From: Candidatus Chlorohelix allophototropha
GTDB taxonomy: Bacteria; Chloroflexota; Chloroflexia; Chloroheliales; Chloroheliaceae
Assembly: GCF_030389965.1 (NCBI RefSeq)
Contig: NZ_CP128400.1
Span: 124,001 to 188,000 of the forward strand
Length of the DNA: 64,000 nt
Reading direction: 5' to 3'
Below the pieces are notes generated by a model. It was given only the letters and a program-made list of their open reading frames with translations, searched no databases and had not been told where the DNA came from. This document shows, piece after piece, positions 1 to 64,000 of the stretch. The translations under genes and the position numbers were made by a program. Position 1 is the first letter of the stretch; the number at the start of each line of letters is the position of its first letter.

Positions 1-1
1 T

Positions 2-406
2 AGCAAATTACGCGAAGCAAAAGCCGTTGAAGATAAGATCAGATTGGCGCTCAATCAGCAAAAAATAAATGAATACCGCGAGCAATGGGGCAATCTCATA
101 GAAGCCTTTGCGCTGCTACTCCGAAATGACTTCAATTATTTGGAGCAGGAAGCTGATGAAATTATTGCTGCAAACATTGAGAGTGGACTGAAGAAATTTA
201 AGGATGCCTCAAATTCCTTCGGCAGATTAGAAATCAGTTCGCTGGGTGGTGACGAAGACGAAGAAGAGGGAGAATGGGAGGAGGGATTGAAAAAGCATCT
301 TTTACCCAAACTCAATGTAGAACTGGAAGTAGTAGCAGATCAATATAGATTAAAAGAGGAGAACGCCCGCAAGGAACTTGCAGAGCTTGGTTTGCTGAAT
401 ATGTAG
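2..406 (+). CDS. Unknown acidic, helix-rich protein, 3' fragment
   Basis: The reading frame is open from base 2 to a TAG at 404-406, so this is the C-terminal part of a gene that begins before the window. An internal TTG at 44 could be read as a start, but the frame is open upstream and the residues there (SKLREAKAVEDKIR) continue the same charged helical style. The protein is rich in Glu and Lys, with an acidic patch (GGDEDEEEGEWEEG) in the middle and a likely coiled-coil C-terminus (NARKELAELGLLNM). I do not recognise the family and there is no catalytic motif. It is followed by a gene-poor stretch. Confidence 0.5.
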   Translation, partial: SKLREAKAVEDKIRLALNQQKINEYREQWGNLIEAFALLLRNDFNYLEQEADEIIAANIESGLKKFKDASNSFGRLEISSLGGDEDEEEGEWEEGLKKHLLPKLNVELEVVADQYRLKEENARKELAELGLLNM

Positions 407-518
407 AAAGGTTTATTGATACTGCATATTCTATGCAATCCGCAAAGCTGAAGCGATATCAACTCAAAAAATATAGTGGGCGAATTGTGGGTTGCTAACC
501 TTCCCAACTCGTCCTAGA

Positions 519-560
519 ATTTGAAAGGGGTTTGCAGAAATGTACGAACCCCTTTCAAAT
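519..560. repeat. Inverted repeat, 14-bp perfect arms
   Basis: Arms ATTTGAAAGGGGTT (519-532) and AACCCCTTTCAAAT (547-560) enclose a 14-base loop. The stem is strong, but no T-run follows on either strand, so a standard rho-independent terminator is not clear. The 12-mer ACCCCTTTCAAA also occurs at 48825-48836, in the left end of the IS66-type element, so a relic of a mobile-element end is possible. Confidence 0.55.
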
Positions 561-639
561 ATGCTCTTAAAAAATGCAAGGTACAAATTTCCCACTTGTA
601 AAGTTTAAGAAAATATCAAAATTAGGCTCAAAATCCTTT

Positions 640-766
640 TTCTACGCTTCTCGTGGAATCGTGGACAAATTCTACGCTTCTCGTGGAAAATTCTACGTTT
701 TAAAAGTCTCAGCCTGTATCATCCAGCCTCAAACTGCACAAATTCTATTCTACGTTTCTCGTGGAA
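640..766. repeat. Three copies of a 19-base hairpin repeat
   Basis: TTCTACGYTTCTCGTGGAA occurs at 640-658, 670-688 and 748-766, and a partial copy (TTCTACGTTT) starts at 691. Each full copy can fold as a 7-bp stem, TTCTACG against CGTGGAA, with one G-U pair and a 5-base loop. The only difference between copies lies in the loop (CTTCT or TTTCT). Spacing is irregular (30 and 78 bases), which argues against CRISPR. The repeats may be a small dispersed palindromic family or protein-binding sites. Confidence 0.6.
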
Positions 767-1038
767 ATCACACCTACTAATTTCAATCTTTTAGAAAGTT
801 ACAAATATTTTCCAAGTAAAAACCTGATTTATTTGTCCAAACCAACCTAGCTTACTTATTCACACCTCGCAAAAGGCTTAATAAATACAACTTTAGTTCA
901 GATTGTGAAATATTTAACTAATCCTTCACATTAATTTACGTAAGCATTTACTTTTATAGCTTATATTTACCAATAGGAAAATCAATCAATTTTTCTAATG
1001 TATATCAGATACTTTTGGTAGGTCTAAATTATAACCTT

Positions 1039-1401
1039 ATGGTTTATGCGTTTGCTAAATATAAGGAAGCAACAGTGAAGGTTGAGGCTGCAAAAATGCA
1101 CACCGGAACTCTATCGGATGAAATTCGTCGTTATTCCATTAATTGTGAAACAGCGAATCAAAATACTGGAGAGGCATTAGAAATTTTGGGCGATTACGAC
1201 CAGTATCTACTTTGCTGGGGCGGCAATACAGATACCGATTGCTTTAAGGTTGTTAGACGACCCGATGGCTACTACATTATTCCTTTTGGGAAAGAACCAG
1301 ACGGTTTTGTCTATGAGGAACTTCCGAGTGGCCCTTATGCTACTAATACCACTGCTGAGCAAGAAGCGATTTCAAGACTTAAGCTTGTTATGTGCCATTG
1401 A
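1039..1401 (+). CDS. Small hypothetical protein
   Basis: A 120-residue frame from ATG at 1039; an upstream TTG at 1015 would add 8 residues. No good Shine-Dalgarno site is visible for either start. The sequence has a tidy mixed composition (GDYDQYLLCWGGNTDTDC, VVRRPDGYYIIPFGKEPDGF), reads like a small folded alpha/beta domain, and is followed at once by a textbook terminator. These points support a real gene. I do not recognise the family and see no catalytic motif or membrane segment. Confidence 0.5.
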   Translation: MVYAFAKYKEATVKVEAAKMHTGTLSDEIRRYSINCETANQNTGEALEILGDYDQYLLCWGGNTDTDCFKVVRRPDGYYIIPFGKEPDGFVYEELPSGPYATNTTAEQEAISRLKLVMCH

Positions 1402-1421
1402 AGCCTTAAATATACTCCCAG

Positions 1422-1453
1422 ACCCGGTTCAAATCAGAACCGGGTTTTTTTTA
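1422..1453 (+). terminator. Rho-independent terminator
   Basis: A 9-bp perfect stem, ACCCGGTTC (1422-1430) with GAACCGGGT (1437-1445), has a 6-base loop and runs into a T-run at 1445-1452. It ends the small gene at 1039-1401 and sits directly against the stop codon of the minus-strand gene. Confidence 0.85.
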
Positions 1454-4400
1454 TCATGAGGCTTTAACTTTATAGACATTGTTTCGTTTGGCATCTGCAA
1501 TATAAAGCGAACCATCTGCGCCTACTGCTACCCCAACCGGGTTTTCCAGTACCAAACTGGCGTTGCTTTCAATGGTTTGGAGCAAACTGCCATCGGGAGA
1601 ATACTTATATACACGTGCGTTCGTGGGGTCAGAAATAAATAGATTTCCGACACTATCGAGCGTAACATAAGGTTCGTTGAGATATTGATCGCGCCAATTG
1701 GGGAATTTTATCTCGCTTATGTAGTTACCATCACGGTCTAAAATCTGAAGACGTTTATTGCGCATATCGGTTACATAAACCTTGCCAGATGGCGATACTG
1801 CCACGCTCACCGGCTCATCAAATTGCCCCGGGCCGCTTCCGCGCCCTCCGAATTGTCGTAGGAAATTGCCATTGGCATCAAAAACTGCCACTCGCCGATT
1901 TCCGGTATCGGCTACATATAGTTCTTTGCGGGTTGTATCATAGAAAATACCGCGTGGTCCGTAAAAACCTTTAGGCTGTGTTTTTGCTTGCTCTAAATCA
2001 CCTTTATTATCGTAGCCCTCGCCCCATTTCATCAGGAATTTACCGCTGGAATCAAATTTCTCGATGCGATAATTCCAGCTATCCGAGACATATATATTAC
2101 CTTGCTCATCTATGGCAATACCACCCGCACCCCCGTCATTCTGGATAATGCCGAACAAGCCATCACCGTTGCCGATCTTGCCGAATTTGGATAGGAAATT
2201 GCCCGCAGAATCGAAGCGTTGTACTCGCCCATTGGCGCTATCTAGTACTAGCAAATCACCGTTTGGCGCAATTGCCAGAGCGCGTGGCACTTTAAACTGA
2301 CCATTTTTCAAGCCCGCTTGGGTAGCTTCTCCAAGTTTGTAAGCAAATGTGTCGGTAGTTGGGCTGTTGGCTTTAGTTGTCCCGGTATAGTTTAAGCCTC
2401 CCAATAGCATAAAATCGGGGGCTAGGTCATTGCGGACATAGACAACCATATCGTAGGAGGGCAACGATTGCTGCAATTCGCGATACAGGGCATAGCGCCA
2501 CATCAAGTTGGCGCTGGGCTGTCTGGTAAAAGTATCCCAGAGTTTGCCCCAATCGGTGTATTTTATATTCTTTTTATCAAGATTCGGGTTTGTGCTATCG
2601 GCAGGCGCTTTGCCAATGCCCAAGTAGCCGTTATCATCTTCAGGTAACCACCAATACCGCCGGAACAGCATGCGGGTATAATTATCACGCATCTGCTCTT
2701 GTAGCTTGAATTGGTCTTCACCTCGGTCAAGCACGATAACAGCGTAAGCAATACCTCTACTATCTTTCGGTGGGGCAGCATCGGAATTCTGATTGGAATC
2801 GTTGTTAGGCGTAAAGTAGCCTACATAAGGATATTTGCGGAAATACCAAGCTAAAGGCGGCGCGACAGATTGCGCCAGCAAGATTGGCATTTCTTTGCTT
2901 CCGGCGGGGTCTGATACTATTTTAGTGCGGGCAGCGGTATCCGTAGTTGCTCTTCGCCAACTCTCTCTGTAATCGCTGGACAGTTTATCGACCCGTTCCA
3001 CGAAATTGATCAATTCCGGGGTGGTTTGTACTTGTATCATCGGTTCAACATTGGTGACAGGGTTGTTGTAGTTGAGCATGAGGGTGGCTTTGATGCCGTA
3101 GATGCCCAAGGCAATGCTAAAAAGCAACACCAACATAGCGCGCATAAGCTTGCCGGAGATGCGTTTACTGCGCCATAACCAAAGGCTTATGCCAAAAAAG
3201 CTTAATGCCACCAACGCCGCTAATACGGCAATCCCAAGACGAATCCCCACGATTGAGTTGTCCGGCGTAGTCGCCACATATACCGGCAAATTGCTAGTGG
3301 TGTCGGGTAAACTCCCCGTTAGGTTAGACAGGAAACCAATTGAAATTGCGATGGCGATAAACATTAAAATTGCAATACCGCCAAATAGCAAACCCTGACT
3401 AGGTTTTAGCAATTTTCGCCAGCTAATGCGCCTTACCTGATTATCGAAGAAAACGGCTGAGGTGAGGATGGCGGGCAAGGCTACCTGCATATTTAGCCAA
3501 GGTACTTTTTCCCCGGCAATGGAGTAGGTAATTATTGCCAACACGCTCCACCAAGCGCAGTAGCCTGCAAATAGACCGCGCGTTGTAAAAACAGGACGAC
3601 CCTTGCGCAATGAGCGTCTAATCCAGCCGATTGGGAAGGCGAATAAGGCAATAATAGAGAGAATTAAGGGTAAAATCTCGTACAGCAACATCAGCATGGG
3701 ATAATAAAACCACGGCTGGTCTATACGTCTGGTGTCATGCACCCCTGCCCAATATTCTACGCCTTTGTATATCCCGTCTGCTAATCCTTGTGGGTAAAAG
3801 AAGAAATTTCCAAATAGAAGAATGTAAATAATGGCGAAGCTACCAAAGAACCCGGCTAAAGCCAATGGATTGCGGAAGATGCCCAAAATACCGCGTAACG
3901 CCGCACTTCCTCTTAGTTTCTCATCCGGTATATCTTTAGCCAACGAAACCAGCCAACCCGCCACTATACCGACCCCTAGTGCGAGGAAAAAGCCGTTGAA
4001 AATATAGGCTACCCATTTGTCCACTTCGGGACCTATTAGGAGGAGACCACCTTTGGGGCGTATCCCTCCCTTCAAAGGGTCAACTCCCAAGAACCGTAGG
4101 CTTACCAATGCTGCCACTAACCATGTTCCGGTAAAAGCAATGGCAAATCCAATAATGCCGGTTCGGTTCAACACCAGAAAACGACGTTGCCATAACCAAC
4201 CCAATAGTGGTCCGATAAACAATGCCAACAGCAAAATTATTACCAGCGAAAGGCTAAGGCTGCTTATTTTATCGGTTGTAGTTGCAGGTGTGGTAGCGGT
4301 AGCGGCTGTCAGTTCGGTAGTTGAATCCACCTTTGCTTTTGCCGGAGAGAAGGTGCGGTAAGCTTGAAAAGCCCCAAGCCCGCCAAAAGCTAACACACTA

Positions 4401-5476
4401 CCCACCAACGCTATTCTGCGTGGCGTTCGTTCGAGCCGTTTCCAGATTCCGTCATAAGCTTGAGTCAGCAAGAAAGCTGCTATGACTGAAATAGCCAACA
4501 CTAGGGGGATAATGACAATTCCTGCCGAAATCCCTCCCTTATCGTCAGAGCTAAAAAGCTTTGGGGCGGTAGAACTAAGTAAATCTTTACTATTTAAAGC
4601 CAACGCTCCGGCGAAAATCAGGAACAAACCGATGCTAATCAATAGGCGCGGTGAGAAGGTTCGGGTAGCAGGTTTTGCTTCCTCTGCTATTTCACCGACA
4701 TTTTCTAGGCTAAAATCCGCTACGCTTACCGATTCTATTGTTTTTTCATCACCAAAGAATTCTGTTTCGACTATAGCGATTGGCTTTTTCTGTCGGGCGA
4801 ATTTAGCGGGCAACCCCACCAGTTCAACCGCAAACATAAATATCAACCAGCCCACTAGGATAGCGGTATTCATGAATACCAATTCGTGACTGGCATAGGT
4901 TATTACTAGACCAATGCCTGCGGCGGTCAGCCAACTTGCTTTCCTGGAACTAAAGAAGCGGAAAACCCCGATAGCGAATAATAATTCGCCAAAAACCGCG
5001 AAAGCATCATGGCGAAGGTTGCGCGAATAATAGAGGATAGAGGGCGAAATCAGGATGAAGATACCTGCAAAAAGCGCACCCGCTTTGCCGATTAACGCTC
5101 TCAGATACCAGCAAAGGGCAACAATGCCGATCCCGAACACAGCGGGAGCAACTCGCGCCGTGGTGTCGTTGGCATCCCCGAACAGGAAGAAACTAAGGCT
5201 GACCATGTAATATAGGAACGGTCCGTGGAAAGTGGGGTCATAGGAATAAAACTGACCGTTCAGATACATGCCGCGTGTAAAAGAACCGGCATGGGTAGCC
5301 TCATCCTGATGGAGTGCGCGTGGTCCGAGATCGGTCAAGCGGGTAAGGGCTGCCAGAATAATTATGATAATCCAAGCGATAGCTTCCCGATTTAACCATG
5401 CTGCTTCTATCCAGCTTTTGGTTTGGATGCGTTTCGAGGTTGCCTGTTTAATTTTTGGGGCTTGCAGAGTTTCCAC
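1454..5476 (-). CDS. Agl23/TIGR03663-type membrane glycosyltransferase fused to NHL repeats
   Basis: A 1340-residue protein in two parts. The N-terminal two thirds (about residues 25-850) is polytopic and resembles the GT39-like TIGR03663 (Agl23, flippase-associated) family. It has an early acidic motif (HQDEATHAGSF, near residue 58) typical of lipid-linked-sugar glycosyltransferases, and a long hydrophilic insert between membrane segments. The last part (about 1055-1340) has repeated NHL units (PRALAIAPNGDLLVLDSANGRVQRFD; GIAIDEQGNIYVSDSWNYRIEKFD; PVGVAVGADGSLYIADAKRNNVYKV) that should form a beta-propeller. The start is GTG at 5476 with no clear Shine-Dalgarno site. Inferred role: transfer of a sugar at the membrane, with the propeller outside for binding. 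Substrate unknown. Confidence 0.8.
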   Translation of the reverse strand: METLQAPKIKQATSKRIQTKSWIEAAWLNREAIAWIIIIILAALTRLTDLGPRALHQDEATHAGSFTRGMYLNGQFYSYDPTFHGPFLYYMVSLSFFLFGDANDTTARVAPAVFGIGIVALCWYLRALIGKAGALFAGIFILISPSILYYSRNLRHDAFAVFGELLFAIGVFRFFSSRKASWLTAAGIGLVITYASHELVFMNTAILVGWLIFMFAVELVGLPAKFARQKKPIAIVETEFFGDEKTIESVSVADFSLENVGEIAEEAKPATRTFSPRLLISIGLFLIFAGALALNSKDLLSSTAPKLFSSDDKGGISAGIVIIPLVLAISVIAAFLLTQAYDGIWKRLERTPRRIALVGSVLAFGGLGAFQAYRTFSPAKAKVDSTTELTAATATTPATTTDKISSLSLSLVIILLLALFIGPLLGWLWQRRFLVLNRTGIIGFAIAFTGTWLVAALVSLRFLGVDPLKGGIRPKGGLLLIGPEVDKWVAYIFNGFFLALGVGIVAGWLVSLAKDIPDEKLRGSAALRGILGIFRNPLALAGFFGSFAIIYILLFGNFFFYPQGLADGIYKGVEYWAGVHDTRRIDQPWFYYPMLMLLYEILPLILSIIALFAFPIGWIRRSLRKGRPVFTTRGLFAGYCAWWSVLAIITYSIAGEKVPWLNMQVALPAILTSAVFFDNQVRRISWRKLLKPSQGLLFGGIAILMFIAIAISIGFLSNLTGSLPDTTSNLPVYVATTPDNSIVGIRLGIAVLAALVALSFFGISLWLWRSKRISGKLMRAMLVLLFSIALGIYGIKATLMLNYNNPVTNVEPMIQVQTTPELINFVERVDKLSSDYRESWRRATTDTAARTKIVSDPAGSKEMPILLAQSVAPPLAWYFRKYPYVGYFTPNNDSNQNSDAAPPKDSRGIAYAVIVLDRGEDQFKLQEQMRDNYTRMLFRRYWWLPEDDNGYLGIGKAPADSTNPNLDKKNIKYTDWGKLWDTFTRQPSANLMWRYALYRELQQSLPSYDMVVYVRNDLAPDFMLLGGLNYTGTTKANSPTTDTFAYKLGEATQAGLKNGQFKVPRALAIAPNGDLLVLDSANGRVQRFDSAGNFLSKFGKIGNGDGLFGIIQNDGGAGGIAIDEQGNIYVSDSWNYRIEKFDSSGKFLMKWGEGYDNKGDLEQAKTQPKGFYGPRGIFYDTTRKELYVADTGNRRVAVFDANGNFLRQFGGRGSGPGQFDEPVSVAVSPSGKVYVTDMRNKRLQILDRDGNYISEIKFPNWRDQYLNEPYVTLDSVGNLFISDPTNARVYKYSPDGSLLQTIESNASLVLENPVGVAVGADGSLYIADAKRNNVYKVKAS

Positions 5477-5733
5477 AGAAAGTTATATTGTTATTTTCTA
5501 ATTTGTTATTTCAAAATTAAAACGCCGCACTAGCCCTGAACGTTTTGTTGTTGCGCTATTTTAAGCCAAACTGGTTGGAAAAAGCAATGTTTTACCCCTA
5601 TTTTGGATAAATTCGCTAGGGTTAGCCTACTTGCTAATCACAAAGTCGGGGGATTGTGGCACACTTGCTACTATGTTAATATTCCGGGAAGCTGGTTTGG
5701 AGATAAATGCTTTGCTTTCTAGGAAGTATACAT

Positions 5734-6795
5734 ATGTCAGATTATCCCTATTCCCTTCCAACGCATGAACCACAACCCGAAGAAAATCAAGAACAAGCCA
5801 CCCCGGCAGCAGCGGCGGTTGCGGGTGAAGCGCCATTAATTAGCTACGCCCTTGAATCATTTAGCTTGAATAAGCGTTACCCACATCGCACAGAGAATGC
5901 GCTTACCGATTTGAATCTGCAAATACCTGAAGGACAGGTATATGGGCTGATTGGGGCTAACGGTGCGGGTAAAACCACCTTTCTCAAAATATGCGCTACC
6001 TTGCTTGCTCCGACTTCCGGTGATGTAAAGATTATGGGTATCTCCATAAAGCGCGAGCCTGACAAGGTGCGTCGGCTGATTGGTTATGTGCCGGATGAAT
6101 TTGGGCTTTATACTGAAATGCAGGTAGGCGAGTATCTTGAGTTTTTCGCTTCCTGTTATGGTTTGCATGGCAAGAAGCGCACTCGGTTGGTGAACGAACT
6201 TTTGCAACTGGTTGATCTGGCAGACAAGCGGAAAGAGCCTTTACTCGGTATGTCGCGTGGCATGAAACAGCGTCTTTGTCTGGCGCATTCGTTGCTACAT
6301 GACCCCAAGGTATTGTTGCTGGATGAGCCTGCCAGTGGGGTTGATCCTCGCGCTCGTTTCGAGTTACGCGAGTTAGTGCGTGAATTGAGTCGGATGGGCA
6401 AAACAGTAGTAGTCAGCAGCCATGTTCTGGCAGACCTTGAGGATGTGTGTCACAGCATTGCAATTATTCAGCGTGGGAAAGTGGTAGCGAACGGCACTAC
6501 TCCAGAGGTAGCCGATTCATTTGGCGGTTCGGCGCTACGCACCGTCACGTTGCGCGTGCTAACCAGGCTAGATTTGTTACGCGCCCAAGAAGCCGCCCAT
6601 AACTTTATGCAGACGGTTAGCGAGAGTATTGTAGTGGATGAAGAAGCCCGACGCTTGGAAGTGGATATAGAGGGCAATGAAGCCTCCTGTGCCGATTTTC
6701 TCTCTTACTTAAATCGGGTGGGCGTAAACGTAGCCTCTTTCGGGCAAAAGGCAGCGCGTCTAGAGGAATATTTTCTTCGGGAGGAATCAATCTGA
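5734..6795 (+). CDS. ABC-2 type transporter, ATP-binding protein
   Basis: A 353-residue ABC ATPase. Walker A (GANGAGKT) lies at about residues 74-81, the signature region is MSRGMKQRLCLAHSLL, Walker B is VLLLDEPASGVDP, and the switch His is in VVSSHVLADLEDV. The ATG at 5734 is preferred over the one at 5707 because AGGAAG (5721-5726) is correctly spaced before it. The first 40 residues are a Pro/Glu/Ala-rich lead, and about 95 residues follow the ATPase core, as is common in exporters. The stop overlaps the start of the permease gene (TGATG), so the two are translationally coupled. Cargo unknown. Confidence 0.9.
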   Translation: MSDYPYSLPTHEPQPEENQEQATPAAAAVAGEAPLISYALESFSLNKRYPHRTENALTDLNLQIPEGQVYGLIGANGAGKTTFLKICATLLAPTSGDVKIMGISIKREPDKVRRLIGYVPDEFGLYTEMQVGEYLEFFASCYGLHGKKRTRLVNELLQLVDLADKRKEPLLGMSRGMKQRLCLAHSLLHDPKVLLLDEPASGVDPRARFELRELVRELSRMGKTVVVSSHVLADLEDVCHSIAIIQRGKVVANGTTPEVADSFGGSALRTVTLRVLTRLDLLRAQEAAHNFMQTVSESIVVDEEARRLEVDIEGNEASCADFLSYLNRVGVNVASFGQKAARLEEYFLREESI

Positions 6796-7925
6796 TGAGT
6801 GTAGTAACCAGAGGCTTATCCGGTTTGTTTCGTCTTAACCCGGTCACTTTACGAGAGATGAAAGCGCGTATGCGCAGCCCTCGCGCCTTTTTGTTGATTG
6901 GTCTCTACCTAATGGGATTGGCTATTCTCATCTTTCTGGTTTATATCCAATCCGGGGGCGGTTCTTCTTATAGTTATGGTGGTTCTTCCCAGTTTACCTA
7001 TGGCCCAACCCGCAGTTTTGAAATTGGGCAGAATCTTTTTATCACCATCTTTCTGTATCTTTCTCTGGTAATTGCGCTTATCTCGCCCGCTTTAACGGGC
7101 AGCGCCATCAGCCGTGAAATAGAGGCGCGCACATACGAGCTATTGCTGGTAACATCCTTGAAACGCCGCGCTCTGATTTATAGCAAATATTTTTCTGCCT
7201 TATTCTATGTGATATTGTTAGTTTTGCTTTCGCTACCCTTAGCCTGTTTGATTTTTACGTTTGGTGGCGTTGATTCTGGAGAACTACTAGCAGGTTATGC
7301 GGTGGTGTTGGTTTCTGCCGCGGCTTATTGTGCAATTGGCGCATTTTTTTCAAGTTTGATCAAACAAACGAGCGCGGCTGTATTGGCTAGTTACATTCTA
7401 GTTGCCTTATTGATTTTAGGTAGTCAACTTGTAAGCAGTAGCATTGTAGGGGCTATCAATAGCGACACCAGTAGGTTTCCACCGGGTGCGCCTCGCCCCG
7501 ACCCACGTATTGACCCCGCTTTTGATTTACCCCGCCGCCTTTTGGTTTTGAATCCTATGGCTTCAATCGGTTCAATCCTTACTTCGAGTGCGCCCCTTCG
7601 CTTTAACAATAACGATGACCTAAAATTCTTTCCATCCAGCCAATTATTCGGCGGTAGCCCTAACTCCTATTTCCGAAACACGCCCGGACAACAAAATGCC
7701 GCCGCTAATGCGGTTGCTCGTATGCCGGTATTTCCCAATGGCTGGTCACTATGGGAGGGTTACGTGTTGGTTTATTCCGGTATAACTGCCCTTTTTCTGG
7801 TTCTTAGCTCAACCTTTGTAAAAAGTGGTAGACTCGAACGTGGCTTCCGCTTATTCTCCCGCAAGGAAAAGCCGGAACGTAAGAAAAAGCAGAAAAAAGA
7901 AAAGGCTATCACTACTTCCGCCTGA
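6795..7925 (+). CDS. ABC-2 type transporter, permease
   Basis: A 376-residue membrane protein sharing one base with the ATPase stop codon. About six hydrophobic segments are visible, with the first after residue 30 (AFLLIGLYLMGLAILIFLVYI) and the last near 325-340. The motif SAISREIEARTYELLLVTSLKRRALIYSKYFSAL is typical of ABC-2 permeases of the NatB/ABC2_membrane_2 type. A Gly/Ser/Tyr-rich loop and a Pro/Asn-rich extracytoplasmic loop separate the segments. The C-terminus is very basic (RKEKPERKKKQKKEK). It forms an exporter with the preceding ATPase; the substrate cannot be told. Confidence 0.85.
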   Translation: MSVVTRGLSGLFRLNPVTLREMKARMRSPRAFLLIGLYLMGLAILIFLVYIQSGGGSSYSYGGSSQFTYGPTRSFEIGQNLFITIFLYLSLVIALISPALTGSAISREIEARTYELLLVTSLKRRALIYSKYFSALFYVILLVLLSLPLACLIFTFGGVDSGELLAGYAVVLVSAAAYCAIGAFFSSLIKQTSAAVLASYILVALLILGSQLVSSSIVGAINSDTSRFPPGAPRPDPRIDPAFDLPRRLLVLNPMASIGSILTSSAPLRFNNNDDLKFFPSSQLFGGSPNSYFRNTPGQQNAAANAVARMPVFPNGWSLWEGYVLVYSGITALFLVLSSTFVKSGRLERGFRLFSRKEKPERKKKQKKEKAITTSA

Positions 7926-7986
7926 ATTGGCTTACAACCCAGAAAACTTAGGGTGTCTCGCTATCGGTGCGTTCGTTCTCTACCCA

Positions 7987-9501
7987 TCATTTCCCGGCTC
8001 TTTTGCGGGCTTCCTGCCAGAGCGTTTCCAGTTCGGGCAGTTCCATTTTGTGACCGTCCAAATTGCGTTCATGCAATAGCTTTTCCCACTCGGTGAAACG
8101 CTTGCGAAATTTCAAATTGGCAAGGCGCAAGGCTTCCTCTGCATCCACCTTTAGGTCACGGGCAGCCGCACACATTACCATGAACACGTCGCCGATTTCC
8201 TCGACTAATTCCTCATGGTTGGTGGTGTGGCGCACCTCCTCAATTTCTTCTACCAGTTTGTCTAGCACCTGATCTAGATTGCGCCAGACGAAACCAAGAC
8301 TGGCGGCTTTGCGCTGCAAGTTTTGCGCTTGTAACAGCGCGGGCATTTCGTGTGGTACGCCCCCTAGCACCGATTGCTCTTCTTCGCTTTTTCCCGCCCG
8401 TTCAATTTTTTTGAGCTGTTCCCAGTTATGCACCACTTCTTCTGCGCCATTTACGTTGGTTACTCCGAATACATGGGGATGGCGATGAATCATCTTGAGG
8501 GAAAGCTCACGCATTACCTCGCGAATATCGTACTCGCCTTCGTCCGCCCCGATTTGGGCGTGGAGTACCACCTGCAAAAGCAAATCACCGAACTCCTCTA
8601 CCAATTTCTCCGGCGCTTCGTCCAGCGCATGAATCACTTCGTAGGTTTCTTCTATTAGGTAGCGTTTCAAGCTGGTGTGGGTTTGCTCACGATCCCAAGG
8701 ACAGCCTCCCGGTCCGCGTAGTCGCGCCAGAATATATTGCACATTGGCGAAACTGCCTGTTGCTTCAAGAATCGGCAAAGGTGGCACATACACACAGGTT
8801 AGGTGGTCAGTCCATTCGGGGTGTCGGTCTAGCTCAAAGAGGGGAATATCCAACCGCGCTTGTTCACCCGGCACACCTGCCCCCCGTAGCAGTGTAACCT
8901 GATGCCCATCGGGATAATCTTCCATAAGCGCCAGTTTAACTGCACTGGCAAGCCGTTGGTTATACACCTGTCCCACCAGCAACGGGCGCAAAATCGGTAA
9001 CTCTAGCCCCTTCTCGCGGGGCAGATGACTTTCAGGACGTGCCGCCAGTTCCAGCGCATCCAGAATCGTCAGGCTATCCTGTAAAGGGTCAAGCGTCAGC
9101 ACATCAAGCGCGGGTTCGATAAAGCTCAAGCCATCCACGATTTCAATTGCTATCCCTGCCTCGCGCGCTTTTGCCAACAGACGGGTTACGCTACTTTCGC
9201 CCACTAATGGATGACCCGGTACGGCATAAGCTATCGGTTTTGCGCTCTCTTTTGCTATTGCCAACAGCCTATCGACAATCGCTCCATAAACCGCCTCGAA
9301 GCTCTCGAATCGGTCGTAATAATCATCAAACGACTCTAGCTTAACTTCGGGTGGCAAATGCGAAACGGTGGGATGTTTGGCAGTGCGTAGCCAGACCGTT
9401 CCGGCTTCGCGCATAGCTCTTAACGCGCCAAACGTTAGATGATCGGGATTGCCGGGACCCAACCCAATAACTATGATTTTAACGGTTGGAGGATTTTCCA
9501 T
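7987..9501 (-). CDS. mazG: MazG-type nucleotide pyrophosphohydrolase with N-terminal tetrapyrrole-methylase-like domain
   Basis: A 504-residue, two-domain protein like Bacillus YabN. Residues 1-230 resemble the tetrapyrrole (corrin/porphyrin) methylase fold, starting IIVIGLGPGNPDHLT. Residues about 265-500 are MazG, with GGCPWDREQTHTSL, the metal-binding EETYEVIHALD and EEFGDLLLQVVLHAQ helices, and a second EEIEEVRH/EEIGDVFMV half. The MazG domain hydrolyses nucleoside triphosphates to monophosphates and pyrophosphate (house-cleaning). The role of the methylase-like half is unproven in this family. It lies 15 bases downstream of a small membrane-protein gene on the same strand and converges with the ABC-2 pair. 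Confidence 0.9.
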   Translation of the reverse strand: MENPPTVKIIVIGLGPGNPDHLTFGALRAMREAGTVWLRTAKHPTVSHLPPEVKLESFDDYYDRFESFEAVYGAIVDRLLAIAKESAKPIAYAVPGHPLVGESSVTRLLAKAREAGIAIEIVDGLSFIEPALDVLTLDPLQDSLTILDALELAARPESHLPREKGLELPILRPLLVGQVYNQRLASAVKLALMEDYPDGHQVTLLRGAGVPGEQARLDIPLFELDRHPEWTDHLTCVYVPPLPILEATGSFANVQYILARLRGPGGCPWDREQTHTSLKRYLIEETYEVIHALDEAPEKLVEEFGDLLLQVVLHAQIGADEGEYDIREVMRELSLKMIHRHPHVFGVTNVNGAEEVVHNWEQLKKIERAGKSEEEQSVLGGVPHEMPALLQAQNLQRKAASLGFVWRNLDQVLDKLVEEIEEVRHTTNHEELVEEIGDVFMVMCAAARDLKVDAEEALRLANLKFRKRFTEWEKLLHERNLDGHKMELPELETLWQEARKRAGK

Positions 9502-9516
9502 TTTACTTTACATAAC

Positions 9517-9927
9517 CTATTTGTTGATAGTTGCCCACGTGAGCAAGGCGTTAAATGTAGGCACAAGCGCAAGACACAATACAATACTGCTCCCAAGCTG
9601 GAAGAAGCGCAAAAAACCTATTCCATCTTCGTTCATTTGTTTGAAACCGACACCAAAGCCTTGTGCCGCCAGCCATAACATCGTGATAGCAAGTGTGGCG
9701 CTGGCAATGAAATTACCCCAATCGGCAGCGCGTCCGCTTGTTGTTATAGCGAAACCCGTCCCTACCAACGCCGCTATACTCGCCAACGCCAGAATAACCA
9801 GATTAACCCTGCGTCCTAATTTGCCCATTTCCGGCACTCGCAGCAGACGGTAAGTGAATATACCCACGAATACCAATCCGGCAATTCCTAACGCTCCGGC
9901 AAAGATTAAGAATAAAGTATCGTTCAT
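9517..9927 (-). CDS. Small four-helix membrane protein
   Basis: A 136-residue protein with four clear hydrophobic segments (about residues 4-26, 42-64, 72-92 and 108-132), linked by short basic loops (RLLRVPEMGKLGRR). No family was recognised and no catalytic residue stands out. It lies between purK (18 bases upstream) and mazG (15 bases downstream) on the same strand, so it is probably co-transcribed. The spacing suggests a housekeeping transcript rather than a functional link. Confidence 0.75.
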   Translation of the reverse strand: MNDTLFLIFAGALGIAGLVFVGIFTYRLLRVPEMGKLGRRVNLVILALASIAALVGTGFAITTSGRAADWGNFIASATLAITMLWLAAQGFGVGFKQMNEDGIGFLRFFQLGSSIVLCLALVPTFNALLTWATINK

Positions 9928-9945
9928 CGGATTATCTATTTATGG

Positions 9946-11097
9946 CTAAAACTCAAGATATCCAGCCGCTTCCTGCGCAATTTTTAGTGCATCTGCGACA
10001 GTTCCACCCGGCGCAAGGGCAGTGATATGCCCCATCTTGCGCCCCGGTCGCGAATCCTTTTTACCGTAGATGTGGATATTTGCGCCGGGTACTGCCAGTG
10101 CCTTCTCCATGCCCTTTGCCGAGACCGGCGCATTATTTGTGCCTAAAAGATTAACCATTGCGGCGGGCGCTATCAAATCAGGTGAACCCAACGGCAAGTT
10201 TAGCACGGCGCGTAGATGATTTTCAAACTGTGAGGTGCGGCAAGCTTCGATGCTGTAGTGTCCACTGTTATGTGGGCGTGGTGCTAACTCATTTATCACT
10301 ACCCGGTTGTCGGCGGTTAAAAACATTTCGATACCGTAAATCCCGATTCCACCGATTGACTCGATTGCCTTGCGTCCGATTTCGGCAGCTTTCTCCGCCA
10401 CCGAAGGCGGTACGGCGGCGGGTGTGGTTACAATATGGCAAATGTGATTCTTCTGTACTGTTTCCACCAATGGGTAAACTGCGGATTCCCCTCGCAAGTT
10501 GCGGGCTACCATAAGCGCCAGTTCTTTGGAAAACGAAATATACTGTTCCACCATGAGGCTGCGCTCAGGCGCGCCGAGCCGTATAAAGCCCTCTTCTATA
10601 TCTGCTGCGTTCATGATGGTGAAGTTTCCACGCCCATCATAGCCGTTGCGCCGTGCTTTCAACACCAGCGGGTAACCGTATTCCGCCGCGAATTTTTCCA
10701 CCTCTGCTGCTTGTTGTACTCTGGCAAAAGCGGGAACCGGCAAACCGGCGCTGGCTATTGTTTGCTTCTGCCGAGCCTTGTCCTGCACCAGCGCCAGCGT
10801 TAAGGCAGAGGGATATACCGGCTTTCCCAACGCTTCCAGTTCACGCAATATTTGAGAATCGACAAACTCGTTTTCAAGTGTAATAACATCGCTGGCAGCT
10901 GCAAACCGTTTCAGCAATTCCCGGTCGCTCCATTTGCCGGAGAACTCATAGGCTGAAATCTGTCCTGCCGGGCTGTTTTCTTCCGCTTCAAGTATTGCTA
11001 CGCGCATTCCCAATCGACTAGCGGCATAAGCTGACATTCGCGCCAGTTGTCCGCCTCCTAGAATCCCGATGGTTACATTTGGTAGGTTCCAGTTCAT
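9946..11097 (-). CDS. purK: 5-(carboxyamino)imidazole ribonucleotide synthase
   Basis: A 383-residue ATP-grasp enzyme that makes N5-CAIR from AIR, ATP and bicarbonate in purine synthesis. Diagnostic stretches are the N-terminal GILGGGQLARMSAYAASRLG, the ATP-grasp KARRNGYDGRGN, EQYISFSKELALMVARN, and INELAPRPHNSGHYSIEAC near the C-terminus. Length is normal. No purE is adjacent, although the two are often paired. It is the first gene after a minus-strand terminator, so it probably has its own promoter in the 90-base gap upstream. Confidence 0.95.
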   Translation of the reverse strand: MNWNLPNVTIGILGGGQLARMSAYAASRLGMRVAILEAEENSPAGQISAYEFSGKWSDRELLKRFAAASDVITLENEFVDSQILRELEALGKPVYPSALTLALVQDKARQKQTIASAGLPVPAFARVQQAAEVEKFAAEYGYPLVLKARRNGYDGRGNFTIMNAADIEEGFIRLGAPERSLMVEQYISFSKELALMVARNLRGESAVYPLVETVQKNHICHIVTTPAAVPPSVAEKAAEIGRKAIESIGGIGIYGIEMFLTADNRVVINELAPRPHNSGHYSIEACRTSQFENHLRAVLNLPLGSPDLIAPAAMVNLLGTNNAPVSAKGMEKALAVPGANIHIYGKKDSRPGRKMGHITALAPGGTVADALKIAQEAAGYLEF

Positions 11098-11121
11098 CTG
11101 TTATCCGTTATCAAAAATATA

Positions 11122-11144
11122 GAGGCGACATGTAGCGTCGCCTC
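11122..11144 (-). terminator. Rho-independent terminator, minus strand
   Basis: An 8-bp perfect stem, GAGGCGAC (11122-11129) with GTCGCCTC (11137-11144), has a 7-base loop. Read on the minus strand it is followed by TATATTTTTG. It separates the SH3/NlpC gene from purK. Confidence 0.75.
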
Positions 11145-11188
11145 CAAAGGTTACTCTCAATTGGGCTATTATACAACAACCGCTTTTT

Positions 11189-12748
11189 CTATACACCTAC
11201 CCGCCGCGCTGCGTAGAAGCGAGGACCGTAATACGAGTCGTTAAGGTAGTCAATCGTTACGCCCGAACTCTCGTTTTCGGCATGAACGAAACGTCCGCCC
11301 CCGATGTAAATTCCGGTGTGTGAAGGACCGGGCATATAGGTATTGGCAAAAATCAGAATGTCGCCCGGTTGCAGGCTGTCTTTCGGTACTGCTACCCCGG
11401 CTGCCAGATTTGCGGCAGCACTACGCCCCGGATTTACTCCTGCTACCTGAGTCATTACCCAGTACACAAAACCAGAACAATCAAAGCCAATGTCTGGGCT
11501 AGAGCCGGCGTAAATGTAACGATAGCCTACAAATTGCAGCGCGTAGTTAGTTATCCTACTACCAAGCGAGCCATTGGTGGGTGGGGCGGGAATCGCTTTT
11601 ACTTGATTTACTGCTTGTGCTGGTGCAGAAGTAACGGCGGTGGCAGCGCTATTGGTACGCTGCAAGAATGCGCCATCCACATAACCCACTTCACCGTTGC
11701 GATCCAGTTTATACCAAGTTGTTCCGGCTGAATCCTTGAAAGGACCTGCCAACAGTTTTAAAACTTGCCCTTCATAGACGAAACCGTTTTCGACAAATTG
11801 CTTGCCTGCCCCTGTCCTGAAGCGAATGGGGTCGCCGGCGGTATTGGATATTCGCATGTAACCGCCCGTACCGGCAACCGCGTTGTTACTGGCAGTAGTG
11901 AGGTATTTACTACTGATATAACCTACAGAGCCTGTCCACTCTACTCGGTAGTAACTGTTGCCTTGGCTGTCATTGAAAGGGCCACCCAATACCGTAACCA
12001 ACCATGTTTCACCTAGAATCGCGAGCGTACCGGAGAGCGGGTTCGATTGCTGGCGCATTCGTACTCCCTCGCCATCGGTTCCACTAACCCGCGCTTGCCC
12101 CCCGATTTTCAGGTTGGAGGCAACAGCGGCAGTAGTAGCGCCGCGTCCGGCAAAAATTAGATAGTCGGTAATTACATAGCCGGTTTTGCCAGCCCATTCG
12201 ATTTTATAAAAACTGTTACTCTGATTGTCTTTAAAAGGGCCACCCTGCACTGTGGCGAGCCAGTTTTCACCAAGTGTAGCCACTAACGACGAACCTGCGT
12301 TAGGTTGCGCCCGCATATTTACCCCATCACCCCCAGTTCCGGTAATACGCACCTGACTACCCGGTGCGATACCGCCTGTTCCGGCGCGGCTGAGATATTG
12401 GGTCATTACATAGCCGGTTTTGCCAGCCCATTCGACTTTATAGAAAGCATTGCCTTTAGAATCGGTGAAGGGACCGCCCAGAATGGTAACGCGCCATGTT
12501 TCACCTAGCATGCTGATTGTGCCGGAATCGCTGCTTGGCTGCTCGCGCAACCTTACGCCGTCGCCATTGGTGCCGCTTACTTGAGCCTGTGTACCTGCTT
12601 TCAAACCGTTTTCAGCATGTACACTAGAAAGTGGCAGAATAAATAAAGAAAGAAGAACTATTACTGCTACGAGGAGACTGGTGAAAAACTCTCGGGACTT
12701 TAGATAAAGACCAGATGTAATTCCCCTCATTTGGGATTTACAACTCAA
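11189..12748 (-). CDS. Secreted NlpC/P60 cell-wall hydrolase with four SH3 domains
   Basis: A 519-residue secreted protein. A signal segment (about residues 22-45, ending SSVHAEN) is followed by four bacterial SH3 repeats (roughly 48-120, 128-200, 210-285 and 292-365), each carrying versions of GDGVRLREQP and FYKVEWAGKTGYV. The C-terminal NlpC/P60 domain (about 395-519) holds Cys424 (DCSGF), His477 (SHTGIY) and His489 (VHAEN), the expected catalytic set. It should cleave peptidoglycan stem peptides, with the SH3 units binding the wall. The TTG start at 12748 is supported by GGAGG eight bases upstream. Confidence 0.9.
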   Translation of the reverse strand: MSCKSQMRGITSGLYLKSREFFTSLLVAVIVLLSLFILPLSSVHAENGLKAGTQAQVSGTNGDGVRLREQPSSDSGTISMLGETWRVTILGGPFTDSKGNAFYKVEWAGKTGYVMTQYLSRAGTGGIAPGSQVRITGTGGDGVNMRAQPNAGSSLVATLGENWLATVQGGPFKDNQSNSFYKIEWAGKTGYVITDYLIFAGRGATTAAVASNLKIGGQARVSGTDGEGVRMRQQSNPLSGTLAILGETWLVTVLGGPFNDSQGNSYYRVEWTGSVGYISSKYLTTASNNAVAGTGGYMRISNTAGDPIRFRTGAGKQFVENGFVYEGQVLKLLAGPFKDSAGTTWYKLDRNGEVGYVDGAFLQRTNSAATAVTSAPAQAVNQVKAIPAPPTNGSLGSRITNYALQFVGYRYIYAGSSPDIGFDCSGFVYWVMTQVAGVNPGRSAAANLAAGVAVPKDSLQPGDILIFANTYMPGPSHTGIYIGGGRFVHAENESSGVTIDYLNDSYYGPRFYAARRVGV

Positions 12749-12979
12749 TATTAAAACCTCCTATACAACCAAAAGTCAGGTTCGCGGGCATAGTAGCATG
12801 CCCCTTGATGCGTGTCAAATAAGCGAATGGCTCAGGAATACCCATTAAACTGTATTTTCCTCTACTTTTGTGGATTTAGTGAGGGAGAATTGCTTTGCAA
12901 CGAACTACCCTAAAAGGCTTTATAATTCATTCGAAAAGCTCAAAAAGTGCGTCATTACGAGTTATTACGAGATAAAGAA

Positions 12980-13813
12980 ATGTTCACAGAAACTCAAAGT
13001 GCGATTGAATCTATAAGCGGCTACACCCATATTCCGGATTCGCCTACAAAACCCATAAATAAGGGTAAAGCGGCGTTGAATCCACTATGGCATGCGGGTG
13101 GCTTTGTAATAATTCTGGTAGCGTGGGAAGTTGCTGCCAATAACCTTAACTCTCCTTACTTTTCGCCTGTGACAAAAATAGCCCCGGCGTTGGTACGTAT
13201 TATCCTTTCCGGCGAAGCGCTTGACCATTTGCTCTACAGTATGCAACACATTCTGATTGGACTGGCAATTGCCGCTCTTTTTGGTTTTGTTTTCGGGCTG
13301 CTGATTGCGGAAAGTCTGATAGCTAGAGCATTATTGCTGCCGGTAGCAGATACAGTGCGTTCGGTGGCGGCTCTTACCCTGTTCCCACTGCTGCTACTGA
13401 TTTTGGGTTTGGGCGTATGGGCTAAATCTTTCGTGATTTTCTGGACGGCTTGGCCTGCCATTTTGCTATCCACTTATCACGCCCTTACTCATGTAGAGCG
13501 CGAAATAATTGAAGCTGCTATGTTGGATGGCGCAGGACGGATGAATATTCTTAAAAATGTTTCTATTCCTTTGTCGCTTCCTTCTATATTAAACGGGGTG
13601 CGCATTGGAGTGGGGGGCGGATGGATTTCGTTGGTAGCGGCTGAGATGCTTGGTTCTTCTAAAGGGTTGGGCTTTTATACTCTAATTTGTTCGCAGACAT
13701 TTCATTACCCTGAGATGTACGCCGCTATCCTGCTGATTGCCCTAACCGGATTTGTTATGAATACAAGCTTGTTGTTTATCCAGAATATTACGGAGAGGAA
13801 ACTGTATTTATGA
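12980..13813 (+). CDS. ABC importer permease, SsuC/TauC/ThiX type
   Basis: A 277-residue inner-membrane permease with about six segments and the cytoplasmic EAA-type loop (EIIEAAMLDGAGRMNILKNVSIPLSLPSILNGVRIGVGGGW). This is typical of nitrate/sulfonate/taurine/pyrimidine importers (BPD_transp_1). The ATG at 12980 is taken as start; a GTG at 12947 is possible but has no ribosome site. Its stop overlaps the binding-protein ATG (ATGA), so the pair is coupled. No ATPase gene lies beside them, so a shared ATPase encoded elsewhere is likely. Confidence 0.88.
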   Translation: MFTETQSAIESISGYTHIPDSPTKPINKGKAALNPLWHAGGFVIILVAWEVAANNLNSPYFSPVTKIAPALVRIILSGEALDHLLYSMQHILIGLAIAALFGFVFGLLIAESLIARALLLPVADTVRSVAALTLFPLLLLILGLGVWAKSFVIFWTAWPAILLSTYHALTHVEREIIEAAMLDGAGRMNILKNVSIPLSLPSILNGVRIGVGGGWISLVAAEMLGSSKGLGFYTLICSQTFHYPEMYAAILLIALTGFVMNTSLLFIQNITERKLYL

Positions 13814-14799
13814 AGTACTCTTACGCTCGTATTGCCACCGTTTTTGTGCTAATGCTGTCCCTTTTGCTGACGGCTTGCTCGGATACGCCCACTACTGCTC
13901 CCGGCGCAACTGCCGCGAAATATAGCCTACGCTATGTCAATTTCAAGGTGTACGACCCGGTTTATGTAGGGATTGATAAGGGCTTTTTCTCTAAATACGG
14001 GCTACAGGTGGAAATAATCGGCGACTCCTTGGGTGGACCAACCGCGATTCAGGCAGTTTCTACCGGACGCGCCGAAGCGGGCTTGTCCAGCATCCCCGCC
14101 ATAATTAATGCTGCCGCCAGCGGGATTCCGGTGATGGGCGTTACGGATATCCAATCGGCGGTGGGTGACCAACCGCTTGAGGAATACTTTGTCAAAGACC
14201 CGGCTATCAAATCCGTAAAAGATTTGAAGGGCAAGCGCGTTGCGGTAAACCTTTGGAAATCTAGTTTCCACTACACCGCGATTATGGCACTGGAAAAAGC
14301 AGGGTTTACTGAAAAAGATGTGGAGTTTGTATTAATTCCCTTTGAGCGACAGGCGGCGGCGCTTGCCTCTGGTCAAGTGGATATGATCGGTCTGATGCAA
14401 CCCTATACCGCTTTTGCCAAGGCAGAGCAAGGGCAGCAATTAATCCCGCTCTTTACCGCCTTTGATGTGTTCGGCAAAAAGCAATTCACGGTTCATTTCG
14501 TCAATAGCATTTGGGCAAAATATAATTCTGAGGCGGCGAGCGCCTTTGCAAATGGAATTGCCGATTCGGTAGCGTGGATTGAGGCGAATCAGGACGAGGC
14601 AAAACCGATTATTGCTAAATATACCGGCGTAGAAGCTAAGTATATTCCCACCTATCATTTCCAGCCGGATGCTAGAGTGGTGCCTGAGGATGCGCAGTTC
14701 TGGTTGGATTATATGCTCAAGCGTGGCGATATTACGGCGAGTTGGCTCAAACCGGAGGATTTCGTTACCAATCGCTATAACCAAAAAGCAATTAGATAG
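13810..14799 (+). CDS. Lipoprotein solute-binding protein, SsuA/THI5-like
   Basis: A 329-residue binding protein with a lipoprotein signal (LLLTAC, Cys at about residue 22) and a short Thr/Ala/Pro linker. The mature part begins YSLRYVNFKVYDPVYVGIDKGFFSKYGLQVEI and continues GGPTAIQAVSTGRAEAGLSSIPAIINAAASGIPV, the layout of the NMT1/THI5/SsuA family. That family binds sulfonates, nitrate or hydroxymethylpyrimidine-like compounds outside the membrane. The ligand cannot be chosen from sequence. No TPP riboswitch is visible upstream, so a thiamine-precursor role has no regulatory support. Confidence 0.88.
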   Translation: MKYSYARIATVFVLMLSLLLTACSDTPTTAPGATAAKYSLRYVNFKVYDPVYVGIDKGFFSKYGLQVEIIGDSLGGPTAIQAVSTGRAEAGLSSIPAIINAAASGIPVMGVTDIQSAVGDQPLEEYFVKDPAIKSVKDLKGKRVAVNLWKSSFHYTAIMALEKAGFTEKDVEFVLIPFERQAAALASGQVDMIGLMQPYTAFAKAEQGQQLIPLFTAFDVFGKKQFTVHFVNSIWAKYNSEAASAFANGIADSVAWIEANQDEAKPIIAKYTGVEAKYIPTYHFQPDARVVPEDAQFWLDYMLKRGDITASWLKPEDFVTNRYNQKAIR

Positions 14800-14824
14800 G
14801 GAATCGCAAGTTGCGTAAATAAAA

Positions 14825-14863
14825 AGTAGCCCCATCCCTTATAAATTGAGGGGTGGGGCTACT
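14825..14863. terminator. Terminator hairpin between convergent genes
   Basis: A 14-bp stem with one G-U pair (AGTAGCCCCATCCC at 14825-14838, GGGGTGGGGCTACT at 14850-14863) has an 11-base loop. On the minus strand it runs into TTTTTATTT, so it terminates the liv operon. The plus-strand importer pair ends just before it and may use it too. Confidence 0.85.
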
Positions 14864-14874
14864 ATTCAAAGAGA

Positions 14875-16239
14875 CTACTTGTACTCGATTGGGTCGCTTA
14901 CCTTGACGGTTTTGCCGTCTTTTTGCTGCAAGAAGAACAGCGATTTGAACGGTGAGCGATTGTCTTTACCGTAGGTAATAGGAGTTACCGAAGCGCTACC
15001 AGTCCAGTTATCCAAAGACTCAAGCCCGGCAATCAAAGATTCGCGGCTCAGGTCTTTACCGGCACGTTTCAAGCCCTCTTCCATAATCTGAGCGCCGATG
15101 TAACCCCACAATGCGAAGTTACCTACCTGTTCGTTAGGCAATGCCCGCTTCATAAAATCGCGGAACTTGACTACTTTCGGATCGGTTGAGTCCGGCAGAG
15201 GAGTAAAAGAAGTGGTATATGCGCCTTCAGCCGCAGTACCTGCGTTAGTCCAGAACTGAACATCGTTCTCTACATAAGCCAGTTCCAATTTGGGTTTGTA
15301 GCCGAGTTTGTCCATTTCCTTAACTGCGGTTGCGCCCGGGCCGGGTACTGCGTTCACAAATACCAGTTCCGCGCCCGCTTGTTGCAACTTCAGAGCCTGT
15401 GAGCTAAGGTCGGTTGCGCCTGCTTCGTATGGCACTTCCGCTTTCACTTCAAGCTTAAGCTCTTTAGCTTTCTTGACGAAGGACTGGTAGGCTTCCTTGC
15501 CAAATGCATCGTTCTGGTACAAAACCGAAACGGACTTGACTTTCAAGGTATCGGCAGCGTATTGCGCCAGAATGTTACCCTCAAAAGTGTAGTTTGGCAA
15601 CACCCCAAAAGCATTCTTCTGGAAACCTGTCGGGTTAACCAGCAAGCCAGAACCGGTAGCGAAACCGACATTCGGAACCATGCCGTTTTCCTGCAAATAA
15701 TCCTTAAATGCAAGGTTATTAGCAGTACCGATGTTGCCCATTACCGCAAACACTTTGTCCTGCTCCACGAATTTCTTCATGTTCGCCTGAGAACGTGCTG
15801 CCGCGTAGGCATCATCTTCGTAAAGATACTTGATTTGGCGACCATAAATACCGCCCGCTGCGTTTACTTCCTTCCAGTAAGCATCCTGTACGCGGGATAC
15901 GATACCGTAAGCAGCAGCGCCACCGGATTGAGGAGTTGAGCTACCGATTTTGATTTCGGTATCGGTTACGCCGGTTTTGTTACCATTTGCTACCGGAGCA
16001 ACAGTCTGAACTGCGCCAGCGGCAGTTGTGGCACCAGCGGCAGTTGTGGCACCAGCAGCAGTGGTAGCGCCAGCAGCGGCGGTAGTACCGGCAGCGGCAG
16101 TGGTAGCAGCTTTTGTAGCAGCGGCGGTAGTAGCAGGAACAGGCGTAGCGGTATTGTCACCACAGGCTGCCATTAACAAGGTCAATAAGGACATGAGCGC
16201 AATCATAGCTCCAAGTTTTAGCGATTTAATTCGCTTCAT
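14875..16239 (-). CDS. Branched-chain amino-acid type ABC importer, binding lipoprotein
   Basis: A 454-residue binding protein of the LivK/Peripla_BP_6 family. A lipoprotein signal (LLMAAC, Cys at about residue 26) is followed by a long Thr/Ala/Gly linker with repeated GATTAA units (about residues 35-80). The ligand domain starts TDTEIKIGSSTPQSGGAAAYGIVSRVQDAYWKEVNAAGGIYGRQIKYLYEDDAYAAARS. It is the last gene of the liv operon, 62 bases after livF, with GAGAGGAG before the ATG. Family members bind branched-chain amino acids, amides or urea; the ligand is not settled. The residues around the lipidated Cys are shared with the binding protein at 53597-54787. Confidence 0.92.
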   Translation of the reverse strand: MKRIKSLKLGAMIALMSLLTLLMAACGDNTATPVPATTAAATKAATTAAAGTTAAAGATTAAGATTAAGATTAAGAVQTVAPVANGNKTGVTDTEIKIGSSTPQSGGAAAYGIVSRVQDAYWKEVNAAGGIYGRQIKYLYEDDAYAAARSQANMKKFVEQDKVFAVMGNIGTANNLAFKDYLQENGMVPNVGFATGSGLLVNPTGFQKNAFGVLPNYTFEGNILAQYAADTLKVKSVSVLYQNDAFGKEAYQSFVKKAKELKLEVKAEVPYEAGATDLSSQALKLQQAGAELVFVNAVPGPGATAVKEMDKLGYKPKLELAYVENDVQFWTNAGTAAEGAYTTSFTPLPDSTDPKVVKFRDFMKRALPNEQVGNFALWGYIGAQIMEEGLKRAGKDLSRESLIAGLESLDNWTGSASVTPITYGKDNRSPFKSLFFLQQKDGKTVKVSDPIEYK

Positions 16240-16301
16240 TCAAGTGTCTCCTCTCTGTGAACTTTCACAAAGCACCTCTGCTTTGTGCTAACTAAAAGAA
16301 C

Positions 16302-17006
16302 CTATCTGCCAAGATATGAGTGCCTGATTTCATCGTTGCGACGCAAATCATCTCCCGTACCCTGAAGCACTACTCTGCCCGTTTCCAGCACATAGCCGTA
16401 ATGGGCAATACGTAAAGCTTGGTATGCGTTTTGTTCTACGAGCAGAACAGTAACGCCCCGTTTGTTGATTTCTTGAATAATATGGAAAATTTCCTTCACT
16501 ACTAAAGGCGCAAGCCCTAATGAAGGTTCATCTAGTAAAAGTATTTTTGGACGGCTCATCAACGCTCGCCCCATTGCCAACATTTGTTGCTCACCCCCGG
16601 AAAGTGTTCCGGCAAGTTGGTTAATCCGCTGTTTGAGGCGTGGGAAATAGTTAAAAATCATATCAAAGTCTTTATTGACTTCGCTTTTATCCTTGCGTGG
16701 GTAAGTACCCATCCGCAGATTTTCCAGCACGGTCAGTTCGGTGAAAACCTGTCGTCCTTCAGGTGATTGCGCAATGCCTTGCTGCACTATTTTTTGAGGT
16801 GGCGATTTCTCGATGTTTTTGCCGTCATATTCAATTTTACCGGCAGATGCCGGAACTATACCGGAGATAGTGCGCAGCATCGTAGTTTTGCCTGCTCCGT
16901 TTGCGCCCAGCAGCGTGACAATTGTGCCATCTTGTACTTCGATGCTGACTCCCTTTAAGGCGTGAATCCGACCGTAATAAGTGTGAATGTCGTGAAGTTT
17001 CAGCAT
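16302..17006 (-). CDS. livF: Branched-chain amino-acid type importer, ATPase
   Basis: A 234-residue ABC ATPase. Walker A (GANGAGKT) lies at residues 34-41, the signature is LSGGEQQMLAMGRAL, Walker B is ILLLDEPSLGLAP, and the switch motif is LLVEQNAYQALRIAHYGYVLETGRVV. The ending (GDDLRRNDEIRHSYLGR) is typical of LivF. It starts one base after livG ends, so translation is coupled. Confidence 0.95.
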   Translation of the reverse strand: MLKLHDIHTYYGRIHALKGVSIEVQDGTIVTLLGANGAGKTTMLRTISGIVPASAGKIEYDGKNIEKSPPQKIVQQGIAQSPEGRQVFTELTVLENLRMGTYPRKDKSEVNKDFDMIFNYFPRLKQRINQLAGTLSGGEQQMLAMGRALMSRPKILLLDEPSLGLAPLVVKEIFHIIQEINKRGVTVLLVEQNAYQALRIAHYGYVLETGRVVLQGTGDDLRRNDEIRHSYLGR

Positions 17007-17007
17007 A

Positions 17008-17790
17008 CTAATCTAGAACCTCCTCCTTTTCACCCAGATACGCCTCGATAACTGCCGGATTCGCCTGGATTTCGGCTGGCGCACCTTCGGCAATTTTTTT
17101 GCCAAAGTCCAGCACATATAGTTGCTCACAAATGTCCATCACCAACGACATATCATGCTCTACCAGCAGCACGGTAACGTTATAGGCGTTGCGGACATGT
17201 TTAATCAGGGCGGACAATTTATTGGTTTCATTCGGGTTTGAACCTGCTGCGGGTTCGTCCAGCAAAATGAGCTTTGGGTTAGAAACCAACGCCCTAGCCA
17301 TTTCCACCATTTTTTGCACCCCGAAAGGCAGCATAGCAACTGGCTTATTGGCATATTGCTTAATCCCTAGTTCCTGTAATATTTCTAACGCCCGTTGGGT
17401 GCTTCTCTTATCGCTGGAACGGCTGGAAGGCAACGATAGCGCGTCTTCTATTACCGTGTTTCGCATGCGGGTGTGCTGACCTAACAACAGGTTTTCCATC
17501 ACGGTCATGCTCTTGAACAATTCAACGTTCTGGAAAGTGCGCGCCACCCCCATTTTGATCACATCATCGGTTCTTTTAGTGGTTAAATCCTGTCCCTCAA
17601 ACACGATGTGCCCCTTGGTGGGCTTATAAAATCGGCTGATACAGTTAAACACGGTGGTTTTCCCTGCCCCGTTTGGTCCGATCAAGCCTACAATCTGTCC
17701 TTTTTTAACGGTCATACTGAAATCGCTGATTGCTTTCAACCCACCGAAAGTCATCTCGATATTCTGTATTTCCAGCAAAGTCTCGCTCAT
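17008..17790 (-). CDS. livG: Branched-chain amino-acid type importer, ATPase
   Basis: A 260-residue ABC ATPase with Walker A GPNGAGKT at residues 38-45, Walker B LILLDEPAAGSNPNET and the switch region LLVEHDMSLVMDICEQLYVLDFGKKIAEGAP. The signature is the degenerate LPFGVQKMVEMARAL rather than LSGGQ. LivG proteins often vary here, so the protein is likely still active. The C-terminal AVIEAYLGEKEE helix is the LivG hallmark. It lies 6 bases after livM. Confidence 0.95.
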   Translation of the reverse strand: MSETLLEIQNIEMTFGGLKAISDFSMTVKKGQIVGLIGPNGAGKTTVFNCISRFYKPTKGHIVFEGQDLTTKRTDDVIKMGVARTFQNVELFKSMTVMENLLLGQHTRMRNTVIEDALSLPSSRSSDKRSTQRALEILQELGIKQYANKPVAMLPFGVQKMVEMARALVSNPKLILLDEPAAGSNPNETNKLSALIKHVRNAYNVTVLLVEHDMSLVMDICEQLYVLDFGKKIAEGAPAEIQANPAVIEAYLGEKEEVLD

Positions 17791-17796
17791 TTTCGT

Positions 17797-18948
17797 CTAG
17801 ACTCCTTTGCGCGCTTCGCTAATTACTTCTTCCGATGTTGGCAGGTTATTTTCTTTGGATGGGTCATTCATCGGTTCTTGCCCACTACCGCGCATCCAAT
17901 CAGACAACTTCTTGAAAGCTCCAACAATTCCATTAGGCATGTAGAAGACACAGAGTATTATTATCAAGCCGTAGAAAAGCGACTCGAAGTTCTCGATGGA
18001 AGTTCCGGTTATATCCCTTAACTGGGTTTTGAGAGATTTTGTAAGTTCAGGCAGGATTACCAGCAAGCCTGAGCCGATAACTGCTCCGGGGATTGAGCCT
18101 AAACCGCCCAGAATGATGGCAGTCAGAAAGAGTATTGACTCTGCTGCGCCGAATTGCAAGTCTTTAGCATCGAGTTGCCCAATCTGTGCCATATACATAG
18201 ACCCGGCTACCCCGGCGAATACTCCGCTAAGGGAAAATGCCAGCACTTTATAGCGCCCAATATGCACCCCCATTGCTTGTGCTGCCGTTTCGCTATCACG
18301 AATGGCGCGGAACGCTCTCCCGGTGCGGCTTCTCCACAACCCTATCGCCAGAAATACCATTACAGCAGCGATAATAAGAAAGAGATAGTATCTTGAGAGG
18401 TCGTCTCTTTTGGTAAACTCGAATATAGGAAGATATTGTTTTTCAACCTTCACCACCCCTAGTTTGGTAGCTAGGTCGTTCGGGTCGTTGAAGATGTCAT
18501 TAAATTGCTCGTTAAGCGATAGAAATTCTGGCACGGCTACTGCGAAGCCAAAAGTTGCTACCGCTAGATAAGAGCCACTCAGTTTTAACGCCGGGAGACC
18601 TAGCAATAAGCCGATTAATCCCCCGACTATAGCGGCAAAAACGATGGCAATTGGGTAAGGTAAAGAGACTTTTACTACCAGATAGGCTGCCGCATAACCG
18701 CCAAAGGCAAATATAGCAGAATGTCCTAGCGAAATCATCCCGGTTAAACCTACCAACAGATTCAAGCCAATCGCAATCACACTCAAAATAACCCATTGAC
18801 TAAGCAATGAATAGGTGTAGTTGTTACCTTGAAACATTGGAATTACGGTGATTGTTACCGGCAATGTGATCAGAAATATGCCTAGCAAGGGTAAACCGAT
18901 ATAGGGTTTTCGCAACAAATCGTAAATTATATTGGATATTTTATTCAT
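17797..18948 (-). CDS. livM: Branched-chain amino-acid type importer, permease
   Basis: A 383-residue permease with 8-10 hydrophobic segments and the family motif GLTGMISLGHSAIFAFGGYAAAYL near residue 68. The coupling loop is RAFRAIRDSETAAQAMGVHIGRYKVLAF. A hydrophilic C-terminal tail of about 45 residues (SGQEPMNDPSKENNLPTSEE) follows the last segment. It pairs with LivH (13 bases upstream) to form the channel. Confidence 0.94.
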   Translation of the reverse strand: MNKISNIIYDLLRKPYIGLPLLGIFLITLPVTITVIPMFQGNNYTYSLLSQWVILSVIAIGLNLLVGLTGMISLGHSAIFAFGGYAAAYLVVKVSLPYPIAIVFAAIVGGLIGLLLGLPALKLSGSYLAVATFGFAVAVPEFLSLNEQFNDIFNDPNDLATKLGVVKVEKQYLPIFEFTKRDDLSRYYLFLIIAAVMVFLAIGLWRSRTGRAFRAIRDSETAAQAMGVHIGRYKVLAFSLSGVFAGVAGSMYMAQIGQLDAKDLQFGAAESILFLTAIILGGLGSIPGAVIGSGLLVILPELTKSLKTQLRDITGTSIENFESLFYGLIIILCVFYMPNGIVGAFKKLSDWMRGSGQEPMNDPSKENNLPTSEEVISEARKGV

Positions 18949-18961
18949 TGTTTTGAAACCC

Positions 18962-19984
18962 CTATACTTTCTTTCTAACGACTTTGCCGAATAAGCCGTT
19001 AGGTCTGAAGGTAAGTACCACTACGATAATCAGAAACGCGAGCATTGATCGCAAGCCATCAGGTAGGTAGAAGCCCACTAAATTATCAATAATCCCTACC
19101 AACAACCCCCCTGCTACCGCACCTACCAAACTGGTCATACCGCCAAGTACCGCCCCGGCAAAGGAAAGAACTGCCACATTAGCCATCATCAGCGGCGACA
19201 GTGAAATTTTTGGCGCAACCAGTACCCCGGCGATTGCCAATAGCATCATGGCAATCATCCAAGTTAACCCGGTCAGAAAGCCTACATTTACGCCCATGAG
19301 TTTGGCGGTGGTAGGATTTTGAGCCATTGCACGCATTGCGGTGCCGACCAGCGTAAATTTGAAAAAAAGATAGAGCAGTAGCGATAATACCGCCCCGATA
19401 AGCATTGCGGTGATCATTTCACCCGTTATCGAGATGAAAGAATTGTCCACATTAATGCGGATGTCCGCACTTTTGACCACATCCAGTTGAGAAAATGGTT
19501 TGTTATCGGCTTTCCAAATGAAACTGGCAAGTCCATAAAGGAAAACACCTAGACCGATAGTGACCATTATTTGGCTTAAAACCGGCGCTTTACTCAAAGG
19601 GCGCAATAGTACGCGCTCAATTACCAATCCTAATAAACCGGCAAAAACCAGTGTTAAGAGAATTGCAATTAGATAATTGCCCAATCCGATGGTTTCCGGT
19701 AGTGGAATATTACCTTCCCGCCCAACCAAAATACTAAGAGAGGAGAAACAAACAAAGGTAGCGAACATGCCCATTTCGGCAGTTCCAAAGTTAACCACAT
19801 CAGAAGATTTGTAAATCAGCACGATACTAAGTGCAACTAACGCATAAATGCTACCAAACGTCAGTCCATTAACAATGTTACGTCCAAGTGTAACCAAATC
19901 AAAACCCTTGCCACTATCAGCCAAAATGGTTGCCACAGCAGCGCCATGAGCATCAGCAAGGTAGGCAGTAATCAAAGCAGACAT
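18962..19984 (-). CDS. livH: Branched-chain amino-acid type importer, permease
   Basis: A 340-residue permease, first gene of the liv operon. Features are GLTFGSIYALVALSIVLIYKSSDVVNFGTAEMGMFATF near residue 40 and the coupling loop GTAMRAMAQNPTTAKLMGVNVGF. It has an extended N-terminus of about 35 residues (MSALITAYLADAHGAAVATILADSGKGFD) compared with E. coli LivH. A GGGGGAG stretch lies just before the ATG. The operon promoter must lie in the 19985-20280 region, but I could not fix it. Confidence 0.94.
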   Translation of the reverse strand: MSALITAYLADAHGAAVATILADSGKGFDLVTLGRNIVNGLTFGSIYALVALSIVLIYKSSDVVNFGTAEMGMFATFVCFSSLSILVGREGNIPLPETIGLGNYLIAILLTLVFAGLLGLVIERVLLRPLSKAPVLSQIMVTIGLGVFLYGLASFIWKADNKPFSQLDVVKSADIRINVDNSFISITGEMITAMLIGAVLSLLLYLFFKFTLVGTAMRAMAQNPTTAKLMGVNVGFLTGLTWMIAMMLLAIAGVLVAPKISLSPLMMANVAVLSFAGAVLGGMTSLVGAVAGGLLVGIIDNLVGFYLPDGLRSMLAFLIIVVVLTFRPNGLFGKVVRKKV

Positions 19985-20458
19985 TGTCTCCCCCGAGCTA
20001 TTAAGTTTTAAACCAGTAATATAACTAACTATATGAAGCGTGGGTTTACTTATTCGGAGCCGGTTGCGTACCCGGCATTCTTTCTCTCGACAGCGTGGGA
20101 TATAAAACTAACCAATCCCTATGATTGTATGAATTATCGCAAAGATTACCATAATATAAGCATCTTTGCACAATTATTCCGTTGTGAAATAGGCTATTTT
20201 GACCTTGAAATTATTCAGTAGAGATTAAAAAAATATTAAAAATTGAGTCGGTGTGTTTCTTTCTTTCTGTTTTTCTGAACCTGTCAAACATTAAAACTTG
20301 ACAGCCCTTGATAAACTGCTTTAATATGGCTTAATTATTGCTCTGCTAATGCTGCTAGATAGTTGTTGAATCTTGCGATGTTGCACGAGTATTTTCAGGG
20401 TTATATCAAGTGCAATCAGTAAGATTCAGCGCACATAATAAATGGAGGAACTCTAACA
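19985..20458. other. Divergent intergenic region between livH and the DUF4015 genes
   Basis: About 475 bases. The half near livH is AT-rich with no clear gene; a 62-codon frame at 20033-20221 has no ribosome site and no sensible protein composition. The other half holds a strong promoter at 20298-20327 and a GGAGG site for the rightward operon. Confidence 0.6.
20281..20327 (+). promoter_or_regulatory. Sigma-70-like promoter with inverted repeat over the -35
   Basis: TTGACA (20298-20303), an 18-base spacer and TAATAT (20322-20327). An inverted repeat CTGTCAA (20281-20287) / TTGACAG (20298-20304) includes the -35 box, a common layout for a repressor site. It drives the genes from 20459, with an estimated leader of about 125 bases. 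Confidence 0.6.
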
Positions 20459-22357
20459 TTGAGTAGAAAAAGAACCAACATGCTTGGACCGGGAGGTATG
20501 ACAATAGCCGCAGGTCTGGGCGGGGTGGTTGTTCTCTTTCTGTTGTGGCAGTTCGTTATACCATTTTTCTTTAGTCGCTCAGAACCCGGAAAAGACACAA
20601 AGCCTTTGATTACGGGCAAGGTTCTCGATTCTGTTACCGGTTCTCCGGTTCTAAGCGCTACCATAATGGCGGGTAACAATAAGCTGGCTGAAGTAGATTT
20701 TAGTGGCACTTTTACTATAACTCAATCGCTTCCACAGAGTCCTGTAAATGTGGTCGCCCCCGGTTATATCCCTGCCGCTTTATCCATTAAGCAACCCTCT
20801 TTGTCTATGCAACTTAAGCCCAATATTCTCAATGGGCAACTTATAGATACCGATACCCAGAAGCCAATTGCAGATCGTTTAGTGCAATCTAGCAGCCTTG
20901 GTAGCGTCATCACGGATGCGGAAGGGCGCTTTACCTTCTCGCGTATTACTGCTGATGAGAAGCTAAAAGTGCAGCTTATCGGCTATGAGAAGACGGAAGT
21001 GCCGGTGGATCTCACCAAACTGGATTCGGTTATGACCATTCCAGTGCGTTCAACCGTTCTCAGTGGGCAGATTCTGGATGTCGAAACCGGCAAGGGTGTG
21101 CCAAACGCCTATCTTTCTATTGTGGGAAGCACTACCGCCGCAGGAAGTGGTAGCAGTGTATCCGGCGATCGTAGCGGCAAATATTATATGAATGATGCCC
21201 CGCGTGGTGCGGGTGTGCAACTTAAAATACGCGCCCCCGGCTATAAAATACAAACCTTCCCGATAGACCAAGCCGCTAAAGCTGATATAAAACTTGTGCC
21301 CTTCAAGTTTCAGGGTGTTGAAGTACCGGGCATTTTTGCGCTCAAACCTAACTATGATACCCTTTTCACTCCGTACCTTGAATTGGCGCGGCAGGGCAAG
21401 ATAAATGCCATCGTGGTAGATATGAAGCACGATGATACCGGTAAACTCCTATTCGACAGCAAAAATCCTCTTGCTAATCAGTTGGGGCTAATTTATGATG
21501 TGAATAGTTATCCCCGCAAAGATTTAATTGATGTTCCCAAACTGCTGGACGATGCTCATAAAGCAGGTCTATATGTAGTAGCCCGCATGGTAGTTTATCG
21601 TGACCCGGCGCTTGCCAAAGCCAAACCGGAGTGGGCGTTGCGTAACCGCAATACCGGGCAGCCTTGGAAAGATTTGAGTGACTTGGTATGGCCCAACCCA
21701 CTCATACCCGAAGTGGGCGATTATAACGTAGAAATTGCCAAAGAAATCGCCGGACTTGGATTCGATGAATTACAATTCGACTATATTCGCTTTCCCACCG
21801 ATGGTAAATTGGCTGATGTTGATTATGGCAACGGGCTTTCGTGGTCGGTACTGGGTAAGACGGAAAACGAAAAGATGCGTACCAACGTTATCGAGCGCAC
21901 CGTAAGCAAAGCTTATGAAGCTCTACGCTATACCAATACTTATTTTTCGCTGGATGTATTCGGCTATAGTCTATGGTTAAACGATGATGTGGGTATCGGG
22001 CAGCAATATAATAACCTGATACTGATGGCGGATTACATTTGCCCGATGGTCTATGCAACCCACTTCCAAAACGGTACGCTTGATCAGACAAAATTTCCCG
22101 GTCCGGTAGGGAACTATCCCGGTGAGATTATCACACGTAGCGGCAAGATTTCTAATCTAATTGAGGCTAAGGTGGCAGCAGTGGCACGTTATCGCCCGTG
22201 GCTAGAGGATTTCGCGCTACCTCCGGTGAAGCATACTCCTGAACGAGTCAAAGAGCAGATAGATGCAGCAATTGCTACTGGTGCATCCGGTTGGACTCTC
22301 TGGAATGCTACCGGAAAGTATTCTACCACTGTTATTCCGTCCGTCCAACGCAGCTAG
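20459..22357 (+). CDS. Membrane-anchored DUF4015 glycoside-hydrolase-like protein with carboxypeptidase-regulatory-like repeats
   Basis: A 632-residue protein with one N-terminal membrane anchor (about residues 14-37). Three beta-sandwich repeats of the carboxypeptidase-regulatory type follow (about 48-115, 118-195 and 198-275), with signatures such as GKVLDSVTGSPVLSATIMAG and GQILDVETGKGVPNAYLSIVG. The C-terminal part (about 290-630) matches the DUF4015 putative glycoside hydrolase family: INAIVVDMKHDDTGKLLFDS, YVVARMVVYRDPALAKAKPEWALR and GFDELQFDYIRFPTDG, a TIM-barrel pattern with acidic residues at strand ends. The TTG start is supported by GGAGG at 20444-20448. Probably acts on surface polysaccharide. 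Confidence 0.82.
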   Translation: MSRKRTNMLGPGGMTIAAGLGGVVVLFLLWQFVIPFFFSRSEPGKDTKPLITGKVLDSVTGSPVLSATIMAGNNKLAEVDFSGTFTITQSLPQSPVNVVAPGYIPAALSIKQPSLSMQLKPNILNGQLIDTDTQKPIADRLVQSSSLGSVITDAEGRFTFSRITADEKLKVQLIGYEKTEVPVDLTKLDSVMTIPVRSTVLSGQILDVETGKGVPNAYLSIVGSTTAAGSGSSVSGDRSGKYYMNDAPRGAGVQLKIRAPGYKIQTFPIDQAAKADIKLVPFKFQGVEVPGIFALKPNYDTLFTPYLELARQGKINAIVVDMKHDDTGKLLFDSKNPLANQLGLIYDVNSYPRKDLIDVPKLLDDAHKAGLYVVARMVVYRDPALAKAKPEWALRNRNTGQPWKDLSDLVWPNPLIPEVGDYNVEIAKEIAGLGFDELQFDYIRFPTDGKLADVDYGNGLSWSVLGKTENEKMRTNVIERTVSKAYEALRYTNTYFSLDVFGYSLWLNDDVGIGQQYNNLILMADYICPMVYATHFQNGTLDQTKFPGPVGNYPGEIITRSGKISNLIEAKVAAVARYRPWLEDFALPPVKHTPERVKEQIDAAIATGASGWTLWNATGKYSTTVIPSVQRS

Positions 22358-22371
22358 GAGGTTCTTTTCAT

Positions 22372-23955
22372 ATGAGGCGCCGACGACGCGGTCTGAGTTA
22401 TCTACCGCCAGAACCGACGCGCACTTCTTTTCTTATATACCTGTTGGTAGCAGGTCTTTGTTTTGGTGCGATCTTCTTTTTCAAGAACCAGATAATCAAG
22501 CCGGTCAGTGGGAAAATATTGGATGCCTATAGCGGTAAACCCGTTATAGGCGCGACTGTTCTATTGGAAAACGACCAGCGTCTTTCGAAGACTGCCTCTA
22601 TCAGTAATATCCTTACCACTGTTACCGATCTCGATGGTAGTTTTAGCTTTGATAAGGCTACCGATAACCTCACGCTAAATGTTTCCGCAAACTACTATAT
22701 TCCAGAAAAAGTCAAAGCTAACCCATCTGCTACTATTTCAATATCCTTGCGCCCCAGTATTTTGCGCGGCATTGTTAAAGACTCGCAGGGTAAAGCGATT
22801 GCACATGCCAGTGTTACCTCCGGCGACAAAAATGTTTTGACCGATTTGGATGGTTCTTATGTCATTAATGATGTACCGGAAGAGGGACAATTGGTAGTCA
22901 AAGCTGCCGGGTACAAACCTGCCACTGTAGCATTCAAGCGTACTCAAACGCAGGATGTAACCGTTAAGAATCTTGTGGTTAAGGGCATTTATCTGCGGGC
23001 GGCGGTAGTTGCCGATGGAGCGAATTTCCAGAATATACTGAACCTGATTTCAGTCACCGAGTTGAATACAGTTGTCATTGACCTGAAAGATTCTAACGGT
23101 TGGACTTACTACGACAGTAAAAACCCTTTGGCACGACCCGCCCCTGAGGGTAAAGGGAAAATCCCCAATTTGCCTGCGGTGGTGAAAAGCCTGAAGGAAA
23201 AGGATATTTATACTATCGCCCGTATTTCGGTATTTCAGGATGCCAGCCTGACCGATGTTAAACCGGAATGGGCTATCAAAAGCCGTAGCACTGGCAAATT
23301 ATGGGCGGATTCGGCTCGTTTTAACTGGGCAAATCCTTATTTAAAAGAGGTTTGGGATTATAATATTGACCTTGCCAGAGAGGCAGCCGCTTCCGGTTTC
23401 GATGAAATCCAGTTTGCTTTCGTACAATTTCCTGCTTCCGGGCAAATTGCCGATATTGACTACGGGCGTTCCAGTAATACTGAATCGCGGGTTTTAAGCA
23501 TAAACGGTTTCCTGAAAGAGGCAAACTTGCAGCTAAACAAACTGGGGGTTTTTGTTTCGGTTGAGGTAATGGGGCAAAGTGTGTTGGAAAGCGGTGATCT
23601 CGGTATCGGGCAGGATATCTCCCAAATTGCCGATCAAGTGGATTATATTTCTCCGGTGCTTTTCCCCAGCTATTTTGGAGCTAACAGTTTTGGTTTTGCT
23701 AACCCTGCCTCCCAACCCTATGAGGTTATTAATAAGAGCCTGACCTATGCTCGCACTAAACTGGAGGGAAAACGCGCCCAAATGCGCCCTTGGTTGCAGG
23801 ACTTTAGCGCAGAAGGTTCAACTTACAATGCGCCTGAAGTACGCGCCGAAATTCAGGCGACAGAAGATGTAGCAACAAATAACAAGGTGGTAGCAAACTG
23901 GCTGTTGTGGAACTCGGAAGCGCGTTATACTGCTGCTGCTCTTCGTAAAAAGTAG
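22372..23955 (+). CDS. Second DUF4015 glycoside-hydrolase-like protein (tandem paralogue)
   Basis: A 527-residue paralogue of the upstream gene: an Arg-rich start (MRRRRRG), one membrane anchor (about residues 18-38), two regulatory-like sandwich repeats (GKILDAYSGKPVIGATVLLEN; GIVKDSQGKAIAHASVTSGD), then a DUF4015-type domain. The start at 22372 is fixed by TAGGAGGT at 22355-22362. Where the first copy has FDYIRFPTDG, this one has FAFVQFPASG, so the Asp and Arg at this likely active-site strand are lost. It may be a non-catalytic binding or scaffold partner, or have changed specificity. It starts 14 bases after its neighbour. Confidence 0.8.
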   Translation: MRRRRRGLSYLPPEPTRTSFLIYLLVAGLCFGAIFFFKNQIIKPVSGKILDAYSGKPVIGATVLLENDQRLSKTASISNILTTVTDLDGSFSFDKATDNLTLNVSANYYIPEKVKANPSATISISLRPSILRGIVKDSQGKAIAHASVTSGDKNVLTDLDGSYVINDVPEEGQLVVKAAGYKPATVAFKRTQTQDVTVKNLVVKGIYLRAAVVADGANFQNILNLISVTELNTVVIDLKDSNGWTYYDSKNPLARPAPEGKGKIPNLPAVVKSLKEKDIYTIARISVFQDASLTDVKPEWAIKSRSTGKLWADSARFNWANPYLKEVWDYNIDLAREAAASGFDEIQFAFVQFPASGQIADIDYGRSSNTESRVLSINGFLKEANLQLNKLGVFVSVEVMGQSVLESGDLGIGQDISQIADQVDYISPVLFPSYFGANSFGFANPASQPYEVINKSLTYARTKLEGKRAQMRPWLQDFSAEGSTYNAPEVRAEIQATEDVATNNKVVANWLLWNSEARYTAAALRKK

Positions 23956-23966
23956 AGAAAGAGATT

Positions 23967-24434
23967 ATGAGCCAGACCCCCGAAGAAAAAGAAGTGCTGG
24001 ATTTTTTGCAAAATCATATCAAGGCTATCATGGCGAATGATACTGCCACTTATACTGCTACCACCAGCCCCGATCTTTCGCTCTATGAATGGTATATAAT
24101 GCCACATCGTATTGATGGGCTGGATTTCCACTACTTTATAATGAATGAAGCCGCTCGACGTGGCACAAATTTTCAGGCGCAGGTTAGCGGAGAAGAGGCT
24201 TCCACCGAGAAGCCGCACACCCGCTATGACCTTTGCAACTTGCGCTTACAACTTTATGGAGATACGGCTATTGCCAGCTATACTCTTTTGCAAACCACCG
24301 GAACCGCGCTTGGCGTGACTACTTCCAGCCATCACGAATCGCGGGTGATGCTAAAACGTGACGGTCAGTGGCAAGTAGTACATGTACATAAAAGCCCTTC
24401 ATGGAGCGCACCCTATATGCCTCCTGTGCGGTAG
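23967..24434 (+). CDS. NTF2/SnoaL-like protein
   Basis: A 155-residue cytoplasmic protein with the NTF2-like cone fold pattern: an N-terminal helix (EEKEVLDFLQNHIKAIMANDTATY) and C-terminal strands ending HESRVMLKRDGQWQVVHVHKSPSW. This arrangement is seen in SnoaL-like, DUF4440 and CaMKII-association-domain proteins. Such folds serve as enzymes or ligand pockets, and sequence alone does not choose. It lies 11 bases after the DUF4015 gene and 6 bases before the GT87 gene, so it is co-transcribed. Confidence 0.75.
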   Translation: MSQTPEEKEVLDFLQNHIKAIMANDTATYTATTSPDLSLYEWYIMPHRIDGLDFHYFIMNEAARRGTNFQAQVSGEEASTEKPHTRYDLCNLRLQLYGDTAIASYTLLQTTGTALGVTTSSHHESRVMLKRDGQWQVVHVHKSPSWSAPYMPPVR

Positions 24435-24440
24435 CTTAGC

Positions 24441-26699
24441 ATGAAACTCAGACTCACCTTAACCCCTGTGATTATAGCTTTGGTGATGCTGTGTGCGGCG
24501 TTGGCTGCCGAGTTGCTGCGCCCTGCCTTTGTAATTGATTTTGGCGGGGACGACCGGATTGACCAGTTATATTTTCAGGTTGATCAGGACGGCTTTTACA
24601 ATCCTGAAAAACGCCCCGGCGCAGACCCCAACTACCGTTGGATTGGCAAGGAAGCGGTTTTGCGTCCCCCTTGGACGCTTGAGTCGATTCCTCTAAAAGC
24701 TACTTTGCTGGCGACTGCTCCGCGCCCCGATCGAACTCCTGATAAAGTTGGCACCACCCTGAATGTTTACAGCCTGAACGGAACGAACACTGCTAGAATC
24801 GGCGCTTACGCATTGATAGGGCTGTTTGAGGGTAGTAAACTCACTTTCCAGATACCTGCCAACCTGATTCCTGATTTCGAGAAACCACGCCTACGCTTTG
24901 AAGCCACTGAAACTTACCAACCGGGTAAGGGCGATACCCGCCAACTTTCTGCAATTCTTCTGAATCTTACCTTAGAGCCGGATTATGCTGCATTTGGCTG
25001 GAAAGACTGGCTTGGGTTGCTGCTGCGCCCGCTCTTATTAGCAATTATATCGTTGAGTGTTTGGGCTATCGCCGGGCTATTTACGCGGCGCAATGCGGTA
25101 CGGCTTGTTCTGGAAGTAGGGGCGGGCACAACGTTAGTATCCAGCCTGTTATTTTGGTGGGAAGGGGCAGAGCCTTTTTATGCGCCGTGGGCGGCTCTGC
25201 TTCCGCTTGCATGGCTGTTGATATGGCTCTCCGGCAAGTTTGCGGCTGCCGCACCGGGTTTGCCCGCCCCACTGGTGTATGCCGCAACTTTGCTGGCGGG
25301 TATGCCGCTGGCACAACTGCTCTTTGGACGAATGCCATGGGATTTGCAGAATCCCAATACGCTTTCGTTTATAGGCTACAGCGCGGCGTTGTTACTTTCA
25401 CTCGGCGTTTATTTACTGGCACGTTTTCGCTTTGAAACGATCTTCCTGTGGGTGTTTCTAGGCATAACGGCAGCCCTTTATCTTTATACCCATTGGTACG
25501 TGTTTGACCAGAACCTTTATCGTGGGGCAGACTTTCGCAATTACTACCGCGCTTTGCTGGATACACAGGAAGGACAACGCGCTCTATATATCATTGATGA
25601 AATGGGCGCTGCTCCGGGCAGAGCAATCCGCTCCTCCCCGGCGTTCGCCCTATTTTATGAACCGTTGGTGTGGTTTTTCGGGCGCGATATTGTTTCGGCA
25701 ATCTTTTGGTGGCGACTGGCAAACGAATTATTGCTGCTGCCCACCGTTCTGATTCTCATGAAAATTTTCAACGCTTTCGTGCCGGGCAAGAAAATGTGGG
25801 CGGCGGTTCTATTCCTAACTTTAGGTTTCGGGCAATTCGCCGAAACTATCGCTTATGGGCAGCAAAATAACCTGATACTGTTCGGTTTGGCGTTGACCGC
25901 ACTATGGGTCAAGCAAAAGCGCGATACTCTGGCGGGTTTAGCTCTTTCTATTCCGGTTTGGGTTAAATTGCTGCCAGCCGTATCGGGAGTATTCTTTCTA
26001 ATCGAACGTCGCTGGAAGGGTTTAATTGGTCTGGTGTTGGGTGCGTTATTGGTAAACGCTCTGACCATTCCGGTGGTAGGCTGGGATAACTGGTGGTTCT
26101 ACTTTACCCGCGCAATGTGGAACGTAAACGCGCCCGAATTGGGTATCACTAACCAGTCTTTCTGGGGATTTATGGGGCGGGTGGTTGCGTCGGAAGTGCG
26201 TGGCGATTTTACCACCGCTTATCCTGCCGGGCTTGCCCCTGTAGGCTATCTGGTGGCATTATGTGGCTTTGCTTTGACCATGCTGACGGTGTGGCGAGCG
26301 CGAGGTGGCAGTGACATATCCCAACAACTTATACTTGGCGCACTAACAGTAGTGGCATTATGGACATCACCTTTTAGCTGGATGCACTACATTGTGCCGG
26401 GTCTGGTCGCGTTTGTGGCGTTGGCGGCGGCGTTAAGTACCACCGCAGAATCACGCTCACGCTTGATAATATTCGGTCTGGTCTATGCTGTGCTGGCTTA
26501 TGGAGGGCGCAACGAATTCTTTTTCACCGAAGCGGTAGGGCTGGAAAAGCTCGGCAGCAGTTATCGCTTCTTCGCTACTTTCGGGCTGTGGGCGCTCAAT
26601 TTATGGTCGCTATGGCAGCCTGCCTCTGCAACGAAACCTGCCCCTTCTGTCGTTTCTAAAGCGATAGCCTTGCCGCTATCAGCTGATGGACGGGAATAA
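24441..26699 (+). CDS. GT87-family membrane glycosyltransferase
   Basis: A 752-residue polytopic protein. One N-terminal membrane segment (residues 7-30) and an extracytoplasmic beta domain (about 35-180) come first, then about 12 membrane segments. The GT87/DUF2029 signature is clear: a first loop with NLYRGADFRNYYRALLDTQEG, then YGQQNNLILFGLALTALWVKQKRDTLAGLALSIPVWVKLLPA. Family members (for example mycobacterial PimE) transfer mannose or other sugars from polyprenyl-phosphate donors. It ends the operon starting at 20459, so sugar transfer and DUF4015 proteins may act on one envelope glycan. Confidence 0.82.
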   Translation: MKLRLTLTPVIIALVMLCAALAAELLRPAFVIDFGGDDRIDQLYFQVDQDGFYNPEKRPGADPNYRWIGKEAVLRPPWTLESIPLKATLLATAPRPDRTPDKVGTTLNVYSLNGTNTARIGAYALIGLFEGSKLTFQIPANLIPDFEKPRLRFEATETYQPGKGDTRQLSAILLNLTLEPDYAAFGWKDWLGLLLRPLLLAIISLSVWAIAGLFTRRNAVRLVLEVGAGTTLVSSLLFWWEGAEPFYAPWAALLPLAWLLIWLSGKFAAAAPGLPAPLVYAATLLAGMPLAQLLFGRMPWDLQNPNTLSFIGYSAALLLSLGVYLLARFRFETIFLWVFLGITAALYLYTHWYVFDQNLYRGADFRNYYRALLDTQEGQRALYIIDEMGAAPGRAIRSSPAFALFYEPLVWFFGRDIVSAIFWWRLANELLLLPTVLILMKIFNAFVPGKKMWAAVLFLTLGFGQFAETIAYGQQNNLILFGLALTALWVKQKRDTLAGLALSIPVWVKLLPAVSGVFFLIERRWKGLIGLVLGALLVNALTIPVVGWDNWWFYFTRAMWNVNAPELGITNQSFWGFMGRVVASEVRGDFTTAYPAGLAPVGYLVALCGFALTMLTVWRARGGSDISQQLILGALTVVALWTSPFSWMHYIVPGLVAFVALAAALSTTAESRSRLIIFGLVYAVLAYGGRNEFFFTEAVGLEKLGSSYRFFATFGLWALNLWSLWQPASATKPAPSVVSKAIALPLSADGRE

Positions 26700-26778
26700 A
26701 CCCTCTTACTGTCATCTAAAAGTTTAAAAATGTAGAAAAGTAGTTCAGACTCTGGATTATAATCGTTTAGAATGTATT

Positions 26779-26820
26779 GAATGTTAAAAAGTTGACAAAC
26801 ATTCGATAGGGCAATAAAAT
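26779..26820 (+). promoter_or_regulatory. Near-consensus promoter of dxs with flanking inverted repeat
   Basis: TTGACA (26792-26797), a 17-base spacer and TAAAAT (26815-26820), about 48 bases before the dxs ATG. An inverted repeat GAATGTT (26779-26785) / AACATTC (26798-26804) brackets the -35 box and could be an operator. Confidence 0.7.
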
Positions 26821-26867
26821 CAGTCCATGATGTTAAATTTTCTTAAAATAGGTAAGGTGGTGAGTTA

Positions 26868-28769
26868 ATGAGCGGGTATCTATCTAAGATTAAAGATCCC
26901 TCCGACATTAAACAGTTTTCAATTGCCGAACTCAAAGAGCTGGCTGATGAGTTGCGTACCGCTATTCAAGCGACCGTTTTTAAAACAGGCGGTCACTTCG
27001 CCAGCAATTTTGGCACTATTGAGCTTTCAATAGCAATGCATTATGTTTTTAACAGCCCTCGCGATAAGATGGTCTGGGATACTGGGCATCAGGCTTATCC
27101 TCACAAACTTCTGACAGGGCGCTATGACCGCTTCGATACTATTCGCCAATATGAGGGCTTGAGCGGTTTCTTGAGCCGTGACGAAAGCGTTCATGACTCG
27201 TTTGGGGCAGGGCATGCCAGCACTTCTATTTCCGCCGCTTTTGGTATGGCGATGGGGCGCAACCTCAAAGGCGAAGACTATGATGTAGTTGCTGTTATTG
27301 GGGACGGCGCTTTGACAGGTGGTATGGCGTTTGAGGCTCTGAACAACGCCGGGACTCACAAATCTCCCTTTATCGTAGTGTTGAACGATAACGAGATGAG
27401 CATTTCCAAGAACGTGGGCGCTCTTTCAAAGTACCTTGACAGAGTACGCGCCGACCCGATGTATTTGCATGCCAAGGATGAGGCAGCGCACGCTCTAAAT
27501 AAGCTCCCGATGGGTGGCGAGATGGTCACTCTGGCAAAGCGAGTTAAACGCGGGTTTAAAGATTTGGTAGTACCCAACACTATTTGGGAAGAATTGGGTT
27601 TTATCGGATTAGGTCCGGTTGATGGTCACGACATCGGACTCCTAATTGAAACTTTTGAATTGGCTCGCAAAACCCGACTGCCCGTTTTTATACATGCCAT
27701 TACTGTTAAGGGTAAAGGTTGGGCTGAGGCAGAAGCCAGCGTGCAGGGTCGGATTGATTATCACGCCCGCAGCAACAAACTGAGCGCCGCGCCTGCTACA
27801 ACTGCGCCCAATTATGATAAAGTTTTCGGCAATACCATGTGCAAGATCGCCGAAAAAGATTCTAAAGTGGTAGCGATTACCGCTGCTATGACTGAAGGCA
27901 CCGGGTTGATTGATTTTGCCAAGCGTTTCCCCGAACGCTTCTTTGATGTAGGTATTGCCGAACAGCATGGGATAACTTTCGCGGCAGGGCTTGCCTGCGA
28001 GGGTATCAAACCCGTTGCCGCAATCTACAGTTCTTTCTTGCAACGCGCCTTTGACCAGATTGTACATGATTGCTGCATCCAGAACTTACCGGTAGTATTT
28101 GCAATGGATCGCGCCGGATTGGTGGGGGATGATGGACGTACTCATCAGGGGACGCTTGATATTTCCTATCTGCGCTGCCTGCCCAATATCGTCTTGATGG
28201 CTCCCAAAGACGAGAACGAATTGCAGCATATGCTCTATACCGCTGTAAACTACGGGCTTGGGCCGGTGGCGGTTCGTTACCCACGCGGCGCTGGTTATGG
28301 CGTAGCGATGGATACAGAGTTTAAGAAGCTACCTATCGGTAAGGGGGAAACGTTGCGGCAGGGGAGCGACCTAGCAATTGTGGCATACGGCTCGGAAGTA
28401 TATCCTGCGCTTGAAGCCGCTACACTTCTGGCAGAGCATGGCGTGGAGGCAGAAGTAATCAATGCCCGTTTTGCTAAGCCACTGGATGAAGAATTATTGC
28501 TTGACCTAGCACGCCGCCATACTCGAATCGTTACCGTTGAGGAAGGCTCATTAATTGGCGGTTTTGGTACCGGCTTGCTGGAACTGTTCGAGCAGAAAAA
28601 TATGCAGAATGTGACGGTAAAGCGTGTGGGTATCCCTGACAAATTTATCGACCACGGACCGCAATCTTTGATACGCGAAAAACTCCAACTTGATGCTCTT
28701 GGCATAGCCGACCGAGTACGCGAATTCTACCCGGAACTTGCCAAAGGCTTGCCAGCTACACTTAAATAG
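26868..28769 (+). CDS. dxs: 1-deoxy-D-xylulose-5-phosphate synthase
   Basis: A 633-residue thiamine-diphosphate enzyme that condenses pyruvate and glyceraldehyde 3-phosphate, the first step of the MEP isoprenoid pathway. Visible motifs are HQAYPHK (residues 74-80), the TPP-binding GDGALTGGMAFEALNN (145-160), DRAGLVGDDGRTHQG in the pyrimidine domain and a C-terminal transketolase domain. Length is normal. It sits behind its own promoter and ends at a strong hairpin before the isomerase gene. Confidence 0.97.
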   Translation: MSGYLSKIKDPSDIKQFSIAELKELADELRTAIQATVFKTGGHFASNFGTIELSIAMHYVFNSPRDKMVWDTGHQAYPHKLLTGRYDRFDTIRQYEGLSGFLSRDESVHDSFGAGHASTSISAAFGMAMGRNLKGEDYDVVAVIGDGALTGGMAFEALNNAGTHKSPFIVVLNDNEMSISKNVGALSKYLDRVRADPMYLHAKDEAAHALNKLPMGGEMVTLAKRVKRGFKDLVVPNTIWEELGFIGLGPVDGHDIGLLIETFELARKTRLPVFIHAITVKGKGWAEAEASVQGRIDYHARSNKLSAAPATTAPNYDKVFGNTMCKIAEKDSKVVAITAAMTEGTGLIDFAKRFPERFFDVGIAEQHGITFAAGLACEGIKPVAAIYSSFLQRAFDQIVHDCCIQNLPVVFAMDRAGLVGDDGRTHQGTLDISYLRCLPNIVLMAPKDENELQHMLYTAVNYGLGPVAVRYPRGAGYGVAMDTEFKKLPIGKGETLRQGSDLAIVAYGSEVYPALEAATLLAEHGVEAEVINARFAKPLDEELLLDLARRHTRIVTVEEGSLIGGFGTGLLELFEQKNMQNVTVKRVGIPDKFIDHGPQSLIREKLQLDALGIADRVREFYPELAKGLPATLK

Positions 28770-28826
28770 GTGGGTTGCGGTATCAATTTCGAGAAAACCC
28801 GATTTATATATTAAAAACGGGTGTAC

Positions 28827-28874
28827 AGGATACACAGGATGGAATATAATTCCCTAACCCTGTGTATCCTTTTT
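28827..28874 (+). terminator. Rho-independent terminator after dxs
   Basis: A 12-bp perfect stem AGGATACACAGG (28827-28838) / CCTGTGTATCCT (28859-28870) runs into TTTT. The loop can itself form a 5-bp stem (GGAAT/ATTCC, 28841-28853). It would uncouple dxs from the isomerase gene, or attenuate read-through. TATAAT at 28844-28849 lies inside the loop and could be a -10 box for the next gene. Confidence 0.8.
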
Positions 28875-28893
28875 AGTGTGGAGTGATTACTAT

Positions 28894-29949
28894 ATGTCTG
28901 CTACTGATAGTGAAGCGCTGGCAACCAGCGAACGAAAAGTTGAACACTTGCGAATTTGTTTGTATGAAGACGTGCAGGCAAAAGGAATTAGTGCGGGTCT
29001 GGAAAGCTATCGCTTTATACATCAGGCGTTACCGGAAATAGACTTGGCAGAGGTTGATCTTTCGCTTGAATTATTCGGGCGCAAGGTTAACGCCCCTATA
29101 CTCATAAGCTCAATGACCGGGGGCGCAGATTGGGCGGCGCGTATCAATCGCAACTTGGCGTTGGCAGCCGAAAAGTGGGGCGTGGCGATGGGCGTTGGTT
29201 CGCAACGTGCCGCTATCGAGGATGCAGCCTTGCGCTATAGCTATGCTATTCGTGAACTCGCCCCCAATATACCGTTGCTTGCCAATATCGGCGCGGTGCA
29301 GCTAAATTATGGCTACGGATTGCAACAATGCCTCACGGCGGTACGGATGCTGGAAGCGGACGCGCTTTATTTGCACCTTAACGCCCTACAAGAAGCGGTG
29401 CAGCCTGCCGGGAATATCAATTTCAAGGGTTTGTTGGCGAAAATAGGTGAAATGTGCGAGGCGCTGGCAAAACACAATATTCCGGTTATCATCAAAGAGG
29501 TAGGCAACGGGCTGTCGCGGGAAGTGTGCCGCAAACTTTATGGAGTCGGCGTAAGCGGCTTTGATGTAGCGGGTAGCGGTGGCACAAGCTGGAGTGAGGT
29601 TGAAAAATTTAGGAACAAACGACAGCTTGATCGCAATGCTGCCGGAAATTTCGCCGATTGGGGTATCCCTACCTCACAAAGCGTAATCTGGGCGCGAGAG
29701 GCTGCGCCGGAGGCGACCGTAATCGGTAGCGGTGGGATACGCAACGGCGTAGATGTGGCGAAAATCATCGCATTGGGTGGCGATGTGGCAGGCTTGGCAA
29801 TGCCTTTCCTCAAAGCGGCGGAAGAATCGAGTGATGCGGTAGAAGCGGTAATCGAGCAATTGGTACGCGAACTGCGGGTGGCGATGTTTTGCATCGGCGC
29901 AAAGGATTTGAAGGAATTGCGCGAAACCCCCCATTTTGTAAGAATATAA
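28894..29949 (+). CDS. fni: Type 2 isopentenyl-diphosphate delta-isomerase
   Basis: A 351-residue FMN- and NADPH-dependent enzyme interconverting IPP and DMAPP. Family features are the N-terminal RKVEHLRICL, ILISSMTGGADWAARINRNLALAAEKWGVAMGVGSQRAAIED, LYLHLNALQEAVQPAGNINF, IIKEVGNGLS, DVAGSGGTSW and IGSGGIRNGVDVAK. The start at 28894 is preferred over 28876 because of GGAG ten bases upstream. The gene follows dxs, supplying the next balance point in isoprenoid synthesis. Confidence 0.95.
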   Translation: MSATDSEALATSERKVEHLRICLYEDVQAKGISAGLESYRFIHQALPEIDLAEVDLSLELFGRKVNAPILISSMTGGADWAARINRNLALAAEKWGVAMGVGSQRAAIEDAALRYSYAIRELAPNIPLLANIGAVQLNYGYGLQQCLTAVRMLEADALYLHLNALQEAVQPAGNINFKGLLAKIGEMCEALAKHNIPVIIKEVGNGLSREVCRKLYGVGVSGFDVAGSGGTSWSEVEKFRNKRQLDRNAAGNFADWGIPTSQSVIWAREAAPEATVIGSGGIRNGVDVAKIIALGGDVAGLAMPFLKAAEESSDAVEAVIEQLVRELRVAMFCIGAKDLKELRETPHFVRI

Positions 29950-29970
29950 TCGAACTGGAAAAGTAGAATA

Positions 29971-31233
29971 ATGGCGACCAAAGTTACAATAAAAAATCTG
30001 GAAGGCACACGCGATTTTTACCCCGATAAAATGCGCTGGCGAAATTGGCTGTTCAACCTTTGCCGCGAAGTTTCCGAGCGATACGGCTACGAGGAATTCG
30101 ATGGGCCCTTTCTCGAATCGTTCGAGCTTTTCGCCGCCAAATCGGGCGAAGAACTGGTAAACGAGCAGACTTATACTTTCGAGACTAAAGGCGGCGACAA
30201 GGTGGCGATTCGCCCCGAAATGACCCCGACTCTGGCGCGAATGGTAGCGGCGAAACAGAACGAGTTACGTAAGCCCATTCGCTGGTATACCATCCCCAAC
30301 ATCTGGCGGCACGAACGGGCGCAACGCGGACGCAAGCGCGAATTTTACCAATATAACGTTGATATTCTGGGCGTGGATAGCATTGATGCCGATGCCGAGA
30401 TTATGGCGGTGGTAATCGACATTATGCGAGCGGTAGGGCTGGACAAGCAAGATATAAAGGTGCGGGTCAGCAACCGCTATTATCTGGAAGAACTATTGAA
30501 TAGCCTCGGTGTTGACCTTAGTTTGAAAGAGCAGGTTTATCGCTGGATTGACCGCATCGAGAAAATTAAGCCCGAAGCTTTTCGCGCCAATTTGCTGGAA
30601 GTGGGACTAAATGAGCAACAGGTCGAAGGACTGGAAGCTCGCCTGCGCAGCCGCGATTTCAGCGGCTTCAAGCCGTTGGAGGAGTTCTGGGAGAAAGCTA
30701 AACAATACGGTTACGCCGAACTGCTGGAGTTTGATCCTAGCATCGTGCGCGGTTTGCTCTACTACACCGGAACAGTCTTTGAGGTGTGGGATGCCACCAA
30801 ACGCTTTACCCGCGCTATCATGGGCGGTGGTCGCTATGACAATCTGGTGAATGCGGTGGGTGGGCAACCTCTCGCAGGCGTGGGTATTGCCTTCAGCGAT
30901 GTGGTGATGGAGGAAATGCTAACTCAAGTTGGTAAGATGCCGGAATTGCCGCGCCAACTTGATGTTTACGTGGCGCAATATTCGGCGGCAGAACGTCCAG
31001 AGTCTATTAAGGTGGCTACTATATTGCGCGAAGCAGGCTTGAAAACCGAGCTTAACCTGCTCAATCATGATTTGGGCAAGCAACTGAAAGCTGCTAGCGC
31101 GTGCGGGGCGCGTTTCGCGGTTATTCTTGCGCCTGAAGAACTGGCAAGGGGCGAGGTTAATGTCAAAAATCTGCTCACTCGCGAACAATTCAGCGTGCCA
31201 CTAGGCAAGCTGATTGCGACCATCAAAGCTTGA
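29971..31233 (+). CDS. hisS: Histidyl-tRNA synthetase
   Basis: A 420-residue class II synthetase charging tRNA-His. It shows the N-terminal LEGTRDFYPDKM, motif 2 (WRHERAQRGRKREFYQYNVDILG), the histidine A-box region VRGLLYYTGTVFEV, motif 3 with GGGRYDNLV and GVGIAFSD, and a C-terminal anticodon-binding domain (about 325-420). It lies 21 bases after the isomerase gene. Confidence 0.96.
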   Translation: MATKVTIKNLEGTRDFYPDKMRWRNWLFNLCREVSERYGYEEFDGPFLESFELFAAKSGEELVNEQTYTFETKGGDKVAIRPEMTPTLARMVAAKQNELRKPIRWYTIPNIWRHERAQRGRKREFYQYNVDILGVDSIDADAEIMAVVIDIMRAVGLDKQDIKVRVSNRYYLEELLNSLGVDLSLKEQVYRWIDRIEKIKPEAFRANLLEVGLNEQQVEGLEARLRSRDFSGFKPLEEFWEKAKQYGYAELLEFDPSIVRGLLYYTGTVFEVWDATKRFTRAIMGGGRYDNLVNAVGGQPLAGVGIAFSDVVMEEMLTQVGKMPELPRQLDVYVAQYSAAERPESIKVATILREAGLKTELNLLNHDLGKQLKAASACGARFAVILAPEELARGEVNVKNLLTREQFSVPLGKLIATIKA

Positions 31234-31239
31234 TTGCCT

Positions 31240-32001
31240 ATGTCACTTGATTTGTTGGTTTCCGGGGCGCGCTCGTTGCTCAATCTCGAATTGACGGAGG
31301 CGCAACTTGCCCTTTTCCAGTTGTACTATGAAACGTTAGTGGACTGGAACGAGCGTGTCAATCTGACCTCTATTACTACCTACGAGGATGTGCAATTAAA
31401 GCACTTCCTCGATTCGTTGACTCTTGCCAGTCCCAAACTACGCGGCGACCCTCCCGGTTTTGCCCTCGACCTAAACAGTGCGGCGTTGGTGGATATTGGC
31501 GCGGGCGCAGGCTTTCCCGGTGTGCCCCTCAAAATCCTCTATCCCGGCTTGAAATTGACGCTGTCCGATTCGGTTGGCAAGAAAACCGCTTTTCTAACGC
31601 ATCTGGTGGAAAAATTACAGTTGCGCGAGGTGCAAATAATTAACGGACGCGCCGAAGAATTGGGGCAAAATCCGGCGCATCGCCAAAAATACCAGATTGC
31701 TACCGGGCGAGCGGTAGCGGCTCTCAACGTGCTGTCAGAATATTGCTTGCCTCTGTGTAAGGTGGGCGGGTTATTCATTGCTCCCAAGAAGGGCGATTTG
31801 TTTGAAGAATTAAAAGCGGGCGCGCCAGTTGTGCCGAAATTGGGCGGGCAATTACGCCAAACCCCCATCTTTGATTTACCCGGTGAGGAGAAAAGTGGGC
31901 GGCGGCTGATTGTGGCGCAGAAAATCGCGCCTACCCCTGCTGCTTATCCTCGCGGTGTGGGTGTTCCTGCCAAAACCCCACTAATATCGTTGCAAAGTTA
32001 A
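31240..32001 (+). CDS. rsmG: 16S rRNA (guanine-527-N7)-methyltransferase
   Basis: A 253-residue SAM-dependent methylase of the GidB/RsmG family. Motif I is VDIGAGAGFPGVPLKILYP; ERVNLTSI and KHFLDSL in the N-terminal region and ATGRAVAALNVLSEYCLPL are also typical. The ATG at 31240 is chosen over the TTG at 31234, which abuts the hisS stop. No clear ribosome site is present, so translation is probably coupled to hisS. The C-terminus is slightly extended with a Pro-rich tail. Confidence 0.93.
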   Translation: MSLDLLVSGARSLLNLELTEAQLALFQLYYETLVDWNERVNLTSITTYEDVQLKHFLDSLTLASPKLRGDPPGFALDLNSAALVDIGAGAGFPGVPLKILYPGLKLTLSDSVGKKTAFLTHLVEKLQLREVQIINGRAEELGQNPAHRQKYQIATGRAVAALNVLSEYCLPLCKVGGLFIAPKKGDLFEELKAGAPVVPKLGGQLRQTPIFDLPGEEKSGRRLIVAQKIAPTPAAYPRGVGVPAKTPLISLQS

Positions 32002-32079
32002 GCTGGTGTATCCTCATTGAAAATCTGCTTGGCATCTTTGTGAGTGAGTTTCCAACAAATCCCGTTTTTAGCCAAATTG

Positions 32080-32571
32080 TTACACCAATATTTCCCCGAA
32101 CTGTTCACGGGTGAGGCGATAAGGCTGCCATTCTTCAATATGGCGCGCGCCCATCCGGCGATAGAATTTCTGGGCATGGGTATTCCAATCCAACACCGTC
32201 CATTCCATGCGCCCACACTCGCGTTTTTGGGCTTCTGCCACGCAAAAACGAAAGAGGTCGTAACCCACCTTGCTACCGCGATATTCTTTCAGCACGAATA
32301 AATCTTCAAGATAAAGGCTAGGACGCGCCAGAAAAGTGGAGTAAGTTTCAAAAATAAAAGCGTAACCCGCCACCACGCCTTCTACTTCTGCCAGAAATAT
32401 CTCAAAGCGAGGATGCTCACCAAAGGCATGGCTGATTAGCCGTTGTTGCGCTTCTGGGTCAGGCGGTGGCAGTTGCTCAAAATCGGCAAGCGCCTTGATA
32501 AGCTCAAGAATTGTTGCCGAATCGGCGGGTGTGGCGGTACGAATATTGGTATGAGTTGAATCAGTTGTCAT
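32080..32571 (-). CDS. GNAT-family N-acetyltransferase
   Basis: A 163-residue acetyl-CoA-dependent acyltransferase. An N-terminal IRTATPADSATILELIKALADFE, strand VAGYAFIFETYSTF, LYLEDLFVLKEYRGSKVGYDLFRFCVAEAQ (acetyl-CoA-binding motif A) and a C-terminal MEWTVLDWNTHAQKFYRRMGA match the diamine/PaiA-like branch of GNAT proteins. Spermidine or spermine-type amines are plausible substrates, but this is inference. It converges with rsmG. Confidence 0.85.
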   Translation of the reverse strand: MTTDSTHTNIRTATPADSATILELIKALADFEQLPPPDPEAQQRLISHAFGEHPRFEIFLAEVEGVVAGYAFIFETYSTFLARPSLYLEDLFVLKEYRGSKVGYDLFRFCVAEAQKRECGRMEWTVLDWNTHAQKFYRRMGARHIEEWQPYRLTREQFGEILV

Positions 32572-33055
32572 GAGTTATCCTTTAAAGGGTATATTGCTGC
32601 TATCTTTACTTGTCATTCTATCGCTATCGCGGAAAAACCAACCAACTTTTATATGTTTGAAGGATTTCCGCAACTGGTAAGTTAAATTCGCTTACCTTGA
32701 GGTGTAATAATTCTTTTTTACTGTCAGGGGCTAAGCATTTTTACTTTACAATCTCGACCTAATACAGTCAATGATTGGAGAATTAATTTTTCGGCGCTCG
32801 CGAACTATACGAATGCTTTTACAGGTTGGTAACTTGTCCTATTGCCGAACTTCTTCTCTCAGCGAATTAAAAAAACCCGAAATCGGTTAAACCATTTTCT
32901 TAAAATCTATAGTCACTCCAATCCTTTTCCAATGTTCATCTACTATTATACGTGAGCAAGAGGGGTTATTACCCTCAAAAAATCATTCGGGATTGTTATC
33001 ACCACGATGCACAGTTTGGTGACTACTAAAGATAAAAGGATCGGTAGCTATATAT
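32572..33055. other. Divergent intergenic region, no gene seen
   Basis: About 480 AT-rich bases between the GNAT gene and the PHP gene. Visible elements are a short hairpin (GAGGG/CCCTC, 32960-32976) and an inverted repeat TCACCA/TGGTGA (32999-33004 and 33017-33022) some 35-55 bases before the PHP start. No RNA gene or open frame with support. Confidence 0.5.
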
Positions 33056-33895
33056 ATGAAAAATTTAACAAATCACGGCATAGATTTACACACCCATACT
33101 TTTGCAAGCGATGGGGTATGGTCACCAAAAAGTTTGGTTGAGGCTGCAAAAGCAAATAAAATCGGAATCTTGAGCGTGTGCGACCACGAAACTCTCAGCA
33201 GCTTGAAAATGGTTAAAATGTATGCGAAGAAAAATGGAATAGAATTTATCCCTGGTGTGGAAGTAGCAATTAAACACAATGGATCGGTTTATCACTTGTT
33301 GATGTATGGCTTTGACACTGAAAATGCTGAAATAAATGCTTTGTTGGAAGAAACCAGATTGAAGCAATGGCACAAAAAACAAATAATGCGCGAAAGACTG
33401 GAAATGCGTGGGTATAAAGTAGCAGAATCGCCCTTAGATGCAATTGCGCAGTCCATCTCACCCATTTATGAATTGGCTTGCTCTTTAGAAAATGATGAAT
33501 TAAATTTCAAACAAGCATGGGCTATTTGCCGCGAAGTAGAACCGGATTACAAAATTGCTCAACCTGCTAAGAAGGTTCTGGAAATTGCTAAAAATGCCGG
33601 AGCTATAACCATTCTGGCGCATCCCGGACGAGGCGGAGCAGAAATAGCCTATGCCAGCAACCGGGCTATACTTGAGCTTGTACTACTGGGGTTGGATGGT
33701 GTGGAAGCCTACTACCACGCGCACAGCACTTCTGAAGAAGAGCGACTTGTAAAATTAGCCAATCGCTATAATCTGCTGGTAACTTGTGGCTCGGATAGTC
33801 ACGATGCCAACCGGAAGCCCATAGCTTGGAATCCGGCATTATGCGACCAATTCTTAAAAAGGCTAAATATCAGACCTTTTTCAGTCGCCGCATAA
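33056..33895 (+). CDS. PHP-domain metal-dependent phosphoesterase
   Basis: A 279-residue PHP protein of the TrpH/YciV (RNase AM-like) type. Metal ligands are visible in order: DLHTHTFASDG (His12, His14), VCDHET, FIPGVEV, LAHPGRGG and CGSDSHD. The middle insertion (about 90-180) follows the family. Members hydrolyse nucleotide 3',5'-bisphosphates or short RNA 5' ends. Its bases are more AT-rich than neighbours (many AAA and AAT codons), so transfer is possible. It stands alone, with a hairpin after it. Confidence 0.88.
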   Translation: MKNLTNHGIDLHTHTFASDGVWSPKSLVEAAKANKIGILSVCDHETLSSLKMVKMYAKKNGIEFIPGVEVAIKHNGSVYHLLMYGFDTENAEINALLEETRLKQWHKKQIMRERLEMRGYKVAESPLDAIAQSISPIYELACSLENDELNFKQAWAICREVEPDYKIAQPAKKVLEIAKNAGAITILAHPGRGGAEIAYASNRAILELVLLGLDGVEAYYHAHSTSEEERLVKLANRYNLLVTCGSDSHDANRKPIAWNPALCDQFLKRLNIRPFSVAA

Positions 33896-33931
33896 TTTTA
33901 TGAATTTGAACTTTCACTTCAAGAGGTTTTC

Positions 33932-33957
33932 AGGCAAGGGGCATAAGCCCTTTGTCT
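33932..33957. terminator. Hairpin between convergent genes, possible bidirectional terminator
   Basis: CAAGGGGC (33935-33942) pairs with GCCCTTTG (33947-33954) through one G-U, around an ATAA loop, and CAG/CTG extends the stem beyond one mismatch. No strong T-run follows, so efficiency is uncertain. Confidence 0.45.
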
Positions 33958-33968
33958 GTATATAGAGC

Positions 33969-34823
33969 CTAGTTCCCGCCCTTTAATTTCAACAATTTTC
34001 GATTTATATTTTGAAAAAGATGTGCCAACATACGGCTTTCATCGCGGCGCGGCGCGGCACGTAGCAGGACTGCCCTTAATCGGCTCATCGAATAAGTCAG
34101 CCGTTCATCCGCAGAATTAGGGTGTAAGGTTAGTAGCAAATCGGAAAGAGCGGCAAATATCGCTTCCCGGTCAGTTCCGTTTGCAAGCCTTATATCTTCG
34201 GAAAGAGCGTTTTGGAGCGCCAGCATCACACTGGCGGGTTCTCCCCAACGTGGCGGAGTGCCTTCGGTATGTACTTGAGCAATGGGTTGCGCCGGAACAG
34301 GGTACAAGCTTTCTATTTGTGGGTTAGCTGCCAACCACAATTCGTAGGCTATCACCAATGTTGCTTGAGCAAGGTTCAAGGAGGCATTAAAATCGTCGGT
34401 GGGAATAGTCACCAGCGCATGGCAATAATCTAAGGCTTCATTTGGCAAACCGTCATCTTCACGCCCAAAAAGCACTGCGCTAACATTTTGCGGGTCAATT
34501 CGATTTGCCTGTAACAGTGTATTTGCCGCATTACGCGGAGTGAGACGCTCACGTTTTACACCGCGTGCGCGCGCGGTAGCGCCAAGCACAAAGCCGCAAT
34601 CGGCAATAGCCGCTTCTAAAGAGGGGACTCGTTCTATCGCTTCTATCACCGGAGCAGTGTGGTGTGCGATACCCTCAATCCTATGGGGGTCATAAGCCGC
34701 AGGCTCAACCAAACGCAAGCGACGCAAACCAAAGTTGCTCATCACCCGTACCACTGCGCCTACATTTATTACATCCTGTGGCTGGTATAAAATCAGCACA
34801 ACATTATCAAGCAATTCTTTCAT
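33969..34823 (-). CDS. TrmH/SpoU-family RNA 2'-O-methyltransferase, TrmJ-like
   Basis: A 284-residue SPOUT methyltransferase. The trefoil-knot motifs are VVLILYQPQDVINVGAVVRVMSNFG (motif 1), VSAVLFGREDDGLPNEAL (motif 2) and VTIPTDDFNASLNLAQATLVIAYELW (motif 3). The C-terminal extension (about 190-284) is the TrmJ-type helical tail. It should methylate a ribose 2'-OH of tRNA; the exact position is not provable here. Confidence 0.9.
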   Translation of the reverse strand: MKELLDNVVLILYQPQDVINVGAVVRVMSNFGLRRLRLVEPAAYDPHRIEGIAHHTAPVIEAIERVPSLEAAIADCGFVLGATARARGVKRERLTPRNAANTLLQANRIDPQNVSAVLFGREDDGLPNEALDYCHALVTIPTDDFNASLNLAQATLVIAYELWLAANPQIESLYPVPAQPIAQVHTEGTPPRWGEPASVMLALQNALSEDIRLANGTDREAIFAALSDLLLTLHPNSADERLTYSMSRLRAVLLRAAPRRDESRMLAHLFQNINRKLLKLKGGN

Positions 34824-34870
34824 TCAATCTTTCCTGAGCGTAAAAATTCGAGCGCAATTATAACATACCA

Positions 34871-34899
34871 TTGACAGGCTCAACATAGGGACATATAAT
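34871..34899 (+). promoter_or_regulatory. Consensus sigma-70 promoter
   Basis: TTGACA (34871-34876), a 17-base spacer and TATAAT (34894-34899): both hexamers are perfect. The predicted transcript start near 34906 leaves too little leader for the ATG at 34915, which supports the downstream start at 34960. Confidence 0.85.
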
Positions 34900-34959
34900 T
34901 CTTGTAGACATAACATGATTTTTCAAAATATCAGGTGTTTTGTGCAAGGAAAGCGGCAG

Positions 34960-37122
34960 ATGCGTAAATCAAGTAGCCGGACAATTATAGGATTTCAGCT
35001 TGGAGCAGCAATGCTGGCGGGGTTGTTGCTATTTATTACCGCCTTGAGCATGGTCAGCGGTGTAGCAGTGGCGCAACAAGTTTCGCCTATTCAGGTGAAA
35101 TGGGAAGTGGAAGGCGCACCAACCGAAGGACGTGTAGGGGCGAGATTAACCTTCCCGCGCTTGAAGCTCACCAATAGTGGTACTGTGGCATGGGCAGCTT
35201 CGGGGGCAAATGAGCTTAAGGTAGGCTATCGCTGGTTTTATGGCTATGGTGCGCCCGTTGCCAAAACCAACTATGAAGAGGTGCGTGCTAACCTGCCACA
35301 AGATATGCCGCCGGGTGGTTCGTTGGTTTATCCTAACTTTCAGGTGGCAGTTCCCAACCTGACCGGAGATTTTGTACTTCACATCGACCTAGTACAACCT
35401 AACGATGTGTGGTTGCAAACCAAAGGAGTTAAAGATTTGGTGCTTAATGTAAGTATCAAAGCAAAAGACTCCTCGGTATTATCGGTTGCGGTTAATTCTC
35501 TCCCGCTATTCAGCAATTCCAATGTAATCAATCTTTCATGGATTGGTAAGGAAGAAGGCGGTAACGCCGGGATTAGTGGCTATGATGTGCAATTTAAAAC
35601 CTCAACTGACAACGATTGGTCAAATCTCCTTAGCAATACAAACCTTACCACCACCCAATTCCGAGGCGATAACGCCAAAACTTATCAATTCCGGGTCAAA
35701 GCAACCGGTAAATCGGGCAGTATTAGCGCGGTACCGATCACCGGGCAGGTCTTTACTCGTATAGATACACTATCTCCTAGCAGCAATGTGGATTCACTTC
35801 CTGCGCTTAGCCCCACCGCTTTTCTGGTGCGCTGGTCAAGCTTCGATAATGTGGATGGTCCTAATACTTCCCTATTCGATGTGCAATATCGCGAAAGCAA
35901 CGGCGATTGGACTAATTGGCTGAGCGGTACGCCGGGAAATGCCGCCTTATTTCAAGGTCAAACTGGTAAAACCTACCAGTTCCGCGTTCGGGCGATGGAT
36001 TATGCCGGAAATCGGGGAGAATATCCCACAAACCCACAAGCCAGCACTACCACCAGCGCCAGCCTCAATAGCCTTGCCGGAATTAGCCCCAACCCAACTT
36101 CCGCAACCCCACCTAGTGGTGCGACAACTCTATTATTCCCACTGGCAGTTAAAAACGGCGATAACAGCAGCGGCACGATGGGCTATGTAATTTCAAATCC
36201 CACCGACAAACCTGCCGATGTGTTCATCCGCTTTAACAATTGGGCGGGTGTGCCTAATACCAAAAAGGTGGGCGATAAAGACGTAGCGATAGATGATAAT
36301 GAGGCTACCGACACGGCACGAGTGGTAACGCTGCTTGAAACTGTGCCGGCAAAAGGTACTAAAACAGTGTGGGCGGGCAACCTGTATCTTCCGGTCTATA
36401 ACGGTTGGGCAGCGATTGTCAGTAGCGCCCCTGTAACCGCTTCCGCAGTTCGGCTGGCTTCTGACGGCAAAACTATAGCATATAATCCGGCTGAAACTGG
36501 CAACAAACTTTATCTACCCTACATCAAAAAGCAAGATGCTGATACTTCAAGCTATATTTCGCTTGCCAATCCCAGTACCAAAGCAATAACGGTAGAGATA
36601 ACCTATTACAATGATAGTGGTACAGTAATCTTTACCGAAAAGCGTGATATGGCGCGGTTGTCCAGCCAGCGTTTCAGCCTTGCTTCCTTGAAACTGGCTG
36701 ACCCTACCTCGCGCTTTACCGGTAGCGCGGTAATTTCTGCACCCTCTCCGGTTGCCGCTACTGTAGAAAATAACCTTGAGGACGGTTCGGTAATAACCTA
36801 TCCGGCACAGGTAAAAACCACGCAAAGCAGCCCGGATTATACCGTATTTAAGAATACAGATGGTGGTTATACCACTACCGGGGTTATCCAGAATACTACC
36901 AATGCTACCGTTACTCTTAAAATTGAATACCAGAACGATAACGGACAGGTAGTAGCTTCGCAGGAGAAACAGCTTTCGCCTTTTGCGCGCTATAACGCTT
37001 GGCAGGGTTCGTTGCAAATTGATAAGTTCAGCGGTAAATTCAAAGTCACCGCAACGGGAGGCGAAGTTGCAATTGTGGTACTGGGAGCTGGTCCGGGTAT
37101 GAAGGATAGGGTATTTCCATAG
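34960..37122 (+). CDS. Secreted protein with two fibronectin type III domains
   Basis: A 720-residue exported protein. The start at 34960 has GGAAAG at the right distance. A basic lead and hydrophobic signal (FQLGAAMLAGLLLFITALSMVSGVAVAQQ) are followed by a beta domain (about 35-160), then two fibronectin-III units (about 165-265 and 270-365), each with the linked phrase KTYQFRVKATG or KTYQFRVRAMD. The rest (about 385-720) has repeated beta motifs (GYVISNPTDKPADVFIRFNN, SYISLANPSTKAITVEITYYNDSG, GVIQNTTNATVTLKIEYQNDNG) that look like tandem immunoglobulin-type units. Likely surface adhesion or matrix role. A terminator follows. Confidence 0.8.
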   Translation: MRKSSSRTIIGFQLGAAMLAGLLLFITALSMVSGVAVAQQVSPIQVKWEVEGAPTEGRVGARLTFPRLKLTNSGTVAWAASGANELKVGYRWFYGYGAPVAKTNYEEVRANLPQDMPPGGSLVYPNFQVAVPNLTGDFVLHIDLVQPNDVWLQTKGVKDLVLNVSIKAKDSSVLSVAVNSLPLFSNSNVINLSWIGKEEGGNAGISGYDVQFKTSTDNDWSNLLSNTNLTTTQFRGDNAKTYQFRVKATGKSGSISAVPITGQVFTRIDTLSPSSNVDSLPALSPTAFLVRWSSFDNVDGPNTSLFDVQYRESNGDWTNWLSGTPGNAALFQGQTGKTYQFRVRAMDYAGNRGEYPTNPQASTTTSASLNSLAGISPNPTSATPPSGATTLLFPLAVKNGDNSSGTMGYVISNPTDKPADVFIRFNNWAGVPNTKKVGDKDVAIDDNEATDTARVVTLLETVPAKGTKTVWAGNLYLPVYNGWAAIVSSAPVTASAVRLASDGKTIAYNPAETGNKLYLPYIKKQDADTSSYISLANPSTKAITVEITYYNDSGTVIFTEKRDMARLSSQRFSLASLKLADPTSRFTGSAVISAPSPVAATVENNLEDGSVITYPAQVKTTQSSPDYTVFKNTDGGYTTTGVIQNTTNATVTLKIEYQNDNGQVVASQEKQLSPFARYNAWQGSLQIDKFSGKFKVTATGGEVAIVVLGAGPGMKDRVFP

Positions 37123-37137
37123 CATCTCCTTTGTTTT

Positions 37138-37169
37138 GCCCCACTTCCTGAGCAGGAGTGGGGCTTTTT
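37138..37169 (+). terminator. Rho-independent terminator
   Basis: A stem GCCCCACTTCCTG / CAGGAGTGGGGC (37138-37164) with one bulged T runs into TTTTTA. It ends the fibronectin-III gene. Confidence 0.85.
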
Positions 37170-37237
37170 ATAACTGTTTGTTGCTCACGCACTGCAAATA
37201 TCGCCCTATCAAATAGAATAATTTAAGAACTGTAAAT

Positions 37238-37993
37238 ATGCTGAATGCTGAACGTCGTCAGGTTATACTGGAAATTCTAAAGCGCGATGGTCGGGTTTTG
37301 GCTTCAGAGTTGAGCCTTAGCCTGAATGTATCAGAGGATACCATCCGCCGCGACTTGCGAGAAATGGGTGAGGCAGGTTTAATTCAGCGTGTACATGGCG
37401 GGGCATTGCCGCTTTCGCCCGAAATTTCCCCTTTTAGCACTCGTCAGGAAAATATTTCACAGGCAAAGATTAGAATAGGTAAAGCTGCTGCCGCTTTAAT
37501 CAAAGATGGTCAAATAGCGCTGCTGGATGGTGGCACCACTGCTTTAGAGGTAGCCCGGCATTTGCCCTCTAATCTCAAAGCCACTATAGTTACCAATAGC
37601 CCTCCGGTTGCAATTGCGCTGGCACAACATCCCGCGATTGAACTTATAATGTTAGGTGGACAACTTTATAAAGAATCGTTGGTAACGGTGGGACCTGCTA
37701 CGCTTGAAGCCTTGAATATGATTAGAGCCGACCTTTATCTATTGGGTATATGCAGCTTGCACCGTCATATTGGAATCAGTACGCCCGAATTGCAGGAAGC
37801 CTACATCAAAAGAGCCATGATTGCGTGTTCATCTGAGGTGGTAGCGTTAGCATCAGCCGAAAAGCTCGGCACTGCTTCGAGCTATGTGGTCGGTCCGATT
37901 ACCGAGCTAACCCATATTGTAACCGAGAAAAACCTGAACGAAGAAATACTAGCCCCTTACCGTTCACTGGGTATAACCATTATAGAAGCTTAG
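37238..37993 (+). CDS. DeoR-family transcriptional regulator
   Basis: A 251-residue regulator. The N-terminal winged helix reads NAERRQVILEILKRDGRVLASELSLSLNVSEDTIRRDLREMGEAGLIQRVHGGALP. The C-terminal DeoRC sensor domain (about 75-235) contains LLDGGTTALEVARHLP and TIVTNSPPVAIALAQHP, which bind a phosphosugar in the family. No sugar-metabolism gene lies nearby, so its target is unknown and it may act elsewhere. Confidence 0.92.
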   Translation: MLNAERRQVILEILKRDGRVLASELSLSLNVSEDTIRRDLREMGEAGLIQRVHGGALPLSPEISPFSTRQENISQAKIRIGKAAAALIKDGQIALLDGGTTALEVARHLPSNLKATIVTNSPPVAIALAQHPAIELIMLGGQLYKESLVTVGPATLEALNMIRADLYLLGICSLHRHIGISTPELQEAYIKRAMIACSSEVVALASAEKLGTASSYVVGPITELTHIVTEKNLNEEILAPYRSLGITIIEA

Positions 37994-38053
37994 TACAAGC
38001 GGTCAGCAAGCTTCCGTTGCGACCTCGGCAGGCGTTCTACTGCCTGCTTGTAC
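37993..38053. repeat. Long hairpin between convergent genes
   Basis: GTACAAGC (37993-38000) pairs with GCTTGTAC (38046-38053), and an inner GGCAG/CTGCC stem (38027-38031, 38040-38044) lies between. It overlaps the DeoR stop and separates it from the kinase on the other strand. It is not a tRNA, and there is no T-run, so terminator or small repeat element is open. Confidence 0.4.
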
Positions 38054-38085
38054 ACTGAAATGAACCCGTATGGTTATGCCCTGTA

Positions 38086-40944
38086 TTAATCGACTACAGG
38101 TAGCCATACTCGGCACAGGGTACCTTTGTTCAGTTCGCTCGCTACTTCTATTCTGCCTTTGTGCGTATCCAGACATTTCTTTACAATCGTCATTCCCAAC
38201 CCGGTTCCCTCGATGCTGGAAACATTTTTCGCACGATAGAATACATCAAAAAGATGTTTCAAACCTTCCGGGGGTATCCCGATGCCTTCATCCTCGATTT
38301 CTACATTAACCTGATTTGTTTCGTAGCCTAACCTGAAATGAACCGTGCTTCCTTCCGCCGAATACTTGATGGCGTTGGTCAACAGGTTCGAGATAATTTG
38401 CCGGAGTAATTTGGAATCGCCTTGTAGCAATACCGGAGCAGGTTCAATTTGTAGATCAAATTGATGTTTTGTGCCAATTCCAAGCTGAATCTCCTCCAAC
38501 ATCGTGGCGCAAAACTGGCTGAAATCCATCTCAACCGGATTGAATTCTAGCTTCCCGGCATCAGCTTTATTCAACAGCAACACATCATCCAAAAGCTCGG
38601 TCATATTTACCACTGAAAGATAAATGCGCTGGTATAATTCCTGCTTGCGTTCATCTGTCCATTTATGTCCGTAATTCTCCAGCAATTGCGCCGATGAGTT
38701 GATAATGGTAAGCGGGGTACGGAACTCGTGTGAGGCGGTGGTGATAAAGAGCGATTTTTGTTGGCTCAGTTCCCGTTCAAGTTGCAGATTCTTTGTTAAT
38801 TCTTTCTCCCCTGTAACCCGCTCGGTAACATCGAAACTGACACAGATTACGCCGGTTACCCGCCCCTCTGTATCCCTAACGGGCGTATATACCCCTTCAA
38901 AGTAGCGATCTCCCATTTTTGTGACGCTCTGAACAATTTCCCCGTGTAAAGCACGTGTGACAGACCCGGTGAATTTATCCAGTAGACATTTGCTAATGTT
39001 CATTTGCAAGCTCTGCGCATTTTGCCCGACAAGCATTTTGGGATCAATATTGAAGTAGGAAAGCCCCTTGCCATCCACAAAAGTGAGCTTACCATTGATA
39101 TCAAAGGCGAACAGAGTCATTGGCACGTTTGAAACCACCGTTCTCAAAAGCTGCTCGCTATTTCGCAAAGCTTCTTCGGCTTTACGGCGTTCGGTAAGGT
39201 CGGTGACAACGGCAACTACCCCTGCCAGTTCGCCCTTATTATAGAAAGGGGTGCCGGTAATTGAAACATAGCTATCTGTCTCATCTTTTGTCAGCAATTT
39301 ACATTCCACAGTAGCGGTTTTGCCGTTAAACCACTGCTGCCGAACTTCCTGCACTTTCTGTAAATAGTCTGGGTGGGCGTATCCTAGCGGGGAGTTGCCG
39401 TTCAATTCTTCTGCTGAGTAGCCCATCAGCTTGGTTAAAGCCGGATTAGTATAGCCAAGATCGTTTCCCTTCCACGAAACCGCTAACCCTTGCCCCATAT
39501 TGTCCATCACTAACTGCGCAAAGTCGCGTTGCTCTTTCAACTCGCGTTCTGCATCTTGGTGCTTGAAAGCGTTGGCAAAAACCTCGGCTACTATCCTGAG
39601 CAACACTATATCGTCTTCACTCCAAGCTTTTTGGCGGGTTACGGTTTCAATGGTGATAAAGCCGATAACCTCCTGCTCTACTAATAAAGGAAACTGCACC
39701 ATAGATTGGATAACCGCTTTTTCAAGTAAAGCTCGGAACGCTTTTGCTTCTTCGGGCAGATCTGCCAGAGTGTCCAGTCGTATAATTTCCCCATTTTTGG
39801 TGCGGATATCAGCCCATGATTCTATTGGACGGTTAGCTATAGTCCGATTTCTATCAAGTGAGGCGATACCTTCACTGCGCCATTCAAAATTTCTGATTAT
39901 ACTTTTGCCCTTATCGGTGTAAGTATAAATGTAACACCGTTCTACTCCAAGAAACTGACCGATAGTAGCAAGCGCTTGCCTCATCTCACCATCAATAGCA
40001 TCAAAGCTGACTCTCAGCAATTTTGATGAGATTCCGCCTACCAGCCTTTCAAAGGCATAACGGGATTGCAATTTCTCTTCTGCCATTTTGCGAGCAGTTA
40101 CATCTCGTAGAGTAATGATTATGCTCTCTACTTTTCCGGTTGTATCTGAAAAAACCGACTGCCCGCCAATCTCAAGCCAGATATAGTGTCCTTTCTTATG
40201 AAGAAACCGGGTAAATATTGGCTCGTGTGCGTCATGCGAATCGCGGTTACTCAACTTGGAGTTAGCAATTAGTTTCACATCATCGGAGTGTATCAGTTCA
40301 GGACCCCAAAGCGTTTTTAACTCTTCCGAAGTGTAGCCCAACACCTTTTTGCATGAAGGCGAGGCGTAGAGATATTGGCTATCGCTCGATAGGGCAATAA
40401 CCACGTCAATGGTGTTTTCTGCCAGCAAGCGGTAACGTTGTTCGCTTTCGCGCAACGCTCTTTCCGCCTCAACTTGCCGTGTTACGTCACGTAGGCTGAC
40501 GATAAGTTCTAGTGGTTCTCCGGTTTCTTCGGAGAAATAGGGTTGCCCACGTCCTTCCAACCAAACATAATGCCCCTGTTTATGCCGGAAGCGCACCAGT
40601 AGGTTGTCGTATAGCTCTTGTTTTTCACGCGCTTTAATGAAAGCAGCGGTTGTATTAGGTAAATCATCCGGATGAATAAAATCAAATCCGTATTTTCCGA
40701 TCAACTCTTCCGGCGCGTAGCCGACAACCGCTTTAGAAGAAGGGGAAATGTAGGTGTATTTTCCTGTGAAGTTCATTACCACTAGCATATCGCTGATATT
40801 TTCCGCCAGAAAACGGTAGCGATGTTGGCTTTCGTGTAGGTCATCCTGGAATATTGAATCCGGTTTGTGCGATAGAGGATTTATAGCTATTTCCTTATGC
40901 TGCGAATAAGTGCTAACGTGAAGTGAGTTTGTTGTTTTTTTCAT
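38086..40944 (-). CDS. Multi-PAS/GAF sensor histidine kinase
   Basis: A 952-residue cytoplasmic kinase with no membrane segment. Order: PAS (about 40-160), PAS (165-290), GAF (300-460), PAS (470-595), PAS (600-720), HisKA with phospho-acceptor His739 (SHEFRTPLT), and HATPase_c (about 840-950) with NAIKYS, DEGIGIPPEG and GTGLGMTIVKK. There is no receiver domain. It resembles the 3' two fifths of the 1526-residue kinase nearby in domain order (GAF-PAS-PAS-HisKA-HATPase) and in phrases such as FAQLVMDNMGQGL and LRTVVSNVP, so the two are paralogues. Signal unknown. Confidence 0.92.
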   Translation of the reverse strand: MKKTTNSLHVSTYSQHKEIAINPLSHKPDSIFQDDLHESQHRYRFLAENISDMLVVMNFTGKYTYISPSSKAVVGYAPEELIGKYGFDFIHPDDLPNTTAAFIKAREKQELYDNLLVRFRHKQGHYVWLEGRGQPYFSEETGEPLELIVSLRDVTRQVEAERALRESEQRYRLLAENTIDVVIALSSDSQYLYASPSCKKVLGYTSEELKTLWGPELIHSDDVKLIANSKLSNRDSHDAHEPIFTRFLHKKGHYIWLEIGGQSVFSDTTGKVESIIITLRDVTARKMAEEKLQSRYAFERLVGGISSKLLRVSFDAIDGEMRQALATIGQFLGVERCYIYTYTDKGKSIIRNFEWRSEGIASLDRNRTIANRPIESWADIRTKNGEIIRLDTLADLPEEAKAFRALLEKAVIQSMVQFPLLVEQEVIGFITIETVTRQKAWSEDDIVLLRIVAEVFANAFKHQDAERELKEQRDFAQLVMDNMGQGLAVSWKGNDLGYTNPALTKLMGYSAEELNGNSPLGYAHPDYLQKVQEVRQQWFNGKTATVECKLLTKDETDSYVSITGTPFYNKGELAGVVAVVTDLTERRKAEEALRNSEQLLRTVVSNVPMTLFAFDINGKLTFVDGKGLSYFNIDPKMLVGQNAQSLQMNISKCLLDKFTGSVTRALHGEIVQSVTKMGDRYFEGVYTPVRDTEGRVTGVICVSFDVTERVTGEKELTKNLQLERELSQQKSLFITTASHEFRTPLTIINSSAQLLENYGHKWTDERKQELYQRIYLSVVNMTELLDDVLLLNKADAGKLEFNPVEMDFSQFCATMLEEIQLGIGTKHQFDLQIEPAPVLLQGDSKLLRQIISNLLTNAIKYSAEGSTVHFRLGYETNQVNVEIEDEGIGIPPEGLKHLFDVFYRAKNVSSIEGTGLGMTIVKKCLDTHKGRIEVASELNKGTLCRVWLPVVD

Positions 40945-41074
40945 TTCTCGACCTTATTAAAATACCACAAAAATCGCATATTTCACAAATCAATTTTTGT
41001 ATATATTACATTTGATTACTGTCTACAAGCGTGTTAAAACTAACCAGTGTAATGCGCTAAGTGCGTTTGAAGAT

Positions 41075-42181
41075 TTATGGTTTTTTTACAGGGATTAAAA
41101 CACGCGCTACAGTCATTTTTTCCGGCACACTACTTACACTAAATTCGCCCCCGTGTAGTTCTACAATACGCTTAACCAGCGAAAGTCCCTGCCCCATGCC
41201 TTGTTGCTCATAGCGTTTCCGCTCAAATTGAATAAAAATACCGATTTTGGCAATTTGTTCTTGGGTCAAGCCTCTACCGTCATCGGTTATATTCATAACG
41301 AAATTGCCATTCTGAATACGTGCCGTTACATACACCTTTTGATTAACTTCTGAATAACGGAAAGCATTATCCACCAATTCTTCAGTAATTTTTGCTAGAT
41401 ATGCAGAGGCTAGTGGGGCAGTAATGCTAAACTGCCCAAGATCTAATTGCAAATCACTTGATCGCTCGAAAGAACGTGCTTTGGAGGACGCTACCCCTAG
41501 GATTATTTCCTCGGCAAACTCAGTGATTTCTGCTCTGAGCGCCTTTAATTTATTTTTATCGGTAGAAAGAATCTCTAATTCTGCTAAAAGCAGGAAATTT
41601 TGTGTCAGGCGATTCAAGCGTAGCGCGTTATAGTAAATACTCTCCAGCATTTCCTGCTTGACTTCCTCACGAATACTACCTTTACTGGAAATCAACATAT
41701 CGGAATAGCCGATTATGGAGCTTAAAGGGGTTATAAATTCGTGGGGTAAGGAATTCACCATTGAAAGTCTTAACTCATTCATCTTTTGTTCGGTATCTTT
41801 TTCGATTAACTCCACTTTTTCCAATCGGATGTTGACGGCATTCAGTATTTCTTTCATAGTAAAAGGTTTGGTAATGTAGTCGTCCGCCCCAAGTTCCATT
41901 CCCTGCCGCATAGAATTTTTATCAGTACGCGCTGTTAGGAAGATGAAAGGTATATTTCTATAACTCTCCTCACGCCGCATTCTTTTTAAAACTTCATAAC
42001 CCTCAACTACGGGCATCATCATATCGCAAATAACTAGGTCAGGTTTTCGACTGGCAATTTCTTTCAGTCCTTCTTCGCCATCTGCCGCACTATATACTTC
42101 GAACTCTTCGGATTCGAGCAACAATTGCAGATTCATTCGAACTGGCTCTTCATCTTCTATTACTACAATTTTCTTTTTCAT
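41075..42181 (-). CDS. Receiver domain fused to a histidine kinase
   Basis: A 368-residue protein: receiver (1-120) with Asp53 (ICDMMMP) and Lys105 (TKPF), then HisKA with His147 (NSLPHEFITPLSSIIGYSDML), then HATPase_c (about 240-365) with NAFRYS, DDGRGLTQEQIAKIG and GMGQGLSLVKRIVELHGG. It probably takes phosphate from a partner kinase and uses its own kinase part to pass the signal on. It starts 4 bases after the 1526-residue kinase, so the two are expressed together. Confidence 0.92.
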   Translation of the reverse strand: MKKKIVVIEDEEPVRMNLQLLLESEEFEVYSAADGEEGLKEIASRKPDLVICDMMMPVVEGYEVLKRMRREESYRNIPFIFLTARTDKNSMRQGMELGADDYITKPFTMKEILNAVNIRLEKVELIEKDTEQKMNELRLSMVNSLPHEFITPLSSIIGYSDMLISSKGSIREEVKQEMLESIYYNALRLNRLTQNFLLLAELEILSTDKNKLKALRAEITEFAEEIILGVASSKARSFERSSDLQLDLGQFSITAPLASAYLAKITEELVDNAFRYSEVNQKVYVTARIQNGNFVMNITDDGRGLTQEQIAKIGIFIQFERKRYEQQGMGQGLSLVKRIVELHGGEFSVSSVPEKMTVARVLIPVKKP

Positions 42182-42185
42182 TTCC

Positions 42186-45100
42186 TTAGCTCACTTTTTC
42201 TGCTGATAGCGGAATTGTGGCGATACAAATGGTTCCTTTACCTTGTTCGCTCTTTATATCAATAGTACCGTTATGTACATCCAAACACCTCTTTACAATA
42301 GCCAGTCCTAAACCTGTTCCCTGAATACTGCCAACGTTGGTAGCACGGTAGAAAACCTCATAAAGGTGGTTTAACCCTTCCGGTGGGATTCCAATGCCTT
42401 CGTCTCTAACGGTGAATACCACTTTGTCGGTTTTGTATAGCAGGTCGATATGCACTGTACTACCGTTCTTTGAATACTTAATGGCGTTGGTGACCAGGTT
42501 TGAAACAATATGCCGTACAAGTTTTTCATCTGCGCGTACCATTTTAGGTGCGGCTGGAATAGATAGATCAAAGCGATGATGGCTGCCGAGTCCAATCTGA
42601 ATCTCTTCGATTATGGTCGAACAAACACCAGACAAATCAATCCATTCAGGGTTAAAATCTAATTTTCCGGCTTCAGAGCGGTTAATAAGTAACACTTCAT
42701 CAATAAGCTGTGTCATATTTTTGACGGCTATATTAATGCGTTGGAATAGTTCTTGATTTCGCTCTTTACTCAATTTATGACTGTAATTTTCAAGTAGCTC
42801 TGAGGAAGAAAGTATGGTGGTCAAAGGAGTTCGGAACTCATGTGACGCTATCGAAATAAAGCTAGATTTGAGATTACTCAATTCTTTTTCTCTTTCGAGG
42901 GCAGCAACCAGTTCTTGCTCGGCACGTACTCGTTCGCTAATATTTAGAGCAACACCGATAATACTCGAAACTTGGTTATGTTGATCCCTTAAAGGTACAT
43001 ACCAGAATTCGAAAATCCCCTTACCTAAATTGAGCGTGCTATTTACAACTTGACCGTCTAGGGCTTTCTTGATATCCTGCGCTGTAGCAGGATGAGTTGC
43101 CATTATAGATTTGCCCACAACTATACTTGGTTCTATCTCTAGGTCTTTGAATCCTCGCCCATCCGCTAAAGTAATTAGACCCTTACTATCCATTGCAAAC
43201 AGAATAAGAGGCACATTAGAAACCACCGTTCGCAACCTTTGCTCGCTTTTGCGCAAGGCTTCTTCGGCTTTGCGGCGTTCGGTTAGGTCGGTGATTACTG
43301 CGATTGTGCTTTTTAACTGACCATCCTTCATAATCGGCACGCCGGTTATAGTGACATAACGGGTAGAACCGTCCTTGCAGATGAGGCGGTTCTCGTAGGT
43401 GCTGATTTCACCAGAAAGCCTGTGCTTATAGGCTTCTTTTAAAAGAGGTTGGTTTGTGGAGTCGGTTAAATCGGATGGTTTTTTACCCAGTAACTCATCC
43501 GGTGAATAGCCAAGCATACTGGCGTAAGCAGGATTTACAAAGTTGAAAATATCGTTACCAGAAGAAACTGTTAGACCTTGCCCCATTGTATTCATCACTA
43601 ACTGCGCAAAATCGCGTTGTTCTATCAAGTTTTGCTCAGCAATTTTACGTTTAATTGCATTGATAAAAATTTCGCCGACTAGCCTGAGCATGCTAATATC
43701 ATCGGCGCTCCAAACCCTGCTGGTTTTAACGGCATCAAACCCGAGGTAGCCTATTGCCTTTCTTTCGTAAACTAGGGGCACAAGTACCAACGATTGGATT
43801 GATTGCAGCTCTAATATCTGCCGCTCATTTTTCGCTTCTTCTCCTAAGCGGTCAAGGCTGGGGATGTGGATGTTTTCAAGCCGAATGATCTGTTTTATTA
43901 ACCATGGAAACTCTGAAACCAGGAGATTTTGCAGCATTTCGATTTGAGGATCAATACCTACCCTGCACCATTCGTGGGTATTGTTCATATATTTTCCATC
44001 TTCTGAAAAGAGGAAAATATAGCTACGATCCGCACCTGAGAACTGACCGACTACCGCTAGCGCTTGGTTAATCTCTGCATCTATCTCTTCGACTCCTAGA
44101 TTTATAAAGTTGGTTGAAATAGAACCAATCATTTGTTCAAACTCTAGCCGATATTGCAGAGCTTCTTCTGCCAATCGCTGTTCGGTAATATCCCGGAGCG
44201 TGCCGGAAGTACCCGCAATATTATTTTCATCATCCAAAGTCAGCCGCGCATAAACTTCAATCCAGCGGAATCCTCCTGATTTAGTCAGATAGCGCACCTG
44301 ATGTTTGCAATATTCTTTTTTTTGCTCTATCAATGGCATAAATAGAGCCATATTTCGCTCCCGGTCATCCGGGTGAACGTAATCAAGGAAGTTTTGCCCA
44401 ATACTTTCTTCAAGCGTAAAATTGGTTATTTCGTACCAAGCGGGGTTGAGGAAAGTCCATAGCCCTTCCGCATCCGTTTGGAAAATTACTTCCGTGACAT
44501 TATTTATGACCGAACGGAATCTGTTTTCACTCTCAAGCTGAGCTTCTTCAGCTTTTTTCAGAGCCGTTGTATCAAATATAAGCAACATCCCGGCAAAAAT
44601 TTCTTTTTGCGTATTTTTAACCGGAGTAGAGCGTAACAGGAACGTTTTATCTCCAAATTTGTATTCCTCTGTCAGTTCAATTCCCGATAACGCTGCTTTG
44701 TAGTAAGGCTCAATTCTGGCGATTCCTACGTCTGATACAACTTCGTAGAGTGTTTTCCCTTCCACTCGTTCGCCGTTAAAGCTGCGCCCCGGCACATTCT
44801 CGCCACTGGCTACTAGGATACGTAGCTCTTGGTCGAAAAGTACCACCGAAGTACCGGGCAAATTATGTACCAAGGTGCGGTACAGTTCTTCGCTGCGCCG
44901 TATTGAATCCTCCATTTGCCTTTGCTGAGTAATATCGGTAAATGAAGATACTACTCCACGTATAGTAACGCCATCCGAATGGAAAAAGGGGTTGGTATTT
45001 ATTGAAATCCAGTTGACCGCAGTATTCGCCCTCTGTAAGCCCATAATTACACCCGAACACCTTTCACCGGTTCTTAAAGTAACCATCGCAGGGTGTGTTT

Positions 45101-46766
45101 CTTTGAGGAAAGGAGAGCCATCTTCATGTACGGCATGCAGAACCGTGCCGTTTGCGGTGCGTCCATCTAAGGTATATTTGGAAATGGGCAGAAAATTTTC
45201 AGCGCTTTTGTTTGAAGCTATGATAGCGCCATCTTTCCCCTGTATAACAACTCCTTCTGACATCGCGCCAATAACACTGCGATAGAGTTCTTCCTTTTCC
45301 CGGAGCGCTTCGTTAATAGTGTAATTTTCGGTAATATCCCGGCAAAATACCGCGATACCGCTTTTAGTGGGATATACGCTATACTCATATATTTTATCGT
45401 TGTATTGGTTTTGGAAAGAGGTGGCATGCTGAGTTTTTAGCACCTCACAGAAAAACCCGCATGATTTTCTTCTAAGTGGTTCATCTGGAAAGACTTCAAA
45501 ATATTCCTTACCTAAGGCTATGCTGGCAGGGATTCCGGTTAATAACTCCATTGCTTTGTTCCAATAGGTAAATCTTAAATCGGAATCGAGGGCATAGAAA
45601 ACATCGGTGATACTATCGGCAAGTTCGCGATAGCTAGCTTCACTCTCCTTGAGGGCATGTTCGGCGTGCTTACGTTCAGAAATATCCCGTATAACGCTTA
45701 ACAAAATTCGCTCGTTATCTAGTTCAATCCCATGTGAACTTACTTCTACCGGGAAGGTGTTTCCGTCTTTTCGGCAGTGGATTGTTTCAAACAAAATACC
45801 CTCAGTACCGGCTTGTTTCATCTGTGCTGATACTTGAATAAGTGTTTCAGACGCTCTCAAGTTGCGAATATTGAGGGTTTGTAGTTCTTCGATACTGTAG
45901 CCATAAGCCAATGCTGCTGCCTTATTAGCCTCCAGAATTGCGCCATCTGCACTAATAAACAAAATTATATCGAGCGTATTTTCGGAAAGAAGCCTATAAC
46001 GTTTAAGCGCCTTTTCTGCATGTTTGCGTTCTGTAATATCTCGCGCAATAATAAGTACCTCGTCCTTGCTGCTAATCACCACTCTAGCTTCAAAGGTACT
46101 GATAAACCCTTCTAGTTCAAGTTCGTAGTCAAAAACCTGCAATTTGCCGGTTTCAAAAGTTTTTTCTATGTGCTCCAATGTGCGCTGTGCTATCTCAGCG
46201 GGAAGCACTTCCCGAACATTTCTTCCGATAAAATAAGCGGGTTCAAGTAGTAGATTGCTATGGTCGCCTGCTTTGAAATTCTGGAAAGTTCCGTCCCGTT
46301 TTATCTGGAAAATCATGTCAGGGATACATTCCTGAATAACCTGATTTGCCGTAATATTGCTTGCAAATAAATCTTCGTTTTTCTTGTGTGGGGTTATATC
46401 CCGCATAGAAAGGCAAACCATGGAGGGTTTATCGGAATATTCCTGTACCGGAATATAACTATACTCAACCCACTTTTCCTGCTTATTAAAAGCACCATAA
46501 TATTGCTCGTTTGTTACGAGTTTTCCGGTTAGAGCTTCTTGGAAGTGCTTCTCAAAATATGATATCTTGTATATTTCTATCAGAGATAGTACATCTTCCC
46601 CAACTCCGAGTTCGCATCCTAAAAATGTGCCTGATTCTTCTTTAGCTCGTTTGTTTATTGCGATAATCCGGTAGTCCTTGCCAACTAAAATCATTGAGTT
46701 AGGGCTACTGTTAAACAATGCTGTCATTATTGTGTGAGAATCTGAGAAAGAGGAACTACTTATCAT
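42186..46766 (-). CDS. Nine-PAS/GAF sensor histidine kinase
   Basis: A 1526-residue cytoplasmic kinase. Seven PAS units (about residues 12-870) precede a GAF (880-1045), then two more PAS (1050-1170, 1175-1290), HisKA with His1309 (SHEFRTPLTTILSSSELL) and HATPase_c with NAIKYS, DEGIGIPPEG and GTGLGLAIVKR. No membrane segment is visible. Linkers between PAS units carry the common DITERKHAE and DLTERRKAEEAL heptads. Multiple ligands or redox and light cues are possible, but no cofactor-binding residue can be assigned. The C-terminal part is closely similar to the 952-residue kinase. Confidence 0.92.
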   Translation of the reverse strand: MISSSSFSDSHTIMTALFNSSPNSMILVGKDYRIIAINKRAKEESGTFLGCELGVGEDVLSLIEIYKISYFEKHFQEALTGKLVTNEQYYGAFNKQEKWVEYSYIPVQEYSDKPSMVCLSMRDITPHKKNEDLFASNITANQVIQECIPDMIFQIKRDGTFQNFKAGDHSNLLLEPAYFIGRNVREVLPAEIAQRTLEHIEKTFETGKLQVFDYELELEGFISTFEARVVISSKDEVLIIARDITERKHAEKALKRYRLLSENTLDIILFISADGAILEANKAAALAYGYSIEELQTLNIRNLRASETLIQVSAQMKQAGTEGILFETIHCRKDGNTFPVEVSSHGIELDNERILLSVIRDISERKHAEHALKESEASYRELADSITDVFYALDSDLRFTYWNKAMELLTGIPASIALGKEYFEVFPDEPLRRKSCGFFCEVLKTQHATSFQNQYNDKIYEYSVYPTKSGIAVFCRDITENYTINEALREKEELYRSVIGAMSEGVVIQGKDGAIIASNKSAENFLPISKYTLDGRTANGTVLHAVHEDGSPFLKETHPAMVTLRTGERCSGVIMGLQRANTAVNWISINTNPFFHSDGVTIRGVVSSFTDITQQRQMEDSIRRSEELYRTLVHNLPGTSVVLFDQELRILVASGENVPGRSFNGERVEGKTLYEVVSDVGIARIEPYYKAALSGIELTEEYKFGDKTFLLRSTPVKNTQKEIFAGMLLIFDTTALKKAEEAQLESENRFRSVINNVTEVIFQTDAEGLWTFLNPAWYEITNFTLEESIGQNFLDYVHPDDRERNMALFMPLIEQKKEYCKHQVRYLTKSGGFRWIEVYARLTLDDENNIAGTSGTLRDITEQRLAEEALQYRLEFEQMIGSISTNFINLGVEEIDAEINQALAVVGQFSGADRSYIFLFSEDGKYMNNTHEWCRVGIDPQIEMLQNLLVSEFPWLIKQIIRLENIHIPSLDRLGEEAKNERQILELQSIQSLVLVPLVYERKAIGYLGFDAVKTSRVWSADDISMLRLVGEIFINAIKRKIAEQNLIEQRDFAQLVMNTMGQGLTVSSGNDIFNFVNPAYASMLGYSPDELLGKKPSDLTDSTNQPLLKEAYKHRLSGEISTYENRLICKDGSTRYVTITGVPIMKDGQLKSTIAVITDLTERRKAEEALRKSEQRLRTVVSNVPLILFAMDSKGLITLADGRGFKDLEIEPSIVVGKSIMATHPATAQDIKKALDGQVVNSTLNLGKGIFEFWYVPLRDQHNQVSSIIGVALNISERVRAEQELVAALEREKELSNLKSSFISIASHEFRTPLTTILSSSELLENYSHKLSKERNQELFQRINIAVKNMTQLIDEVLLINRSEAGKLDFNPEWIDLSGVCSTIIEEIQIGLGSHHRFDLSIPAAPKMVRADEKLVRHIVSNLVTNAIKYSKNGSTVHIDLLYKTDKVVFTVRDEGIGIPPEGLNHLYEVFYRATNVGSIQGTGLGLAIVKRCLDVHNGTIDIKSEQGKGTICIATIPLSAEKVS

Positions 46767-46826
46767 ATTTTATTATCCATATCGCTATAATCATATTTCG
46801 GCACTAGTAACGGGCGGGGTTAGGAT

Positions 46827-47456
46827 TTAGCACCCATTTTCAATTTCAGCTAACTTGTTTTCTAACCATACAGCAATAAGTCCCGCCGGTTCATACAATT
46901 TGGCATCATATTCGCCCCAAAGAGACTTTATCCGCCATTTGATTTCCAAGCGGGAAACACACGCACCTTGAAATAACCTGTGTTCTACCGAATTAGGTGG
47001 GCTATCTCTCAATACCGACTCTACTTTTTCCAAAAAACCTAGTTTTCTAGGATAGAGCGGCAGTATTTTTTTGTTAGTTGAATCCGATGTATTCGAAATA
47101 TATTCGGATTCATCTTGATTGTTTATATTAAATTGATAGCACTTGAAGGTTGACAGGTGTTCAGAGGTAGGCAAAACCTTGCTATTAGCCCTCTCATTAT
47201 CCGATTCGGTTACTTGATCTTGGGAATCTAAAGATTTTGCCACTTTTCGACTGGGTTGTTCGGTGTTGTTAAGTTTAGAAAGCAAAATATTGTGTAACTC
47301 TCGTTTGGCAAGTTTCCCTTTAGTTAACAGAATTCCATACACTTCTTCTGAAAAAACACTATCAAGACCGAGTGCTTCGAGAAAACTAGAAAGATTTTGC
47401 TCTTCTAATTTTGTGCTTTCCACAACTAGGATTGTTTTTGGGATTGATGTTACCAT
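46827..47456 (-). CDS. Unknown protein of the signalling cluster
   Basis: A 209-residue protein, with an ATG at 47456 preceded by GAGGTGGG; a GTG at 47471 is possible. The first residues (SIPKTILVVEST) imitate a receiver strand, but no Asp phosphorylation site or Lys follows, so it is not a working receiver. A low-complexity, Ser/Asn-rich middle (about 70-135) links to a charged C-terminal helical region (VEHRLFQGACVSRLEIKWRIKSLWGEYDAKLYEPAGLIAVWLENKL). Family not recognised. It lies 60 bases upstream of the 1526-residue kinase on the same strand, so a signalling role is inferred. Confidence 0.55.
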   Translation of the reverse strand: MVTSIPKTILVVESTKLEEQNLSSFLEALGLDSVFSEEVYGILLTKGKLAKRELHNILLSKLNNTEQPSRKVAKSLDSQDQVTESDNERANSKVLPTSEHLSTFKCYQFNINNQDESEYISNTSDSTNKKILPLYPRKLGFLEKVESVLRDSPPNSVEHRLFQGACVSRLEIKWRIKSLWGEYDAKLYEPAGLIAVWLENKLAEIENGC

Positions 47457-47823
47457 AGTAAATATTCCCACCTCTCAAATTAAAGGGTATTAGATTCTCA
47501 TTAATGCATCAAAGCAGTAATAAAAAGCTTAAAAACATTGCAGATACAACAAAAGCCCGAAACTAAATACCCTTCACAGATATGCTTTTTATAAAATTAT
47601 ATAACCGTTGTCTAAACCCTTCATAAAGACGATACCCACTGTATCTAAATATTATCTCTATCTTTAGAGTAGCTGTAAAATATTACAATTTCATTTCACA
47701 ACATAAATCTAAATCAAATTAATATGGCTATAAAATCAACTGAGTAGTAAAATAAATAAGTATGGTTTTTCTCTACGCAGTTTGAGAAAACTACGTTGAA
47801 TAATCGAATCATGCAGCTAGTAT
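47457..47823. other. AT-rich divergent promoter region of the signalling cluster
   Basis: About 370 AT-rich bases between the unknown protein and the response regulator. No gene is seen. An imperfect hairpin GTTTTTCTC/GAGAAAAC lies at about 47765-47791, with CTACG repeated on either side of its second arm. Several TATAAA- and TATAAT-like boxes occur but none could be paired safely with a -35. Confidence 0.45.
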
Positions 47824-48744
47824 ATGAGTCTCAGCATTAGTCGTCTTAATAAAAGTATACTTGTTGATAAACAAAAAATGGAAAAATTACAAAAAAAGAT
47901 ATTAATCATTGAAGATGAAGCTACTATTCGTCTTAACTTGGAATATTTGCTTGAAGTTGAAGGTTTCCAGATATTAAGCGCTTCGGATGGCAATGTGGGT
48001 ATACAGATTGCCCTACAACAAAAGCCTGATCTGATTATTTCGGATATTATTATGCCTGAAATGAGCGGATATGAGGTGCTGGAAGCTTTACGTAATAATC
48101 CTACCACTCTCACTATTCCTTTCATCTTTCTGACTGCCAAAGCAGCGAAAGGGGATTTACGCTATGGCATGGAGTTGGGAGCTGACGATTATCTGACGAA
48201 ACCTTTTACGCAGAGAGAATTACTGCAATCAGTTAAAACTCGCCTTGAAAAACAAGCGAGAGAAAAATCTGCAATTCTGCAACCAATATCTAGTGAACTG
48301 CAACTTGCTGCCAACACAATCAAGCAAATGTTGAATAGTATTGAGTTGGATAGATACGAGCAGTTTCAGGCTGAGCAAAAAAACTTAATGGTTCATTCTG
48401 AAGCTTCCAGCGTCGAGAGAAGCCCTATTCCTTCAAATTCAATCATAAAGTGCAATGGGCTTTTAATTGATACTCAGCAGCATCTAGTAACTGTTGAAGG
48501 AAAAGTATTTAAGCTAAGTCCTCGTCAATATGAAGTATTGAAACTCTTGGCAGAAAATGCTGGTAGAATTCTATCTCATAAAAGCATCCTGCTAAGTGTT
48601 TGGGGTCCTGAATATGAGCAAGAAACGCAATACCTGCATGTGTTTATCAGTCAGTTGCGCCAGAAAATAGAACCAGACCCTTCTAATCCTCGCTATATAT
48701 TCACTACGCGGGGCTATGGTTATCACCTTGCTGCTGTGCAATAG
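47824..48744 (+). CDS. OmpR/PhoB-type response regulator
   Basis: A 306-residue regulator. Receiver domain with Asp74 (IISDIIMPEMSGYEVL) and TKPF, a long linker (about 150-205), then a winged-helix DNA-binding domain (about 208-304: GLLIDTQQHLVTVEGKVFKLSPRQYEVLKLLAENAGRILSHKSILLSVWG, YLHVFISQLRQKIEPDPSNPRYIFTTRGYGYHL). Divergent from the kinase genes and likely their output. A second ATG at 47878 would fit the usual family length better; neither start has a ribosome site. Confidence 0.9.
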   Translation: MSLSISRLNKSILVDKQKMEKLQKKILIIEDEATIRLNLEYLLEVEGFQILSASDGNVGIQIALQQKPDLIISDIIMPEMSGYEVLEALRNNPTTLTIPFIFLTAKAAKGDLRYGMELGADDYLTKPFTQRELLQSVKTRLEKQAREKSAILQPISSELQLAANTIKQMLNSIELDRYEQFQAEQKNLMVHSEASSVERSPIPSNSIIKCNGLLIDTQQHLVTVEGKVFKLSPRQYEVLKLLAENAGRILSHKSILLSVWGPEYEQETQYLHVFISQLRQKIEPDPSNPRYIFTTRGYGYHLAAVQ

Positions 48745-48798
48745 ATAATATTCAAAATAAAGGAGATCTGGTAAAATAGTGCAAAACCTAAAACTTTA

Positions 48799-50609
48799 TA
48801 TCCTCGCAAAAACTGGAGGAGTAGACCCCTTTCAAAGGGAAAACTAAGTAATATAATTTGGGAATGCTAGAAGAAATTGATCCCACAAAAATAAAAGATA
48901 AAGAAACCCGTCAGGTGGTAATCAAAGTCTTAAACTTGCTGGAGAATGCCTTCGAGCAAATCGATAAATTGCGAGCAGAAAATCAACAACTACAGGATGA
49001 AAATAATCGACTTAAGGGTGAGCAGGGCAAGCCCAATGTTCGAGCTAATAAAAATACCCACTTTTCCTCTGAAACTGAGCGTAAATCAGCTAAAACTGCT
49101 AAAAGGGAAAACACTCTAAGCACCATAATTTGGAAATTCATCAAGAGCAGTTACTCAAAGTAAAGCCTGAAAACTTACCTGGGGATGCTGTTTTCAAAGG
49201 CTATCGCTATGTAGTAGTGCGGGATCTGGTTTTCCAGCCCTTAAACATCCGCTTCAAAAAGGAGCGCTACTATTCGCCTGCTCAAAAGCGAATGATTGAG
49301 GCTGAATTACGCCAAGGTTATCAGGGTCAGTTTAGTCCCACTGCTAAGGCTTTAGTGTTAGCTCTCTATTATGAAGGCTTGATGAGTGAGCCAAAAATCA
49401 AGGAATTGTTGTGGCAAGCGGGGTTGAATATCTCGGCAGGTCAATTAAGTCACTGGCTAACCGACCCAACTTATCAGGCGCAATTCCACACCGAAAGCCG
49501 TCAGGTGCTTTCGGCCGGACTAGGCAGTAGTAAATGGCAGCACATCGATACTACCTCCAGTCGCGTAGCGGGAGTAAATTGGCACTGCCCTATCATCTGC
49601 AACCCACTTTACACTTACTATTGTACTCTGACTAATAAAGATCGCTTGAGTGCTATTCGGGCTTTACGAGGTGGGGCTGGTAAAGAAGCTCTAATAATTA
49701 GGATGGATAAAAACGCCGAGGCGGTGGGGAGTTTAATGGGTTTAACCAAAGCCTTGGTGGATAAATTATGGGAGCTTCCACTCGATCAGGATTTATGTGA
49801 GCAAACAGTAAACGAATTTCTGGCCAGAGAATTCAGCCAGCAGCCGAATTATAAGTGGAAAAGGGTCAAAGACGCGCTAGCGATTGCCAGTTATCACGCT
49901 CAAGTGGGGGAGGATTTGCCGATCTTAAAAATACTGATTTGCGATGATGCGCCCTCTTTCCAGGTGATTACAGAAGAGGTAGCTTTGTGTTGGGTTCACG
50001 ATGGGCGTCACTACAAGAAGTTGGAGCCTCGGCTGGCGTACCATCGGGCTCTTTTAGAAGAATTCAGAGGGCGCTATTGGCGCTATTACCGCGAATTGTT
50101 GGCTTATCAACAAAATCCTGGTCTTTCGGAAGCCGCACGGCTGGATACAGCCTTTAATGAATTATTTGCCACCCACAGCGGCTATAAGGCTTTGGATGAA
50201 AGGATTGCGATTACCCAGGCGAAGAAATGGGGTTTGCTAATGGTACTCAAACATCCTGAAATACCCTTACATAACAATCCCGCTGAATTGGCAGTGCGCA
50301 CCAGAGTACGAAAAAGGGATGTGAGTATGTTTTGTAGCAAGTTGGAAGGCGTACGCAGTTGGGATACATTTCAAGGTCTGGCATCCACTTGTAGAAAGCT
50401 AGGGATAAATTTCTATGAGTATCTGCTAGATCGGATAAGCCAGAATGGGAAAATAGTTGGACTTGGAACCCTGATTAAAGAAAAAGCGGCGGGCTTAAAC
50501 CTAAACGGTTCGTGGATTAATGATAAACCCCGACCTGAGTGGCAACCTTTGCAACTAAGACCCTGGTTACGTTAGTTTTATCCCTTTCCCCCCTTTTTTT
50601 GAGAGGATA
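48799..50609. mobile_element. IS66-family insertion element (putative ends)
   Basis: The proposed ends carry a matching inverted repeat: TATCCTCGCAAAAA from 48799, and its complement TATCCTCTCAAAAA reading inward from 50609 (13 of 14 match). The element contains one transposase gene, broken by a frameshift. IS66 normally makes an 8-bp target duplication; none is obvious at these borders, so the true ends may lie slightly outside, or the flanks have changed. Outside the right end, GAAATCTCG occurs twice (50611-50619, 50623-50631). Confidence 0.5.
48864..50575 (+). pseudogene. IS66-family transposase (TnpC-like), frameshifted
   Basis: The first frame (48864 to about 49100) gives the leucine-zipper-like start MLEEIDPTKIKDKETRQ and RAENQQLQDENNRLKGEQGKP. 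The second frame (open from 49103 to 50575) gives the catalytic domain with DDE residues Asp140 (QHIDTTSS), Asp272 or Asp273 (ICDDAPSF) and Glu386 (NNPAELAVR), counted from the TTG at 49130. Restoring one A in the AAAA run at 49101-49104 fuses both parts smoothly (KTAKKGKHSKHHNLEIHQEQ). This fits a one-base loss, or a sequencing error. The zero-frame T AAA AGG is a poor slippery site, so programmed frameshifting is unlikely. Confidence 0.85.
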
Positions 50610-50706
50610 CGAAATCTCGCCCGAAATCTCGTAACTACCCCTAACTGTACGGTAGCAAAAAGAACAACTGATTTTAGAATCCTCTAGGTTTGATATTCGG
50701 GAACGA

Positions 50707-51777
50707 TTATGTAGCGCTACCGGTCAATACCAAGCAAGCTTCTTTTGGAAAAGAGACTTGGATTTCAGTACCTACCTCCGGTAATGCCAGATGGCGGGAA
50801 TTAAAAATATCCATTTCCAAAGTTTTATCAGCCAATTGCAACCGTACCCGAACCACTGCTCCCAGAAAAGACACTTGGTTTATAGTAACCGGGATAGTAT
50901 TGTGGCTCTCTGTCGAACCGACACCGATTTCAAGATTTTCAGGGCGCACCGCCACGCTGAGGTCAACTCCACCTCGATGGTTGAGCGGTTCGGCAGTATA
51001 AACCGGGTGTCCGGCTATTTCCAACTCTCCATTGGCTGCGTTTATCACTTTCGCGGGTAAAATATTTAATGTGCCAACAAACGAAGCCACAAAGCTGGTG
51101 GCGGGGTAGTTATAGATTTCAAAGGGAGTGCCGATTTGCTCAATCCGCCCTTTGCTCATAACTACTATACGGTCAGAAAGCGACAACGCTTCTTCTTGGT
51201 CGTGTGTGACATAGATTGTGGTTATACCAAGCCGCTGCTGAATAGACCGCAGCTCATTGCGTAGAGAGACGCGAATCTTGGCATCAAGTGCGGAGAGCGG
51301 TTCATCCAATAGTAGCAATCGTGGCTCGATAGCTAATGCCCGTGCTAGCGCAACCCGCTGCTGCTGCCCGCCCGATAGTTGGTGCGGATAGCGTCTGCCT
51401 AATGCCGGTAGATCGACAAGGTGTAGCATTTCTTCAACTCGACTCCGAATTTGAGCCGATGGTTTACCGGCTATCCGCAGTCCAAAGCCTATGTTATCGG
51501 CGACGGTCATATTGGGAAAGAGCGCATAGGATTGGAACACCATACCGATTTGACGACTATTGGGCGGTTGGTTTGTGATATTCACGCCACCAACCCTGAT
51601 TTCCCCTTCTGTTGGCTGTTCAAAACCTGCGATCATTCTAAGCGTTGTCGTTTTGCCGCAACCGCTCGATCCGAGAAATGAAATGAACTCGCCTTTCTCT
51701 GCTTGTAAATTAAAATGCTCAACTGCTGCGGTGGCTCCGAAGCTCTTGCGAATGTTTATTAGTTCAAGAAAAGACAT
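50707..51777 (-). CDS. ABC importer ATPase, PotA/FbpC/PhnT type
   Basis: A 356-residue ATPase with Walker A GSSGCGKT (residues 36-43), signature LSGGQQQRVALARAL, Walker B LLLLDEPLSALDAKIR and switch TIYVTHDQEEALSLSDRIVVM. The C-terminal part (about 240-356) is a TOBE-type regulatory domain. It is the last gene of a four-gene importer transcript. Such ATPases serve spermidine, iron, thiamine and 2-aminoethylphosphonate importers; the neighbouring C-P lyase operon favours a phosphonate. The right end of the IS66-type element lies about 100 bases from its stop. Confidence 0.88.
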   Translation of the reverse strand: MSFLELINIRKSFGATAAVEHFNLQAEKGEFISFLGSSGCGKTTTLRMIAGFEQPTEGEIRVGGVNITNQPPNSRQIGMVFQSYALFPNMTVADNIGFGLRIAGKPSAQIRSRVEEMLHLVDLPALGRRYPHQLSGGQQQRVALARALAIEPRLLLLDEPLSALDAKIRVSLRNELRSIQQRLGITTIYVTHDQEEALSLSDRIVVMSKGRIEQIGTPFEIYNYPATSFVASFVGTLNILPAKVINAANGELEIAGHPVYTAEPLNHRGGVDLSVAVRPENLEIGVGSTESHNTIPVTINQVSFLGAVVRVRLQLADKTLEMDIFNSRHLALPEVGTEIQVSFPKEACLVLTGSAT

Positions 51778-51840
51778 ATTTATTATCCTGTATTAAGCTC
51801 CCAAGCGATCATCAAGAGTGGCTCAAGCGCATATTCGTTG

Positions 51841-52632
51841 TTAACGGGTACCAGCGAGTTGCCCTTGTTCTTGCGAACCGCGACTTAAAAGCTGGATTAG
51901 ACCAATGCAAATCCAAGTTAGACCAAAGCTGATGATTGCGAGCGCAGCCGGTTCATAGGCACGGTTTTGACCTATTAACGCCAGATATGGACCGAAGGTG
52001 GGCCAATTGAGCATAGTTGCCATTGTGAACTCGCCCAACACAATAGCAAAGGTTAGAAAAGCGCCGTTCAGCAAGGAAACGCGCAAGTTGGGGAAAATTA
52101 TACGAAACAGGATAGTCAGCCAACCTGCACCCAAACTTTGCGCTGCTTCTGTGAGAGAACGTACATCAATGGCGCGTAAGCCGGTATCCACTGCACGGTA
52201 CATATAGGGAAATGAAAGTACCACGTAGCCAGCAACCAGCAAAGCCGGGGTTGATACCAGTACAAAGGGAGGGCGGCTATAGATGCGAATCAGACCGAAT
52301 ACCAGTACAATCGGCGGAACGACAAACGGTAGTAATGTGATGAACTCCATCACCGGGCGTAACTGTGGCAGTTTGAGATGCACCCAGAAAGCAGTAGGCA
52401 CTATCAGTATCAGACTAACAGCAATGGTAGCAAGCCCCAACACTACCGAATAGATGAATGAATCACGGAACTGTGGGTCGCCCAACACATTGTTGTAGGA
52501 GTCGAAGCTGTACACGCCGCGCCGCTCCCGTAACGAAAACTCAAAGGTGGCGAATAGAGGCAATAGGAAGTATATCGCCCCTAGTAAAATCATCATAATG
52601 GGCCAGAAACGCTGTTTTTTCATTGAAGCCAC
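51841..52632 (-). CDS. ABC importer permease, PotC/PhnV type
   Basis: A 263-residue permease with six hydrophobic segments and the coupling loop TEAAQSLGAGWLTILFRIIFPNLRVSLLNGAFLTFAIVLGEF, the EAA motif of the spermidine/iron/phosphonate permease family. Its first 13 bases overlap the end of the other permease gene, so translation is coupled. About 60 bases separate it from the ATPase gene. Confidence 0.88.
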   Translation of the reverse strand: MASMKKQRFWPIMMILLGAIYFLLPLFATFEFSLRERRGVYSFDSYNNVLGDPQFRDSFIYSVVLGLATIAVSLILIVPTAFWVHLKLPQLRPVMEFITLLPFVVPPIVLVFGLIRIYSRPPFVLVSTPALLVAGYVVLSFPYMYRAVDTGLRAIDVRSLTEAAQSLGAGWLTILFRIIFPNLRVSLLNGAFLTFAIVLGEFTMATMLNWPTFGPYLALIGQNRAYEPAALAIISFGLTWICIGLIQLLSRGSQEQGQLAGTR

Positions 52633-53522
52633 CTCGCCGTGCGTCGTTGCAACAACATACTGATGCCTATCGACACTGCCATAATCACGACCATTCCCAT
52701 TGCCAGCGCATAGCCCAGATTTGGATTATGCAACACATCGCCGCGTATCTGCGCCCCGATTTGGATAGGTACCAAATTCAGAGTACCTCCGGTAAGCGCG
52801 AAAGCGGTAGCATACGCGCCGAAAGCGTTGCCGAACAGCAATACGCCCGCGCCAAGCAACGCCGGTCCAAGAATGGGAAAGGCTACATAACGCCAGTATT
52901 GAAACGAGTTAGCGCCCAGGTTTTCTGCCGCCTCGCGCCATTGGCGTTTTAACCCATCAATAGCCGGAGCAATAATTAGCACCATCAACGGGAATTGGAA
53001 ATACATGTAGGTCAGGCTTAAGCCCCAGAAAGTATAGAGACTGAAACCTGCATCGTAGAGATTTAGACCTAGCACGTTCTTGAACAGCATCGTAATGAAG
53101 CCGGTACGTCCTAGTGTAGCGATAAAGGCGAAAGCCAATGGTATCCCGGCGAAGTTTGAGGCTACACCGGAGAAAGTCATCAACCCGCCCCGTATCCATG
53201 ACGGTAACCCACCTCTAATCGAGGCATAAGCCAGACCAAAACCAAAAATAACGCCGCCAAGAGCTGTAACCGCACTGACCTGAATGCTCAACCAATAGGA
53301 ATTGAAGATGAATGGCTGGAACAGATTACCGATGTTTGCTAAGGTGACGTTGCCTGCCTCATCTTGAAAGCTTCCGATCAACAAATTGAACGAGGGTAGG
53401 ATTAAGAAAAGCAATGAGAAAATGAAGAATGGTACAACACCAAGCCATTTCAAATTCACTTCCCACTTTCGAGGACGTGCGGCAGACTGCTTTGCATTTT
53501 TTTCTAAAACTTTATCTACCAT
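52620..53522 (-). CDS. ABC importer permease, PotB/PhnU type
   Basis: A 300-residue permease. A charged N-terminal lead (MVDKVLEKNAKQSAARPRKWEV) precedes six segments. The coupling loop is REAAENLGANSFQYWRYVAFPILGPALLGAGVLLFGNAFGAYATAFAL. It forms the channel with the next gene. It lies 74 bases after the binding-protein gene. Confidence 0.88.
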   Translation of the reverse strand: MVDKVLEKNAKQSAARPRKWEVNLKWLGVVPFFIFSLLFLILPSFNLLIGSFQDEAGNVTLANIGNLFQPFIFNSYWLSIQVSAVTALGGVIFGFGLAYASIRGGLPSWIRGGLMTFSGVASNFAGIPLAFAFIATLGRTGFITMLFKNVLGLNLYDAGFSLYTFWGLSLTYMYFQFPLMVLIIAPAIDGLKRQWREAAENLGANSFQYWRYVAFPILGPALLGAGVLLFGNAFGAYATAFALTGGTLNLVPIQIGAQIRGDVLHNPNLGYALAMGMVVIMAVSIGISMLLQRRTARWLQ

Positions 53523-53596
53523 TGGGTTTCCTGATATTTGTGGTAAAAAGTATCTCCAAGACCTATCAAATAAATAGGTCTTGGAGATAAGGTAAA

Positions 53597-54787
53597 CTAC
53601 TTTACGTTTGCGCCTACAGCACTATCCCAGCTTTTGGTGATCAGGGCAGTAGCCTTGCTGTACTGATCAAGGGTAGGGAACTGAGCGGTGGCGTAGTTTG
53701 CAGCGGGGGGTAGCTTGGCGGCTACATCCGCAGGAATGGCATTGCGGCTTGCCAAATCGTTATAGCGAATCGGGTGGCAATAGCCCTTCAGCCAGCCAAG
53801 TTGTCCGGCATCGGAGTAGAGATATTCCATCCAAAGTTTGGCGGCATTAGGATGGGGAGCATAGGCGCTGATGGCTTGTACGTAAACGCCAGCCAGCACA
53901 CCTTTGGTCGGCACTACAACGGAGACTGGTGGGTTGCCCTTCAACGAGTCCTTAGCAGCCAAGGCATTGTAATCCCAGCCGAGTACGATGGGGGTTTCGC
54001 CAGAAGCAAGAGTGGCGCCTTTAGCGATTACCGGCACGAAGTTGCCAGCTTTATTTAAGCTAGCGAAGAAGTCAATACCGGCTTGGGCATTGTCGAGTGA
54101 ACCACCCTGAGCTAGAGCAACTGCATATACACCTGCGATAGCTTGAGCGGCGGTGCGTGGGTCGCCGGACAATGCAACTTTGCCCTTGTATTCGGGTTTA
54201 AGTAGGTCTGCCCATTCCGCCGGGGGGTTCTTTACCACGTCGGTGTTGACAGACATTGCCATTACGCCATAGTAATCGCCATACCAATAGCCTTCTGCAT
54301 CTTTGGCAGTGTCGGGGATGGTAGCCCAAGTGGAAACCTTGTAGGGCTGAATTAGGTTAGCGGCTTTAGCTTGAGGACCGAACGACAGACCGACATCGAT
54401 TACGTCTGGCGCCTGAGGACCTTTGTTCTGAGTATTGGCTTTGATTGCCTCGATTTCGTCACCGGAGCTACCGTCGGGATTAAGCTCGGTCACCTGTAAG
54501 CCGTATTTCTGCTTGAAATTGGTGATTAAATCACCGTAACCACACCAGTCGTGCGGTAAAGCGATGGTCGTTAGTGAACCTTCTTGCTTGGCAGCCGCCA
54601 CAAGCTGATCCAAATTTGCAGCTTGAGTGGTTCCAGCCACGGGACTCTTAGCAGCGGTGGTAGCAGTTGCAGCAGTGGTAGCCGGTACGGGTGTTGCGGT
54701 GTTATCACCACAAGCCGAAAGAACTAGGGTCATAATTGCGGTAAGAACCAGAGTCATTCTCAAATGACTGGTTTTGCGTTTAAGCAC
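53597..54787 (-). CDS. Lipoprotein solute-binding protein, candidate phosphonate binder
   Basis: A 396-residue binding protein starting at GTG 54787, with AGGAGGAG about eight bases upstream. Lipoprotein signal (LVLSAC, Cys at about residue 26), a Thr/Ala linker, then a type-2 binding domain (LDQLVAAAKQEGSLTTIALPHDWCGYGDLITNFKQKYGLQVTELNPDGSS; YWYGDYYGVMAMSVNTDVVKNPPAEWADLLKPEYKGKVALSGDP) like the iron/spermidine/2-aminoethylphosphonate binders (SBP_bac_6/13). The phosphonate assignment rests on location next to the C-P lyase operon. The residues around the lipidated Cys (ACGDNTATPVPATTAA) are identical to those of the liv binding protein. Confidence 0.85.
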   Translation of the reverse strand: MLKRKTSHLRMTLVLTAIMTLVLSACGDNTATPVPATTAATATTAAKSPVAGTTQAANLDQLVAAAKQEGSLTTIALPHDWCGYGDLITNFKQKYGLQVTELNPDGSSGDEIEAIKANTQNKGPQAPDVIDVGLSFGPQAKAANLIQPYKVSTWATIPDTAKDAEGYWYGDYYGVMAMSVNTDVVKNPPAEWADLLKPEYKGKVALSGDPRTAAQAIAGVYAVALAQGGSLDNAQAGIDFFASLNKAGNFVPVIAKGATLASGETPIVLGWDYNALAAKDSLKGNPPVSVVVPTKGVLAGVYVQAISAYAPHPNAAKLWMEYLYSDAGQLGWLKGYCHPIRYNDLASRNAIPADVAAKLPPAANYATAQFPTLDQYSKATALITKSWDSAVGANVK

Positions 54788-55100
54788 TTGTTTCTCCTCC
54801 TAAGTTCAATTTCATGCTATTAACAAAAATTCTTTGTGGGTCCCCAAGTTTGATTCAAAACCTAGAAAACTGGCACAACAAAAAGCCCTGCTTGGTTAAA
54901 CAGCCGGAAGACAAAAAACATCTTTGTTTTGTATCAGGAAAAACTTCAGGTTTCCGTAGCGAATTTACTGATATCTTTCAAGCCTGAAAAAGTGAGCTAA
55001 TTTGCAATAAAAAAATAGGCTTCAAAGAGAGCACACTTGAGTAATAATAACTGGTAGTAGTTAACGTGGGATTAATGGAGTTTTAATAGGTTGTAAAATT
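54788..55100. other. Intergenic region before the importer genes
   Basis: About 310 AT-rich bases. It holds the ribosome site and presumably the promoter of the importer transcript, plus the end of the methyltransferase transcript. An ACAAAA/TTTTGT hairpin at about 54910-54932 is weak. No operator like the palindrome before phnG was seen here. Confidence 0.5.
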
Positions 55101-55754
55101 CTAGGTTATTTGCACAGTCTTTAGCCCATGCACATTAAAATGCCATTTGCTGGAATTAAGGGTAATCTCGTTGATATGATTAATTTTTATGATAGTAAAG
55201 TTTCTTAGTAACTTCTTTATCCCTCCCAAATCGGTATAAAAGTGGGGAATGCCAATCTCCGGTTCTTCCATCTTGATTACAGTATTATGATCTATCCTGT
55301 AAGCAATATCATTATAGGAATTGTTGTTCTTTGAAAGGAAAGTGATGAAAAATTCACCACCCGGTTTCAAAACTCGCTCTATTTCTTCAATAACTTTTTT
55401 AATACCATCAGTGTCGGTGTGGTAGATGACATGGTATGCTAAGAGGCAATCAAATATCCCATCCTCGTAGGGTAATTCTTTAATGTCTCCTTTGATGATT
55501 TTTACAGGTAGGTTGAGATTATGCGCCTTTTCCCGAAGAAGCTCGATGCCATCTTCGGATAAATCAAAGGCATCCACCTGAAAACCTGCTTCCGCAAATA
55601 GAATAGAGTGCCTTCCTACACCACAACCCAAGTCCAGGAAATTTTTGTAGCCCTGCTTTTTCCACCTTTCCCGCAAGTAATAACTTTCTTCGGAAGGTAT
55701 TCGCCAGCGCTCATCGCTTACATTCGACCATTCCCAAGCCTTTGAAGCTACCAT
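55101..55754 (-). CDS. Class I SAM-dependent methyltransferase
   Basis: A 217-residue methylase with motif I FLDLGCGVGRHSILFAEAGFQVDAFDLSEDGIELL, then IKGDIKELPYEDGIFDCLLAYHVIYHTD and EIERVLKPGGEFFITFLS. A GAGGTGAG site precedes the ATG. It follows the 2H phosphoesterase gene by 27 bases and may be the last gene of the phn transcript. Its bases are more AT-rich than the phn genes, so recent addition is possible. Substrate unknown; a link to phosphonate use is only positional. Confidence 0.82.
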   Translation of the reverse strand: MVASKAWEWSNVSDERWRIPSEESYYLRERWKKQGYKNFLDLGCGVGRHSILFAEAGFQVDAFDLSEDGIELLREKAHNLNLPVKIIKGDIKELPYEDGIFDCLLAYHVIYHTDTDGIKKVIEEIERVLKPGGEFFITFLSKNNNSYNDIAYRIDHNTVIKMEEPEIGIPHFYTDLGGIKKLLRNFTIIKINHINEITLNSSKWHFNVHGLKTVQIT

Positions 55755-55781
55755 AGCTCACCTCTCAGTCTAACTATATTT

Positions 55782-56390
55782 CTATTTTGCCGATAAAGTA
55801 TAGCTTTTTATAATTCGCCAGTTCATATAACACCAGTAATCCTGCGCATCCCATTCGCCCGGTTTCTGCAAGTTAAACTCAACCAATTGCACAATATTGC
55901 CCCACAGGCTTTCTTGTGGCATTGTCCGGTAAAGCTCCAAGCAAAAAGCCTTTATTTGGTGTAACAAGCCTGTATCGGAAGGTAAGTCGCTGAAAGCTAG
56001 AGTCATGTGCGGATTATATCTGGTTGAAGCTCGCCTCTTTCGTCCGTATTCGCTCAAAAAGGGCAGTAATTCCTCCCGAATATTTGCTTGCAAATTCACT
56101 AAATCGGGATGCTTTTCCATTTCCAACCGGATAAAATATTCGGTCTCCAGCCTGAAAGCTAACGGAAAGGCTTTATGACCGGGCAGAATCCGGTCAAGGG
56201 CAGCAATTAACTCGTTTTCCCCAAATCCCTCTTCTAGGTGTAATAAAGCAAAGAGAGTACAATGCGGCATAAATTTCCCAGCCGCTTCTAGCCCATAATT
56301 TTGCTTGAGTAATAGATGAGCTAACCCAATTTTATAAGCCAACTCAGGGGGTGGGATGAAATAAACCCCATAAGTTTTCTGCCCCGTCAT
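55782..56390 (-). CDS. 2H (LigT-like) phosphoesterase, candidate PhnP replacement
   Basis: A 202-residue protein with the two His-x-Thr motifs of the 2H family: PHCTLF near residue 43 and PHMTLAF near residue 128. The start YGVYFIPPPELAYKIGLAHLL resembles DUF1045-type phosphonate-operon proteins, but full membership is not proven. 2H enzymes open or form cyclic phosphate esters. The C-P lyase pathway yields a 5-phosphoribosyl 1,2-cyclic phosphate that PhnP opens in E. coli; no phnP is seen here. Placement 18 bases after phnM makes this a candidate for that step. Confidence 0.8.
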   Translation of the reverse strand: MTGQKTYGVYFIPPPELAYKIGLAHLLLKQNYGLEAAGKFMPHCTLFALLHLEEGFGENELIAALDRILPGHKAFPLAFRLETEYFIRLEMEKHPDLVNLQANIREELLPFLSEYGRKRRASTRYNPHMTLAFSDLPSDTGLLHQIKAFCLELYRTMPQESLWGNIVQLVEFNLQKPGEWDAQDYWCYMNWRIIKSYTLSAK

Positions 56391-56408
56391 GAATTTTCTC
56401 CTATTGCC

Positions 56409-57698
56409 TCATTTCTTGCCCAAGCTTTGTGTGAGAGGGGCTAGGGATGAAGGTTGGGCAGAAAAATGATGCGCGTCAGGATAAGCCGCAAGCGATGAAA
56501 CTGAAACGGGTTTTCCGCTTATCAGCAACTTGCGGACAATGTAGAGTTGGGGTTTAGTCCGAGTTTCCACCACGATTAAATCCGCCAACAAACCGGGTTC
56601 AAGGCTGCCTGTTACTTTCTCTAACCCCACTACTTTGGCTGCGTTTGTTGTTACAAGCTTAACAGCTTCAACAAGACTCATGACTTTTTGTTCAACCAGC
56701 ATAAAAATGGCATGCAGCAGGGTGGAAGGCGCGTAATCTGCTACCAACACATCCAGCAGGTTTTGCTGGATAAATTCCATCACGCTGATATTACCGGTAT
56801 GCGAACCGCCTCTGACAATATTGGGAGACCCTGCAATAACCGGGAGACCAAGTTCTTTGGCGCGGGTGGCTGCCTCTAGATTAATCGGAAATTCGCAGAC
56901 CCTTATACCTCGTCGGTATAAGTCATTTACAGTAGCGGCGCTATCATCATCATGTCCGGCTATAATAATTCCGGGCGTATTTTGTAACAAAGCGGTAGCT
57001 TGATTTAATTGGTGTTCACGAATTTGTTCGGTCTGTGCCTTTAGTTGCCACAACTCATTTTCGCGTGCATCAACTACCTCTTCACTGTTCCCCGCCGGAC
57101 CTAGCAGCGATTTTATCATCTTGCGTAAAACCGGACGTTGGGCATACTGACCCTGTCCGGGCGAATGGTCATTGAGGGACAAATAGTGCGTGAGTTCGGC
57201 GGCAAGAGGGTTTTGCATCACTCTTAAAATCCCATCGAAAGCCCCCGCACTACGCAAATCGCAGCGATAAAGGAGATGATGATGGAGAAAGGCAAAATCA
57301 GAATTGCTGAATTCTAGCAACTGGTTTGCCATTGCTTCGGCATTCGCCACAGTGCGGTCGCGTAGAAATATACCCGCATCAAAAGAAACAGCATGATAGG
57401 TTCTGGTTACTCCGGCGGTAGCCAACGCCCCTTCCATCTGGTGAAAAGCCAGTTCAGGCGGTAAAAAGACTCCTTTTCGCGGCTGCAAAGTTTTCTCATA
57501 GCTGTCATCATGCAAGTTTATAACGCCCGGCATAATGAAATTGCCTTTGGCATCCAATGTATGAGAATTAGCAGGGTACAGGCGTTCATTTATTTCAACA
57601 ATTCTGCCCGCCTCTATAACAACGCTTCCAGCATCCAAAACCTTTTCGGGGGTAACCAACCGCCCATTGGTAATAATTGTGGTTTGGGAAGGTTCCAC
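56409..57698 (-). CDS. phnM: Alpha-D-ribose 1-methylphosphonate 5-triphosphate diphosphatase
   Basis: A 429-residue amidohydrolase that removes pyrophosphate from the ribosyl phosphonate triphosphate made by PhnGHIL. Family hallmarks are FIMPGVINLHDDSYEKTLQPRKGVFLPPELAFHQMEGALATAGVTRTYHAVSFD, HHHLLYRCD, IIAGHDDDSA and GSPNIVRGGSHTGNISV. Metal ligands come from LHDD and the later His residues. The start is GTG at 57698 with AAAGGAAA upstream. It lies 14 bases after phnL. Confidence 0.95.
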   Translation of the reverse strand: MEPSQTTIITNGRLVTPEKVLDAGSVVIEAGRIVEINERLYPANSHTLDAKGNFIMPGVINLHDDSYEKTLQPRKGVFLPPELAFHQMEGALATAGVTRTYHAVSFDAGIFLRDRTVANAEAMANQLLEFSNSDFAFLHHHLLYRCDLRSAGAFDGILRVMQNPLAAELTHYLSLNDHSPGQGQYAQRPVLRKMIKSLLGPAGNSEEVVDARENELWQLKAQTEQIREHQLNQATALLQNTPGIIIAGHDDDSAATVNDLYRRGIRVCEFPINLEAATRAKELGLPVIAGSPNIVRGGSHTGNISVMEFIQQNLLDVLVADYAPSTLLHAIFMLVEQKVMSLVEAVKLVTTNAAKVVGLEKVTGSLEPGLLADLIVVETRTKPQLYIVRKLLISGKPVSVSSLAAYPDAHHFSAQPSSLAPLTQSLGKK

Positions 57699-57712
57699 TT
57701 AATTTCCTTTCT

Positions 57713-58417
57713 CTAAACCAATAACCGCCCATACTCCATTGTTATAACTTTGTCGGATAGGCGATTGAGCAATGCCCTGTCATGAAAAACACCGATGATG
57801 GTAACCCCGGACTGTTTGGCTTCTTCTAGAAGTGAAATTACAACCGATTGATTGCGGTCATCGAGGGCAGAGGTTGGCTCATCAAGTAGTAATAAGCGGG
57901 GTTGTCGGATGAGCGCTTGCGCGATATTAACCCGTTGCTGTTCACCGCCACTGAAAAAAACCGGATAACCCTCCCACAATTCGGAACTGATACCGAGCCG
58001 TTCCAGCATAACCTGCGCTCTCTCGGTCGCTTCTGGGCGAGGAACTCCAGCGTTAAGCAACGGGCGTGCCACCAATTCCAGAGCGGTTGTGCGGGGTTGC
58101 GCTCGTAGGAACTGAGAAACAAAGCCTATCTCGGAACCGCGCAAGCGTGTTATCTGCCTTGCGCTGGACTGTGCTAGGTCAATAACGGCATTATTTTCGA
58201 GACGATATATTATTTCACCACTGCTGGCAACATAAGTTCCGAAGATACATTTCAAGATAGAACTTTTGCCGCTGCCACTCAGCCCGGCTATGCCCACGAA
58301 AAGGCCTCTTTCGACTTCAAACGAAATGCCCTTAAAAGCGTTTATTTGCTTCCCACGCAAAATGTGCTGCGTGAAAACCTTACTCAAATTATTTATCTGG
58401 ATGTGTGTATTTTGCAT
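57713..58417 (-). CDS. phnL: C-P lyase ATP-binding protein PhnL
   Basis: A 234-residue ABC-type ATPase, not a transporter part. Walker A is AGLSGSGKSS (residues 44-53), signature FSGGEQQRVNIAQAL, Walker B LLLLDEPTSALDDRNQ and switch IIGVFHDRALLNRLSDKVI. In E. coli PhnL is needed with PhnGHI to attach the phosphonate to the ribose of ATP. It lies 10 bases after phnK. Confidence 0.93.
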   Translation of the reverse strand: MQNTHIQINNLSKVFTQHILRGKQINAFKGISFEVERGLFVGIAGLSGSGKSSILKCIFGTYVASSGEIIYRLENNAVIDLAQSSARQITRLRGSEIGFVSQFLRAQPRTTALELVARPLLNAGVPRPEATERAQVMLERLGISSELWEGYPVFFSGGEQQRVNIAQALIRQPRLLLLDEPTSALDDRNQSVVISLLEEAKQSGVTIIGVFHDRALLNRLSDKVITMEYGRLLV

Positions 58418-58427
58418 AGCTGCCCAC

Positions 58428-59306
58428 TTAACTATTACTGGAACTAACCAATAACTGGGTGTAGGGATGTTGCGGGTCTTCCAGTATTTGGTCAGTCAAT
58501 CCATTTTCCACTACTCGTCCGTTTTTCATCACCAAAGTGCGCTCGCTTAACAAGCGGATTACGCCCAAGTCGTGGGAAACCACTACAATCGCCACGCCAC
58601 TCTCACGCTGCACCTCTTTTACTAAGTCAATAACCCCCGCTTGTACTGAAACATCCAAGCCGGTGGTCATCTCATCCAACAAGAGCAAGACGGGATGATT
58701 CGCCAAAGCCTTTGCGATTTGAACACGCTGCTGCATGCCGCCGCTGAAAAAAGCCGGGTAATGATCCATCCGATTTAGCGGCACTTCCATTCGGTTCAAC
58801 AAAGCCCCGGAGCGTTCCCTGATTTCAGCCACATTGCGCCACTCTGCCGCCAAAAGTCTCTCCGCAATGTTACCGCCTGCCGTAATGTGCAAGTGCAAAC
58901 CCTGTGCCGGGTTCTGACGTACCATACCCATCACAAAATCCTGTAGATAACGCGCTTGCTGACTACTGGCTTGGAATATATCTTGTCGCCCATTCCCGAA
59001 GGATTTTAGAAAAGCCTGTCCCTTGGAGGGTGCTACATCCCCGTAGAGGCAGCGCAACAGTGTGGTTTTACCGCTACCGCTTTCTCCCACCACGCCTAGA
59101 ATCTCACCCTCGTACACCTCAAAATTAACATCGGCGCAAGCCACCAGCGTACCGCAATTGGAACAAGTATTAGAGTCTGTTTCCGGTCCGGTTAACTCTA
59201 GGCAGCGCGGACAACCGTGTCCGTAAATACGGGTGAGATTTTCAACCACCAACAAGGGGGTCTCCACCTCCACGTTTGTTTGTTTTGGGGCTGTTTCGGT
59301 TATCAT
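58428..59306 (-). CDS. phnK: C-P lyase ATP-binding protein PhnK with a four-Cys insertion
   Basis: A 292-residue ABC-type ATPase binding the PhnGHIJ core. Walker A is GESGSGKT (residues 74-81), signature FSGGMQQRVQIAKAL, and the C-terminus is PQHPYTQLLVSS. Before Walker A there is an extra segment with paired Cys (Cys32, Cys35, Cys48, Cys51: CPRC and CSNC), which looks like a zinc ribbon or metal site; to my knowledge E. coli PhnK lacks it. It starts inside the phnJ stop (ATGA), so translation is coupled. Confidence 0.93.
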   Translation of the reverse strand: MITETAPKQTNVEVETPLLVVENLTRIYGHGCPRCLELTGPETDSNTCSNCGTLVACADVNFEVYEGEILGVVGESGSGKTTLLRCLYGDVAPSKGQAFLKSFGNGRQDIFQASSQQARYLQDFVMGMVRQNPAQGLHLHITAGGNIAERLLAAEWRNVAEIRERSGALLNRMEVPLNRMDHYPAFFSGGMQQRVQIAKALANHPVLLLLDEMTTGLDVSVQAGVIDLVKEVQRESGVAIVVVSHDLGVIRLLSERTLVMKNGRVVENGLTDQILEDPQHPYTQLLVSSSNS

Positions 59307-60196
59307 CCGGCGAACTCCTTTTGCATTTCACGCTCTGCTGCTTTCTTTGCGACTCGTTCATCGCAGTAGGCGGTGTCCGAACACATATAGGTCTTTTGCC
59401 CTGCCTCGGTGGTTATCTCATCCAAGAAAGAGTGTTCCGCTCCGCAACGCTGGCAGCGTATCCCGTGGAAATCCTCTACAGTGAAGGGGTAATCCTCGAA
59501 ATCGAGTGGTATTACCGCAGTACGCGGCGGAACCGCATACAACCTTTTTTCGCGTCCTGCCCCGAACAGCGAAAGATGCTCAGCGTTGTGAAGTTTCTCC
59601 ACATCCCAACGTGGGATTGGGCTAGGAGCCATCACATACCGTCCATTCACCATTACAGGGTAACTGTAGGCACGCGCTAAAAGCCCATGCTTTACAATTT
59701 CTTCGTATAACGCCACCCACATTCGGCTGTAATTCTTATCGGCATGCATTCGCCGTGTGGCGTTTTCGGAGCGTTCCACCAAACGCAATGGCTCTGGCAA
59801 TGGAACTTGCAAGACTAACAATTGTCCCGCCTGCATTTTTTCTTCTGGAATGCGGTGGCGGGTTTGGATTATAGTGGCTTCGGTAGTTTGGAAGGTGGTG
59901 GTAACGTCTGGTGCGGTGCGCTCAATCAGGCGGCGAATGTTGGCAGCATTAACTCCCGCGTCAGTTCCCTGATCAATTACTTTAACTATATCTCCCTGCC
60001 CGATTAGAGAAAGAGTTATTTGCAGACCGCCAGTACCCCAACCGCGCCCGATGGGTAATTCTCGCGAACCGAATGGCACTTGGTATCCGGGTATGGCAAC
60101 GGCTTTAAGTAAGTTGCGCCGGATTTCTCTTTTGCTGCCTTCATCTAGGAAAGCGTAATTATAATTTTCTTCGGTGGTAATTAAATCTTTCAGCAT
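59303..60196 (-). CDS. phnJ: C-P lyase, alpha-D-ribose 1-methylphosphonate 5-phosphate C-P-lyase
   Basis: A 297-residue radical-SAM-type enzyme that cuts the carbon-phosphorus bond. The C-terminal cysteine set is Cys248, Cys251, Cys272 and Cys278 (CQRC, then MCSDTAYC), matching the family pattern. Other hallmarks are FLDEGSKREIRRNLLKAVAIPGYQVPFGSRELPIGRGWGTGGLQ and MWVALYEEIVKHG. The start shares one base with the phnI stop (TAATG). Confidence 0.97.
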   Translation of the reverse strand: MLKDLITTEENYNYAFLDEGSKREIRRNLLKAVAIPGYQVPFGSRELPIGRGWGTGGLQITLSLIGQGDIVKVIDQGTDAGVNAANIRRLIERTAPDVTTTFQTTEATIIQTRHRIPEEKMQAGQLLVLQVPLPEPLRLVERSENATRRMHADKNYSRMWVALYEEIVKHGLLARAYSYPVMVNGRYVMAPSPIPRWDVEKLHNAEHLSLFGAGREKRLYAVPPRTAVIPLDFEDYPFTVEDFHGIRCQRCGAEHSFLDEITTEAGQKTYMCSDTAYCDERVAKKAAEREMQKEFAG

Positions 60197-61326
60197 TACT
60201 TTTTCCTTGCTTCCGCAGCATATGCCAAGCGGGTTTCTTCGCGAGAGCGGTCAAGACTGGACTGGAAGGTAACATAGTGTGGCAACTTTAGATGCTCTAC
60301 AAACCCACTCGATTCAACGCTGTCTATGTGATAAAGCACAAATTCTTGGTCGCTGCTAGGGGCATCTCCGCCTATGTCCATCGCTCTATCTAGGATAGAC
60401 ATCGAAATCGCTTTGCGTTCGTTCTGTCCATAAACCAAGCCATAGCCTAGCTCATACAATGGCTCGGCTTTTTCTTCATTATTGTTTGTCGATTCTTGTT
60501 GCGCAATTCCGTCTTTATCCCGACCCACAATACTGTAGTCGTGGTTTAAGGCTTCTACTTCCGTAACCCGCAACTGCCCTATTGTGACCGGATTACCGGT
60601 GAGTGGATGCAAAAACTCGACCGGAACTTTCCCGTAGCGCAATTCCGAAATGGTAGGATGAACCATCCCATAGCCACGCAACGAACTATAGCCTAACGCC
60701 ACCATCGCTCCCGTTTCGCCCCGTGCTAATGTTTGCAACCGAGCGGAACGAGGGGCGGGAAATTTCAGCGTATCTCTGGTGATGTCAAAAGGTTCTTGCT
60801 CAGAAGGGGCGAGTGCGGTAAGCAAGCCTTCCGCCCGTAACAAGTCTGAAACCCTTGAAAACTTGGGCATGTCTGTTGTCGCTTTTGGTTGCTGGAAGGC
60901 AGATTCAGGGGCGCGAATTTCTTCTATGAGATTGAAATCAAGTAGGCGCTGAGTGTAATCGCGCGTACGACCAAGCACTTGACCACCGGGGATATTTTTA
61001 AACGCGCTGGAAATTCGCCGCAAAACTTTCATTCGGCTTGTATCAATCGGCAAGGAGTAGCCCAATCGCTCTAGGGTGGACTTATAAGCGCGGAGTAAAA
61101 ACCCCGCCTCCATCAAATCCCCTTCTGCCTGTTTTAAAGCCAACGCTGCCAACTTTTCGTCATACAATCCGGCTTCGCTCATTACCTGATCTACCGCCAT
61201 ACGTTGTTGCTCAATAAGCTGGTCTATTTGCAATAGTTCGCTATGACATTGCAATCTGCCGAGTTTTACCAGTTCCTCAGCGGCAAGGATTGCATCTATA
61301 CCGCCTTTTACCGCTACGTAACCCAT
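60196..61326 (-). CDS. phnI: C-P lyase core subunit PhnI
   Basis: A 376-residue core subunit; with PhnG, PhnH and PhnL it replaces the adenine of ATP by the phosphonate (nucleosidase activity). Diagnostic phrases are MGYVAVKGGIDAILAAEELVKLGRL, TRDTLKFPAPRSARLQTLARGETGAMVALGYSSLRGYGMVHPTISELRYG and EFVLYHIDSVESSGFVEHLKLPHYVTFQ. The C-terminus is basic (RKK). It begins one base after phnH ends. Confidence 0.97.
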   Translation of the reverse strand: MGYVAVKGGIDAILAAEELVKLGRLQCHSELLQIDQLIEQQRMAVDQVMSEAGLYDEKLAALALKQAEGDLMEAGFLLRAYKSTLERLGYSLPIDTSRMKVLRRISSAFKNIPGGQVLGRTRDYTQRLLDFNLIEEIRAPESAFQQPKATTDMPKFSRVSDLLRAEGLLTALAPSEQEPFDITRDTLKFPAPRSARLQTLARGETGAMVALGYSSLRGYGMVHPTISELRYGKVPVEFLHPLTGNPVTIGQLRVTEVEALNHDYSIVGRDKDGIAQQESTNNNEEKAEPLYELGYGLVYGQNERKAISMSILDRAMDIGGDAPSSDQEFVLYHIDSVESSGFVEHLKLPHYVTFQSSLDRSREETRLAYAAEARKK

Positions 61327-62007
61327 CTAAAAATCCTCCCCTATTCGTCCCTCTTCCAGAATGGACAGGCGGGTGCTGCGTGGCAGACCGACCAATACAC
61401 CTCCCGGAGTTAGCCAGAAAACATCTATGCCCAGAGGGTAAGCGGCATTGACCTCTCCAAGAGAAACAAAAAAGGTGGCGTTTGTGCCTGCCACCCAGAG
61501 TCTTTGTCCAAGTTTTACGCCGGGTCCGCTCAATTCCAGTAAAGCGCCTTTCTTACCTTCCGGGTTTTCTCCCAACAGGTCGGGTACTAGGCATATAAGG
61601 GTTGCGGACGAGTCAGGGTAAATAAGGTTACCGGGCTTTAGCTGAGCAGGTAGCGAAGCAACCGGAGGCTGTAGAGTAAACACATAATCGGCTTTGTCCC
61701 GAGGAACACTGCGACAATTGGCGCTTGTGCAAATTACGCTTGAAAGGTCGGCAGCAATTGTTTCATCGCCCAATAAGCAAAAAGTAACTTCATGGTCTAA
61801 GATGGTTGCGAGAAATGCGCCCAACGTTTCAAAGTGGGCGTAATTCCGGGAAGAATTAGGTAAAGTGTTCCCAAAGAAATCCCCGGTCTTGGGTAAATGG
61901 AAAACCTGACCGGGGTTTGCCAATGCATCCAACATTACTCGGAAAATTTTCTGACTGTCACGGGTGTGGTCAAAACGGCGGGCGGGTGTTAATGAAATAG
62001 CGCTCAA
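61327..62007 (-). CDS. phnH: C-P lyase core subunit PhnH
   Basis: A 226-residue core subunit. The TTG at 62007 is chosen as start: GGAGG (62015-62019), inside the end of phnG, lies 7 bases upstream, and this gives ISLTPARRFDHTRDSQKIFRVMLDALANPGQVFHLP, the usual N-terminus. Starting at 62061 would add 18 unrelated residues. The start lies just after the phnG stop (62010-62012), so translation is coupled. Confidence 0.92.
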   Translation of the reverse strand: MSAISLTPARRFDHTRDSQKIFRVMLDALANPGQVFHLPKTGDFFGNTLPNSSRNYAHFETLGAFLATILDHEVTFCLLGDETIAADLSSVICTSANCRSVPRDKADYVFTLQPPVASLPAQLKPGNLIYPDSSATLICLVPDLLGENPEGKKGALLELSGPGVKLGQRLWVAGTNATFFVSLGEVNAAYPLGIDVFWLTPGGVLVGLPRSTRLSILEEGRIGEDF

Positions 62008-62009
62008 GC

Positions 62010-62435
62010 TCAAGCCTCCATTTCGTCGAAATTTACTTTGGTAGCCGCGATTGTTGCCCACTCTGCGGCATCTTTTTCTTGCTGGAGTTGTGACATTAAG
62101 GTCAACGTTTCCAGTATATCCGGTGAAAGCGGATGGGATGCTTCCAAAGCAGCGTCACAAATAGCTCCGGCGAGGGCGTGCATCCGGTCGCTGCCGAGAA
62201 CTAGCATGTATCCCGTTCCGCCCTGAAGTTGCACCTCCGCTTCCGTTACAAGGGCTTCCCCGAAGTTAAATATTTCACCTTTGGCAGTTTCGCGAGCGCG
62301 AATCATCATTATCGCCGGGTGAGGTTGCCGAGTTATTTCTAGTTCAATTCCTGAATCCAGCAAGCGGTCAGCCATCACCACCAGAGGCTCAGATGGGCCG
62401 GCTGCCATTATTTCAAAGCGTTTTTCTCTATCCAT
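62010..62435 (-). CDS. phnG: C-P lyase core subunit PhnG
   Basis: A 141-residue core subunit, first gene of the phn operon. MVMADRLL-type N-terminal region, then EAEVQLQGGTGYMLVLGSDRMHALAGAICDAALEA, the family signature. It begins with ATG at 62435, about 50 bases after the predicted transcript start. The leader has only a weak AAAGG ribosome site. Confidence 0.94.
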   Translation of the reverse strand: MDREKRFEIMAAGPSEPLVVMADRLLDSGIELEITRQPHPAIMMIRARETAKGEIFNFGEALVTEAEVQLQGGTGYMLVLGSDRMHALAGAICDAALEASHPLSPDILETLTLMSQLQQEKDAAEWATIAATKVNFDEMEA

Positions 62436-62467
62436 TTTGGCTTACAAACCTTTTTATGTTATTATTT

Positions 62468-62491
62468 AATTGCGTAAAGCTTTACGCAATT
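62468..62491. promoter_or_regulatory. Perfect 24-bp palindrome, candidate operator
   Basis: Half-site AATTGCGTAAAG (62468-62479) is followed directly by its exact complement (62480-62491). It lies immediately after the -10 box of the phnG promoter and covers the expected transcript start. It also lies 45 bases before the divergent regulator. Length, symmetry and place fit a LacI-family operator. Confidence 0.85.
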
Positions 62492-62520
62492 TTTATAGCA
62501 TTCAAAAACAGTCCTGTCAA
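62492..62520 (-). promoter_or_regulatory. Promoter of the phn operon
   Basis: Read on the minus strand: TTGACA (62520-62515), a 17-base spacer (62514-62498) and TATAAA (62497-62492). The predicted start near 62485 falls inside the palindrome, so a bound repressor would block it. Confidence 0.8.
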
Positions 62521-62535
62521 TAGCGAATTTTGAAA

Positions 62536-64000
62536 ATGATAAAATCAGAAGATGGGAAAGAACGGCTGGTTTTGGCTATAAACCCCGTAATAGGACACAA
62601 CCTAGTCAGCCAAGCTGATAAAATAAAGACCCTAGAACAATACCTTGAGCAGGTGTTGGAGATCCCTGTACAGGTTGGGTTGTGGGAAAATTACGAAGAA
62701 ACCCTAAACGGTATGGAGCGCGGAGAAATTGATGCGGCTCGATTGGGGTTATATGCCTTTGCTCAGGCGCAGGCTCGTTTTGGGGCGCGTGCTCTCGCCA
62801 ACGCTATTGAGGTTTCTGCCGGAGACAATGCCCCACCAGTGCCTTACCGGAGCGTTATCTTTACTCGTAAGGATACAGGGATTGTCGGGTTAATCCAATT
62901 AAAAGGACAGGAATTTGGTTTTGTTGACCGAAATTCGTCAACAGGCTACCTAGTGCCTTCTCTCATGCTGGATCAGGCAGGCTTAAAGCCTGCTACCGAC
63001 CTAAAACCACATTTCTTACTAGGTCATAATACAGTGGTAGAGGCTGTTTGCCAAGGAAAACTGTTTGCCGGAGCGACGATGCAATCAGCCTACTTGCACC
63101 ATTTACAAGAACACCCCACTTGCAGTTTGCAGTTGCTGGCTACTTCCCCACTTCTATCCAGAGGACCGGTGGCAGTTCGACCGGGGTTGCCCCCCCGGCT
63201 TGAGCATAAATTATTGCAAGCATTGGTACAGCTAGACCAGCGTGTACCGGAAGCAGCCTCATTACTTATTCCTACCAACCAACGCTTTACCCCAGCAGCA
63301 CAACGTGAAATGACCCTGAAAACCGTGGCGGAATTAGCCGGGGTGAGTTATGGGACTGTATCTCGCGCTATAAACGGGCGCGCCCGGATTGCTCCAGACA
63401 CGACTGCTCGCATTTTAAAACTGGTGGAAGAATTGGGTTACCGTCCCAACTCAAATGCTCGCAACTTACACCAGAATCGGGGCGATTTAATTGGGCTGCT
63501 CATACCCACTTTGCAGATTCCCGCACTGGATGAGATCGTAGCCGGAATACAGGCAGTATTCAGTGAAGTAGGTTTGCAATTGGTGGTATGTCCAGCGGTT
63601 TTAAACGGAATGGCGGGGGAGAGCAGAAAAGCTTTTTTTGAACTGCTGTATAACAACCGTCTGGAAGGTATGATAATGACCCAGTATGATGCGGCTACTA
63701 GGGAAGCCGGTGAATTGGCGCGGAGTGGACGACCTTATGCTTTGTTAGAACAGGATTTGTTAGGAGAAGGTCTTATTACTGCCAGAAATTGGATAGAGGT
63801 ACAGGGACACCACCGTATAGCCTTAGTACAAGAACAGGGTTCGTTGCTGGAAGCAGGTTTCATGCGTCAAGTCTTCGCCCGACAAGCTGCTCCAGAACTA
63901 GAATTTACCGAAGAAATCAACACTATTTCTAGCTGGCTAGAAACAATTTTGCAAAAACCGGAGCCGCCTACCCTTATTTTCTGTTCAGGCGACCGAACTG
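62536..64000 (+). CDS. PhnD-like domain fused to a LacI-family regulator, partial
   Basis: The frame is open from ATG 62536 to the window end: 488 residues and still open. Residues about 10-245 match the PhnD phosphonate-binding family (LEQYLEQVLEIPVQVGLWENYEETLNGMERGEIDAARLG; PYRSVIFTRKDTGI; GQEFGFVDRNSSTGYLVPSLML; LLATSPLLSRGPVAVRP). There is no signal peptide, so it is cytoplasmic. Residues about 259-314 are a LacI helix-turn-helix (MTLKTVAELAGVSYGTVSRAINGRARIAPDTTARILKLVEELGYRPN). A LacI-type sensor domain then starts (LIGLLIPTLQIPALDEIVAGIQAVFSEVG). No ribosome site is visible. Probably a phosphonate-sensing repressor of phnG and of itself. Confidence 0.88.
   Translation, partial: MIKSEDGKERLVLAINPVIGHNLVSQADKIKTLEQYLEQVLEIPVQVGLWENYEETLNGMERGEIDAARLGLYAFAQAQARFGARALANAIEVSAGDNAPPVPYRSVIFTRKDTGIVGLIQLKGQEFGFVDRNSSTGYLVPSLMLDQAGLKPATDLKPHFLLGHNTVVEAVCQGKLFAGATMQSAYLHHLQEHPTCSLQLLATSPLLSRGPVAVRPGLPPRLEHKLLQALVQLDQRVPEAASLLIPTNQRFTPAAQREMTLKTVAELAGVSYGTVSRAINGRARIAPDTTARILKLVEELGYRPNSNARNLHQNRGDLIGLLIPTLQIPALDEIVAGIQAVFSEVGLQLVVCPAVLNGMAGESRKAFFELLYNNRLEGMIMTQYDAATREAGELARSGRPYALLEQDLLGEGLITARNWIEVQGHHRIALVQEQGSLLEAGFMRQVFARQAAPELEFTEEINTISSWLETILQKPEPPTLIFCSGDRT

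What the first reader, a model, noticed from the sequence alone, without database searches (positions are those of the whole stretch)
62468..62520. 24-bp perfect palindrome at the start point of the phn promoter
A perfect palindrome of 24 bp is very unlikely by chance in this position. It follows directly a TTGACA-17-TATAAA promoter for phnG and sits between phnG and the divergent hybrid regulator. A -35/-10-like pair for the regulator (TTGCGT 62470-62475, TATAGC 62494-62499) also overlaps it. One site could therefore control both directions.
Basis: partly seen in the sequence, partly recalled or inferred. Interest (0 to 1): 0.8.

Follow-up and report, generated by a model that had tools for sequence, protein, structure and literature searches.

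The report
Operator of a phosphonate-sensing hybrid repressor
A perfect 24-letter mirror sequence sits at the start point of a phosphonate-degradation operon, and the same sequence recurs in distant relatives that carry the same unusual regulator, so it is very probably that regulator's docking site.

Summary
In detail: AATTGCGTAAAGCTTTACGCAATT (62468-62491) is the only perfect palindrome over 16 bp in the window (about 0.004 expected) and directly follows TTGACA-17-TATAAA of the phnG promoter. The divergent gene encodes a PhnD-like phosphonate-binding domain fused to a LacI-type regulator. Among 400 genomes of the phylum, the exact 16-bp core GCGTAAAGCTTTACGC occurs in six, precisely the six carrying this hybrid (one split into two ORFs). 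Five belong to another class. The carriers hold ten sites (eight exact, two with one mismatch), all at phosphonate genes; one lies 575 kb from its regulator. At eight of ten, the core starts 4-6 bp after the -10 box of a TTGAC[A/T]-17/18 promoter; the other two lie in the first codons of phnD. Eighteen phn-bearing genomes without the hybrid have no exact site. Best reading: a lac-O1-like operator bound by the hybrid, repressing until the PhnD domain binds a phosphonate. Co-occurrence and geometry are shown; binding, ligand and sign are inferred. Control of the regulator's own promoter from this site is possible but weakly supported. New variant of a known kind: LacI logic with a grafted phosphonate sensor and a GC-centred operator.

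The parts
62468..62491 (.). 24-bp perfect palindrome AATTGCGTAAAGCTTTACGCAATT, the proposed operator; the part conserved in relatives is GCGTAAAGCTTTACGC (62472-62487)
   Evidence: conserved core
62492..62497 (-). -10 box TATAAA of the phnG promoter, abutting the palindrome
   Evidence: (read from sequence)
62515..62520 (-). -35 box TTGACA of the phnG promoter, 17-bp spacer
   Evidence: shuffle P 0.00025
62437..62465 (+). possible regulator promoter TTGGCT-17-TATTAT in mirror geometry to the palindrome (weak)
   Evidence: 9/12, shuffle P 0.02; not conserved in relatives
62530..63999 (+). PhnD-LacI hybrid regulator gene (starts TTG 62530 or ATG 62536; runs past the window end, 562 aa from the ATG)
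   Evidence: PF12974 29-244, PF00356 260-305, weak PF13377 423-542
62010..62435 (-). phnG, first gene of the controlled C-P lyase operon
   Evidence: PF06754 96 bits
61327..62061 (-). phnH (ORF start as listed; overlaps phnG)
   Evidence: PF05845 116.8 bits
60196..61326 (-). phnI
   Evidence: PF05861 447.6 bits
59303..60196 (-). phnJ
   Evidence: PF06007 449.8 bits
57713..59306 (-). two ABC ATPase genes in the places of phnK and phnL
   Evidence: PF00005 in both; names by position
56409..57698 (-). phnM-like gene
   Evidence: NF011990 310.7 bits over cut-off, TIGR02318 305.1 bits under its cut-off

Best explanation
The palindrome is the operator of the divergently encoded PhnD-LacI hybrid. A dimer of the hybrid binds it through its LacI helix-turn-helix. 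Because the conserved part lies at about -3 to +15 of the phn promoter, bound protein blocks RNA polymerase, as at lac O1. When a phosphonate (or a related oxyanion) reaches the cytosol and closes the PhnD-like clamp, the protein lets go and the C-P lyase operon is expressed. Shown here: the palindrome, the promoter geometry, the domain make-up, and the strict co-occurrence of site and hybrid across two classes. Inferred: that the hybrid binds the site, that it represses, and that a phosphonate is the inducer. Autoregulation from the same site is possible, not shown.
For: Exact core in 6 of 400 phylum genomes, the same 6 that encode the hybrid (probability of that match by random placement 1.8e-13, which ignores that five carriers are related). 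Ten sites in carriers, ten at phosphonate genes, one of them 575 kb from its regulator and 63 bp before a PhnX-like/HpnW operon. Eight of ten have TTGAC[A/T]-17/18--10 box with the core 4-6 bp downstream, in loci of two classes. No exact site in 18 phn-bearing genomes without the hybrid: 15 and 3 (sites; hybrid absence). HTH plus hinge 72-86% identical, against 48-53% and 33-43% for the flanking domains. Pocket residues of PtxB retained.
Against: The centre is GC, whereas 1173 of 1251 even LacI-family motifs have CG (PMC4052901). The five other carriers belong to one family, so they are not five independent cases. Ligand, direction of the response and binding are untested. The second phn cluster beside the regulator has no site. 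Two sites (G391, G369) lie in the start of phnD without a clear promoter.
Confidence: 0.85

Rival explanations
1. The site belongs to a different transcription factor, encoded elsewhere, that travelled together with the hybrid as part of phosphonate gene clusters.
For: GC centre is unusual for the LacI family; other phosphonate regulators known are PhnF and LysR types.
Against: The hybrid is the only regulator that I see shared by the six loci (ORF lists, by eye from protein starts). 18 phn-bearing genomes without the hybrid lack the site. The HTH is the best-conserved part.
Confidence: 0.08
2. The hybrid binds the site but activates, or represses when the phosphonate is bound, or responds to phosphate or phosphite rather than phosphonate.
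For: PhnD/PtxB-type domains bind phosphite or phosphate as well as phosphonates (PMC5700983 passages); no ligand was tested.
Against: A core at about -3 to +15 fits blocking, not activation. The targets are catabolic and uptake genes, which usually are induced by their substrate (family knowledge). The position that I read as the capping tyrosine, which gives phosphite specificity in PtxB, is Gly in all 5 aligned hybrids (alignment reading).
Confidence: 0.2
3. The palindrome acts as RNA, as a terminator or leader hairpin.
For: On the plus strand it is followed by TTTTT, and that RNA folds better than its shuffles (-13.6 kcal/mol, z -3.9).
Against: In relatives no T run follows the core, and the two relatives tested (of five) fold no better than shuffles (z -1.2 and -0.3). 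No plus-strand gene ends just upstream.
Confidence: 0.02
4. A chance palindrome.
For: None beyond the fact that 6 Mb of sequence would hold about 0.4 such palindromes somewhere (scaled).
Against: Position at the promoter, and recurrence at phosphonate genes in exactly the hybrid carriers.
Confidence: 0.005

Closest known systems
lac repressor and lac operator O1 (LacI/GalR family)
   Same: LacI-type HTH with hinge, LacI-like C-terminal domain, perfect or near-perfect even palindrome at the transcription start of the target operon; inner half-site letters GTAA agree with common LacI-family half-sites (recalled, from no call).
   Different: HTH is internal, behind a phosphonate-binding domain; operator centre GC instead of CG; C-terminal domain weak in Pfam (24.1 bits, cut-off 26.5).
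PhnD / PtxB periplasmic binding proteins (PF12974, TIGR01098)
   Same: PF12974 domain over its cut-off with the Ser/Thr-Ser/Thr and His oxyanion residues kept.
   Different: No signal peptide, cytosolic, fused to a DNA-binding protein; capping tyrosine position is Gly (alignment reading).
PhnF (GntR-type repressor) and PhnR/AepR/PalR (LysR types) of phosphonate genes
   Same: Local regulators of phosphonate uptake or catabolism genes, several of them divergently encoded (PMC10574752 passages).
   Different: Different DNA-binding families; the word 'LacI' does not occur in that review.

Membership tests
LacI/GalR regulators | LacI-type HTH (PF00356) over its cut-off | tested here: met
   55.3 bits, cut-off 27
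LacI/GalR regulators | HTH at the very N-terminus | tested here: not met
   HTH at residues 260-305, behind a PF12974 domain; in G357 alone a separate ORF starts with it
LacI/GalR regulators | C-terminal periplasmic-binding-like domain | tested here: inconclusive
   PF13377 24.1 bits, cut-off 26.5; PF00532 29.8 bits over its cut-off 22.2 in the G310 hybrid
LacI/GalR regulators | Even palindromic operator near the start of target genes | tested here: met
   Even core in six genomes, at promoters in 8 of 10 sites
LacI/GalR regulators | CG pair at the operator centre (common, not universal: 1173 of 1251 even motifs) | tested here: not met
   Centre is GC at all ten sites read in the direction of the catabolic genes or its complement, with one flanking mismatch in G391 and G369; frequency from PMC4052901
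LacI/GalR regulators | Specific binding to the operator and release by a ligand | not testable with these tools
   needs protein and DNA
PhnD/PtxB binding proteins | PF12974 domain with the STS-H oxyanion motif | tested here: met
   150 bits, cut-off 27; S134, S/T135, T/S136, H164 in 5 of 5 aligned hybrids
PhnD/PtxB binding proteins | Export signal and partnership with an ABC transporter | tested here: not met
   N-terminus MIKSEDGKERLV is not a signal peptide by reading; domain is fused to an HTH

The most novel reading that the evidence does not exclude
A transporter-type phosphonate clamp (PhnD) has been captured in the cytosol as the sensor of a LacI-type repressor, making a two-sensor, one-component switch with its own GC-centred operator that gates C-P lyase, phosphonate uptake and a PhnX-like/HpnW pathway in two classes of this phylum; in G357 sensor and DNA-binding part are two neighbouring ORFs that may work as a pair.
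Probability: 0.6. Interest if true: 0.7.

Novelty: new variant of a known kind. Interest (0 to 1): 0.6.

Why it matters
It would give a dedicated phosphonate switch whose sensor, operator and promoter are all named, and a natural fusion of a type-II binding protein with a LacI-type repressor. It offers a direct handle on when these bacteria turn on C-P lyase, the enzyme that releases methane from methylphosphonate. The review read in passages (PMC10574752) and seven keyword searches of the paper library (listings only) showed no description of such a regulator; that is a limited search.

Tried and rejected
Rejected: chance palindrome; terminator or RNA hairpin; a wider regulon in this genome (near-sites all inside reading frames); a site at the second phn cluster (a lone half-site-like GCGTAAAA before phnC is no better than others inside coding DNA). 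The ten 1-mismatch hits in hybrid-less genomes are as many as the reversed-pattern control gives (11 genomes); 8 lie inside reading frames, 2 (G374, G114) between genes, none at phosphonate genes.

Led nowhere: the GTDB r220 scan with exact peptides found one LacI relative only and missed the known hybrids; plasmids gave no match; the 40 nearest relatives hold no hybrid. Other phyla were therefore not properly examined.

Rows left out: the split G357 regulator is not in the alignment (5 of 6 carriers) nor in the identity figures. In one search at most 3 candidates per genome were scored, so a much diverged hybrid could have been missed; searches scored more in the two relevant classes. Two of five relatives were folded.

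Full report
What is there. The palindrome AATTGCGTAAAGCTTTACGCAATT occupies 62468-62491, in the 94-bp gap between phnG (minus strand, start 62435) and a divergent regulator gene (plus strand, start 62530 or 62536). It is the only perfect palindrome above 16 bp in the window; 0.004 of 24 bp or more are expected. Reading towards phnG, the order is TTGACA (62515-62520), 17 bp, TATAAA (62492-62497), palindrome. If transcription starts 7 bp after the -10 box, the 18-bp conserved part covers about -3 to +15.

The regulator. The gene runs past the window end and encodes 562 aa from the ATG. Residues 29-244 match PF12974 (phosphonate-binding protein, 150 bits), 260-305 match PF00356 (LacI HTH, 55 bits), and the rest is a diverged LacI-type domain (PF13377, 24.1 bits against a cut-off of 26.5). 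NCBIfam puts the first part in the phosphate/phosphite/phosphonate binding-protein subfamily TIGR01098, over its cut-off. By reading, there is no signal peptide. The closest solved chain is PtxB. Its oxyanion motif S124, T125, S126, H155 and hinge Y94 (PMC5700983, passages) align with S134, S135, T136, H164 and Y104; S134, Y104 and H164 are invariant in the 5 unsplit hybrids, and 135-136 are always Ser or Thr. The position that I read as PtxB's capping tyrosine is Gly in all 5 (alignment reading, an inference).

The operon and its neighbours. Downstream of phnG on the minus strand are phnH, phnI, phnJ, two ABC ATPases and a phnM-like gene. On the other side, past the regulator and a transposase gene with terminal repeats alike at 16 of 18 bases, lies a second cluster with phnC, phnE, phnD and another phnG-to-phnJ set. 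PhnJ and PhnI of the second cluster are 66-81% identical to those compared in relatives; those of the palindrome-controlled operon are only 50-57% identical to any compared. No site with up to 4 core mismatches lies in that second cluster.

Relatives of the regulator. Among the 40 nearest relatives and all 158 genomes of the class, own included, no other hybrid was found. Among 400 genomes of the phylum, six have it: this one and five in one family of another class. Four of the five are full length (43-50% identity over the alignment; 45-52% in the search). One, G357, is split into two neighbouring ORFs at the domain boundary. In that class 5 of 47 genomes carry it.

The same site in the relatives. 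All five carry the core GCGTAAAGCTTTACGC. A scan of the same 400 genomes for the core alone found exact copies in six genomes, the same six, and in none of the other 394. Ten of those 394 have one 1-mismatch match each; the reversed control pattern has matches in eleven genomes. In the own class of 158 only this genome has an exact core; four others have a 1-mismatch match. Of phn-bearing genomes without the hybrid, 15 in the first set and 3 of the 7 in the other class (G255, G324, G363), none has an exact core. One of them, G002, has a 1-mismatch match, inside a reading frame.

Where the sites lie. Own: phnG | regulator. G380: phnE | regulator. G310: phnC | regulator, and a second site 575 kb away, 63 bp before a PhnX-like gene (best hit TIGR03351, just under its cut-off) followed by an HpnW gene (TIGR03364, over its cut-off). 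G357: before phnC, and between the PhnX-like/HpnW operon and the regulator. G391 and G369: phnC | regulator (one mismatch each), and within the first codons of phnD (exact). That makes ten sites, eight exact and two with one mismatch, ten of ten at phosphonate genes. One further 1-mismatch hit in G357 lies inside an unrelated reading frame.

Promoter geometry. Towards the catabolic or uptake genes, eight of ten sites have TTGACA or TTGACT, a 17- or 18-bp spacer and a -10 box (TATAAA, TACAAC, TACAAA, TAAAAA or CAAAAT) ending 4-6 bp before the core; shuffles reach the scores with P from 0.00025 to 0.026 per site. In the opposite direction seven of these eight are unremarkable (P 0.16-0.88); the exception is the window itself (TTGGCT-17-TATTAT, P 0.02). 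The two phnD sites have no clear promoter (P 0.14 and 0.46). The regulator's start is 42 bp from the core here and 154-223 bp in the relatives. So a block on the catabolic and uptake promoters is the constant feature; two-way control is possible here but not general.

Mechanism. HTH plus hinge is 72-86% identical between this hybrid and the four unsplit relatives, against 48-53% in the PhnD domain and 33-43% in the C-terminal domain, as expected if all read the same operator. Binding as a dimer, blocking of polymerase, and release when the PhnD domain binds a phosphonate are inferences from family knowledge. The GC centre departs from the usual CG (1173 of 1251 even LacI-family motifs; another 49 have a different pair and 29 a degenerate one; PMC4052901, passages). 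The hybrid is thus a LacI-family regulator by its HTH, with an atypical architecture and an atypical operator.

Rivals. A different regulator as the binder is not excluded but has no candidate gene shared by the six loci (read by eye). An RNA role is unlikely: the T run after the palindrome and the strong fold are peculiar to the window. Sign and ligand remain open.

Novelty. Phosphonate regulators named in the review PMC10574752 (passages) are the Pho system, PhnF, LysR types and CbrAB/NtrBC; 'LacI' does not occur there. Searches of the paper library (listings only) did not show a PhnD-LacI regulator. I call it a new variant of a known kind.

Noticed in passing
L006:4396-5279 (window coordinates 64396-65279, just beyond the window end): An insertion sequence (transposase of 264 aa, terminal repeats alike at 16 of 18 bases) lies between the hybrid regulator and phnC of the second phn cluster; it may have cut off a former shared control.
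   Followed up: partly
window 56409-62435 and L006:5350-14655: Two complete-looking C-P lyase clusters stand back to back; the operator-controlled one is divergent (50-57% identity in PhnJ/PhnI), the other resembles that of relatives (66-81%).
   Followed up: partly
L108:6178-7895 (G357): The hybrid is split exactly at the domain boundary into a PhnD-like ORF and a LacI-like ORF five bases apart, with both operators kept; split pair, ancestral state or decay is open.
   Followed up: partly
L106:6788-6803 and L107:6228-6243 (G391, G369): The exact operator core lies inside codons 3-8 or so of phnD, between phnE and phnD, 2.4-2.5 kb from the phnC site; perhaps a second operator inside a gene, as lac O2 in lacZ (recalled).
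   Followed up: partly
window 55782-56390: A 2H-phosphoesterase-like protein (PF13563, PF07823) follows phnM; similar-looking proteins stand beside the hybrid in G391 and G369 (L106:12749, L107:10743; by eye). It may open the cyclic phosphate made by C-P lyase.
   Followed up: no
window 53597-54787: Solute-binding lipoprotein-like gene on the same strand, weakly like 2-aminoethylphosphonate-binding proteins (PhnS, well under cut-off).
   Followed up: no
whole genome G000: Five contigs, two of them 2,961,161 and 2,453,413 bases; from memory this fits Candidatus Chlorohelix allophototropha, a phototroph of the Chloroflexota. No call confirms the name.
   Followed up: no

Follow-up and report, generated by a model that had tools for sequence, protein, structure and literature searches.

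LacI-family regulators such as CcpA, LacI, PurR and RbsR join an N-terminal helix-turn-helix (HTH) to a core of the type I binding-protein fold and use even palindromic operators at promoters. LysR proteins also employ a binding-protein fold as sensor, here of type II, behind an N-terminal LysR HTH and with co-inducer logic. Two LysR-type proteins, PhnR and PalR, exert phosphonate-responsive control, and the phosphonate regulators covered in a 2023 review are PhoBR, PhnF and LysR-type proteins, with CbrAB and NtrBC for 2-aminoethylphosphonate; no LacI-family phosphonate regulator appears in that review (PMC10574752). PhnF, a GntR-family phn repressor without a PhnD-type domain, is encoded beside phn genes; in M. 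smegmatis its gene and phnDCE are transcribed divergently, its sites lie in the promoter region common to both, and PhnD is part of the phosphate transporter whose genes PhnF represses (PMC7866108).

The gene described here, whose product is likewise predicted to be a phosphonate-responsive repressor encoded beside phn genes, differs from these systems in that a true PhnD-family domain stands before a LacI-type HTH and core. Both its domain order and its operator are new within the LacI family. The architecture is mentioned neither in a survey of LacI-family regulons (PMC4052901) nor in the phosphonate review (PMC10574752), and literature text searches, with most subscription papers outside their scope, returned no earlier description. 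The gene lies at the end of the window, that is, the whole 64,000-nt stretch analysed (G000:C2:124001-188000), in Candidatus Chlorohelix allophototropha, whose genome consists of five contigs (6.09 Mb in total; contig 2, 2.45 Mb), in keeping with the five replicons published for strain L227-S17 (PMC10972752). The frame starts with the ATG at 62536 (an in-frame TTG lies at 62530), stays open through the window end and is completed by a last 224 bp beyond it, so that whole-genome reading yields a single unbroken ORF (Table 1).

Table 1. Features of the fusion gene and its divergent phn operon (positions in the window)
Feature	Position	Strand	Basis or remark
PhnD-LacI fusion gene	62536..64000, on to G000:C2:188224	+	562 aa; orthologues
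PhnD-type phosphonate-binding domain, residues 29-244, without signal peptide	62620..63267	+	PF12974, E 8.8e-44
LacI helix-turn-helix, residues 260-305	63313..63450	+	PF00356, E 5.8e-15
LacI core, type I binding-protein fold, residues 319-562, eroded effector site	63490..64000, past window	+	
Operator between phnG and fusion gene, 24-bp perfect palindrome AATTGCGTAAAGCTTTACGCAATT	62468..62491	.	predicted
Promoter toward phnG, abutting operator	62492..62520	-	TTGACA (62520-62515), N17, TATAAA (62497-62492)
Candidate promoter toward fusion gene, ending 2 nt before operator	62437..62465	+	TTGGCT, N17, TATTAT
phnG, first gene of divergent C-P lyase operon, predicted target	62010..62435	-	PF06754
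phnH	61327..62061	-	PF05845
phnI	60196..61326	-	PF05861
phnJ	59303..60196	-	PF06007
phnK, ABC-type ATPase	58428..59306	-	PF00005; name from position and homology
phnL, ABC-type ATPase	57713..58417	-	PF00005; name from position and homology
phnM, ribose 1-methylphosphonate 5-triphosphate diphosphatase	56409..57698	-	NF011990, 310.7 bits (cut-off 233)

A sequence-only reading of the window had proposed three modules in this frame, with a PhnD-like domain lacking a signal peptide over residues 10-245, and the domain searches bear it out. The N-terminal domain scores 150.1 bits against PF12974 (cut-off 27) and 122.5 bits against TIGR01098, above the cut-off of 112.05, while at 103.6 bits it stays far below the 261.1 demanded by the PhnD equivalog TIGR03431; its relatives in the PDB are PtxB, ArrX and PhnD. 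The HTH (55.3 bits against PF00356, cut-off 27) sits in the middle of the chain and not at the N-terminus as in the LacI family, and no GntR-type HTH of the PhnF type is found among the family matches of the protein. The C-terminal core remains below threshold in Pfam (Peripla_BP_3, 24.1 versus 26.5 bits). Because the predicted fold of a whole orthologue was poor (pLDDT 44.9) it was set aside, and the LacI half of the Ktedonosporobacter rubrisoli orthologue was folded alone (pLDDT 79); the resulting model matches the structures of CcpA, LacI and PurR, with a best E value of 3e-16. Neither signal peptide nor lipobox is present in any of the six fusions, whose hydrophobic maxima reach 0.4-1.9; the six neighbouring lipoprotein PhnDs, which carry a lipobox, reach 2.6-3.3. 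The fusion protein is thus predicted to be cytosolic; domains of the PhnD type usually occur outside the cell.

A search of 400 Chloroflexota genomes recovered four further full-length fusions, in K. rubrisoli, Ktedonobacteria bacterium brp13, Ktedonospora formicarum and Ktedonobacter racemifer, which are 43-50% identical to the window protein over the whole chain, plus one split copy in Dictyobacter kobayashii. The same five orthologues came out of a scan of 84,980 species made with two short peptide patterns, which distant fusions in other phyla could escape. Among Ktedonobacteria the carriers amount to 5 of 47 genomes, the split copy included; the fusion is absent from 60 nearer relatives of the window genome, and no place in the plasmid records covers 80% of the fusion query. 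That the gene might be an assembly join, a frameshift or a chance read-through of two genes is a reading to which we attach practically no probability: the D. kobayashii copy is indeed split into two frames, but four independent genomes carry the fusion unbroken with the same junction, which rules out a join or read-through. The D. kobayashii copy (L047:8678-10395) consists of two neighbouring ORFs that differ in frame and are separated by 5 bp, and both halves as well as both operators of that genome are still well conserved despite the frame break, which may reflect faulty sequencing, recent pseudogene formation or a genuine split.

All six copies adjoin phn genes. In the window the fusion is divergent from phnGHIJKLM, and behind it, after an IS5-like insertion, follow phnCED and a second phnGHIJK set. 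It and phnC are transcribed divergently in brp13, K. racemifer and K. formicarum, and it lies between phnC and phnE, on the other strand, in K. rubrisoli. In D. kobayashii, in whose genome PhnJ was not found, a phosphonatase-like HAD gene and a FAD oxidoreductase gene stand between fusion and phnC. The two C-P lyase sets of the window genome (window 56409-62435 and L006:13662-17906, equal to G000:C2:193661-197905) lie near each other and flank the fusion and phnCED; their PhnJ proteins fall into separate clades, that of the second set grouping with Ktedonobacteria, and the two sets are accordingly classified, on phylogeny, as of different type.

Several smaller features accompany these loci. 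The IS5-like insertion (about L006:8398-9298, transposase 8465-9259), bounded by inverted repeats (GAGCGTTTCTTAAAACT and its partner), lies between the fusion and phnC, just before which half an operator (TTAGCGTAAA) remains. A 2H phosphoesterase-like gene (PF13563) lies beside phnM at window 55782-56390, and ORFs judged similar by eye occur near the fusion in two Ktedonobacteria (L045:12249-12764 and L046:10743-11315); such proteins might take the place of the cyclic phosphodiesterase PhnP. The interval from phnD to the second phnG encodes a hydrophobic protein of 220 aa (L006:12956-13618) with no NCBIfam match.

Upstream of every fusion recurs the palindromic core GCGTAARGCTTTACGC. The operator is found in 6 of the 400 Chloroflexota genomes, exactly the six that carry the fusion (split copy included), a coincidence with a chance probability of 1.8e-13 if kinship is ignored, the six sequences being all from one phylum and not independent. 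It is absent from those genomes with fusion-less C-P lyase loci that were read, and in ten such loci no unfused relative of the regulator is encoded. In the window genome the palindrome between phnG and the fusion is the sole good site. The brp13 genome has another perfect copy at a distance of 570 kb, before an operon of a PhnX-like HAD hydrolase (205.8 bits, slightly under the cut-off of 218.9) and a FAD oxidoreductase (TIGR03364, 348 versus a cut-off of 285), and D. kobayashii has one operator before its HAD/FAD-oxidoreductase pair and another before phnC. FAD oxidoreductases encoded beside phnX convert 2-aminoethylphosphonates to phosphonoacetaldehyde (PMC10574752). Hence the operator marks a phosphonate regulon, and the motif follows phosphonate genes of two different pathways. 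Sites within one mismatch are found at phosphonate genes only, and two-mismatch sites elsewhere are near control level, giving no sign of a wider regulon. A perfect 16-bp core also occurs inside the first phnD codons of K. formicarum and K. racemifer (L046:6227-6243; L045, G391:C10:2356786-2356803), about 2.4 kb from the main operator, and may be an auxiliary site or a by-product of coding sequence.

At all eight intergenic sites a promoter toward the target gene precedes the operator, composed of TTGAC(A/T), a spacer of 17 or 18 nt and a -10-like hexamer that ends 4-6 nt before GCGTAA; TTGAC is invariant. These promoters score 9-11 out of 12, whereas a score of at least 9 is reached at 33 of 2800 random positions. 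The phnG promoter escaped the promoter scanner because the latter demands T at the last -10 position. With -35 and -10 elements conserved just before the operator, the transcription start falls within it, a layout that we infer to be the usual one for repression by steric block. The role in phn control that had been proposed from the sequence is strengthened by this evidence from operators and promoters. Two promoter-like sites were found versus 0.8 expected, which lends weak support to a promoter for the fusion gene itself on the other strand; since this weaker candidate, too, ends at the operator, the gene may be autoregulated. A TATAAT stands 7-8 nt before the fusion ATG in four orthologues, which suggests that their mRNA is leaderless.

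The likely ligand site was approached by aligning the PhnD-type domain with PtxB and mapping the published ligand contacts (PMC5700983). Tyr55, Tyr100, Ser130, Thr131, Ser132 and His160 of Te_PtxB correspond to Y53, Y104, S134, S135, T136 and H164, so that the oxyanion site of two Tyr, three Ser/Thr and one His is kept or Ser/Thr-swapped in the fusions, except for an Ala at the second of the three Ser/Thr positions in D. kobayashii. These kept residues make it plausible that the domain senses a phosphonate. The specificity cap differs, PtxB Tyr208 being replaced by G210 beside an invariant R209, and PtxB Asp22 is Val, Ala or Gly in the fusions. Since the cap is altered, the pocket may, as a guess, accommodate a phosphonate whose substituent is larger or acidic. 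Thus the domain shares with the PhnD/PtxB family its oxyanion site and above-cut-off family scores but differs from it in the cap, the missing export signals and the attachment to a DNA-binding protein.

The core was compared between the six fusions and six canonical LacI-family proteins of the same phylum. In LacI and PurR, the Arg of RxxGY, the Asn of ND and the Asp of GFD occupy positions that contact effectors. All three residues are lost in 6 of 6 fusions, and all six cores have a deletion of 12 residues. The core therefore looks like a dimer scaffold, although it may still bind something, given that E405, Q406 and W419 are invariant among the fusions. It is here that the sequence-only reading needs correction: the fusion, its cytosolic location and its part in phn control are supported, whereas the second sensor and the two-input switch are not. 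A working second sensor would not be the simplest reading of such a core, and a switch in which PhnD domain and LacI core each bind their own effector is distinctly unlikely; enough of the core is left for it to take the LacI fold, and it retains its invariant residues, but the effector contacts are gone and the 12 residues are deleted in that very place in all six proteins.

The reading we favour, and consider somewhat better than even, is a LacI-family phn repressor with a cytosolic PhnD-type sensor, which leaves the DNA in response to a phosphonate or an intermediate of C-P lyase inside the cell. A dimer of the fusion protein would bind the palindrome over the phn transcription start and block RNA polymerase. 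The PhnD lobes would close once the cell contains a phosphonate, or a C-P lyase intermediate that carries a phosphonate group, and this closure would pass to the HTH fused directly behind them so that the DNA is released. The core would have kept its fold and probably its dimer role while no longer reading a sugar, and the best reading would be that sensing has moved from it to the grafted PhnD domain. Against this repressor stand the invariant core residues, the competition for the oxyanion site that millimolar cytosolic phosphate would exert if the pocket were not highly selective, and the operator centre, which is GC and not CG as in canonical LacI-family sites; CG is central in 1173 of 1303 surveyed LacI-family motifs, and 49 of the 1303 factors have a different central pair (PMC4052901).

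The main rival starts from the same anatomy: the PhnD domain would bind inorganic phosphate as corepressor and strengthen repression, and phn would open when phosphate falls. C-P lyase is usually a phosphate-starvation system, which fits such a scheme, as do the kept oxyanion residues and the ability of PhnD-family proteins to bind phosphate (PMC7866108). We nevertheless regard it as unlikely, the cap being unlike that of the phosphite-specific PtxB in a way that suggests room for a substituent on the phosphorus. Control could also be coupled to transport, the PhnD domain docking on the inner face of PhnCE or on another partner and being sequestered while transport proceeds, in the way that PtsG captures Mlc. 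The domain belongs to the family of the transporter's own binding protein, and the gene lies beside phnCE; however, the permease receives PhnD proteins at its outer face, whereas the fusion is predicted to be cytosolic, and docking would not need the ligand contacts that are kept, which makes this proposal very improbable. Finally, the unusual GpC centre might indicate that the operator is the site of another regulator, the fusion acting elsewhere. There is little chance of this, since the six loci share no other regulator gene and the operator is confined to the genomes with the fusion.

As to origin, a recent duplication of the neighbouring phnD was rejected, because the PhnD domains of the fusions group in a single clade (100/100), which a long branch separates from the PhnDs of the transporters. 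This single distant clade points to one ancient fusion event. It seems to us slightly more probable than not that a LacI repressor acquired, in a single event, a binding domain of the transporter type as its sensor, and that the repressor's original ligand pocket then decayed. In that case one sensor would have taken over from another inside a single chain, an arrangement shared by two Chloroflexota classes, and the protein would be a LacI-family C-P lyase regulator, for which no precedent was found in the literature searched. It would show a one-component regulator swapping its sensor while keeping its DNA-binding frame. A cytosolic PhnD sensor linked to DNA would, with its predicted operator and promoter, amount to a ready-made phosphonate biosensor, and it looks like a new bacterial way to sense phosphonates from inside the cell.
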